Source: a virus
Length of the DNA: 26,785 bases
IMG/VR virus record: IMGVR_UViG_3300032516_000162
Location: 1-26,785 of that record
Direction: 5' to 3' (one strand)
In this document: positions 1 through 26,785 of the stretch, piece after piece
Position numbering within the stretch: the first letter of the stretch is position 1
Layout of the letters: each line of letters begins with the position of its first letter
Position numbers and translations under genes: made by a program
The notes under the pieces: model-generated
What the model saw: the letters and a program-made list of their open reading frames with translations, nothing else
Databases searched by the model: none
Told to the model about the DNA's origin: nothing

Positions 1-2
1 CC

Positions 3-407
3 AAAAATAAACGTCCGCTGCAAAGAACACAGCGATTGGACGTGGAAGTGCCGGCCGGCATGCAGTTGAAGCAAACTCTCCGCCTTATGAGGCCGTTCTT
101 TAAACTGGCCGAGAGCATCCCATCGCTATTGTCAAACGAGGCGCAAATCACACTGCGGGCCCTCTTCGATTGCTTCGAGAAGTCGGGCGAAGTGAAAGAA
201 GGGATTATTGAGGATATCCTCTGGGGCTTTGAGCAGTGCGGTATTCCCAGGAAACTTACCGCTAAGGGCTTGGTGAGTCTGGAGGGCGCCGGCTATATTT
301 GCTTTCAGGCACCCAACAATACCCCTATAACCTTCGAGGCTGCAAAGATCCACGAGTGCTGGATCCGTTATCAGCCAAAGCTCTTGGACATGCTGTATGA
401 AGGTTAA
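3..407 (+). CDS. Hypothetical protein, probably 5'-truncated by the window edge
   Basis: I do not recognise this protein. The reading frame is open back to the window edge, so the true start may lie outside. The internal candidates (TTG at 36, ATG at 60) have no convincing Shine-Dalgarno site, which favours a truncated gene. The visible 130-odd residues are mostly helical with no membrane segment. A stretch rich in L, F and E (residues starting SLLSNEAQITLRALFDCF) is followed by a segment resembling a small winged-helix layout (a helix ending KLTAKGLVSLEGAGYICF). That resemblance is only an impression, and DNA binding is not shown. The end overlaps the next gene by 11 bases, so the two are probably translated together. 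Confidence 0.6.
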   Translation, partial: KNKRPLQRTQRLDVEVPAGMQLKQTLRLMRPFFKLAESIPSLLSNEAQITLRALFDCFEKSGEVKEGIIEDILWGFEQCGIPRKLTAKGLVSLEGAGYICFQAPNNTPITFEAAKIHECWIRYQPKLLDMLYEG

Positions 408-636
408 GCGGGCGAACTACATCTACCGGTGCAAGCAATGTGGTAAGACCGTGACCGTGGAGGATGCGCTCCACGAGAATCAGTACCAAGTATTGCCCCC
501 ATACGACCGCCTCTCGTCTGGGGGCGGGTTCAGCGCCGGGGCTCTGATGACAAGAACCCATAACTGCCTGGGCCAGGCCTACGGTATTGCCGAACTGATC
601 GGGCTAAGAGTGATCCACGTTGGGGAGGACCTGTGA
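397..636 (+). CDS. Small CxxC-containing phage protein
   Basis: A 79-residue protein that starts inside the previous gene. It opens with a basic segment and a CKQCGKTV knuckle (residues 12-19). A later HNC around residues 55-57 could complete a four-ligand zinc site (C, C, H, C). Zinc binding is inferred from the spacing alone. A glycine-rich loop (SSGGGFSAG) separates the halves. The stop codon overlaps the GTG start of the glycosyltransferase gene (GTGA), so the two are likely translationally coupled. The function is unknown. Small zinc knuckle proteins of this sort are common among phage accessory genes. Confidence 0.7.
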   Translation: MKVKRANYIYRCKQCGKTVTVEDALHENQYQVLPPYDRLSSGGGFSAGALMTRTHNCLGQAYGIAELIGLRVIHVGEDL

Positions 637-1577
637 GGATACTTCATCTAAGTGACACAACCCTATCGGGCAACCCCCTTCAGATCTCCAGGCTCCTCCA
701 GAAGTTCGGAGGGGATGTGGGCTCGCGCCACCTCGTCTGGGCACCCACATCGGGATTCCGTACTTTCGATACGGACCTCGTGGCCGAAACCATGCCCGAA
801 GATGAGCTGGCCTACTGGCTGCACGAGTGGGCCGACGTAATTCACTACCATGATGGCTGGAAGAAGCTGAAGGTGCTGCGGCACCTGGGAATAGCGCCGC
901 CCAAAAAGGTCTCTGTTATCCAGGTCCACAGCCCCCGTTCGTGGATCGATGACCTCACCTCGGCCTTCGCTACTAAAGTACCTGTCGCTATGACTGCGCA
1001 CCTCAATATAGAGGGCTGGCCGGAGGCTGACTTCGTCGTGCCGGGAGTGCTTGATATCACAGATGCGGCCTACCTCCCTCTGCGGCAATGCCTAAGGTCC
1101 CAGCCGACCATCTCCCATGCGCCGAGCAACTGGGCCGCAAGGGGGTGGGAAGGGGAGAGCTTCACGGTCGTAAACCCTATGCTGACCGCACTGCGGGATG
1201 CAGGGGAGATCAACTACCAGCTCATAGTCAAACGCCCCCACAAGGAGGTCTTGGCCCTCAAACGGCACTCTGATATCGGTGTTGATGAAATCTTTGACGG
1301 CAGCTGCGGCCTTAGCTCCCTTGAGTATCTGGCTCTCGGTGTCCCTTGCTTTGCTGACATCAGTGAGAGGGTCCGCGCTGGAATCAAAGAGCTGACGGGG
1401 GCTACGGATCTTCCGTGGCTTGACGGCAGCGCAGGCAGCCTTAAAAGAAACGTCGGCGATTTGGTTCGCGCAAAGATGTGGCAGGTATACGGGGAACGCT
1501 CCCGCCTATGGATGGAGACCTACTGGAAACCCGAAACCCTAGTCAACCACTACCTCGAAATGTATCGCAGCCTTTAA
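633..1577 (+). CDS. GT-B type glycosyltransferase (GT4-like)
   Basis: A 314-residue protein with the outline of a GT-B glycosyltransferase. It has an N-terminal Rossmann start (MRILHLSDTTLSGNPLQISR), a short ADVIHYHD strand near residue 67, and a C-terminal nucleotide-sugar region containing SSLEYLALGVPCFAD (about 228-242). In that region E231 sits where GT4 enzymes keep the last Glu of their E-x7-E motif. The C-terminal helix (WKPETLVNHYLEMY) is also typical. The family transfers sugars from activated donors; in phages the targets include host surface glycans, phage DNA or phage proteins. Donor and acceptor cannot be read from the sequence. The GTG start follows GGGGAGG and overlaps the preceding stop. 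The protein is shorter than the usual 350-400 residues, and the first domain looks reduced. Confidence 0.7.
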   Translation: MRILHLSDTTLSGNPLQISRLLQKFGGDVGSRHLVWAPTSGFRTFDTDLVAETMPEDELAYWLHEWADVIHYHDGWKKLKVLRHLGIAPPKKVSVIQVHSPRSWIDDLTSAFATKVPVAMTAHLNIEGWPEADFVVPGVLDITDAAYLPLRQCLRSQPTISHAPSNWAARGWEGESFTVVNPMLTALRDAGEINYQLIVKRPHKEVLALKRHSDIGVDEIFDGSCGLSSLEYLALGVPCFADISERVRAGIKELTGATDLPWLDGSAGSLKRNVGDLVRAKMWQVYGERSRLWMETYWKPETLVNHYLEMYRSL

Positions 1578-1590
1578 GAAGGAGGCACCC

Positions 1591-1692
1591 ATGGACTTCG
1601 TGGCTTTACAAGGAAGACGCTACGCTCCTACAAGAGGAGCTCGCAGCGGCCAGGGCACTGCGAGATGCCCATTTAGAAAAGTAGCCAATTAG
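1591..1692 (+). CDS. Possible 33-residue basic small protein
   Basis: An ATG stands five bases after AAGGAGG, directly downstream of the glycosyltransferase stop, so translation initiation is likely here. The encoded 33-residue peptide is Arg-rich and not recognisable. The neighbouring frame over the same bases reads YKEDATLLQEELAAARALRD, which looks more like real protein (an acidic/basic helix) but has no start codon of its own in a good position. Either the small basic peptide is real, or this is a degenerate or frameshifted gene. Confidence is low. Confidence 0.3.
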   Translation: MDFVALQGRRYAPTRGARSGQGTARCPFRKVAN

Positions 1693-1694
1693 CT

Positions 1695-1702
1695 GGTATA
1701 AG
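1695..1702 (+). promoter_or_regulatory. GGTATAAG promoter-like element (TGG-TATAAG)
   Basis: TGGTATAAG reads as an extended -10 element. It shares its core with the GGTATAAGG motif found before several genes of this window. No good -35 is visible. It precedes the structured, gene-free stretch that ends in a terminator hairpin. Confidence 0.35.
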
Positions 1703-1704
1703 TT

Positions 1705-1865
1705 ATTTGAAGAGACATGATGTAGCTTCAGATCAATCAGACTTTCCACGTGAGGCGCATGCGCTTAGGTGAAAAGTCTGAACCGGCAGGATGCTTGAGA
1801 CTAGATCTCGTTGAGCAACCCGCACGAACAGCATTGCCAATCGGGGTTTCCCCGATCGTAATTTT
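1705..1865 (+). ncRNA. Candidate structured phage RNA
   Basis: About 160 bases without a convincing gene lie between a promoter-like element and a terminator hairpin. Three hairpins can be drawn. The first is a long arm at 1738-1780, where CAGACTTT pairs with AAAGTCTG, a CAC/GTG step follows, and the tip is formed by the palindrome GCGCATGCGC. The second is an arm at 1793-1816 with GAGA/TCTC inside GCTT/GAGC. The third is the terminator. The promoter-hairpins-terminator order is that of a stand-alone small RNA. It does not match a tRNA (no T-arm consensus, no CCA) or any riboswitch class I recognise. It could instead be a 3' untranslated region of the glycosyltransferase transcript. Confidence 0.4.
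1840..1856 (+). terminator. Hairpin terminator, possibly bidirectional
   Basis: ATCGGGG-TTT-CCCCGAT forms a seven-pair stem, followed on the plus strand by CGTAATTTTAG. It can end the rightward transcript. It also lies about 40 bases beyond the stop of the leftward gene at 1895-2188, so it may serve both directions. The trailing T-tract is modest. Confidence 0.55.
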
Positions 1866-1874
1866 AGCTACGGA

Positions 1875-1893
1875 CTAACCATAACCAATTTTT
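1875..1893 (+). repeat. 19-base inverted-orientation repeat, copy 1
   Basis: CTAACCATAACCAATTTTT here is identical to the minus strand at 23535-23553. The distant copy sits in the leader of a leftward gene, 22 bases after a GGTATAAGG element. This copy sits between the terminator hairpin and the stop of the 1895-2188 gene. Relative to the nearest GGTATAAG element, both copies have the same sense. Confidence 0.6.
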
Positions 1894-1894
1894 A

Positions 1895-2188
1895 TCAATC
1901 GAGGCGGCAAGACCAGTGTTTCCTCCGCAGTTCTAAAGCAATCGCCTCTGCTTTATCCGCGCATAGTTCAGGGTCACGGGTTGCGTCGCTGAGAACTACG
2001 TCAGGCTCTTTTTCCGTCGGCTTCTTATACACGATCTTACATGGCAGCCTTGCGGCATATGATGACTCCACAACGATCTTCCGCGTAAAGCCGCCAGCTT
2101 CACAGGTCCATATGTATCCGGCCAGCAAAGGGGGGTAGGGCAGAAGAAGTGCTAGAGTTGCTGTTTTACCCAAGATGCGAAAGCTCAT
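1895..2188 (-). CDS. Small exported cysteine-containing protein
   Basis: A 97-residue protein that starts with a basic N-terminus and a hydrophobic run (TATLALLLPYPPLLAG), a probable signal peptide or anchor. The rest has the pattern C-E-x-G-G-x-x-R, then PCKIVYKKP, then a C-terminal part ending HWSC. I have seen this order of cysteines in small hypothetical proteins of Gammaproteobacteria (a WTCE...PC.V.Y...C..KA....W.C layout), so I infer a periplasmic disulfide-bonded protein. It is the only leftward gene inside a rightward block, with a Shine-Dalgarno GAGGAA, and looks like an inserted host-derived accessory gene. The function is unknown. Confidence 0.65.
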   Translation of the reverse strand: MSFRILGKTATLALLLPYPPLLAGYIWTCEAGGFTRKIVVESSYAARLPCKIVYKKPTEKEPDVVLSDATRDPELCADKAEAIALELRRKHWSCRLD

Positions 2189-2213
2189 GAAAAGTTCCTC
2201 TGTTAGATTTTAC

Positions 2214-2223
2214 GGTATAAGGG
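2214..2223 (+). promoter_or_regulatory. GGTATAAGGG promoter-like motif before polA
   Basis: The exact nine-base core GGTATAAGG is also found at 4619, 5433 and (minus strand) 23583. Here it lies 37 bases before the polymerase start, in the divergent gap to the leftward small exported gene. GGTATAAGG followed by a base and TACT is shared with the 4619 copy. Confidence 0.45.
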
Positions 2224-2260
2224 TACTGAAAGATATTACCCTAATTACGCTGGACGATGT

Positions 2261-4123
2261 ATGAATGCTACGCTGCTTTCAACGACCCAAGAAGTATCAG
2301 AGCTGCTGCCACGGCTAATGGAGAAGCCGTGCTGGGGCTTTGACACCGAAACCACAGGCCTCGACCCTCTCCGCTCCAAAGTACTTATGGTGCAAATAGG
2401 AACCCAAAATGAGCAGTATGTAATTGATACGAGGAAAGCATCTATTGAACCAATTAGGCCCTTTCTAGAATCAGACTTCCACAAGAAAATAGTGCATAAC
2501 GCGGGTTTTGACTGGAAGATGATCAAGGCCAATTTCAACATTGAGATGGAGTGTGTTCGCGATACTTTCTTTGCAGAGAAGCTACTTTTTAACGGCAAAA
2601 AATTCTCCGGCTTCAGCCTATCTGATGTGCTCTTTAGCTACCTGAACGTGGAGGTTTCTAAAGACGTTAGGGGGGTGTTCGGGAAAGGAATGATTCATGG
2701 GGACTACACCGAAGACATGATTGCCTACGCAGCCAGGGATGTTGAGTACCTCTTACCTCTCGCCTGGGAGCAAGCGCGGGCTCTGGAGCGGGAAACGCTT
2801 CAACACGTTTGGCTTATCGAGTGCAACGCCATGCCCGCCTTTTGTGAGATGGAGCTGGAAGGGCAGTGCCTTGATATCGACGGCTGGCGGCAGATCCTGC
2901 TTGAAAACAAAGAAAGCGCGCGGTTACTAGAGGAAGATATGAATCTGCTCGCAGCCCCATACGTTGGCGAGACTCTCTTTCACGAGCCCGATATCAACTA
3001 TCACTCAGATAAGGAAGTTCTAAAACTCCTGCAGGATATGGGTCTTCGTGCGCGGCAACAAAATAAGGGATCCGGCCGCTGGGAGGACGTCTTGATATCG
3101 AGCACAGGCGCAAAGGTTCTTAAGAAGATAGTAGGCAGCCCCTTTGTGGGTCAGCTTAAAAAGCTGCGCGGGCTTCATAAGCGTATCAGTACTTACGGCC
3201 AGACCTTCATTGACGCTGTGGACCTTGGAACGGGCCGCATCCACCCTCGCTTTAGGCAGATAGGCACCGAAACCGGACGCCCGGCAGCGGCTGGCAAGGG
3301 TGCGGTCAACATGCTGAACATCCCGCGTGATAAGCGCATGCGAAACTGCTTTCGGGGCGATAGCAATGAGCTGGTGGAAACCGATGATTTCTCCGGCTGC
3401 GAGCTCCGCATATGGGCCGAACTGTCTCAAGATCCAAAACTCTGTGAAGCCTTCCGGCAAGGTGTCGACATCCACTGCTACGTGGCCTCCTCAGTGTACA
3501 ATGTTCCTGTGACGAAGAAGAACGAGAATGCGCATTTGAGGACACCTGCCAAGGCCATCAACTTTGGAATTGCCTATGGCATGGGCGCCTATACTTTGGT
3601 CGAACAGCTCAACGGGCAGGGGTTTCCGATGGAGCTGGCCGAGGGCAAGAAGATCTTTAAGAAGTACAATAGTGAGTTCGCCACTGGGGTAGGCTATCTG
3701 CGGGCGATGGGGGCGCTCGCCAAGCGGCAGGGCTGGCTGGCAAACCTTTCAGGCCGTCGCCGATACTGGCGTTTGCCGGACCCTCACAACAAAGAGCAGT
3801 TTCCAAAAGGCCGCGAGGACCCGCTTTACCTGGGTATCGTGAGCGGCATCGAGCGGGAGGGCGGCAACTATTTGATCCAGTCTGTTAACGCAGACATGAC
3901 TAAAATGGCGATGCACGGCATCCGCAAGCTCAGAAAACAAAGGGGCTTTCGCACTAAGTTCATGAACCAAGTCTACGACGAGATCGTGACCCGCACGCAC
4001 AAGGACGATAGCGCCGAGTTCCACCCGCTCAAGCAGAAGATCATGATTGAGGCAGCGGAGAGCCTTCTCAAAAGCGTCCCTATGGAAGTTGATGGCCATG
4101 TTGGCCCTTGCTGGACAAAGTAG
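2261..4123 (+). CDS. polA: DNA polymerase I, family A, with 3'-5' exonuclease
   Basis: A 620-residue replicative polymerase of the phage family A type. The 5'-nuclease domain is absent, as in T7-like enzymes. Exonuclease motifs: FDTETTGLD with D28 and E30, KIVHNAGFDWK with D84, and YAARDVEYL with Y156 and D160, so proofreading should be active. Polymerase motif A is TDDFSGCELRI (D376), motif B is RTPAKAINFGIAYG (R427, K431, F435, Y439), and motif C is NQVYDEIV (D573, E574). Motif C normally reads VHDE; here Tyr572 replaces the His. F435 corresponds to the position that discriminates against dideoxynucleotides when it is Phe. The start ATG follows a weak GGA. It is the core replication enzyme of this phage, near RNase HII and the clamp-like gene. 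Confidence 0.96.
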   Translation: MNATLLSTTQEVSELLPRLMEKPCWGFDTETTGLDPLRSKVLMVQIGTQNEQYVIDTRKASIEPIRPFLESDFHKKIVHNAGFDWKMIKANFNIEMECVRDTFFAEKLLFNGKKFSGFSLSDVLFSYLNVEVSKDVRGVFGKGMIHGDYTEDMIAYAARDVEYLLPLAWEQARALERETLQHVWLIECNAMPAFCEMELEGQCLDIDGWRQILLENKESARLLEEDMNLLAAPYVGETLFHEPDINYHSDKEVLKLLQDMGLRARQQNKGSGRWEDVLISSTGAKVLKKIVGSPFVGQLKKLRGLHKRISTYGQTFIDAVDLGTGRIHPRFRQIGTETGRPAAAGKGAVNMLNIPRDKRMRNCFRGDSNELVETDDFSGCELRIWAELSQDPKLCEAFRQGVDIHCYVASSVYNVPVTKKNENAHLRTPAKAINFGIAYGMGAYTLVEQLNGQGFPMELAEGKKIFKKYNSEFATGVGYLRAMGALAKRQGWLANLSGRRRYWRLPDPHNKEQFPKGREDPLYLGIVSGIEREGGNYLIQSVNADMTKMAMHGIRKLRKQRGFRTKFMNQVYDEIVTRTHKDDSAEFHPLKQKIMIEAAESLLKSVPMEVDGHVGPCWTK

Positions 4124-4177
4124 GAAAGTTTATGGGGCTGCGTACGGAGAACAAACTAGCTACTTTGAAAGGGCGAA

Positions 4178-4570
4178 ATGGATAATCACAAGCCGAGGCT
4201 TCGACTAATAATGAACGACGGAAGCGCGAATCACAGCCAAACCATTCTGCTGCCCGGCCTCGGTATGCTGCTTCAGAGCGAAGCGCAGCCTTGTCGCAAT
4301 GGGGGCATTGACGTGCTTTACTATGAGCAGGTGCATATCGACAACATCGGTGACAGGGAGTTCCGGAGAACAGCCGACCCCTCCCTCGTAGAACTGCTCC
4401 GCGTTCGGCTACACATAGAGCTAAATCCGATTGAGCGCTTGCTGGGCGTAAAACTGGGGTGGAAGGTGCGCCTGTACATGTGGCACTTGTGCAGAACGCT
4501 GCGGCGCCAGGATCGGGATGCAGTAAGGAGCAGTGAGCTCGCACAGAGAATCAATAGGGGGTTCCTGTGA
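4178..4570 (+). CDS. Hypothetical phage protein
   Basis: A 130-residue protein with an ATG behind AAAGGG. It is not recognised. The first part is polar with a short strand LRLIMNDG. The middle (DPSLVELLRVRLHIELNPIE) is helical, and the C-terminus is strongly basic (RLYMWHLCRTLRRQ). It has no signal peptide and no Cys pairs spaced for zinc. It is transcribed with the polymerase 54 bases upstream, so a replication-associated or nucleic-acid-binding role is possible but only by position and charge. Confidence 0.65.
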   Translation: MDNHKPRLRLIMNDGSANHSQTILLPGLGMLLQSEAQPCRNGGIDVLYYEQVHIDNIGDREFRRTADPSLVELLRVRLHIELNPIERLLGVKLGWKVRLYMWHLCRTLRRQDRDAVRSSELAQRINRGFL

Positions 4571-4618
4571 CGGAGAAGGTTTGTGCTCGGGCCGGCCTGC
4601 AAGGTCCACTCGCTTTTA

Positions 4619-4628
4619 GGTATAAGGC
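4619..4628 (+). promoter_or_regulatory. GGTATAAGGC promoter-like motif
   Basis: The exact GGTATAAGG core stands 20 bases before the GTG start of the lysine-rich repeat protein gene, with TACT following as at the polymerase copy. This close spacing leaves room for a very short leader with the GGAGG ribosome site. Confidence 0.45.
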
Positions 4629-4648
4629 TACTAGATGGAGGAATTTAC

Positions 4649-5020
4649 GTGAATGCAGAAAAAGAGAGCGCAGTTAAGAGGAAGAGACCTGCCCAGCGTA
4701 GAACCTACAGCGAGGCGGACAAGGTAGAGATAGCAGCCTACATGAAAGCCTGGGGCGAGGCGAACAAGGAAAAGAGAGCTACCCAGCGTAAAGCCTACCG
4801 TGAAACGAACAAGGAAAAGATAGCCGCTGCGAACAGAGCCTACAACGAGGCGAACAAGGAGAGGATAGCTGCCGAAAAGAAAGCCTACAACGAGGCGAAC
4901 AAGGAAAAGATAGCTGCCGAAAAGAAAGCCTACCGTCAGGCGAACCGAGAGAAAATGGTTGCCTACCAGAAAGCCTACCGTCAGGCGAACAAGAAAAAGA
5001 TAGATACCAGCTCACAATGA
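4649..5020 (+). CDS. Lysine-rich 15-residue repeat protein (copy A)
   Basis: GTG is chosen because GGAGG stands eight bases before it. The 123-residue product is almost entirely made of a 15-residue repeat of the form AY-x-x-A-NKEKIAAEKK, about six units. The units nearest the middle are almost identical at DNA level (AAGCCTACAACGAGGCGAAC), which points to recent expansion or slippage. The predicted shape is a long, highly charged helix. Two further proteins with the same repeat lie at 23810-24148 and 24096-24503. In my experience such NKE(K) repeats occur in phage and giant-virus proteins, sometimes near HNH nucleases, but no HNH motif is visible here. A nucleic-acid-binding or scaffold role is only an inference from the charge. 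Confidence 0.8.
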   Translation: MNAEKESAVKRKRPAQRRTYSEADKVEIAAYMKAWGEANKEKRATQRKAYRETNKEKIAAANRAYNEANKERIAAEKKAYNEANKEKIAAEKKAYRQANREKMVAYQKAYRQANKKKIDTSSQ

Positions 5021-5044
5021 GCTAACCCATATAAGGAATACTGC

Positions 5045-5428
5045 ATGATCCAGACTCTAGAACAGCTGAAAGCGCACATCGTTGACCCTGCAGCAGAAGC
5101 CCTGCCGATCCATACCGAAGGCGAGGAGGCCCTTTTCGAAATGTGGTACGAGTGCCTGCTCGATACCGCCGTCTACCTCGCATCCACATACTGGGAGCCC
5201 CTGGGCATGCTGTATCGGTATGGAGGCAATGGCAACTCTACCAATGAACTTATAGTGGACATTGTCGGCACCGCCGGCAGCTTCTCCAAATGGATTAAGC
5301 AGGAATACCCGGAAGCTACTATGGAGGACCCAGTCCTCGACAATCTCGATCTATGTGATGACCCAGATTTTATTGGGCGATTCAATGCCGCATTCCGGTC
5401 TTTTGAACCAGAAGAAAAACCGCACTAG
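5045..5428 (+). CDS. Acidic hypothetical protein
   Basis: A 127-residue acidic protein (C-terminal EPEEKPH, many Asp/Glu) with a start behind AAGGA. It is not recognised. Its helix-rich centre (EALFEMWYECLLDTAVYLAS) is amphipathic, and the segment WEPLGMLYRYGG looks like a buried strand-turn. It has no membrane segment. The upstream gene ends 24 bases before it, so it may be co-transcribed with the repeat protein. Small acidic phage proteins of this type are often inhibitors or DNA mimics, but nothing specific supports that here. Confidence 0.65.
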   Translation: MIQTLEQLKAHIVDPAAEALPIHTEGEEALFEMWYECLLDTAVYLASTYWEPLGMLYRYGGNGNSTNELIVDIVGTAGSFSKWIKQEYPEATMEDPVLDNLDLCDDPDFIGRFNAAFRSFEPEEKPH

Positions 5429-5432
5429 ACAA

Positions 5433-5442
5433 GGTATAAGGG
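5433..5442 (+). promoter_or_regulatory. GGTATAAGGG promoter-like motif
   Basis: An exact GGTATAAGG core, preceded by AA as in the 23583 minus-strand copy, 22 bases before the TTG start of the small membrane protein gene. Confidence 0.45.
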
Positions 5443-5464
5443 CGTTGGAAAGGAGGCTACGCTA

Positions 5465-5647
5465 TTGGAAGTAATTCTCGTCTGGATTCTGCACACGGTC
5501 TTCTGGTACTCATTATCCCTAGCATCAGCAATCGTATCTCAAAGATCTAGGCCTATGACAATGGGCCACGCCTTCGGCGTGAGCGTATTCTCGGGGTCCG
5601 GTCACCTGATTATCTGCTACCTTGCTAAACATGGGGGATGCTTGTGA
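5465..5647 (+). CDS. Small membrane protein
   Basis: A 60-residue protein with a TTG start eight bases after AAAGGAGG. The first 25 residues are one hydrophobic segment (VILVWILHTVFWYSLSLAS), and a second moderately hydrophobic stretch (GSGHLIICYLA) lies near the C-terminus, so one or two membrane passes are likely. The size fits a holin or a small envelope-active early protein. No lysis genes are seen nearby, so holin is only one option. The stop overlaps the GTG start of the next gene. Confidence 0.6.
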   Translation: MEVILVWILHTVFWYSLSLASAIVSQRSRPMTMGHAFGVSVFSGSGHLIICYLAKHGGCL

Positions 5648-5997
5648 CAACTGCGCCAGCTGCTTATGGAACATTTAGAACCTTGGACGGTAAGTTTTGG
5701 ATCTCCGTCCGCCCTGTCTGCGATTTCCTCGGTTTGAGCTACACGGCTGAGAGAAATAAACTTACGGTAAAGCCGCAATTCCACCCGCACACATTTGTGC
5801 GTAAGGACAGCCGCGGTCTTGGTTTTCACCTGTTCTGCCTGCCAGCTGGCGAATTTGAGCCCTGGATCCATTCTGTAACTGCGCTGCGTGGTTACATGAC
5901 AACTGAAACGGGCCGCTGGAACCACGTATCGGTTCAGCGGCTTAATGAAGTTCGTGCCACCTTCAAACGCAAACGAAGAGGCGCGAATGCCTCATGA
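5644..5997 (+). CDS. P22 antirepressor N-terminal (P22_AR_N) domain protein
   Basis: A 117-residue protein from a GTG that overlaps the upstream stop (GTGA) and follows GGGGG. An in-frame ATG six bases earlier is the alternative. Residues 14-75 match the layout of the P22 Ant N-terminal domain: DGKFWISVRPVCDFLGLSY, then a basic strand-turn region, then LFCLPAGEFEPWI, where the family has LCLPL...W. This domain family occurs in phage antirepressors that bind repressors and trigger induction. Here it stands alone with a basic tail (FKRKRRGANAS) and no recognisable C-terminal Ant or KilA-C domain. The assignment rests on motif resemblance. A regulatory role is likely, but the target is unknown. 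Confidence 0.65.
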   Translation: MTTAPAAYGTFRTLDGKFWISVRPVCDFLGLSYTAERNKLTVKPQFHPHTFVRKDSRGLGFHLFCLPAGEFEPWIHSVTALRGYMTTETGRWNHVSVQRLNEVRATFKRKRRGANAS

Positions 5998-6023
5998 TTT
6001 AATAACTCTGCGGAGACAGACAC

Positions 6024-6740
6024 TTGGAAAACACACTGGCCCTGACTAACCCAACGACTTATCCCCAAACTGGCCCCGAGACCTACCCTCTGAACGACGC
6101 GCCTTACCTCATTGAAAACTGGAAGGTGATCCTCGCCGAACAGAGTAGAAGGCTAAGCCGCAATTCCGTACTCATTCGCGTAAAGGACCAGGTAGCTAAC
6201 GTGAGTGTCACGGGCTCGCTCCTGATCCGCACCCCCCTAGACATCCCTGACGGGTTTTATAAGCTGACCCCGTTTAACGAGCTGGTACGGAGCAGACCCC
6301 TGGACTGGGAACACTACCTCGACCCAGACGCTATGATGCCTGCTTTTGCAGGGCTTACCGTCTCTGAGGCAATTCCAAGGCAGTCTATTGCAGAACTTAG
6401 AAACTACGTGCAGGCAGTGCGGGACGGGGAATACGGAGGGTACCAGCATAGCGTTATAGCGATTGACGACAAGGCGTTCTGCGCGAAGAACAACCCAGCC
6501 GCCTTCTTTCAAATCCCATCGAGCACGCAGGGAATGATGGTAAGGCTCCCTATCACCGCGGTCTACGATGGGCCGGTACTTGTAAAGTCTAGTTACCTTC
6601 AACTAGCCCTTACCGACGCCATGCGCTACGATCAGGTGTATATCGCTTGCGAGAATAGGCCTGGTCAGATCAACCCGATATTTTTCTTTGGTAAGAAATC
6701 CTGGGACGCCTGCGCCATGGTAATGCCTACGCCTTACTAA
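6024..6740 (+). CDS. Hypothetical; possible divergent sliding clamp
   Basis: A 238-residue protein from a TTG eight bases after GGAG. The last 50 residues follow the pattern of the C-terminus of bacterial beta clamps: VKSSYLQLALTDAM (YL..AL helix), QVYIACE strand, INPIFFFG (PI strand), and a terminal AMVMPTP that resembles the closing MP(V/M)R of DnaN. The length matches T4 gp45 (about 228) and PCNA (about 260), which build trimers, rather than 370-residue DnaN dimers. The gene ends 11 bases before RNase HII and follows the polymerase region, a sensible place for a processivity factor. The first domain shows no clear match, so this is a hypothesis. Confidence 0.75.
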   Translation: MENTLALTNPTTYPQTGPETYPLNDAPYLIENWKVILAEQSRRLSRNSVLIRVKDQVANVSVTGSLLIRTPLDIPDGFYKLTPFNELVRSRPLDWEHYLDPDAMMPAFAGLTVSEAIPRQSIAELRNYVQAVRDGEYGGYQHSVIAIDDKAFCAKNNPAAFFQIPSSTQGMMVRLPITAVYDGPVLVKSSYLQLALTDAMRYDQVYIACENRPGQINPIFFFGKKSWDACAMVMPTPY

Positions 6741-6751
6741 CCTGAGGTCTT

Positions 6752-7579
6752 ATGGACAACAGCTTTGATTGCATGTACTACGGGAAAGGCCGCTACATCG
6801 GAGGTCTTGATGAAGTCGGGGTTGTGGACATCGCCGGGCCGCTCGTGGCTGCCTGCGTTGTACTCCCGAAGTTCGAACTGCAGCGCCCCGACGTGAAACT
6901 CTTTGAGGTCGACGACTCAAAGAAGGTGCCAGAAAACTTCCGAAAGCAACTGGCAGAAATCATCTGGCAGAATGCTTTGGCTATTGGCATCGGCGAGGTT
7001 CAGCCTGCTGAGCTTGATGCCATAGGTAAAGCCTCAGCCATCAGACTTGCGATGGCACGAGCTGTTGTTGCATGCAGGACAACCATCAAGAACAGGCCGC
7101 TAAGGCCGGATTTTCTCATGGTGGACGCAGGAAAAGGTGTCATTGCCCCGCTCGCAATCCCGCAAAAAGGTATTGCGGAGGGTGGCACCAAAAGTCTTTG
7201 CATTGCAGCGGCCGGTATTATCGCCAAGGTCTACCGTGACGATATTATGATCAAGCTGCATCAGTCCTACCCGTACTACAAGTGGAACAGTAACAAGGGT
7301 TATCCTTGTGAGGACCATTTTCTCGGGCTGGACAAGCGCGGTGTTATTCCTGGGCTCCACCGCCTTAAGGACTGGCCGTTTAAGAAGAGCAGCCGAGGCA
7401 GCGAAGCTATTGAGTGGCAGATCAGGCGGCGCAAGTGGCGCGCGGTTACAGAACGTGAACTTAGCATGGAGATCGCAGGTGGCGCATGGACTTTAAACCC
7501 CCAATCTTCAGAGGACTCGATGCCCTCCAACGACTCTACATTAAAGACTCACCTGATTGGCAGCGCATCAATGACCTAA
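6752..7579 (+). CDS. rnhB: Ribonuclease HII-like protein
   Basis: RNase H type 2 removes RNA from RNA-DNA hybrids and at single ribonucleotides. Visible motifs: GLDEVG (D20, E21), DDSKKV (54-59), FLMVDAGKG (D125), and KSLCIAAAGIIAKVYRD (K147 to D163), followed by NKGYPCEDH and GLHR. All four catalytic acids are present. The usual GRG after DEVG, which contacts the junction ribose, reads VVD here. The Asp in that position is typical of RNase HIII (DEVGTGD), so the enzyme is a mosaic. A C-terminal extension of about 65 residues beyond DWPF is not part of the family core. ATG follows TGAGG. The end overlaps the next gene by 94 bases. Confidence 0.9.
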   Translation: MDNSFDCMYYGKGRYIGGLDEVGVVDIAGPLVAACVVLPKFELQRPDVKLFEVDDSKKVPENFRKQLAEIIWQNALAIGIGEVQPAELDAIGKASAIRLAMARAVVACRTTIKNRPLRPDFLMVDAGKGVIAPLAIPQKGIAEGGTKSLCIAAAGIIAKVYRDDIMIKLHQSYPYYKWNSNKGYPCEDHFLGLDKRGVIPGLHRLKDWPFKKSSRGSEAIEWQIRRRKWRAVTERELSMEIAGGAWTLNPQSSEDSMPSNDSTLKTHLIGSASMT

Positions 7580-7716
7580 AGGCTATTGTCGAAGGTGAGC
7601 AAAACGAAACCAAACTAGCCCATTACTATCGGATTCTGAAAGAAGAGATGGACAAAGAGTTCGCTCATATGAGCGCTCCCGATGGGCAAACAGACGCTGA
7701 CCCCAAACACACTTAA
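7486..7716 (+). CDS. Hypothetical helical protein
   Basis: A 76-residue protein starting inside the RNase HII gene, with AGGTGG a few bases before the ATG. It is mostly helical, with charged repeats (NETKLAHYYRILKEEMDKEF) suggesting a short coiled coil and an acidic C-terminus (DGQTDADPK). It is not recognised. The long overlap means that either the C-terminal extension of RNase HII or the N-terminus of this protein is dispensable. Confidence 0.6.
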   Translation: MDFKPPIFRGLDALQRLYIKDSPDWQRINDLKAIVEGEQNETKLAHYYRILKEEMDKEFAHMSAPDGQTDADPKHT

Positions 7717-7725
7717 GGAGAGAGC

Positions 7726-7986
7726 ATGGCTAAAGCCAGCTTGGAATTTGATCTTAGCACCGACTCAGGAAGATACGATTACGATTCTGTTCATAATGCA
7801 GTCTACTATCAGCGGGCATTCGCCGACTTGCTCGGGTATCTTCACCAGCAAGAGCTTTTAAAGGCGACGCTGACCCCTGCAATGATCCTTGGGGAGCTTG
7901 AGAAGGTTGCTGAGAAGCATACTAAGCTCGAGCACCTTCGCACGCTGGTCCGCAGGCACGCGGCGCGGCCGTTAACAACGCATTGA
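7726..7986 (+). CDS. Hypothetical helical protein
   Basis: An 86-residue protein with AAGGAGAG before the ATG. The N-terminus is acidic, followed by helices (YYQRAFADLLGYLHQQELLK and LGELEKVAEKHTKLEHLRTL) and a basic tail. It could be a small helical bundle or dimer. It is not recognised. Spacing to both neighbours is about 10 bases, so it belongs to the same operon as RNase HII. Confidence 0.7.
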   Translation: MAKASLEFDLSTDSGRYDYDSVHNAVYYQRAFADLLGYLHQQELLKATLTPAMILGELEKVAEKHTKLEHLRTLVRRHAARPLTTH

Positions 7987-7997
7987 GAGGAGAGCCT

Positions 7998-8582
7998 ATG
8001 CACAAAAGACTAGCTATCGAACAAGTCAACGAGACCTCGTTTGTTGTGTCAGGCAGCCATCAATTCAACGTCTCTTTTCTTTCTGGGACGATTGCCCTCT
8101 ACGGGACCGCCGGCATGCAGTTCTTTAGGAACCTTGCCAACGTTCCGCCCGACCAGATCGGTCGGGCGTTCCCTTCGGGGGCTGAAATTTTAGCTGCTGC
8201 CGAGCTGCATAAAGAGACCACAACCGATCGCGAGATGTTTCTGGAGTCCCTTGAAGACCTCCTAAAAGCCAAGATCATCGACCAGAAAAACAAGAACGTT
8301 CTGCGCGAGTTCATCTTAAAATGTGACTGTCCGCCGCTGGTCATCTGGCAAAAGCTCCGGATGCTTGGCTACGACCACCTAAAGCCGCACCTTAAATTTG
8401 AGCGGCCAAAAGACGAGCTGCTATCCACTGTCGAAGCTATGAGGATCTTTGTCGATGGAATCCGAGACACCCCCTCAGCCAAAGCAAAAGAGACCCAGAA
8501 CCTACGGGCTGGGCGTGCCCGCGCAACCGTTCAACCTAACCCTCTCCGAGGGGCAGATGGCCGTTCTAATTCAAGCAACTGA
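7998..8582 (+). CDS. Hypothetical phage protein
   Basis: A 194-residue protein. ATG at 7998 follows GAGAGGAGAG. The first 45 residues are strand-rich (SFVVSGSHQFNVSFLSG...), and the rest is helical with a charged DRKxNV-like segment (LLKAKIIDQKNKNVLREFIL) and CDCPPLVIWQKLRMLGYDHL. It is not recognised. The C-terminal 40 residues, Arg/Ala/Asn-rich and low in complexity, overlap the next gene by 128 bases. This tail probably tolerates sequence dictated by the overlapping frame. Confidence 0.7.
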   Translation: MHKRLAIEQVNETSFVVSGSHQFNVSFLSGTIALYGTAGMQFFRNLANVPPDQIGRAFPSGAEILAAAELHKETTTDREMFLESLEDLLKAKIIDQKNKNVLREFILKCDCPPLVIWQKLRMLGYDHLKPHLKFERPKDELLSTVEAMRIFVDGIRDTPSAKAKETQNLRAGRARATVQPNPLRGADGRSNSSN

Positions 8583-8856
8583 ACTTTATGCAAGAGTTGG
8601 GATGCTGCAGTTCGACGATGTGTGGAGGGCCGTAGCGGAGACCAGAGGCCCGGAGGCCGGCTCTGCCCTGGGGCCGGAACAAGAAATAAGCTATTCTTCT
8701 TTTACATTTGGACAAAGGAGCGCCCTATGCGAGATTTCTGGTTGGGCTTTGAAAAGCAGGCCGCCCTTTATGGGGTGTTCAGAGGACTGCGCGAAGCCAC
8801 CAAGGCCCCGGCTACGGGCAAGGCCGTCGAGAAGGTCCTCGACTATGGTGCAATGA
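8455..8856 (+). CDS. Hypothetical protein overlapping both neighbours
   Basis: A 133-residue product from an ATG preceded by GAGG. Residues 1-85 look natural: a Pro-rich opening, FNLTLSEGQMAVLIQATELY, then LQFDDVWRAVAE. The C-terminal 43 residues overlap the next gene and are Arg/Pro/Ser-rich, like a by-product of the other frame. With 128 bases shared upstream and 130 downstream, nearly two-thirds of the gene is dual-coding. A frameshift or sequencing slip near 8700 is an alternative. It is not recognised. Confidence 0.5.
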   Translation: MESETPPQPKQKRPRTYGLGVPAQPFNLTLSEGQMAVLIQATELYARVGMLQFDDVWRAVAETRGPEAGSALGPEQEISYSSFTFGQRSALCEISGWALKSRPPFMGCSEDCAKPPRPRLRARPSRRSSTMVQ

Positions 8857-9152
8857 AAGCTGCTCCTAAGATCGCCCCTAAGGTCGCTCCGGCGGCCCTT
8901 GACTATAAGGCAATGGGTACGGCAAGGGCAGAGCAAAGGGCTGCGCACGAGGCCAACGCCGCAACCCTAGACTACTCTTCCGGCAAGCCCTCCCTTACCC
9001 AGAAGGGTGAGAGGGTGCAGACCCAGGCGTCCAAGTCGGTCCCTCCGCCGGCGCATGACCCGAGGCTTGAGCAGAGGATTAAGCATGTCACAAAGGGGTC
9101 TACGCCACTGTCCGACTGGCACAGTGCGCTAAGAGAGCCCGTCAAGTTGTAA
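8727..9152 (+). CDS. Hypothetical phage protein, Ala/Lys-rich
   Basis: A 141-residue protein. The ATG follows AAAGGAG by seven bases, and this start is preferred over upstream in-frame codons. It opens MRDFWLGFEKQAALYGVF, a short amphipathic helix like those that start several phage virion-associated hypothetical proteins. It continues with repeated short units LDYGAMK, LDYKAMG and LDYSSGK spaced by Ala/Pro/Lys linkers (APKIAPKVAPAA). The low-complexity linker suggests an extended, perhaps structural or tail-like protein. It is the last rightward gene before the convergent terminator. The function is unknown. Confidence 0.65.
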   Translation: MRDFWLGFEKQAALYGVFRGLREATKAPATGKAVEKVLDYGAMKAAPKIAPKVAPAALDYKAMGTARAEQRAAHEANAATLDYSSGKPSLTQKGERVQTQASKSVPPPAHDPRLEQRIKHVTKGSTPLSDWHSALREPVKL

Positions 9153-9225
9153 AGTTTTCTGAGGGGCTCCCAAAAATACCGTGGCCCGCCCGGCACCCAT
9201 CTTTAAGCACGCACACGTCTCAATA

Positions 9226-9234
9226 TGCTATAAT
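9226..9234 (+). promoter_or_regulatory. Extended -10 promoter TGCTATAAT
   Basis: A perfect sigma-70 extended -10 element (TG, one base, TATAAT) in the gap between convergent gene blocks. The -35 is poor, as is usual when the extended element is complete. Transcription should start near 9241. The only thing downstream in this direction is the UUCG hairpin 45 bases on, so it appears to drive a small RNA. Confidence 0.6.
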
Positions 9235-9240
9235 GGATCT

Positions 9241-9310
9241 CTGCTATGCACAGGGGAAAGACTCCGTAGGGAAACAGTTTTTCCGGGGCTCGCTTCGGCG
9301 AGCCCTATTT
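9241..9310 (+). ncRNA. Candidate small RNA of about 65-70 bases
   Basis: The segment is bounded by a near-ideal extended -10 promoter and a strong UUCG hairpin. It can fold a first hairpin (GGGAAA-CAGT-TTTTCC) followed by the terminator stem. It contains no start codon with a ribosome site. It is convergent with the KH-domain gene, so its 3' end is complementary to the 3' end of that mRNA. It may act as an antisense or a stand-alone regulator. The call rests on promoter-terminator architecture only. Confidence 0.45.
9286..9305. terminator. UUCG-loop hairpin between convergent blocks
   Basis: GGGCTCGC-TTCG-GCGAGCCC forms an eight-pair stem with a stable tetraloop. It sits five bases past the stop of the leftward KH gene and just downstream of the small-RNA promoter, so it probably ends transcripts from both sides. 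The T-tracts are weak (TATTT rightward), so efficiency is uncertain. Confidence 0.65.
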
Positions 9311-9567
9311 CACGATACCGCCTCTATGTGGCATTTCATTTTGTGTTTGGCCGCCATCGCGTGCACGAGGATACGGAGAGAGTCTACGTTGCGTCCGCCT
9401 GAGCCTATGATCTTTCCACAATCCTCGCCAGCAACGTTTATCGAAATCAGGATAGTGCCTGAGGCTTCTATATGGGTAATCACGATGGCTTCGGGCTTAT
9501 CTACGAGCAGTCTTACAACCCCTAGGACCACCACGACGATATCTTCTGCCAACTCGCTCGATGTCAT
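9310..9567 (-). CDS. khpA: KhpA-like KH-domain RNA-binding protein
   Basis: An 85-residue single KH domain. It has the KhpA/YlqC layout: helix VVVVLGVVRLLVDKPEA, strand ILISINVAGEDCG, then the GxxG-type loop KIIGSGGRN (52-60), then helix LRILVHAMAAKH. Bacterial KhpA (about 75-80 residues) partners with KhpB/Jag and binds many cellular RNAs. A copy in a phage is unusual. The ATG overlaps the stop of the DHH phosphoesterase gene by four bases (ATGA), so the two are translated together. The likely role is an RNA chaperone for phage or host transcripts, but no KhpB partner is visible in the window. Confidence 0.85.
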   Translation of the reverse strand: MTSSELAEDIVVVVLGVVRLLVDKPEAIVITHIEASGTILISINVAGEDCGKIIGSGGRNVDSLRILVHAMAAKHKMKCHIEAVS

Positions 9568-10382
9568 AAGTCCGCCATTGAAACCGTTACGGAAAAACCC
9601 GCTGCGTTCTTGTGTCCACCACCACCAAACTGCTTTGCCACAGCCGAGACATCGAACTCACCGATGGATCTCAAGGAGTAGATTCGTAACCAAACGCCAT
9701 CGGCAGGGCTCCGATCAGAGAATGTCACTGAGTATGGCCTGTCAGGGTATTTGACACAAAGAGCCATCCCCACCTCGGACGAATAAAAGGCGCTGTTCGC
9801 CGCAGGCACTTCTTTACCTTTGATGAATATCCAGCCAGAGGTTTCTACAATGCGCTGGACATCGTTCTTCATTTTCCGGACAAGGCTGGCCCCTTTGATC
9901 TCCAGGACGTTGGTGTTATGAAGAGACATCCCCCAGAGTTCAAAGGATCGGTCATCCTCGTAGAGCGCCGCTGTAATCTCTTCGGTGCCCGGCAGCTTCC
10001 ATTGCCAGAGATCTCTGTCCTGGATGACACGAAATAGCCAAGGCACGGGCAAGCCTGGAAAGAAGAACTCATAGGCCAGCACAGCCCCCGACTTTTCCAT
10101 ATTAAAGATACAGCAGTCCAGGCCCTCTAAATCCTCTTGAGCCGACTTATGATGATCAATTATGCGGAGGTTCAGGCGCTTCTGTTCCCTCAGGATAACC
10201 TCTCGTTTGAAGCTAAAGTCCAGAACGTACACCTCATCACCGTCGGGACACCCATCGAGCGGTAGCGCGCCCTCATCGTAACGGCACGCTCGATATGTGG
10301 CCTTAGCACCGTACTTCATATAGGCCGCTAGCGCCGCGCCGAAACCATCGATACAGTTGTCGTGGTAGAGCACTCTAATCAT
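9564..10382 (-). CDS. DHH/DHHA1 phosphoesterase, nanoRNase-like
   Basis: A 272-residue enzyme of the DHH family 1. Motifs: YHDNCIDGFGAALAA (H7, D8, D12), VYVLDFSF (D55), IIDHHKSA (D76, H77, H78), QDRDLW (D122, D124), and a C-terminal DHHA1 substrate site QFGGGGHKNAAGF (251-263). All metal ligands of the Mn-dependent active site are present. Relatives degrade short RNAs (NrnA), pAp or cyclic dinucleotides; the exact substrate cannot be read. The start ATG follows GGAAGG and overlaps the upstream stop (ATGA), and the end overlaps the KH gene. It could recycle nanoRNA or remove dinucleotide signals during infection. Confidence 0.88.
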   Translation of the reverse strand: MIRVLYHDNCIDGFGAALAAYMKYGAKATYRACRYDEGALPLDGCPDGDEVYVLDFSFKREVILREQKRLNLRIIDHHKSAQEDLEGLDCCIFNMEKSGAVLAYEFFFPGLPVPWLFRVIQDRDLWQWKLPGTEEITAALYEDDRSFELWGMSLHNTNVLEIKGASLVRKMKNDVQRIVETSGWIFIKGKEVPAANSAFYSSEVGMALCVKYPDRPYSVTFSDRSPADGVWLRIYSLRSIGEFDVSAVAKQFGGGGHKNAAGFSVTVSMADL

Positions 10383-10630
10383 CTGCAACGCCTTCCCGCG
10401 ATTGAGTCTTCTTTTGTTACTCCCCAATGGATTTTGACGCTTGCGCGTATAACATAGCGCAGGCGCAGCCCCGTCTCCCTGCTGATGACAGTCACTAGGT
10501 ACTCATCATCGTCCAAGACCCCATCAGCCAGATACTTCTCCGCGTACCGATGGGCTGCTGCGTAGGGCGTGCTGGCCTTGATAGTGGCTTCGTCGGACTC
10601 TCGCCCGCAACTTACGATAAATTCAGCCAC
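10379..10630 (-). CDS. Hypothetical small protein, first gene of the KH/DHH operon
   Basis: An 83-residue protein. GTG at 10630 is preferred because a TGCTATAAA promoter lies so close that an upstream ATG (10645) would sit at or before the transcript start. The protein reads VAEFIVSCGRESDEATIKAS, then SPYAAA-like helix (TPYAAAHRYAEKYLADG), then strands (DEYLVTVISRETGLRLRYV). It is a compact alpha/beta fold, not recognised. The stop overlaps the DHH gene start. Confidence 0.65.
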   Translation of the reverse strand: MAEFIVSCGRESDEATIKASTPYAAAHRYAEKYLADGVLDDDEYLVTVISRETGLRLRYVIRASVKIHWGVTKEDSIAGRRCR

Positions 10631-10647
10631 GAAAGCTACCCCCATTT

Positions 10648-10656
10648 TTTATAGCA
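10648..10656 (-). promoter_or_regulatory. Extended -10 promoter TGCTATAAA
   Basis: A leftward extended -10 element (TG-C-TATAAA) ends about 18 bases before the GTG of the first gene of the KH/DHH operon and lies just beyond the upstream terminator. It would give a very short leader. Confidence 0.5.
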
Positions 10657-10697
10657 TCTCACTCAAGAGTACCCACTTCTTCAGGTGTGGGATAAGT

Positions 10698-10733
10698 AAA
10701 AAAAAAGCAGCCTCGGAGAATCCCCAAGGCTGC
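10698..10733 (-). terminator. Rho-independent terminator of the CAP lipoprotein gene
   Basis: Leftward, GCAGCCT pairs with AGGCTGC around an inner GGGGATTCTCC hairpin, followed by nine T. This is a textbook intrinsic terminator, and it separates the exported-protein group from the KH/DHH operon. Confidence 0.85.
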
Positions 10734-10771
10734 CCTACCACTGCATATTCACGCGCTCACAATCTGACTGG
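10707..10771 (-). repeat. Duplicated 3' terminator module, copy 1
   Basis: From just after the CAP gene stop the minus strand reads AGTCAGATTG, GCGCGTGAATA, then the terminator. The same order with only scattered changes follows the stop of the 13047-13532 gene. The similarity covers about 60 bases, beyond the hairpin, so it is common descent rather than chance. Confidence 0.7.
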
Positions 10772-10775
10772 ATAC

Positions 10776-11234
10776 TTATAAGAATTCTACTACCCAAAAG
10801 TTATCGACCATGGCCGCACCGACGAGGGTCTGATTAGGGCTGTACATAATGGCCGCATGCCCAGGGCTCTTGGTCCATCCCTGCACAGCCGCAGCCGGTG
10901 TGCGATGACCGCACGCGATGATCTCACCATCAGCTTTAGCCCCGCAGCGACTAGCGCGAGCCCACGGCGAACTTCCATCCGATCCTGTATGACTACAAAC
11001 TCGCCTCGGACCGATGTCTTTAGCGTGCCGTTGGGCGGCACAGTTAAGTCCAGCCGTTGCTGTCACTTTTCTCAGACCGCGCGCGACCCTCACGCGATTA
11101 ATCTCGGCCACAAGATCCGTGGCGGCGCCGGATATTTTCAGAGATGCCGTCGTGCTCCCCTTCTCTTCTTGAAACGCGCTATCACCGCACCCAGCGAGGA
11201 GTAAACACAGTGCAAGGTATCTAATCCTTTCCAT
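10776..11234 (-). CDS. CAP (SCP/PR1-like) domain lipoprotein
   Basis: A 152-residue exported protein. The N-terminus MERIRYLALCLLLAGC is a lipoprotein signal peptide with lipobox LAGC (Cys16). Residues 40-150 are a YkwD-type CAP domain: VAEINRVRVARGL, AAQRHAKDI (H70), SHTGSDGSSPWARA, GEIIACG (E104), WTKSPGHAAIM (H126), and a C-terminal FWVVEFL strand. The His/Glu ligands of the CAP cavity are present. Start: ATG with GGAG five bases before; an upstream in-frame start (11300) lacks this. CAP proteins bind lipids or act on the cell envelope, but their bacterial functions are poorly known. In a phage this is likely a moron gene that changes the lysogen or infected-cell surface. Confidence 0.87.
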   Translation of the reverse strand: MERIRYLALCLLLAGCGDSAFQEEKGSTTASLKISGAATDLVAEINRVRVARGLRKVTATAGLNCAAQRHAKDIGPRRVCSHTGSDGSSPWARASRCGAKADGEIIACGHRTPAAAVQGWTKSPGHAAIMYSPNQTLVGAAMVDNFWVVEFL

Positions 11235-11333
11235 GTACGCTCCATCTCCGGCCGCGCAGCTTCTCGGCAGTGAAGCCAGTATGATAATGGTCCTGCTCAT
11301 GATTAAGCAAGACCACAGAAAACTGTAAACAGA

Positions 11334-11717
11334 CTATAGATCGAAACTGTAGCCAGCGCCAGCCATGATGGAATCTTCACTTGTCACCATACCGAGCATC
11401 GACCACTCCTGACTCCAATTATAAGCATATTGTGCTCCAAAAAGCAGCCCATCCTTTTGAGCCGCTTTCAGATCGAAATCTCTTGTCCCGAGTCTGCCGT
11501 GGCCAATCAAAAGACTGATCGTGTGCGCTTCCGCAAAACTGTAGCCAGCGCCAGCCATGAGGGAATCTTTGCTTGTCACCATACCGAGCGTCGACCACTC
11601 CTGACTCCAATGGTAAGCGTACTGTGCTCCAAAAAGCAGCCCATCCTTTTGAACCGCTCTCAGATCGAAATCTTTTGTACCGAGCCTGTCGTGGCCAATC
11701 AATAGGCTGATCGTGTG
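11334..11717 (-). repeat. 192-base tandem duplication, two units
   Basis: Two units, offset exactly 192 bases, encode the 64-residue beta-rich repeats of the lipoprotein. They differ at scattered sites, many of them silent, so the duplication is older than the stalk repeats but still recent. Confidence 0.85.
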
Positions 11718-12152
11718 CCCCTTGAACACCGGGTCAGCTTCCGCAGAGGCTTCTTCCTTCGGAGCTTCCACAGAAGCTGCTTGCTGCTTCGCTTCTTCCT
11801 TCGGAGCTTCCACAGAAGCTGCTTGCTGCTTGGCTTCTTCCTTCGGAGCTTCCACAGAAGCTGCTTGCTGCTTGGCTTCTTCCGTCGGACTGTCAACTCT
11901 CTTGGGTTTACGATGGACGGTTTTTTTGTCTCTCGGAACAATAGGCTCGCTTTGAGCTTTGTCTTCCTTGACTTCAGGTTTGACTTCGTATACGTCTTCC
12001 TGGGCTTCCTGAATGACCTTGGCTTCAGGAGCCGGCATCGCCTGCGTCCCCTGCGCATCAGCAGGGCGCTCGACCTGAGCTTTTTCGTCTAGATTGCAGG
12101 CAGGAAACAAAAGCAGAGACAAAACCGTCAGCAAACGCGAAAGCGTGCTCAT
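11334..12152 (-). CDS. Repeat lipoprotein with two beta-rich 64-residue units
   Basis: A 272-residue exported protein with signal peptide and lipobox LFPAC (Cys19). Residues 20-90 are acidic/basic and Pro-rich. Residues 91-132 are three copies of EEAKQQAASVEAPK, a flexible stalk. Residues 146-209 and 210-272 are two near-identical units starting HTISLLIGH and ending AGAGYSF. Each alternates hydrophobic and polar residues with aromatic ends, as in outer-membrane hairpins or small beta-barrels (GLLFGAQYAYHWSQEWS, MAGAGYSF). The C-terminal YSFDL resembles an outer-membrane terminal strand. I infer a surface or outer-membrane-associated protein lifted by a stalk. The ATG follows AAAAAAGGAG. Confidence 0.8.
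   Translation of the reverse strand: MSTLSRLLTVLSLLLFPACNLDEKAQVERPADAQGTQAMPAPEAKVIQEAQEDVYEVKPEVKEDKAQSEPIVPRDKKTVHRKPKRVDSPTEEAKQQAASVEAPKEEAKQQAASVEAPKEEAKQQAASVEAPKEEASAEADPVFKGHTISLLIGHDRLGTKDFDLRAVQKDGLLFGAQYAYHWSQEWSTLGMVTSKDSLMAGAGYSFAEAHTISLLIGHGRLGTRDFDLKAAQKDGLLFGAQYAYNWSQEWSMLGMVTSEDSIMAGAGYSFDL
11757..11882 (-). repeat. 42-base tandem repeat, three units
   Basis: Three almost identical 42-base units encode the EEAKQQAASVEAPK stalk of the lipoprotein. The near-identity suggests copy number can change by slippage, which would vary stalk length. Confidence 0.85.
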
Positions 12153-12214
12153 TTTACATCACTCCTTTTTTGGATGTTACGGACCAGAATAGCCGTAATT
12201 AATCGAGATGCCAA

Positions 12215-12223
12215 ATCATAGCA
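12215..12223 (-). promoter_or_regulatory. Extended -10 promoter TGCTATGAT
   Basis: TG-C-TATGAT reads leftward about 60 bases before the repeat lipoprotein start, in a 140-base gap. It has the same TGCTAT core as the promoters at 9226 and 10656, which suggests host sigma-70 control of the exported genes. Confidence 0.5.
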
Positions 12224-12296
12224 TAATCTACTTGCTGCCGTATATCCGTATGGCATTAAGTATGGTTTTTTGAGGCCTGGGTGGGGTCTGTGGCTG

Positions 12297-12731
12297 CTAG
12301 ATAGTACGCCTGCCCTTGAGGTCGTACCCTGAAAACTCGGGGAGCGGGTGCCCGTCCAGGCAATGCCAGAGGTGGAGGCAGTACTGGTGCAGGTTCACGT
12401 ATTTGTCCTCTGGCGGGAAAACCATCATCGCGTACTTATCTTTGCCGATAAACCGCGCCTTGACCGAGGTGATTTCCTCGTAGTTTGGCATTCGCTTCTG
12501 GTGAGCAAAGGAGACATGAAGCCACAGCTTCCCGTCGCCCTCCTGCGAGACCGAAGATATTACGGTGAGCGGGTATAGAAGGTGCTGCCAGAGTTTCCCG
12601 TCCAACCTTGTTTGCGTCACCCGGAAAATCCCGTCGATATCTGTCACATGCTGCATGACAAGCTCCATCGCATTAGCAGGAGTCAACTTCCCATCAATGG
12701 GCAACGTTTCGGTATCGGTGCTCTCTTCCAT
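12297..12731 (-). CDS. Conserved phage hypothetical protein (DUF7694-like)
   Basis: A 144-residue protein. ATG at 12731 follows TGGAG; longer starts would overlap the upstream gene further. The central part KLWLHVSFAHQKRMPNYEE, then VKARFIGKDKYAMMVFPP, then KYVNLHQYCLHLWHCLDG and a final LPEFSGYD form the pattern (W.HVS...R.P.YEE...A..V.P....YVN....LHLW) of a widespread phage and prophage hypothetical family. The function is unknown. The name is from memory. No signal peptide, so it is not part of the exported group although it lies inside it. Confidence 0.75.
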   Translation of the reverse strand: MEESTDTETLPIDGKLTPANAMELVMQHVTDIDGIFRVTQTRLDGKLWQHLLYPLTVISSVSQEGDGKLWLHVSFAHQKRMPNYEEITSVKARFIGKDKYAMMVFPPEDKYVNLHQYCLHLWHCLDGHPLPEFSGYDLKGRRTI

Positions 12732-12912
12732 ATCTGCTCCAATCGTCTTTCTGTTTAGGGAGTCTGTCTGCAAGCACTATTTCAGTGAGTTCGTCCAACA
12801 CAGCCAAATCCTCGGCCAGCTCTTCGGAGATGCCCTGGGGTCCTGTTTTCGGAGGCTCCTGGCAGCACGAGATGGTAAATAACAGACCATATAGATGGCA
12901 CGAAATACGCAC
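12694..12912 (-). CDS. Small acidic protein, possibly a lipoprotein
   Basis: A 72-residue product from a GTG start with only a weak ribosome site. The first 17 residues end LLFTISCCQEPP, which could be a short lipobox (FTISC). The remainder is an acidic helix (SEELAEDLAVLDELTEIVLA) with a basic tail. The overlapping alternative frame gives a Trp/Arg/Ser-rich product and is less credible. It overlaps the next gene by 38 bases. It could be a third small exported protein of this group. The function is unknown. Confidence 0.5.
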   Translation of the reverse strand: MRISCHLYGLLFTISCCQEPPKTGPQGISEELAEDLAVLDELTEIVLADRLPKQKDDWSRYGREHRYRNVAH

Positions 12913-12976
12913 GCTGCTGTTACCTGTCGGTGATTTACATCACCGTAAATGCCCCAGTAGGTATTTTCAAGCACAA

Positions 12977-13013
12977 ATAAAAGAGGCAGCCCCGGAGAAA
13001 CCCCGAGGCGGCC
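12977..13013 (-). terminator. Terminator downstream of the 13047-13532 gene
   Basis: Leftward, GGCCGCCTCGGGG-TTT-CTCCGGGGCTGCC folds into a long stem with two or three mismatches, followed by TCTTTTATTT. It is part of the module shared with the terminator at 10698-10733. Confidence 0.8.
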
Positions 13014-13046
13014 GTACCGTTGCTTATTCACGCGCCTGCAATCTGA
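12985..13046 (-). repeat. Duplicated 3' terminator module, copy 2
   Basis: AGTCAGATTG, GCGCGTGAATA and the hairpin follow the stop codon directly, as in copy 1 at 10707-10771. Both copies have the same position relative to an exported-protein gene. Confidence 0.7.
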
Positions 13047-13532
13047 CTACTTGTGGGCTTTACTTGTCGCTGCATTCATTGAAGCCTGGGCAGCCGCAGC
13101 AGCTCCTGAGGCTGCTCCAGCGTCGATAATAACCGTCTCTTTATAAGGGCGCCCGTTCTCGTCGACGCCTTCACGGGTGTAGGAGATATGCAATGAAACC
13201 GACGCACCCGAGGATCTAATCGCCTGCGAAATCAGCCGCTCACTCATTGTCGTGCCATTACCTGATGGGGTCTTTGGATTGCTCGGGACCGCTTCGCTTC
13301 GCCGATCCACAACCCGAAACTGGTCCCCCAGCCGTACGCCAATCATGGCCCCTGCAAATCCTGGGTCGGTCCTAAATTCATGCACCATACCGTTGAAGAG
13401 CTCCATATCCACCATTGGCTCTGGCTCAGCAGCATCGATGGGGGCGACCTCCTCATACCCGTGACCATACACCGTTGCGTATGTGGGTGTGGAAAGTGCG
13501 AACAGTAGCGGTAGCAGTAGTTTACTTGTCAT
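13047..13532 (-). CDS. Exported hypothetical protein
   Basis: A 161-residue protein. The ATG follows AAAGGAG, with a signal peptide (MTSKLLLPLLFALSTPTYA, likely cut after TYA). The mature part is acidic at first, then has a strand-rich core (FAGAMIGVRLGDQFRVVDRR, SGASVSLHISYTREGVDENG, KETVIIDAG) and an Ala-rich tail with AASGAAAAAQASM. No cysteines are in the mature part. A periplasmic or surface location is inferred. It is not recognised. It shares a terminator module with the CAP lipoprotein gene and lies in the same exported-protein group. Confidence 0.75.
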   Translation of the reverse strand: MTSKLLLPLLFALSTPTYATVYGHGYEEVAPIDAAEPEPMVDMELFNGMVHEFRTDPGFAGAMIGVRLGDQFRVVDRRSEAVPSNPKTPSGNGTTMSERLISQAIRSSGASVSLHISYTREGVDENGRPYKETVIIDAGAASGAAAAAQASMNAATSKAHK

Positions 13533-13587
13533 GCTAACTCCTTTTGTAGGACAGGATGTTGATATATAGTGAGCTTGTACCTGAAGT

Positions 13588-13704
13588 CTAGTCAGGATTA
13601 GCAGGGGGCTCATCTCCGTCATACATCGCCACAAATTGAAAGCTAGTCATCTTCTTCGCCCGAGCCGCACCTACCAAGGTCTTGAGCTCCTCAAGTCTCG
13701 TCAT
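13588..13704 (-). CDS. 38-residue small protein
   Basis: A short gene with an excellent ribosome site: GGGAGGG seven bases before the ATG. The start lies inside the end of the upstream gene (14-base overlap). The product opens MTRLEELKTLVGAARAKKM, an amphipathic helix, and ends with an acidic, Pro-rich tail (YDGDEPPANPD). It is not recognised. The signals for translation are stronger than for many longer genes here. Confidence 0.6.
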   Translation of the reverse strand: MTRLEELKTLVGAARAKKMTSFQFVAMYDGDEPPANPD

Positions 13705-14203
13705 GAAACAGCCCTCCCGGATCCTGCTCCAGCGAGTGTGAGTGACAGAGCGTGAAATGCTTGACTGTGACCTTGATTCCTGAGACTTTTGCCAGCTCTT
13801 TAGCCACGGGAAGGAGCGAGAGAAAGCGCGCTCTGTCTGAACCTACCAGCGGCATAGAAATGCCATTGAGCACGCCCCCCAGGACACCCTCGCAACCGTC
13901 GCTGGGGTCCACTGTGCAGAAGGCCCACATTTCCTCGATGACACTACCTCGCCTCCTTCCGGGACTCGGCTCCTCAAACGCCTCAGCAGTCACCAAAGTC
14001 GCAGCCAGGAAAACCGTGTCGGCATTGAGCATGCCCCCTATGGGAAGTAGAACCTTATAACCAGAGATCTCGGGGACAAACTCTTCTGAGTATTTCGGCT
14101 TGCCGTCTAGCAGCCAGTCGAACACCTTCTTATTCTCCTTCTCCAGGTCAGCGAGCTTCGCTCGTGCGAGATCATTCTTAACTGTCAGCTTATAGCGCAC
14201 CAC
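13691..14203 (-). CDS. Hypothetical phage protein
   Basis: A 170-residue protein. The GTG start follows AAGGAGACGG and overlaps the upstream gene by 14 bases. A helical, charged N-terminus (LADLEKENKKVFDWLL) leads into a strand-rich core (YKVLLPIGGML, VFLAATLVTAEAF) and a later part with a Cys (MWAFCTVDPSDGCEG), a conserved-looking GISMPLVGSDRARFLSLLP and a basic strand IKVTVKHFTLCHSHS. The last resembles a macro-domain-like or DUF4406-like layout only vaguely. I do not assign a function. Confidence 0.7.
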   Translation of the reverse strand: MVRYKLTVKNDLARAKLADLEKENKKVFDWLLDGKPKYSEEFVPEISGYKVLLPIGGMLNADTVFLAATLVTAEAFEEPSPGRRRGSVIEEMWAFCTVDPSDGCEGVLGGVLNGISMPLVGSDRARFLSLLPVAKELAKVSGIKVTVKHFTLCHSHSLEQDPGGLFHDET

Positions 14204-14483
14204 TATCCGTCTCCTTCGCCTCTGCTGGCCTTTTTAGATGCCCTGAGGCAAGTAGAAATTCGCGGAAAGCATAGAAGACCTCTAGGTCGTTGGCAATCAG
14301 CTTCCCCTTATAATAGAAATCACCGTTTGCTCTCATCCCAATAAGTTCCACCACCTCATCGCCGCCAGGGGGCATCACCCGAAACGAGATCTCCGTATCG
14401 TCTGGTACGGTATCCTGGGCCGGCACCACTTTTGGATCCGACAGCGACTCGATGTACTCATCCAATTCCAATACTTGATTCAT
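14190..14483 (-). CDS. Conserved phage hypothetical protein
   Basis: A 97-residue protein. ATG at 14483 follows GAGG by six bases; an in-frame ATG at 14495 that overlaps the upstream stop (TAATG) is an alternative. The second half carries GMRANGDFYYKGKLIANDLE followed by VFYAFREFLLASGHL, the pattern (I.NGDFYV.GK...ND.EVY..FREFL) seen in many small phage proteins of unknown function. It is probably a cytoplasmic alpha/beta protein. Confidence 0.75.
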   Translation of the reverse strand: MNQVLELDEYIESLSDPKVVPAQDTVPDDTEISFRVMPPGGDEVVELIGMRANGDFYYKGKLIANDLEVFYAFREFLLASGHLKRPAEAKETDSGAL

Positions 14484-14494
14484 TTTTGACCTCA

Positions 14495-15034
14495 TTAGCG
14501 CAATCGGTTTTGAATCTGCTCTACAGCATTCGCCGTGCTCTTGGACTGCGACATAGCCTGCTGGATGCCGCCAGCCATAGCCGACATGTTGCCGCAAAAC
14601 CATGCGATCATCGCATCGTTCACGATCTTAGGGAAGTTCTCTTTGATGGTTTCAAGAGTCGCGCTCATGATGCGGTTCATTCCAGGGTCGGTCTTAATAT
14701 GCTGCTCGATAACCTTCTCCTGGTGGGCAATCGTCGCGCTGGTAATCTCCTGGATCATGCGGGTTTTCGCAGTTGCGTTATCCCGCATAAACCTCACATA
14801 CTCGTCTGACTTCACCAGCTCCTGCTCAGTGCTAGCTCTGTAGTAACACCTCTCCTTTGCGTGAGCTATCGCCTGCGTGTGCAGCGCCTGCCTATGGATC
14901 GTGTCCGGCTCGGTGAGCCAGTCTTGGAGAACCTTGAGGGAGATGGCCTCCTTTTGCTCGGTCGTGAGGTTCTGAAACATCTCAATAACAGTCTCACCGA
15001 TATTTCCAGCGTCTATGTTCAATTCTACTTTCAC
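14495..15034 (-). CDS. Helical hypothetical phage protein
   Basis: A 179-residue protein with a GTG start right after AGGAGGCTTT. It is almost all helical and polar (LTTEQKEAISLKVLQDWL, then ATIAHQEKVIEQHIK), with ENFPKIVNDAMIAWFCGNM near residue 140, a segment I have seen in phage proteins of unknown function. The C-terminus is Gln/Ser-rich. It has no catalytic motif and no membrane segment. It could be a coiled-coil assembly or scaffold-like protein. Confidence 0.7.
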   Translation of the reverse strand: MKVELNIDAGNIGETVIEMFQNLTTEQKEAISLKVLQDWLTEPDTIHRQALHTQAIAHAKERCYYRASTEQELVKSDEYVRFMRDNATAKTRMIQEITSATIAHQEKVIEQHIKTDPGMNRIMSATLETIKENFPKIVNDAMIAWFCGNMSAMAGGIQQAMSQSKSTANAVEQIQNRLR

Positions 15035-15042
15035 AAAGCCTC

Positions 15043-15213
15043 CTAAAGTCTTTTGTATTGGAGCACATGGGCTCGTTGAAAACTGCCCGAAATCTTATCC
15101 ACTTTGATCCACTGCCTGTTCTCGTGGATCTCAGTTACCTTGCACCAGGTGTCGCCTATCAGGACTTTTGTGCCGATTCTAAAGTCGGCGTTAAACTTCG
15201 GTAACGGTTTCAT
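15043..15213 (-). CDS. 56-residue small protein, SH3-like strand pattern
   Basis: A short gene filling an otherwise empty gap. The ATG overlaps the upstream stop by four bases (ATGA), so initiation is by coupling; no strong ribosome site is needed. The sequence alternates strands and turns: FRIGTKVLIGDTWCKVTEIH, then NRQWIKVDKI and HVLQYKRL. This is the rhythm of a small SH3-like barrel. That is inference from pattern. The function is unknown. Confidence 0.65.
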   Translation of the reverse strand: MKPLPKFNADFRIGTKVLIGDTWCKVTEIHENRQWIKVDKISGSFQRAHVLQYKRL

Positions 15214-15536
15214 GTCTCGCTTCTTTTGTCAGGGTTCCTGAAAGGCGAGCCCTGCGGGGCCGCCATGCCTCGTGACACTTTGGGGCAGGGCAGGGCGTGC
15301 ATTTCGCCAAAATTCCGGCAGACTTGTGGTCGGTTCTCGTAAATGGTGCACCTGTTTTTAGAGAGCATCGGGCATCTTTGCGCCGGCTCCCCCATCCAGT
15401 AAAGGTTTTGCCCTCTGATATGAAGCTCACCAAACTGGACTGCGGGGTACTTCTCTTTCATGGCGTCGTACTCGCTCCGGGTCAGCCCTGGGCTATGGCA
15501 ACATTCTGCTTTGCACGTGTTACATGGTAAAGTCAT
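15210..15536 (-). CDS. YkgJ-type cysteine cluster protein
   Basis: A 108-residue protein with the eight-cysteine layout of the YkgJ/UPF0153 zinc- or iron-chelating family: PCNTCKAECC (C5, C8, C12, C13), RCPML (C55), NRCTIYENRPQVCRNF (C63, C73) and C84. The family is small, soluble and metal-binding; its biochemical role is not settled, and phage copies are known. The ATG follows GAGGGC. The end is coupled to the 56-residue gene. Confidence 0.85.
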   Translation of the reverse strand: MTLPCNTCKAECCHSPGLTRSEYDAMKEKYPAVQFGELHIRGQNLYWMGEPAQRCPMLSKNRCTIYENRPQVCRNFGEMHALPCPKVSRGMAAPQGSPFRNPDKRSET

Positions 15537-15550
15537 TTTGCCCTCGCCCC

Positions 15551-15784
15551 TCAGTCATGAAAAACTGTCATCCACGGTTGCATCACAGAGACTGCCGAAT
15601 TCGTGCCTGCAGCGATATCCAACACGTACTCCACAACCTCAATCGGAAGGTTCTTGCTTCGCCAGGTAATATGCCTGTCTGGCCCTATATGGGCAATCGT
15701 CTGGTAATCCCCATGTTCTTCTTTCGCACGATTCCACACCGTGAGTCCGTTCCCTAAATGGCCATGGCCAAGGTCATAGCTCAT
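15551..15784 (-). CDS. Conserved small phage protein
   Basis: A 77-residue protein. The ATG follows AAGGAGATGG and lies inside the upstream gene (11-base overlap). The sequence GLTVWNRAKEEHGDYQTIAH, then DRHITWRSKNLPIEVVEYVL has the pattern seen in a small family on phages and plasmids (LTVW.R..E..GDY..IAHI...R.I....LP..V). The fold is probably alpha/beta with a single final helix. The function is unknown. Confidence 0.75.
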   Translation of the reverse strand: MSYDLGHGHLGNGLTVWNRAKEEHGDYQTIAHIGPDRHITWRSKNLPIEVVEYVLDIAAGTNSAVSVMQPWMTVFHD

Positions 15785-16178
15785 TCACCATCTCCTTGTG
15801 ATCTCCACATAATTTCAGGTACCGCTCTACCCAGGGACCAAAGGTGCCATGCACCCTGTTCTGCTCCTTCGCCTCTTCCCACGTGTAGCGTGTCTCTGTT
15901 ATGGGCGCAGCAGTGACCACAAACATCTTAAGAGGCATGCCCACGAGCACCTTCTGCCCCTCTTTCATAAAGGTCTGCTGCACCTCAACGCCGTTCTTTA
16001 ATACCCACGCATGGGACATTTCACGCCCCTCGTAGAGGATCACGCCGTGCACAAGTCTGTGCGTGTCCTGCTCTCCGTACGCTGCGAGCGTATAGAAGTA
16101 TTCCAGCATATCGTCAAAGCATGAATGCGTAGGCATGAGGGTGATTGTTTCTCTTGATATCTCGTTCTGTACTTGCAC
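15774..16178 (-). CDS. Conserved phage hypothetical protein
   Basis: A 134-residue protein. GTG at 16178 is preferred because TTTAGGAGGG precedes it. The pattern THRLVHGVILYEGREMSHAW, followed by VLKNGVEVQQTFM and a late GPWVERYLKLC, resembles a phage/prophage family with a conserved HGV....HAW core. His57 and His68 (approximate) could be functional. I do not know the activity. It overlaps the next gene. Confidence 0.7.
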   Translation of the reverse strand: MQVQNEISRETITLMPTHSCFDDMLEYFYTLAAYGEQDTHRLVHGVILYEGREMSHAWVLKNGVEVQQTFMKEGQKVLVGMPLKMFVVTAAPITETRYTWEEAKEQNRVHGTFGPWVERYLKLCGDHKEMVNEL

Positions 16179-16186
16179 GGTCCCTC

Positions 16187-16420
16187 CTAAAACCAAACTT
16201 CTACGGTGCTACTCGTGTCATTGGGGTCCCTCGGCACTCTTACGAGACCCCATTGCGCGAAGTGCTCCTGCAGCTGCTCGAGGGATTTCCCCCGAATTAT
16301 CTCGGTAGTGGGCACTACCCCGGCAGCCTCTGCAATAAAGCACCTTGCGACAAACTCGCCTGGATAGTCTTCGGGGCTCTTAAAGATGGTCCATACCTTG
16401 AGCTTGTCGTTCTCGGTCAC
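16187..16420 (-). CDS. Conserved small phage protein
   Basis: A 77-residue protein with a GTG start 9 bases after AGGAG. The layout KVWTIFKSPEDYPGEFVARC, then SLEQLQEHFAQWGLVRVPRD and a final VEVWF matches a small family I have seen repeatedly in phages (WTI...P.DYP..F.AR.........L..GL....R.....V.EVW). It is the first gene after the long structured gap, so its leader contains the hairpins there. The function is unknown. Confidence 0.75.
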   Translation of the reverse strand: MTENDKLKVWTIFKSPEDYPGEFVARCFIAEAAGVVPTTEIIRGKSLEQLQEHFAQWGLVRVPRDPNDTSSTVEVWF

Positions 16421-16819
16421 GCTGTTCCGCTCCTAAAAGCCTATGCAAACCTGGGTCTACGTAGTTTAGGTAATTCGCTCTCCGTTGATGTCTCTTGTGA
16501 GCCTGCAACTGGAGTCCTGGATGGGCGGTCGGACTGGAAGCCAGTCCTAACTCATCCGATGCCTGTCGATTCGCGGCAAAGCCACGCTAACAGGAGTGTT
16601 GATGTTCAGCATAAGACATGCCCGCTGGCGCGATAAAGTTCTGTCAAATGACTCGACTTGTCATGGCTTAAGATTCCATCACTCACAGGCGAAAACCTTT
16701 CGCCTTACCTCAAAGCCTTTGAGGCAAAGCACTCTTAATACGTATACTGAAGGATGTCAAAGGGTGTTATAAAATCTCTGCACAATGCATAGAATTATCA
16801 ATTTTTATCCAGGTTTGAT
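16421..16819. other. 400-base gene-free block rich in hairpins
   Basis: No convincing gene is present on either strand. Structures: GGACTGG-AAG-CCAGTCC at 16531-16547 inside GGATG/CATCC (16519-16557); AGGCGAAA-ACC-TTTCGCCT at 16687-16705; CCTCAAAG-C-CTTTGAGG at 16708-16724. On the minus strand a perfect TTGACA (16760-16755) is followed by TATTAA/TAAGAG, a possible promoter for the leftward genes. On the plus strand TGTTATAAA (16765-16773) is a possible extended -10. A 56-codon plus-strand frame starts at 16602 behind AGGAG, but its product looks random. It may be a regulated leader, a small-RNA locus or an origin. Confidence 0.5.
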
Positions 16820-17044
16820 TTAGCAGTTACTTGCCCTTTCGTATATAATCAGATCTGTCAACTTAATGGCCTTTACTTTGAGCGGCAGCCCGCGCCGGAC
16901 TTCAACCAAATGCTTGCTGACTAGCGTAGTCGTCAGAGCCCCCACCTCGATCAGCCGCCGGACTTGTGGGGTCGAGCGCCCGAGCACTCTACTTGCGTAA
17001 TGGGTTGTCACGTATTCTGGCATTCCCTCGGTATCTGTTTGCAC
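16820..17044 (-). CDS. Small helix-turn-helix (excisionase/MerR-like) protein
   Basis: A 74-residue protein. The GTG start has GGAG five bases before it; the internal ATG (residue 8) lacks proper spacing. Residues 12-31 (VTTHYASRVLGRSTPQVRRL) form the winged helix-turn-helix of the excisionase/MerR N-terminal type, with IEVGAL as the turn into the wing and a final strand IKLTDLIIYE as in this family. It is likely a DNA-binding regulator or recombination directionality-type factor; no integrase is seen, so a regulator is favoured. It borders the structured block, a possible target. Confidence 0.7.
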   Translation of the reverse strand: MQTDTEGMPEYVTTHYASRVLGRSTPQVRRLIEVGALTTTLVSKHLVEVRRGLPLKVKAIKLTDLIIYERASNC

Positions 17045-17061
17045 AGTTTCTCCGCTAAATA

Positions 17062-17085
17062 CACCCCTAGCCTAAGCCAGGGGTG
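17062..17085 (-). terminator. Hairpin between the HTH gene and DUF2314-like gene
   Basis: Leftward CACCCCTGGC-TTAG-GCTAGGGGTG forms ten pairs with a tetraloop, followed by TATTTAG. It may end the 18-17 kb operon before the helix-turn-helix gene, although it also overlaps that gene's leader. Confidence 0.6.
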
Positions 17086-17090
17086 CGTTG

Positions 17091-17435
17091 TTAAACCTTG
17101 AGCGCACCCAGTGCCCTGCAGAGCAACCGTTCTTTCATCTCGGACAGGCTCACGGCTTCAAAGATATTCTCCTCTCTAAACGCGACGGGATCGTCGAGCC
17201 TCCCTAGGGTGAGGTTCGCGGGGTCATTTGCAAGTGCGCCTCTGAAGGTATCGCCCGATCGCAATTTTACCTCCACCCACATCCTCTCGCCCATTGCCCC
17301 GTCGGTGGGCAGAAAGCAGAGCTTTACATAGCCCCCTGTCCCCAGAGATTCTATATCTTCTTTGTCCGGCAGGTGAAAAGTGTCTGGCCACTTTTTAGCA
17401 TTCTCATGCGCGTTCTCAAGTGTGTAATCGCTCAT
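17091..17435 (-). CDS. DUF2314-like protein
   Basis: A 114-residue protein with the core WPDTFHLPDKEDIESLGTGG, VKLCFLP, GERMWVEV (49-56), FRGALANDP (64-72) and VAFREENIFEA. This is the pattern of DUF2314-type proteins (PDTF.IP...GE.VKL.F....GERMWV.V...F.G.L.NDP...V.F...I), found in proteobacteria as single-domain proteins. The function is unknown. The start overlaps the upstream stop by four bases (ATGA). Confidence 0.78.
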   Translation of the reverse strand: MSDYTLENAHENAKKWPDTFHLPDKEDIESLGTGGYVKLCFLPTDGAMGERMWVEVKLRSGDTFRGALANDPANLTLGRLDDPVAFREENIFEAVSLSEMKERLLCRALGALKV

Positions 17436-18064
17436 TCGTTAACTCCTCCTGTCTCTTTGTCGGCAGACCATTTTGTGTAGGCTAAGCTACGCTTCGCGAG
17501 ATCTTTGATCGTGTACTTACTCTGAAATGCCAGCACGCGTTTCACGTGCTCATCCCGATCCATGACCTCTCCGCTTGCGCTATGCTCTGCTACGAGCCTT
17601 GCCAGAACCTTGCTCATGTGGTTTGACAGCGTGAACGCTCTTAGAGCTTTCGCGTGCAGATTCAAGGTATCGAAGAGATGGTAGGTCACCATAAACCGCA
17701 GCTTTGGCTCTGCGATCAGCTCGTCAAGGCGCAGGTCTGGACGATTAGCCACAGGGATGATCGCAGGCTCATAGCTCATCTCATAATCACCCTGTTCGCA
17801 CTGCAGTACCAGATGAATGTGCCCGTCGGTCTCCCCTATGGAGAGTTTGATGGGCCCTGACCTCAGGGCCTCCTGCTCAGCAGGGGTTACCCCCGGCATC
17901 ATGTGGTAAATGAGTAGCATGCCGTGGCGGTCTATCTCAAATAAGCAACCCACGGTACCGCCATCCTCGGCTATTCGTGCCAAAACCTTTGCTGCAAGCT
18001 GGCTAGGCTGGCCCAAAGATAAGACTTCAAGATCGTCAGGGTATGTGAAATCACTTTCCGTCAT
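17432..18064 (-). CDS. Hypothetical phage protein
   Basis: A 210-residue protein. ATG at 18064 follows GAGGAAGAAA. The first half is strand-rich (GTVGCLFEIDRHGMLLIYHM, IKLSIGETDGHIHLVLQCEQ), and the second half is helical, ending in a Lys/Ala-rich segment. It has no recognised motif. It overlaps the upstream gene by 14 bases and the downstream gene by four, so it is in the middle of a three-gene operon. Confidence 0.7.
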   Translation of the reverse strand: MTESDFTYPDDLEVLSLGQPSQLAAKVLARIAEDGGTVGCLFEIDRHGMLLIYHMMPGVTPAEQEALRSGPIKLSIGETDGHIHLVLQCEQGDYEMSYEPAIIPVANRPDLRLDELIAEPKLRFMVTYHLFDTLNLHAKALRAFTLSNHMSKVLARLVAEHSASGEVMDRDEHVKRVLAFQSKYTIKDLAKRSLAYTKWSADKETGGVNE

Positions 18065-18362
18065 CGTTTTCTTCCTCATTTTCTCTCTCGTTCGCTAAAC
18101 TTCCTGCAGGCCCGATTGTGATGCGCAAATCGCAGCCTTCGAGCTTTGCCAGATTCGAAAGGGTCACCGAGCACTGAACGCCGTCAAAGGCATCTAGCTT
18201 TGTCTTTGTCCTTAAAAACTCATCGACCAAATGCGAGATCAGCTCGCGGGGAAGCGCGTGGATGTCCGTCTTCTTGCACTCCGCAATCATTCGCTTGCGA
18301 ATAATATGATTGTCATTATTGCAACAATCCAAGGTCTCTTCGTCGACGATAAACTTTCTCAT
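18051..18362 (-). CDS. Hypothetical protein with acidic tail
   Basis: A 103-residue protein. ATG behind GGGAGAGAG. A helical N-terminal half includes CCNNDNHIIRKRMIAECKK (Cys13, Cys14, Cys29), possibly metal-binding. The second half has two strands (VQCSVTLSNLA, CDLRITIGPAG), and the C-terminus is very acidic (NERENEEENDDGK). It is not recognised. Confidence 0.65.
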   Translation of the reverse strand: MRKFIVDEETLDCCNNDNHIIRKRMIAECKKTDIHALPRELISHLVDEFLRTKTKLDAFDGVQCSVTLSNLAKLEGCDLRITIGPAGSLANERENEEENDDGK

Positions 18363-18379
18363 ACTCTCTCCCTCAATTT

Positions 18380-19015
18380 TTATAACTGTGCTAGATACAG
18401 CCTACAAAAACATCGCAGTGCTGCCAGCCGGACTAAACCTGAAGTCGATGTTGCCCCGCATCCAGGCATTTTATCAACAAGGCCAGTCTCGTACAGTTTT
18501 GTAAAAAACTCCTGCTTCACATGGGGCCAATCATGATCCTCGTAAGTATCGCTACGGCTTTCAACGCCATTCAAAAAGCTCATGATATCAGCCAGAGCTT
18601 CGGCGTTATCTTCTGTCAATTCGCTTTTGTCGTTTTGCAGTTCTGTGACAAATTCCTTTGCTCTCTGGATATCAAAGCAACGAACAGACTCGTAGATATC
18701 CCTGGATAGCTTTTCAAAGATATAACGTCTGTCATTGCCAGGCAGGCATTTGATAAGCCAATTGACTCCGTGAAAGGGGAAGATAAGCTCCCCAATGTCC
18801 CCCGACAAGGCCAGAAAACTTGGAGCAAATGTTACCCGAAAGGAATAATCCGACCTGAATGAGCCATCCTCATAGTGCTTGCTGATAAGAAACGAACCGA
18901 CCTTGCCATCCTCGGTAACGGACTGAGCGTGAATGGTGTGAGAGGCAAACTGCGCCTCAAAGATGTCACGCTTATCAGTCTTGAACTCAGGTATCGTTTG
19001 ATGCGATTGTTCCAC
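18380..19015 (-). CDS. Conserved phage hypothetical protein
   Basis: A 211-residue protein with a GTG start seven bases after TTAGGA. The segment YSFRVTFAPSFLALSGDIGE (about 57-76) followed by LIFPFHGVNWLI follows the pattern of a phage family I recognise by sight (Y.F.V...PG.L...GD.G...F......W), usually about 200 residues long. The C-terminal part is helical with a Cys-containing end. The function is unknown. Confidence 0.72.
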   Translation of the reverse strand: MEQSHQTIPEFKTDKRDIFEAQFASHTIHAQSVTEDGKVGSFLISKHYEDGSFRSDYSFRVTFAPSFLALSGDIGELIFPFHGVNWLIKCLPGNDRRYIFEKLSRDIYESVRCFDIQRAKEFVTELQNDKSELTEDNAEALADIMSFLNGVESRSDTYEDHDWPHVKQEFFTKLYETGLVDKMPGCGATSTSGLVRLAALRCFCRLYLAQL

Positions 19016-19035
19016 GTATGGCTCCTAAATAGCAA

Positions 19036-19794
19036 TCATGGCAATTTACACTCATCGTATGGTGCCCTAGCTACTATTCTTTCCATAGCGCATTCTGGGC
19101 ACTCCTCAAAAGGTGAGCCCCCTACTCTGCTGGTAATCTTAGCGCACCCGCGGCATTCAAATGTGAGATCCTCTGCGCCGAGGGGACTGTCCGCGAGCAT
19201 CATGTCGCGCGCGGCCTCCCTATCCTCGGAGTCTCCGTCAAACCCTCCGTACATCTTCTGCGAGTCCTCCATCCGCTTCTTTGCAGCAGCTGCGACTTCC
19301 TCGTAGGTGAGCTTATGGTTGAAGAAATACCCATAGATCTCTCCGGGGCCATAGAAGCTCCAGACATAGTTGATGAAGTCCTGACGTTCGGTTGTTTCGT
19401 CACCACCGCTATGGGCAATGTCCCACAATTGTCTTACTTTCAGACGCTCAGCTAGGACGGTCTTCTGACTGACATTGTTCAGATCAAGCGTAAGTTTCCC
19501 TTTGTCGTTACGGACTGCTTTCTGCTCGTAGCAGCTAACAACGCCTGGCCAGATGCCATCCCAAATATCGCCATCACGTTCTTCATCGCCGCCATCGCAT
19601 TCACACGATAGGCACTGACCGCCGCATTTTAGGCAACGGGCGATATCACACCCAACATTATGAGGCTGGCCTTGCTTGACCCCGCAGTCCACGCAATCGC
19701 GACCCCAAAACGCACTTTTTTCTTCGGCAAATAGTTCATCAAGAGTGCCCTGTGAATATTTGCTCTCTTCGATCTTGTCGTCTAATCCACTCAT
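19036..19794 (-). CDS. Cysteine-rich zinc-ribbon protein
   Basis: A 252-residue protein. ATG at 19794 follows TTAGGA; a longer in-frame start lies inside the 53-base leader repeat and is less likely. Residues 34-66 carry CVDCGVKQGQPHNVGCDIAR, CLKCGGQCLSCEC, i.e. nine Cys/His ligands for two zinc sites. The C-terminus has another ribbon, CRGCAKIT...ECPECA. Between them is a helical domain with YGPGEIYGYFFNHKLTYEEV. The N-terminal cluster resembles a C.CGV..G..H..GC..E.CP.CGGQ..SC.C element of bacterial hypothetical proteins. Nucleic-acid binding is plausible. Confidence 0.72.
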   Translation of the reverse strand: MSGLDDKIEESKYSQGTLDELFAEEKSAFWGRDCVDCGVKQGQPHNVGCDIARCLKCGGQCLSCECDGGDEERDGDIWDGIWPGVVSCYEQKAVRNDKGKLTLDLNNVSQKTVLAERLKVRQLWDIAHSGGDETTERQDFINYVWSFYGPGEIYGYFFNHKLTYEEVAAAAKKRMEDSQKMYGGFDGDSEDREAARDMMLADSPLGAEDLTFECRGCAKITSRVGGSPFEECPECAMERIVARAPYDECKLP

Positions 19795-19840
19795 TGTATG
19801 GTGTCCTAATTTGCATGGTTGGCTATTTTGAACGATCATT
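19788..19840 (-). repeat. 53-base leader repeat, copy 1
   Basis: This segment is identical to 20068-20120 except for one base. It carries the ribosome site and start of the zinc-ribbon gene, so the repeat duplicates a translation-initiation region plus about 35 bases upstream. A weaker third version (TTAGGA, CCATAC) precedes the gene starting at 19015. Confidence 0.9.
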
Positions 19841-20074
19841 CACGCAGTAGAAATCGACACAGTTAGCAGTCTGCTTCTTGACCATAGCGATATAGTTGTC
19901 GAAAGATTCCACGACGTTTTCCTGCGATGCGATATTGGCTGCTACGAGGTGCGCCATGGCCTTCATAATGTGCCCACCATGGTACTTCATGAAGATGGGC
20001 ATAAAGGCCTCCGTGAGCTCCCTGACACACTTCTCGGTTACGTGGTTGCCCAGATCAGTCATTTCTTCACTCAT
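19823..20074 (-). CDS. Hypothetical helical protein
   Basis: An 83-residue protein. ATG at 20074, chosen because it sits at the same place in the duplicated leader as the zinc-ribbon gene start. The sequence is helical (VRELTEAFMPIFMKYHGGH, AMAHLVAANIASQENV) with two Cys near the end (CVDFYCVND). It is not recognised. It shares its leader with the downstream zinc-ribbon gene, so the two are probably co-regulated. Confidence 0.65.
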   Translation of the reverse strand: MSEEMTDLGNHVTEKCVRELTEAFMPIFMKYHGGHIMKAMAHLVAANIASQENVVESFDNYIAMVKKQTANCVDFYCVNDRSK

Positions 20075-20120
20075 TGTATGGTGTCCTAATTTGCATGGTT
20101 GGCTATTTTGAATGATCATT
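20068..20120 (-). repeat. 53-base leader repeat, copy 2
   Basis: This is the upstream copy of the repeat at 19788-19840, 280 bases apart, one mismatch. It contains the start codon region of the 83-residue protein gene. Its outer end has ATGATCATT, a small palindrome (TGATCA), which may be an operator. Confidence 0.9.
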
Positions 20121-20203
20121 AATCATCTCTTTATTGGACAGTCTTGCAATGCTGCCGAACCGTTAATAAACAAGGTGCTTGCTAACGAAAAGGGGGTTTA
20201 ATG

Positions 20204-20233
20204 ATCATAGCCGGACCTAAATCCGGCTATGAT
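20204..20233 (-). terminator. 12-pair perfect hairpin
   Basis: ATCATAGCCGGA-CCTAAA-TCCGGCTATGAT forms twelve perfect pairs, 27 bases past the stop of the 20260-20676 gene. No T-tract follows in either direction. It may be a terminator, an RNA-stabilising end or a protein-binding site. Confidence 0.55.
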
Positions 20234-20259
20234 GATTTGCTCTACGAATTTTTAACGGG

Positions 20260-20676
20260 TCACGCTAAGTCATAGTCACTGTCGCTCATAAGGCCGAGTT
20301 TAACAGCATCGACCACCATCACGCGCTGTGGCATCCCATCAATCCGCACGACTTCGGTAAAACCATACTGACCGCATTCCACGAGACCTCTGCGGATCAA
20401 CCACTGCCCTAAGACCTTGCGCACAAGGAGACCTGATTTATCGTCGACTTTATCAGCTTCCAACTTGATCGTCGACGAAGGGTAGAAGTAGATTTGCCTA
20501 GGATTTTTAGGGTTCCAGCAGCCGATTACCTGCCTATCCTCCACCGTAAACTTACTGTTAGCCCCGACGATTGAAGCACCGCCGCTTAGAATAAGTTGGA
20601 GGAGTGCCTGCTGGTCTTCTACCGGATCCGGCAGTTTCTCTGCCTCCTTACCGCCAAAGCCCCATCCTGTTATCAT
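20260..20676 (-). CDS. Hypothetical protein, possibly a detached primase C-terminal domain
   Basis: A 138-residue protein. The ATG has no ribosome site of its own, but overlaps the stop of a nine-codon frame behind AGAAGGAG. The centre RQIYFYPSSTIKLEADKVDD, followed by LVRKVLGQWLIRRGLVECGQ and a final strand-rich part (VVRIDGMPQRVMVVD), resembles the C-terminal segment of phage/plasmid primase-helicase proteins (DUF927-type: L..RGLL......T..VRI.G...RVYVV). That is a pattern impression only. If correct, the gene is a domain remnant or a separately encoded subunit. Confidence 0.65.
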   Translation of the reverse strand: MITGWGFGGKEAEKLPDPVEDQQALLQLILSGGASIVGANSKFTVEDRQVIGCWNPKNPRQIYFYPSSTIKLEADKVDDKSGLLVRKVLGQWLIRRGLVECGQYGFTEVVRIDGMPQRVMVVDAVKLGLMSDSDYDLA

Positions 20677-20702
20677 CCCGTTGTTGAGCGCGGATGCAAC
20701 AT
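20673..20702 (-). CDS. Nine-residue leader peptide
   Basis: A start codon seven bases after AGAAGGAG opens a nine-codon frame whose TGA overlaps the next ATG (ATGA). The frame of the following gene is open but without a start through this region (N-V-A-S-A-L-N-N-G before its Met), so either this is a coupling or attenuation leader, or one base was lost near the original start. Confidence 0.4.
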   Translation of the reverse strand: MLHPRSTTG

Positions 20703-20766
20703 TGCTATGCTCCTTCTACTAACGAGCTAAATTGCTCTAAAGCTCTTGTACCCGCTTTGTTCGCGA

Positions 20767-21195
20767 TTATAGATGGCCATAGGTCGGGTAGTTCTCCATA
20801 ATCTCACCAGCTATAAACTTCAAGTTTATCTCTAGAGCTTCTTTCGGACAGCCTAACGTCAGCATGTGGTCCATCAGTGCATGACGCAGCGTGCACCCCA
20901 TACGCTGCGCAAACTTCTGACTGCTGACCTTATTTTTCTCAAAGTATTTTTCAGCAAACTGCTCATTATTAAATATATTGGCTGCCACCTTCATGCATGT
21001 GTCTACGCTCTCCCCAGCCGCTGCCGCAATGCATACCGCAGAAACCATTCTAATAACGCCAACCTCTAACGCAAACACAGATCCTGTTGGGCCCTTGTCG
21101 CCATTTAACATTCTGTAAACTCCTAAATATTTTATGCAAAGATCTCGTAACTCAACCCATCGTCCCTGCGCCACCCAAGATTCTCCATAAGACAC
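20767..21195 (-). CDS. Hypothetical helical protein
   Basis: A 142-residue protein if GTG at 21195 (GGAAG before it) is the start. The frame is open further upstream through the preceding gene, where residues FWGKLLDQAIGRRR look natural, so the true start may be an unusual codon near 21250. The protein is helical with a Gly/Ala-rich core (VIRMVSAVCIAAAAGESVD) and ends EIMENYPTYGHL. It is not recognised. Confidence 0.6.
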   Translation of the reverse strand: MSYGESWVAQGRWVELRDLCIKYLGVYRMLNGDKGPTGSVFALEVGVIRMVSAVCIAAAAGESVDTCMKVAANIFNNEQFAEKYFEKNKVSSQKFAQRMGCTLRHALMDHMLTLGCPKEALEINLKFIAGEIMENYPTYGHL

Positions 21196-21247
21196 GCGTC
21201 TTCTTCCGATAGCCTGATCGAGCAGCTTGCCCCAAAACTTTTCGTCA

Positions 21248-21547
21248 CTAATTGTAGTCCGGCTCGCAATCCGAATCTCGGGTGAAGCGGTTCTCGTACC
21301 TGTCCTCGTCAGACTCCCCCTCCCCATCACACTGATCGCAGGGACCCCCCCAGTAGCATCCTGGGTAGCCGCAGGGCTCCCACCCAGCAGGCTTTTTCGC
21401 TCCTGAGCCGCCCACGATTGCAATGGCCTCCTCGTACTTTGCCTCCTGGATCACCCAAAGTTTTTTACTCTTGTCCCACTGCGCACCAATACCCTTAAGC
21501 CGCATACGCACGGGGTAGGTATTACCCCGAATCTCTCTCATGGTCAT
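21248..21547 (-). CDS. Hypothetical protein with Cys-rich C-terminus
   Basis: A 99-residue protein. ATG at 21547 overlaps the upstream stop by four bases (ATGA). Residues 10-35 include YPVRMRLKGIGAQWDKSKKL, the pattern of phage/plasmid proteins with a K(D)-GA.W....K.W motif in which a strand pair binds a basic partner. The C-terminus CGYPGCYWGGPCDQCDGEGE has four cysteines suited to zinc, then an acidic tail. The function is unknown, but a nucleic-acid link is plausible. Confidence 0.72.
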   Translation of the reverse strand: MTMREIRGNTYPVRMRLKGIGAQWDKSKKLWVIQEAKYEEAIAIVGGSGAKKPAGWEPCGYPGCYWGGPCDQCDGEGESDEDRYENRFTRDSDCEPDYN

Positions 21548-21771
21548 ATATGTCCCCATCTCAATTGTTTGCCACTGCACATTTCGCCATTAGGCCCCAA
21601 GAACCTCACAAAGACTGTGCCTGGATAGCGGCCAAGGCTAGTGATATAGCCGTGCTCTCCAGCCTTGTGCGGGTCGATGAACGTGACCGCACTCCCTAAA
21701 TCCTTTGGCAATACACGTCGGTTCTCAATGTAAACTGTAGCCTCTGCTGGCTTAAGAGCGTCGCCTATCAA
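21544..21771 (-). CDS. Small phage protein with beta-barrel pattern
   Basis: A 75-residue product with a TTG start overlapping the upstream stop (TTGA) and a GGAGGAGAG ribosome site. GSAVTFIDPHKAGEHGYITS, then PGTVFVRFLGPNG and QLRWG follow the pattern of small phage proteins that bear a V.Y.P.H......G.I.....VFVRF....L.W layout, probably a small barrel. The function is unknown. Confidence 0.72.
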   Translation of the reverse strand: MIGDALKPAEATVYIENRRVLPKDLGSAVTFIDPHKAGEHGYITSLGRYPGTVFVRFLGPNGEMCSGKQLRWGHI

Positions 21772-22073
21772 ACTCTCTCCTCCGGATCCAGTGCATCCGA
21801 AATAGCGAAGAGTCCGTTATTAGTGTTTAGCGCATCCGCAATAGCCCAAAGCGCCTCTGTCCGGAAAAAAGCATGCTCGTCTCGACAGTCCCCGTCCTCA
21901 ACCCTTTGCTTTGCCTCCATCAACTGCATCTCTAATTTCAAAACTTCAAACTTGTGTTCAAGACTCAGACCCTCGAAATTTTCACCAAGCATCTCGCAAA
22001 TTGTTCCGCCATTGCCGCGCAATAGCGGTACAGTGATGCCTCGTGGAAGCTGCTCTTTGTTTCTAATTCCCAT
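21768..22073 (-). CDS. Hypothetical helical protein
   Basis: A 101-residue protein with an ATG behind AAGGGAGAAG. A short N-terminal strand segment precedes a long charged helix (LEHKFEVLKLEMQLMEAKQR) and a second helix (AFFRTEALWAIADALN), ending acidic (DALDPEERV). It resembles a coiled-coil dimer. It is not recognised. First gene of a four-gene coupled run to 20767. Confidence 0.7.
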   Translation of the reverse strand: MGIRNKEQLPRGITVPLLRGNGGTICEMLGENFEGLSLEHKFEVLKLEMQLMEAKQRVEDGDCRDEHAFFRTEALWAIADALNTNNGLFAISDALDPEERV

Positions 22074-22137
22074 GATTCTTCTCCCTTTGATTAAAAGTAA
22101 AACAACGTAACATGCTGGCAGCCAGCCGCTACCGCTG

Positions 22138-22905
22138 TTACCTCATATTGTTAAAGCCCTGAACCTGTTCCATAACATGCCTGGCGTCGGTGTCGGACAG
22201 TGTTCCCAGTATCTTTATAATATCCAGATAAGCCACCTGCTTCTCCGAGAAAGAAAGGCCACGGCTTTTTATGACCATGCCTGTTGCTGCCTGCACTACT
22301 GGGGGCCTTACCTCTGCTCTTTGTACGACAACGGCCGTCTCTTCCACCTTCTTCTCCTCCACTCTTTTGATCTCCACTGCAGGCCTCGTAGCACGTTCGT
22401 ACTCATCAATACCCTTTTGGATCCTCTTGTATTTGATCCCCACGAGATCCAGAGCATCTCTTAAGCCAAACAGCTTCTCGATGTCATCTGCCTTTCGTAT
22501 CGCCGTAACCAGTGCCATGAAGTCCGGCTCCCTCTCATCTATCTCTGTCATGATGTCAGAGATAGTAAGTTGCAGATCTGTGCCGCTGTGCTTTGTACAG
22601 CATTCCAGCACGCGCTGATAGATCGTTGTCTTTTTTTTACTTATCAAGCAGCTCTCCTTTATGGCGTTATCGCTCTGTAAATCCTCTGCCACAGTATTTA
22701 CGAGTGGCGCATCCTCTGCGTTTTTTCTTGCGTGTGCCTTTCTGACGATAACTTTGATGTGCTTGGATAGCCTTCTGTCCACGGTGTGGCCGCGCGGAAT
22801 CGTAATGTCTGCATCGCCGTTGTTGTAAATTGCATGTTTTGCACCTTGTCGGTGCAGGCTGAACCCGTGCTGCTGCAGATACTTGTGCATTTCAAAAAAG
22901 CGCAT
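22138..22905 (-). CDS. HicA-fold (YcfA-like) domain protein with long C-terminal extension
   Basis: A 255-residue protein. ATG at 22905 is chosen because further upstream starts run through the previous gene. Residues 1-58 match the HicA/YcfA double-stranded-RNA-binding fold: a helix YLQQHGFSLHRQ, GAKHAIYNNG (His24 in the position of the catalytic HicA His), ITIPRGH (35-41), then a helix LSKHIKVIVRKAHARK. HicA toxins are about 60 residues and cleave mRNA. Here about 195 more residues follow, helical and Val/Glu-rich, not recognised. No HicB antitoxin is adjacent. It could be an RNA-binding regulator. Confidence 0.7.
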   Translation of the reverse strand: MRFFEMHKYLQQHGFSLHRQGAKHAIYNNGDADITIPRGHTVDRRLSKHIKVIVRKAHARKNAEDAPLVNTVAEDLQSDNAIKESCLISKKKTTIYQRVLECCTKHSGTDLQLTISDIMTEIDEREPDFMALVTAIRKADDIEKLFGLRDALDLVGIKYKRIQKGIDEYERATRPAVEIKRVEEKKVEETAVVVQRAEVRPPVVQAATGMVIKSRGLSFSEKQVAYLDIIKILGTLSDTDARHVMEQVQGFNNMR

Positions 22906-23266
22906 GAGGCCCCAGCAATTCTGGCTGCATGTGGATAAGCAGCGTCTCCCCGCGGCCGGGATAGTTCGCCACAGATATCCCTCCGTGAGGCACACCAAAG
23001 ACTTTGATGCACGCCTTTTGGAGCGAATACGGTACGGTCATACTCACTGGGGCTGTTGACCGGTCCGCCAGTGAAAAGCCCACTACCGGCTGCAGTTTTC
23101 CGTCGAACATTTCTCGCTTGTAGGTGACCAGCCAGCCGCCGACAAAGCCACCAACGCCTGGGACTTCTTCTGCTAGCTGGATCCCGCAGGAGCTTTTGAA
23201 TCCAAAAAAGAGAGCCGTGGCTTCGGCCTCAAGTATCGGGTCTTCTTTGCTTGGGTCTTCGTCCAT
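22892..23266 (-). CDS. Hypothetical protein
   Basis: A 124-residue protein with ATG at 23266 behind AAAGGG; a longer start at 23332 lacks a site. It has an acidic N-terminus (MDEDPSKEDPILEAEA), then alternating strands and Gly-rich turns (EEVPGVGGFVGGWLVTYKRE), and a later segment GRGETLLIHMQPEL. Its end overlaps the HicA-fold gene. It is not recognised. Confidence 0.65.
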   Translation of the reverse strand: MDEDPSKEDPILEAEATALFFGFKSSCGIQLAEEVPGVGGFVGGWLVTYKREMFDGKLQPVVGFSLADRSTAPVSMTVPYSLQKACIKVFGVPHGGISVANYPGRGETLLIHMQPELLGPHALF

Positions 23267-23519
23267 TTTTAGCCCTTTCGTGTATGAGTGTGAAATCAGA
23301 GATGTAGCCCCTACGAACCTTTTCGACGCCAAGCACCGTCAGCTCAAAAAAGCGTTCAATCTCCTGGATGACCTTTAGATCATAGTTTTCCTCGCCTGCA
23401 AATAAGAACTCCGTCGGCACCCATCCTAACGCGGTGCCGGCGTCGCAGTGCCAGAGGACGCCGCTGCGGAGTTGAAACTGAAGCCGGGGATTGATTGCTA
23501 GGGTGAGAGTTGCTGGCAT
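23229..23519 (-). CDS. Hypothetical protein
   Basis: A 96-residue product whose start lies 16 bases after the 19-base repeat and about 55 bases after a GGTATAAGG element. Strands at the N-terminus (ATLTLAINPRLQFQLRS) lead to a helical segment YDLKVIQEIERFFELTVLG, and the C-terminus is basic (ERAKNGRRPKQRR). The only ribosome-site-like bases are AGGA, 9 bases before the ATG. It is not recognised. Confidence 0.62.
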   Translation of the reverse strand: MPATLTLAINPRLQFQLRSGVLWHCDAGTALGWVPTEFLFAGEENYDLKVIQEIERFFELTVLGVEKVRRGYISDFTLIHERAKNGRRPKQRRPDT

Positions 23520-23534
23520 GGCAGCGTCCTGACA

Positions 23535-23553
23535 AAAAATTGGTTATGGTTAG
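23535..23553 (-). repeat. 19-base inverted-orientation repeat, copy 2
   Basis: The minus strand here reads CTAACCATAACCAATTTTT, as does the plus strand at 1875-1893. It lies in a leader between the GGTATAAGG element and the start codon, so it may be an operator or an RNA element. Confidence 0.6.
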
Positions 23554-23574
23554 ATACAAACTCTAACCTAAAAA

Positions 23575-23583
23575 CCTTATACC
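23575..23583 (-). promoter_or_regulatory. GGTATAAGG promoter-like motif, leftward
   Basis: The exact nine-base core, leftward, about 55 bases before the start of the gene ending at 23229. This is the only minus-strand copy found, and it overlaps the end of the preceding gene only slightly downstream of its stop. Confidence 0.45.
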
Positions 23584-23823
23584 TTAGATCTGGGGGATTC
23601 CTCTTGGCTCTACATCTTTGTACTGGTCGATCGTACCGGCCACGACGCACGCATATGCGCCAGGGTACCTCCCGTGGATCTCCGCCTGTATATCATCGCG
23701 GAAATAGCCAGCGACAACGCACTCGATGCAGATCTCACCTTTCACGACCGCGCTCTTGACCCAATACGGATTCTTGCCATGAATCCCGCAGATGTTAACT
23801 TTGTCCTTGTCACCGCTTCTCAT
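23584..23823 (-). CDS. Small cysteine-containing protein
   Basis: A 79-residue protein. ATG at 23823 follows GAGGAGA and lies within the end of the repeat protein gene. The sequence has C-G-I-H (residues 9-12) and C-I-E-C (about 29-32), a plausible four-ligand zinc site, followed by FRDDIQAEIHGRYPGAYACV. It is not recognised. Confidence 0.65.
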   Translation of the reverse strand: MRSGDKDKVNICGIHGKNPYWVKSAVVKGEICIECVVAGYFRDDIQAEIHGRYPGAYACVVAGTIDQYKDVEPRGIPQI

Positions 23824-24148
23824 TGAGGGTCTCCTCTGCAAGGTTCTTCTGGTCTTCGCGTCTTTTTAGACGGGCAGCTTTTCTTCTGACAGCCAAGACT
23901 TCTTTGTTCCGCTCCCTATACTTCTTGCTATACCCGGCGGACTTGCGGGCCATAGTCTCCTTGTTCCGCCTGTAGTACTCCTTGCTGTACGCAATTTTCC
24001 TCTCCTTATTCTTTTGGTAGTACGCGCGCTGGTAGGCAGCTAGAACCTCTTTGTTCTTCTCATTATAGGCCTCCCGATCTGCAGCCGCTGTGTCTTTATG
24101 CTTTTCCTTGTACGTCTGATCCCAAACGCGCCTTTTCTCTTTTGTCAT
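23810..24148 (-). CDS. Lysine-rich 15-residue repeat protein (copy B)
   Basis: A 112-residue protein with an ATG behind AAGGAAG. About five repeats of the type AYNEKNKEVLAAYQR / AYYQKNKERKIAYSK / EYYRRNKETMARKSA. The unit length (15) and the NKE core are the same as in the 4649-5020 protein, but the units have diverged. The neighbouring upstream gene encodes a third member, overlapping by 53 bases. The protein is very basic. It probably binds nucleic acid or an acidic surface as an extended helix. The function is unknown. Confidence 0.78.
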   Translation of the reverse strand: MTKEKRRVWDQTYKEKHKDTAAADREAYNEKNKEVLAAYQRAYYQKNKERKIAYSKEYYRRNKETMARKSAGYSKKYRERNKEVLAVRRKAARLKRREDQKNLAEETLNEKR

Positions 24149-24503
24149 GTGCTTCCTTATCCCGCCTCAATTTCTGAGTGGCCATTAGCCGATCTTTGTT
24201 TTTCTTGTAATACTCTTTTTGGTATTCGGTTCTTCTCTCTGCGGAACCCTCGCGCCGTGCAGCTATCTCTTCCCTGTTCGTCTTGCAGTGTCTACTCCTT
24301 GTCCGGATGTGGTCCTTGTTTTCTTCGTTATACGTCTTTGTCTTAACGGCTTTACTAACTCGGTGCTTTCGGCCGTACTCTCTGCTTTGAGCGCAGAGCC
24401 GCTCCCTGTTGGCAAGGTAGTATGCCCTTGCTTTCTTTCTGACCTCAGCCTTCGTCCTCTCATAGCGAGCCTTTCTTTTAGCGGCTATGGCTTCGATGCT
24501 CAC
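24096..24503 (-). CDS. Lysine-rich repeat protein (copy C)
   Basis: A 135-residue product from a GTG five bases after GGGG; the frame extends upstream to 24548 without a better site. Units such as KARAYYLANRERLCAQSRE, YNEENKDHIRTRSRH and EYQKEYYKKNKDRLMATQK keep the [Y]xxxN(K/R)(E/D) spacing of 15 residues, but are the most diverged of the three proteins. It ends with a short region KARLGSDVQGKA. It overlaps the start of the copy B gene. The GTG start with the same type of opening (VSIEA..., VNAEKE...) as copy A suggests common origin. Confidence 0.72.
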   Translation of the reverse strand: MSIEAIAAKRKARYERTKAEVRKKARAYYLANRERLCAQSREYGRKHRVSKAVKTKTYNEENKDHIRTRSRHCKTNREEIAARREGSAERRTEYQKEYYKKNKDRLMATQKLRRDKEAHDKREKARLGSDVQGKA

Positions 24504-24596
24504 GTCAACCCCACTTAAGTAAATTATTCCAGGCGCTGTAAATACCATTAGCAGTAATTTACGATGACTTCAGCAGAAATTTGCGGTGGTTAGAGA

Positions 24597-24624
24597 TCTC
24601 CAAGCGCCTTGATGCGCTTGGAGA
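24597..24624 (-). terminator. Hairpin after the terminase gene
   Basis: TCTCCAAGCGC-ATCAAG-GCGCTTGGAGA forms eleven pairs on the minus strand, 33 bases past the terminase stop. No T-tract follows, so it may be a Rho-dependent or mRNA-protecting end. The 155 bases between terminase stop and next gene hold nothing else that I recognise. Confidence 0.6.
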
Positions 24625-24657
24625 AACCATGAACCCGCGCGATGCCTCCCAGGACCA

Positions 24658-26460
24658 CTAGGAGTAACCGCCGCCGACGTCGACGGCATCAATGGTGTAC
24701 CGACGACTTTTACCGGCATAGATATCGGACATCAGCTTTGCATAATGCAAAGAGTGGAAGAAGTCGTCCGGATCCGAGGGCCGGTGGTCGTACTTCACCT
24801 CGCGCCGATACTCGATGTATTCGGTGTAGATGCCGAGAATGTCCCTGGCAAAGTACTCGAAGTCTTTCCATCTCGGGAATTCTACGAGCCCGTGCTTGAT
24901 GTCAAAGAAGAGCTCGGATAGCATAAAGTTTCTCTGCAGATGGAACCGCTGCCCGAGCGAGTCCCACTTGAGCCGTTGTTTGAGCTTAGGCAGGTACTGA
25001 AATTGGGCGACCCGGCTGACGCCGAGCATACGGACGAGCACGTTGTTCACACCCCAGCCATGGCCCCAGTCTACGCCTGTCACCTTGACACCCAGGAGGT
25101 TTGTGACCCTGGCAATGTCCCGAACGACGAAGTCAGGGTCAATATCGCGCCCCTCGTATTTCCGAATGTAGAGGACCTTCCACTTCTTCTGGTTCACATA
25201 CCCGCCAATTGTATGCACCGTGTAGGACGCGTTCCTGACCTTTCCAGAGGGGCTTTTCTCGGCGCCATCGTTTCCCTCACCCCAATCGACCCCGCCCGTC
25301 AGAGCGTATCTTCCGGCATCGTGGATGGCATGCTCGGTTCCGGCCTGGGTTCTCAGGTCCCAAAGTCCGTAGTCACCGCAGACCTCCATCAGCTCGTCGC
25401 GCGTTATTGGCTTACTCGCGCTATCAAAGGATAGGCCCAGGACTTCGTTGTTAAATTGGCCGAATGGGTAGTTGTCCCGCTTCCAGAGCAGCTTCTGCCA
25501 TTGGGCGTCGATGCCCGTGATCCAGGGCACCATGAGCTGGGGTATGCGGTATCCCTGAATGGCTTGACCCTTCTGAAAGGAGACCCACTGCCCTAGTGGC
25601 GGGTGAATCGGTTTTGCGCAACGCTTGCAGACCGGACCTGGTGGCAGCTTGTAGGCGGTGTAGAGCTCCGTGGGGGCGACGTTAGTCTCGTCCAGGAAGT
25701 TCCACTTCCCGCAGCTCTGGCAAGGCACCATCCACTCGTTCTGGGTTGTCGAGGCCCAGTAGAGCTCGATCGGGTTGTCGTGGGACTTGGGAGTTCCGGC
25801 CATCAGGTTGGAAGCATCCGGAAAGTGGGAGGTACACTCCATGATAACGGGGATCTCTGTCGTCAGAAAATCCTGAACCTCGTCCAAAGCCAACACCCGG
25901 GCTGAAATCCCGCGAGTTCTATCCGCAGACCTGAATGCTGACCGAAGGAAGATGTAGCTGCCGTTGGTGAAACCCTTCTCGAACACCTGCGTAGAGACAG
26001 AGCTATCCTGGAAGTACTTCTTAATGTAGGGGCTGCGCTCTATGGATGGTCTGAGCTTCTCGTTGCTGAACTGCCTCGTCTGGGTGTGGGACGGGGAGAC
26101 ATAGAGGCTCTTGTTGTACGGGGTGACGACAGAGGTGATCGTCAGGTTGTTAGCGAGGTACGTTGTCTTCTCCACCTGACGCGCCGTTTTGAGCAGGACC
26201 CGCTTGTGGTTCGAGTCGTAGAGAGGCCGCAGGTAACCTCTTCCGGTGAAGTCGAATTTGGCGCCATCCAAGAAAATGAGGTTTCTGACGAAGTCCGACT
26301 TTTTGGCCTTGAAGATTTCCCGCAGAGTTCCGTTCTTATTGACTGCCCTTGTGACGCATGCGACTGATTTTTCGTCTGGTAGCGCCGGACTGTCGTGGTA
26401 GGCCGCCTCTTCGTCCTCTTCTTCGCCCTCGGTGGTACAGTTTGAAATCTCACTTTTCAC
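24658..26460 (-). CDS. terL: Terminase large subunit with zinc ribbon (GpA-like)
   Basis: A 600-residue DNA-packaging motor and nuclease. The ATPase domain has a Walker A variant TARQVEKTT (92-100, catalytic Lys98) and Walker B VLALDEVQDF (D193, E194). A zinc ribbon follows: CQSCG (C247, C250) and CKRCAKP (C278, C281), as in lambda GpA-type terminases. The C-terminal RNase H-fold nuclease has GGVDWGEG (D392), TGVDWGHG (D464) and DPDDFFHSLHYA (D565, D566). The N-terminal 30 residues are acidic. Start: GTG after AGGAGAGG. With no portal or small subunit visible, the morphogenesis genes presumably lie beyond the right edge or elsewhere. Confidence 0.95.
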   Translation of the reverse strand: MKSEISNCTTEGEEEDEEAAYHDSPALPDEKSVACVTRAVNKNGTLREIFKAKKSDFVRNLIFLDGAKFDFTGRGYLRPLYDSNHKRVLLKTARQVEKTTYLANNLTITSVVTPYNKSLYVSPSHTQTRQFSNEKLRPSIERSPYIKKYFQDSSVSTQVFEKGFTNGSYIFLRSAFRSADRTRGISARVLALDEVQDFLTTEIPVIMECTSHFPDASNLMAGTPKSHDNPIELYWASTTQNEWMVPCQSCGKWNFLDETNVAPTELYTAYKLPPGPVCKRCAKPIHPPLGQWVSFQKGQAIQGYRIPQLMVPWITGIDAQWQKLLWKRDNYPFGQFNNEVLGLSFDSASKPITRDELMEVCGDYGLWDLRTQAGTEHAIHDAGRYALTGGVDWGEGNDGAEKSPSGKVRNASYTVHTIGGYVNQKKWKVLYIRKYEGRDIDPDFVVRDIARVTNLLGVKVTGVDWGHGWGVNNVLVRMLGVSRVAQFQYLPKLKQRLKWDSLGQRFHLQRNFMLSELFFDIKHGLVEFPRWKDFEYFARDILGIYTEYIEYRREVKYDHRPSDPDDFFHSLHYAKLMSDIYAGKSRRYTIDAVDVGGGYS

Positions 26461-26785
26461 AGTGCCTCTCCTAATTTATTTACTATTACAATACGTTACC
26501 GTCTACGCCAAAATAATTGTTACAAATTGTTTTTTTGACGTTTCATTTCAGTAACAGCTGAACACCTTTGGTACCATGGGTTTGCAGGCAAATGTTACAA
26601 GTTACAGAGAATTGTGAAAATCAGAGACATGTATACGAAAAAAACACGCTTCTCGTGATGTCGCTATGGCACATGGGCAGATGAGAAGAAATATTTTTCT
26701 CGTATATGAGACTAGTTTTCGCTGTAACAATTGTAAAAATGTAACAACAACTGACTTCTTAAGACTAAGTTATTATTATTATAGG
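26461..26785. other. AT-rich leader of terL with GTTAC/GTAAC boxes
   Basis: No gene is seen. The block has seven GTTAC or GTAAC boxes (near 26495, 26519, 26551, 26593, 26601, 26723, 26740), four of them as TGTTACA/TGTAACA, two being close to TTGTTACAA. A hairpin-like CACGCTTCTCGTG lies near 26645. The right edge ends in a TTATTATTATTATA run. It may be the terminase promoter/operator, a packaging site or an origin; the sequence does not decide. Confidence 0.5.

What the first reader, a model, noticed from the sequence alone, without database searches (positions are those of the whole stretch)
10776..13532. Cluster of exported proteins in a phage: CAP lipoprotein, repeat lipoprotein, signal-peptide protein
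Three (possibly four) adjacent leftward genes encode exported products, with separate TGCTAT-type host promoters and intrinsic terminators. A CAP-domain lipoprotein in a phage is unusual. The set looks like lysogenic conversion or superinfection-exclusion genes that alter the envelope.
Basis: partly seen in the sequence, partly recalled or inferred. Interest (0 to 1): 0.6.

Follow-up and report, generated by a model that had tools for sequence, protein, structure and literature searches.

The report
Swappable exported-protein cassettes in a phage
A stretch of an uncultivated tailed-phage genome carries four genes for proteins sent out to the bacterial envelope, and related phages carry a secreted nuclease, protease and cell-wall enzyme at the same spot, so this looks like a swappable accessory locus acting outside the cytoplasm.

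Summary
The exported cluster is real. Window 10776-13532 holds a signal-peptide protein (SP), a small lipoprotein, a charged-repeat/beta-repeat protein with a near-lipobox, and a CAP-domain lipoprotein; the DUF7694 protein between them has no export signal. A second assembly carries the same arrangement. Three related phages (window, G001, G005) are collinear around it. SP, small lipoprotein and DUF7694 are shared. The 1,635-bp block with repeat protein, CAP and terminator occurs only here; G001 and G005 have a secreted SNase and other genes instead. G001 also has a trypsin-like lipoprotein plus a secreted lytic transglycosylase beside SP. Those genes recur in phages with unrelated terminases, three times with a probable SP relative directly upstream of the protease. 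The locus is therefore an interchangeable exported-gene ("moron") locus. The CAP protein scores best against DalA, an outer-membrane peptidoglycan-binding lipoprotein, but below cut-off. Lysogenic conversion is not supported: no tyrosine or serine recombinase was found in the fragments held. Superinfection exclusion is possible but untested. The host is Gram-negative, possibly Bdellovibrionota (indirect evidence). Promoter claims are only partly borne out. I favour envelope/peptidoglycan-acting accessory proteins; a two-envelope exit kit for phages of predatory bacteria is the most novel reading not excluded.

The parts
13047..13532 (-). SP protein, 161 aa, type I signal peptide; shared core of the locus
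   Evidence: orthologues L078:9968-10447 (85% identity) and L088:958-1389 (30%); dN/dS 0.08; probable relatives upstream of the trypsin-like lipoprotein in L123, L126, L127
13561..13590 (-). candidate SP promoter TAGACT-N18-TATATC, at the edge of homology with the relative
   Evidence: conserved in G001 as TAGACT-N18-TATATA; weak consensus match, not picked up by the scan
12979..13048 (-). 70-bp terminator element after SP
   Evidence: repeat family D4, terminator scan, present after SP in G001 and, shortened, in G005
12694..12912 (-). small lipoprotein, 72 aa (GTG start)
   Evidence: orthologues L078:10580-10792 and L088:1511-1726, about 70% identity; dN/dS 0.31-0.34
12297..12731 (-). DUF7694 / phrog_7839 protein, no export signal; conserved anchor gene
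   Evidence: PF24746 E=6e-22, phrog_7839, dN/dS 0.125
10655..12289 (.). exchangeable block: promoter-like site, repeat protein, CAP, terminator
   Evidence: no homology here between otherwise collinear blocks of window and G001/G005; present in a second assembly, 99.985% identical over 13.5 kb
12215..12223 (-). extended -10 like TGCTATGAT upstream of the repeat protein
11334..12152 (-). exported repeat protein, 272 aa: signal peptide with near-lipobox FPAC, 118-aa K/E/A/P/Q-rich linker, two 64-aa repeats predicted all-beta
   Evidence: fold not resolved (pLDDT 37-43)
10776..11234 (-). CAP-domain lipoprotein, 152 aa
   Evidence: PF00188 E=1.7e-14; DalA NF052539 E=3.5e-16, below cut-off; H82, E104, W120, H126 invariant with bacterial CAPs
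10700..10769 (-). 70-bp terminator element after CAP, 81% identical to the SP copy

Best explanation
This is an accessory (moron-type) locus of exported proteins in a phage of a Gram-negative host; a close relative has a contractile tail sheath. Shown by sequence: the locus has a shared core (SP, small lipoprotein, DUF7694) and swappable modules next to it; the window's module is repeat protein, CAP lipoprotein and terminator, while relatives carry a secreted nuclease and, in one case, a trypsin-like lipoprotein plus a lytic transglycosylase. Inferred: the genes are expressed from their own promoters during infection, the products pass through Sec, lipoproteins are anchored in the envelope, and they act on peptidoglycan, periplasm or nearby macromolecules to remodel or help dismantle the host envelope. 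In the window the CAP lipoprotein would bind peptidoglycan as DalA does, and the repeat protein, extended by its charged linker, would act at the wall or outer membrane. SP may be a partner (inhibitor, chaperone or adaptor) of the phage protease, which is not at this locus in the window phage.
For: Collinearity with a clean replacement of 10655-12289, and a 28-bp versus 3.5-kb difference upstream of SP. Alternative cargo identified as SNase, Trypsin_2 and SLT, all with signal peptides. Catalytic residues kept: trypsin triad and SLT glutamate invariant; SNase motifs invariant. Trypsin-like lipoprotein plus SLT shared with phages that have other terminases and no other common gene among those searched; in L121 and L122 they lie near amidase and lysozyme genes. 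SP-like protein directly upstream of the protease in L123, L126, L127. Purifying selection on SP and SNase. CAP best matches DalA, an outer-membrane peptidoglycan-binding lipoprotein (PMC10470522).
Against: No expression data. The repeat protein's fold is unresolved and no relative was found outside this phage. CAP proteins have no agreed biochemical activity, and the DalA score (59.5 bits) is far below its cut-off (200). The promoter evidence is weak. SP homology between the two groups rests on weak statistics (hhalign E=0.0026, probability 11.5%; mature-part score 19.9 against a shuffle maximum of 18.8).
Confidence: 0.6

Rival explanations
1. Superinfection exclusion: the lipoproteins bind and block the phage receptor or DNA entry at the envelope, as T5 Llp does in a lytic phage; variation in cargo reflects competition between phages.
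For: Exported lipoproteins, variable between close relatives, outside the structural module. Precedents: T5 Llp (PMC9586334), Ltp (PMC3952083).
Against: Replacement cargo consists of enzymes, not receptor blockers. No family match to a known exclusion protein in Pfam, PHROGs, NCBIfam or PADLOC.
Confidence: 0.2
2. Lysogenic conversion: the genes are expressed from a prophage and change the lysogen's envelope.
For: Moron-like layout with own terminators. A Gp3-like RDF-family protein and an XRE regulator in the relative.
Against: No tyrosine or serine recombinase in seven related records. No close terminase relative in 291 Bdellovibrionota genomes, although the host is uncertain. All records may be fragments.
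Confidence: 0.07
3. Lysis functions: small lipoprotein or repeat protein act as outer-membrane spanins and the exported enzymes are auxiliary endolysins.
For: Trypsin and SLT genes lie near amidase or lysozyme genes in L121 and L122; lipoproteins are typical o-spanins (general knowledge).
Against: No inner-membrane spanin partner was seen overlapping the small lipoprotein. CAP, SP and nuclease are not known lysis proteins. The modules are exchanged between relatives.
Confidence: 0.13

Closest known systems
Moron / accessory exported genes of phages
   Same: own terminator, absent from close relatives, cargo exchanged between unrelated phages, not part of the structural module
   Different: concentrated in one locus with a conserved exported core, and cargo of secreted hydrolases in phages without a detected integrase
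DalA, divisome-associated lipoprotein of Rhodobacterales (NF052539, PMC10470522)
   Same: lipoprotein; best subfamily match of the window's CAP protein (E=3.5e-16)
   Different: phage-borne, 59.5 bits against a cut-off of 200; peptidoglycan binding not tested
CAP proteins of Bacillus megaterium phages Stills, Stahl, Slash, Staley
   Same: secreted CAP domain in a tailed phage; role unknown (PMC4541274)
   Different: annotated as LysM/YkwD-like secreted proteins of Gram-positive phages; about 27% identity
T5 Llp superinfection-exclusion lipoprotein (PMC9586334)
   Same: lipoprotein made by a tailed phage and exported to the host envelope
   Different: no sequence relation detected; receptor blocking not shown here
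Secreted predation enzymes of Bdellovibrio (Bd3285 transglycosylase, Bd0934/Bd3507 nucleases, Bd2269/Bd2692 proteases)
   Same: same classes of secreted enzyme as in the related phages' cassettes
   Different: homology to the phage proteins not tested, and the MltA-like Bd3285 is another transglycosylase type; link to the phage host is inferred only

Membership tests
CAP superfamily (PF00188) | profile match above gathering score | tested here: met
   55.1 bits against 21.1
CAP superfamily (PF00188) | conserved cavity residues (His, Glu, His) | tested here: met
   H82, E104, H126 invariant with three Bdellovibrionota CAPs; second Glu not assessed
DalA (NF052539) | score above NCBI cut-off | tested here: not met
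   59.5 bits against 200
Moron gene cassette | absent from otherwise collinear relatives | tested here: met
   10655-12289 replaced in G001 and G005
Moron gene cassette | own terminator | tested here: met
   terminators after SP and CAP
Moron gene cassette | own promoter | tested here: inconclusive
   extended -10 at 12223, scan not above chance
Lysogenic conversion locus | phage is temperate (integrase or equivalent) | tested here: inconclusive
   no PF00589 or PF00239 in seven possibly fragmentary records; RDF-family protein present
Superinfection-exclusion lipoprotein (Llp, Cor, Ltp) | blocks adsorption or DNA entry of related phage | not testable with these tools
   needs expression and plating
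Spanin | o-spanin with overlapping or adjacent i-spanin carrying a transmembrane helix | tested here: inconclusive
   no such partner seen near the small lipoprotein in the ORF lists; not searched systematically

The most novel reading that the evidence does not exclude
Phages of predatory Bdellovibrionota share a pool of exported proteins (SP with trypsin-like lipoprotein, transglycosylase, nuclease, CAP and repeat proteins) that act beyond the predator's own envelope, in the prey remnant or bdelloplast, so that phage progeny can escape through two envelopes or draw more nutrients from the prey.
Probability: 0.12. Interest if true: 0.75.

Novelty: new variant of a known kind. Interest (0 to 1): 0.48.

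Why it matters
It shows a defined locus where related phages exchange exported proteins, including a protease-transglycosylase pair shared by phages with otherwise unrelated genes. If the host is a predatory bacterium, it offers candidate genes for how such phages handle a host that lives inside another cell, which is hardly studied; only one paper in the searched library uses the word bdellophage.

Tried and rejected
Outer-membrane beta-barrel for the repeat domain: suggested by a weak PorP_SprF hit (E=0.014), a weak porin hit in one Bdellovibrionota genome (E=0.004 in one of 291, about chance) and eight predicted strands. Beta-moment was not above shuffles (z=-0.05; a real porin gave only 1.97), and a fold search with this low-confidence model gave no match at E<=0.001, with propeller-like beta sheets among the top hits. 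Left open. Recent acquisition of the block by composition: no support, G+C 52.2% equals the rest of the window. Host from CAP: no close relative by pattern scan of genome contigs and 23-39% identity in 51 of 291 Bdellovibrionota genomes; no comparison phylum was available. Host from SNase: the only two relatives found by pattern were both Bdellovibrionota, but a Desulfocapsa plasmid protein is about as similar (44.5%), so the host remains uncertain. SP and repeat protein have no convincing host homologues. No close terminase relative in 291 Bdellovibrionota genomes. PADLOC matches of trypsin and SNase cover only those shared domains.

Full report
What is there. The window is a 26,785-base IMG/VR phage fragment with a large terminase (phrog_675), a family A type DNA polymerase and a DHH phosphoesterase. 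Between 10776 and 13532, on the minus strand, lie five genes: SP protein, small lipoprotein, DUF7694 protein, repeat protein and CAP lipoprotein. Four carry signal peptides; DUF7694 does not. The CAP gene starts at ATG 11234; its lipobox is LAGC. (Searches used 10776-11225, three residues short.) The small lipoprotein starts at a GTG and is conserved in two related phages. The repeat protein has FPAC at the expected lipobox, which is atypical, so its lipidation is uncertain. The arrangement also occurs in IMGVR 3300032342_000119, 99.985% identical over 13.5 kb, so it is not a single-assembly artefact.

Comparison with relatives. IMGVR 3300037498_000108 (G001, 82 kb) and 3300035701_008901 (G005) match the window at about 77-93% DNA identity through the flanks. 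SP, small lipoprotein and DUF7694 are shared; SP diverges to 30% in G005. The block 10655-12289, with repeat protein and CAP, is absent from both; in its place are an exported SNase and several other genes. Just upstream of SP the window has 28 bp where G001 has 3.5 kb, including a trypsin-like lipoprotein and an SLT transglycosylase with signal peptide, both on the opposite strand to SP. In the window a small gene at this point is truncated compared with G001, which suggests a deletion in the window's lineage, though the direction is not proven. CAP and repeat protein were not found in the 15 related records searched, apart from the second assembly.

Modules shared by unrelated phages. A scan for the trypsin-like lipoprotein found other phage contigs at 60-69% identity. 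L121 and L122 carry protease then SLT in the same order, near an amidase (L121) and a lysozyme gene (L122); L131 carries the end of the protease gene followed by SLT. Of about 110 proteins of G001, G002 and G004 searched, only protease and SLT matched L121, L122 or L123, and the terminases of L122 and L123 match other Pfam families. In L123, L126 and L127 a 140-aa exported protein sits immediately upstream of the protease. It resembles SP: profile search E=0.007 among 10,532 ORFs, BLAST against the G005 SP 3e-4, hhalign E=0.0026 with a probability of only 11.5%, and the mature-part score exceeds all of 200 column shuffles, 19.9 against 18.8. I regard SP homology as probable, not proven. It makes SP a candidate partner of the protease; the window has SP without the protease at this locus.

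Is the clustering more than chance? With my own signal-peptide rule, 3 of 5 ORFs in the window locus score against 0 of 42 elsewhere (p=6e-4), and 5 of 18 in the G001 locus against 2 of 127 elsewhere (p=3e-4). The locus was chosen beforehand by the finding and the gene picker misses small genes (it skips the small lipoprotein inside, and does not flag the 97-aa exported gene at 1895-2188 outside), so these are indications. Selection is clearer: dN/dS is 0.08 for SP, 0.08 for SNase and about 0.3 for the small lipoprotein.

Transcription signals. Two strong terminators are copies of one 70-bp element, 81% identical, after SP and after CAP. The element follows SP in G001 and, in shortened form, in G005; in the window it has been duplicated or imported behind CAP. 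An extended -10 TGCTATGAT lies upstream of the repeat protein, and a weak promoter-like site conserved with G001 lies upstream of SP. The second TGCTAT motif (10656) lies in front of the next gene. The promoter scan is not above chance.

What the proteins may do. The CAP protein keeps the conserved His, Glu and His. Its best subfamily match is DalA, an outer-membrane lipoprotein that binds peptidoglycan and is needed for normal division in Rhodobacter (PMC10470522), but the score is far below the family cut-off. The repeat protein has a 118-aa charged, proline-rich linker and two 64-aa repeats predicted all-beta; models were poor (pLDDT 37-43) and its fold stays unresolved. The alternative cargo keeps its catalytic residues. 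Together this points to action on peptidoglycan, periplasm or nearby macromolecules. Export signals and replacement are shown by sequence; expression, location and activity are inferred.

Lifestyle. The relative has tail sheath, head, clamp, SSB, dUTPase and nuclease genes. No integrase-type or resolvase-type recombinase was found in seven related records. A Gp3-like RDF-family protein and an XRE regulator are present, and the records may be fragments, so a temperate life is unlikely but not excluded.

Host. The envelope proteins suggest a Gram-negative host. The only two genome relatives found by pattern for the SNase are Bdellovibrionota MAGs, and 62 of 291 genomes of that phylum encode one, mostly at 35-48% identity; CAP and trypsin relatives occur there too. 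However a Desulfocapsa plasmid SNase is about as similar and no other phylum could be searched in the same way. I put Bdellovibrionota at roughly even odds. If right, the enzyme classes match those Bdellovibrio secretes: a transglycosylase (PMC10127604), nucleases (PMC7925074) and exit-phase proteases (PMC12546842). That is the basis of the novel reading, which remains speculative.

Verdict.

Noticed in passing
window 8736 region; L082:3155, 7644, 8016, 8620; L005:1644: A recurring motif FW(V/L/D)GFEK(R/Q/K)A, mostly near the N-terminus, occurs in at least six otherwise different phage proteins, several in the structural region; it might be a targeting or processing signal.
   Followed up: partly
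window 19788-19840 and 20068-20120: Two consecutive genes begin with the same 53-bp sequence (98% identical), giving nearly the same leader MI(V/I)QNSQPCKLGHHTMS.
   Followed up: no
window 4583-5020, also 23810-24548: Proteins built of repeats like ANKEKIAAxxKAY (45-bp tandem repeats at 4676-5003), with similar proteins in the relatives.
   Followed up: no
window about 12934-12950: A palindrome-like TTTACGGTnnnGTAAA upstream of the small lipoprotein is nearly conserved in all three phages and could be an operator.
   Followed up: no
window 1895-2188: A further exported 97-aa protein, on the opposite strand to its neighbours, 77% identical in two relatives; dN/dS 0.63 against one of them.
   Followed up: partly
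G001 (L081-L083): A protein matching the Gp3-like recombination-directionality-factor family (PF18897, E=1e-31) in a phage with no detected integrase.
   Followed up: partly
window 9310-10427: KhpA-like KH-domain gene overlapping a DHH phosphoesterase gene, conserved in order across the relatives.
   Followed up: no

Follow-up and report, generated by a model that had tools for sequence, protein, structure and literature searches.

The guide RNAs of TnpB nucleases are normally made beside the tnpB message, or out of it. RAGATH-18 and IS605-orfB have Rfam families. In 2023, Meers et al. reportedly described a retention and homing role for TnpB guides.

The closest described systems are found in the IS607 family. 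There, the TnpB RNAs (reRNA or omegaRNA) of ISXfa1 and ISFba1/RAGATH-18 have a scaffold at the right end of the element, a pseudoknot, and a guide that is derived from the flank (excerpts of PMC11061315 and PMC10711439). The elements recombine at matching, fixed dinucleotides, and nucleotides of the right flank are kept in the scaffold (excerpts of PMC10711439). The guide of ISFba1 has an optimum of 20 nt, and the TAMs of IS607 TnpBs are AGGAG or GAGGG (excerpts of PMC11061315). Phages can also employ TnpB-like RNA-guided factors, as in the case of TldR (excerpts of PMC13418256).

A block of about 400 bases in a virus can be compared with these systems. The window, meaning the whole stretch of DNA that was analysed, is a virus record from IMG/VR, 26,785 bases long; a terminase and a DNA polymerase of family A are among its genes. 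The block is probably a tnpB-less IS607-like mobile insert of about 382 bp that encodes one stand-alone guide RNA. Like the IS607 TnpB RNAs, it has a right-end scaffold, a pseudoknot, and a predicted flank-derived guide, as well as fixed right-end nucleotides kept in the scaffold and a G-rich target motif (compared with excerpts of PMC11061315 and PMC10711439). Unlike those systems, the window has no tnpB beside the scaffold, and no Rfam family was matched. Because tnpB is missing from the window, the claim is one of a tnpB-less relative and not of a complete system. The RNA of the tnpB-bearing relatives overlaps the gene, whereas the RAGATH-18 type is described as independent of coding sequence (excerpts of PMC11061315). 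The RNA of the block is a variant of the IS607 guide RNAs, and no Rfam family covers its scaffold. The features of the locus are as follows.

16187-16420, minus strand: downstream gene, 77 aa
16407-16426, minus strand: predicted guide, 20 nt (length from the literature), spanning the start codon of the next gene
16427-16808, minus strand: whole insert, putative tnpB-less IS607-like element, 382 bp; right end firm, left end putative
16427-16582, minus strand: guide-RNA (omega/reRNA) scaffold core, model R1
16427-16433, minus strand: scaffold 3' end and element right end GGAGCGG (family end GGArCRG)
16471-16489, minus strand: conserved box ATCAACGGAGAGCGAATTA
16505-16516, minus strand: conserved box GACTCCAGTTGC
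16519-16523, minus strand: stem H1, 3' arm CATCC, pairing with GGATG
16525-16528, minus strand: pseudoknot, loop side CCGC, pairing with 16427-16430
16531-16547, minus strand: inner hairpin H0, GGACTGG-CTT-CCAGTCC, recurring in the subfamily
16553-16557, minus strand: stem H1, 5' arm GGATG, with compensatory versions in relatives
16687-16705, minus strand: hairpin B, AGGCGAAA-GGT-TTTCGCCT, model R2
16708-16724, minus strand: hairpin A, CCTCAAA-GGC-TTTGAGG, model R2, with covariation
16755-16760, minus strand: TTGACA, possible -35 of the element's own promoter, from sequence
16809-16810, minus strand: putative left core dinucleotide GG, the only suitable GG
16820-17044, minus strand: upstream gene, 74 aa, MerR-like helix-turn-helix (HTH); not part of the insert

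The initial annotation had described a gene-free block with several strong hairpins, and this description stands. There is no credible ORF in 16421-16819. The sole long frame across the block, 16145-16636 on the plus strand (163 aa), is without any PHROG match and was rejected as a coding remnant of another gene. The block adjoins the HTH gene, as had been proposed, but it lies inside the leftward gene run and not at its head, because the HTH gene also reads leftward. The protein of that gene has a weak MerR-like PHROG match (E 0.025). The 77-aa protein on the other side is related to a protein of Microbacterium phage Nicole72 (34% over 77 aa, E 5e-5); a match in contig L009 reaches 52% but spans 27 residues, and was not used.

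The hairpins were found where they had been reported. The nested stems are GGACTGG/CCAGTCC (16531-16547) within GGATG/CATCC (16519-16523 with 16553-16557), and the two neighbouring hairpins are AGGCGAAA/TTTCGCCT (16687-16705) and CCTCAAA/TTTGAGG (16708-16724; with flanks included, 14 nt at 86%). The minus strand of the block folds with a z of -3.73, with 0 of 100 shuffles as good, and the plus strand with a z of -2.23 (2 of 100). After trimming to 16427-16730, the values are -4.35 (0 of 100) for the minus strand and -1.59 (2 of 100) for the plus strand. The hairpins are real and specific to the minus strand.

The perfect TTGACA is present as well, on the minus strand at 16755-16760, and a second copy lies at 16642-16647 on the same strand. 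For TTGACA no good -10 was found at a spacing of 16-18 nt, and a strong promoter is not visible. Taken as a set, the stretches upstream of hairpin A in 15 class members have a mean of 8.13 promoter matches of 12, against 7.27 in shuffles (0 of 200 shuffles as high). The window alone scores weakly (p 0.085).

Three roles had been suggested for the block. The notion of a structured RNA survives; the notions of an origin and of an antisense RNA do not. A replication origin is ruled out, as neither an iteron family nor a GC-skew switch is found at the block. Nothing supports an antisense RNA, and a regulated leader would be a side effect at most. A search for tRNA and tmRNA found none, and phage records searched by DNA gave no match at E 1e-5. 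Rfam on the block gives nothing at the gathering score, and at E<=5 only WT1-AS_7 (E 1.6), far under its threshold. RAGATH-18, HEARO, IS605-orfB, and the other Rfam families all stay below threshold in the window, and a search of 18 relatives at the gathering score found no family at the element.

Two further features of the window lie outside the block. A conserved hairpin (CACCCCTAGC/GCCAGGGGTG) at 17062-17085, between the HTH gene and the gene upstream of it, is kept in three related contigs (L002, L003, L004) and is possibly a terminator or a translation signal. The frame 22138-22998 on the minus strand has a sub-threshold match to the HicA toxin (E 0.00088).

Two links to TnpB elements and bacterial plasmids were obtained independently of covariance models. 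By blastn against plasmids, positions 16465-16530 match an unannotated stretch of Allochromatium tepidum plasmid pAt1 (E 2e-4), and a weak 25-nt phage match, in a Helicobacter felis prophage, directly follows a gene annotated as IS605 OrfB (TnpB). A search for the shared motif in viral contigs gave 12 stretches, several of which terminate a TnpB reading frame. A stricter pattern gave 8; of the seven records other than L026, five have a TnpB domain, which is absent from phage record L019 and from the contig nearly identical to the window. A longer pattern in bacterial genomes gave at least 119 stretches. Two 19-nt matches in contig G002 were set aside; they lie in a region of internal repeats that bears no relation to the scaffold.

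From all loci, 132 distinct family matches were parsed among the matches listed. Many of them overrun the 3' end of long TnpB frames, and several have an upstream MerR-resolvase gene; both of the upstream genes tested score above the NCBIfam cut-off for IS607 family transposase. The TnpBs of two relatives are over the Pfam PF07282 cut-off, one of them above and one below that of NCBIfam guided_TnpB. The scaffolds of the relatives end inside or just after the tnpB of IS607-type elements. Among the matches listed, 40 of 90 distinct members have a TnpB match of at least 150 aa upstream, and 17 more have a fragment. No TnpB (PF07282) was found in the window, nor is a TnpA known there.

A covariance model of the scaffold (R1) was built from 25 relatives, with the window excluded. 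Its only match in the window at E<=10 is 16427-16582 on the minus strand (72.5 bits, E 1.9e-14), an E-value that is not fully independent because the rows were gathered by motifs common to the window; the structure and the tnpB context are independent of this. The same holds for E-values and class counts throughout, which overstate independence because rows and hairpin criteria were chosen after the motif and hairpins of the window had been seen. By family membership, the block is a guide RNA (omega/reRNA scaffold) of the TnpB type, without tnpB. Literature searches returned no description of tnpB-free, stand-alone, or twin-hairpin guide RNAs, which is no proof of absence.

The stems of the scaffold are kept in relatives with compensatory changes, in H1, H0, and hairpins A and B alike, and are therefore not a product of mere decay. 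H1 occurs in compensatory versions as GGTTG/CAACC, GGTGG/CCACC, GAAGG/CCTTC, GCTTG/CAAGC, GGCTG/CAGCC, and GGAGG/CCTCC. When the best partner is sought, a procedure that favours pairing, 551 of 560 cells are paired; on the fixed alignment, in which 5 subfamily rows are misaligned at H1, the figure is 88.5%. At the site of H0, a hairpin with different arms was found in 7 of 7 subfamily relatives tested, and in all of these, as in the window, it is flanked by GTTA and ACCGC.

The pseudoknot joins a loop to the 3' end of the scaffold. Most rows have CUGC in the loop and GCAG at the end, while 5 subfamily rows, the window among them, have CCGC and GCGG. One pair thus changes on both sides, from U-A in 21 rows to C-G in 5. 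Overall, 87.4% of the pseudoknot cells are paired, and 12 of 26 rows lack the fourth pair. As the RNAalifold structure in R1 captured only part of the stems, separate counts were made for H1 and the pseudoknot. A family 3' end (GGAACAG, GGAGCAG, or GGAGCGG) is present in 117 of the 127 listed matches with an end found.

Hairpins A and B form a second module, upstream of the scaffold. In hairpin B, 7 pairs are paired in 98 of 98 cells across 14 sequences, and 6 of them have changed on both sides; the rows of the pair counts for both hairpins had been picked for having hairpins. A model of the module (R2), built from 7 relatives with the window excluded, matches the window at 16688-16723 on the minus strand (34.8 bits, E 5.5e-6), and its next match (E 0.017) falls on the complementary strand at this position. 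In the window, the R1 and R2 matches share a strand, with 105 nt between them. In bacteria, 9 of 12 R2 matches, some of them in rows that had trained R2, lie 105-134 nt upstream of a same-strand R1 match and one lies at 486 nt; the other two have no R1 match listed on their contig.

The twin hairpins go with the lack of tnpB. They were counted in 90 distinct members for which 340 nt or more of upstream sequence was available, after removal of a duplicate of the window (L028), by a criterion fixed after examples had been seen. Among the matches listed, twin NGN-triloop hairpins occur in 23 of 33 tnpB-less members, the window included, although 11 of the 23 are Thiorhodospira sibirica-type rows and the 23 amount to about nine sequence types. 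They are absent from all 40 members with tnpB and from all 17 with a fragment (0 of 57 together), and shuffled controls never gave more than 1. The tnpB-bearing relatives have a single GGN-triloop hairpin in 31 of 33 cases, nearly always inside tnpB near -200, while tnpB-less relatives often have two triloop hairpins in tandem. The 10 tnpB-less rows without the twin are L094, L114, L124, L128, L149, L164, L168, L169, L173, and L182. In the last of these, at about 2051 on the plus strand, a subfamily scaffold without tnpB or twins stands shortly after an unrelated frame resembling a membrane protein. A twin-hairpin, tnpB-less class demonstrably exists, and the block is a member of it.

Short elements with the same twin NGN-triloops and scaffold core are found in T. 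sibirica, Rhabdochromatium, Allochromatium pAt1, Chromatium okenii, and Parabeggiatoa; no tnpB was found ahead of them over distances of up to 1900 nt. The window copy differs from these bacterial elements in being phage-borne, in its GGAGCGG end, in its extra inner hairpin, and in its left end.

In T. sibirica and its neighbours, 20 copies share sharp ends and a length of 332-333 nt in unrelated flanks, and 19 of the 20 have a G immediately before the left end. With R1, 53 copies are detected in T. sibirica, and of 47 genomes from its order, 3 have matches. The tnpB-less twin class is demonstrably mobile in Thiorhodospira-type bacteria. Like MITEs, these elements are short, protein-free, and apparently mobilised in trans; unlike MITEs, the T. 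sibirica-type ends show no terminal inverted repeats, and the cargo is a guide RNA. T. sibirica carries other RNAs as well. A HEARO RNA (Rfam RF02033, 93.9 bits; L112, 5793-6055, minus strand) stands near a TnpB-type element, so T. sibirica has both OMEGA types. An sRNA-Xcc1 match (Rfam, 72.7 bits; L037, 3342-3426, plus strand) lies about 1 kb from a tnpB-less element.

The same ends recur in unrelated flanks for the 20 T. sibirica-type copies. The window copy has one identical twin only, at the same site: a second viral contig, the only other record with the window copy, has the block unchanged. Judged from the letters, the left end of the insert would lie at the GG of 16809-16810. Joining the flanks at these putative ends leaves the stop codon of the HTH gene, 17 nt, and the GTG of the 77-aa gene, which is normal phage spacing. 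In two related phage contigs, L003 and L004, the block is absent and the retained HTH gene is directly joined to a 140-aa gene; as these also lack the 77-aa gene, the full difference is about 654 bp and not 382. MAFFT stretched both contigs across the gap, and the junction was read off the sequences. A search for an empty site retaining the 77-aa gene found none.

The guide is predicted to begin where conservation stops, and its position in the window is assigned by homology. Among the matches listed (126 rows), base composition is flat from the first base after GGArCAG. Exact 18-nt guide matches occur in two viral contigs, L195 and L196, in unrelated sequence that is no empty site; by estimate, two is about the number expected by chance. 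Among 127 listed matches, 55 have an ATG 0-16 nt past the right end (control 30.7 +- 4.7) and 59 have the start codon of an ORF of at least 60 aa 0-19 nt past it (control 29.9 +- 3.7). Right ends of the family lie immediately ahead of start codons at about twice the frequency of random places. This excess fits insertion at Shine-Dalgarno-like sites, with the right end supplying a new one; the AGGAG and GAGGG TAMs of IS607 TnpBs agree with such targets.

The insert, if it is the mobile guide-RNA element that we consider probable, would have entered between two genes of the leftward run. Its RNA would be read leftward, with the twin triloop hairpins 5', followed by the covarying stem with its inner hairpin and the pseudoknot to GGAGCGG, and would end in a guide copied from flanking DNA across the start codon of the 77-aa gene. 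Once produced, this RNA would load a TnpB supplied by the host or by another element. The complex could then cut copies of the site that lack the insert and thereby retain or spread the insert, which an IS607 TnpA could move in trans. A stronger version is tentative and rather doubtful: an RNA-only homing element, from a tnpB-free class equipped with its own promoter and twin module, that takes TnpB and TnpA from other elements and lets the TnpB of the host cut insert-free phages.

The chief rival, though an unlikely one, is a dead remnant, in which an IS607 element lost tnpA and most of tnpB in the phage and left an unused guide RNA whose stems have not yet worn. The window has no nuclease, and its upstream part is weakly similar to tnpB 3' DNA: when it is scored against L019, L178, L163, and L088, 0, 3, 12, and 38 of 300 shuffles do as well. 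Part of the upstream half of the insert may, at most weakly, be a tnpB remnant. L019, a phage record of the subfamily of the window, has an intact scaffold beside a broken 3' part of tnpB (about 1412-2000, minus strand). Against this, all stems of the window copy are intact while little is left of any upstream coding signal, and the twin form is absent from members with tnpB or a fragment. Because its stems are intact and it has the twin form, the block looks like a copy from the tnpB-less class and not like a fresh ruin. The refuting condition named in the initial annotation, degraded coding sequence with an intact homologue in relatives, is half true. The RNA forms the 3' end of a tnpB element that has lost its nuclease gene, but the stems covary.

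In another explanation, the guide RNA is adapted to the phage and kept because it directs a TnpB of the host, or a repressor resembling TnpB, against a host gene or against rivals. The RNA is indeed phage-borne and stands alone, and like TldR phage systems, which provide a precedent, it is a phage-borne part of a TnpB-type RNA-guided system (excerpts of PMC13418256). Unlike them, the window has no TldR or TnpB-like protein; the guide extends into the flanking gene, as it does for any ordinary insertion, and the two other viral matches noted above lie in unrelated sequence, near chance number. This makes such an adaptation very improbable. Least probable of all is that the RNA acts in cis on the 77-aa gene, as a leader or a translation switch. 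The 3' end of the scaffold does put AGGAG before the GTG start, so that folding could affect translation, but the same scaffold precedes many unrelated genes or none, and GGAGCGG is a family constant that is paired in the pseudoknot.

A guide-RNA insert explains a gap of 400 bases in a compact genome that gene annotation leaves blank. If the reading is true, there is a nuclease-free class with a fixed 5' hairpin pair that is still mobile, which would make it a selfish guide parasitising the nucleases of others. The phage copy would then bring RNA-guided competition into phage populations without a nuclease gene. Should RNA-only homing also prove true, DNA without any protein gene would spread through a phage population.
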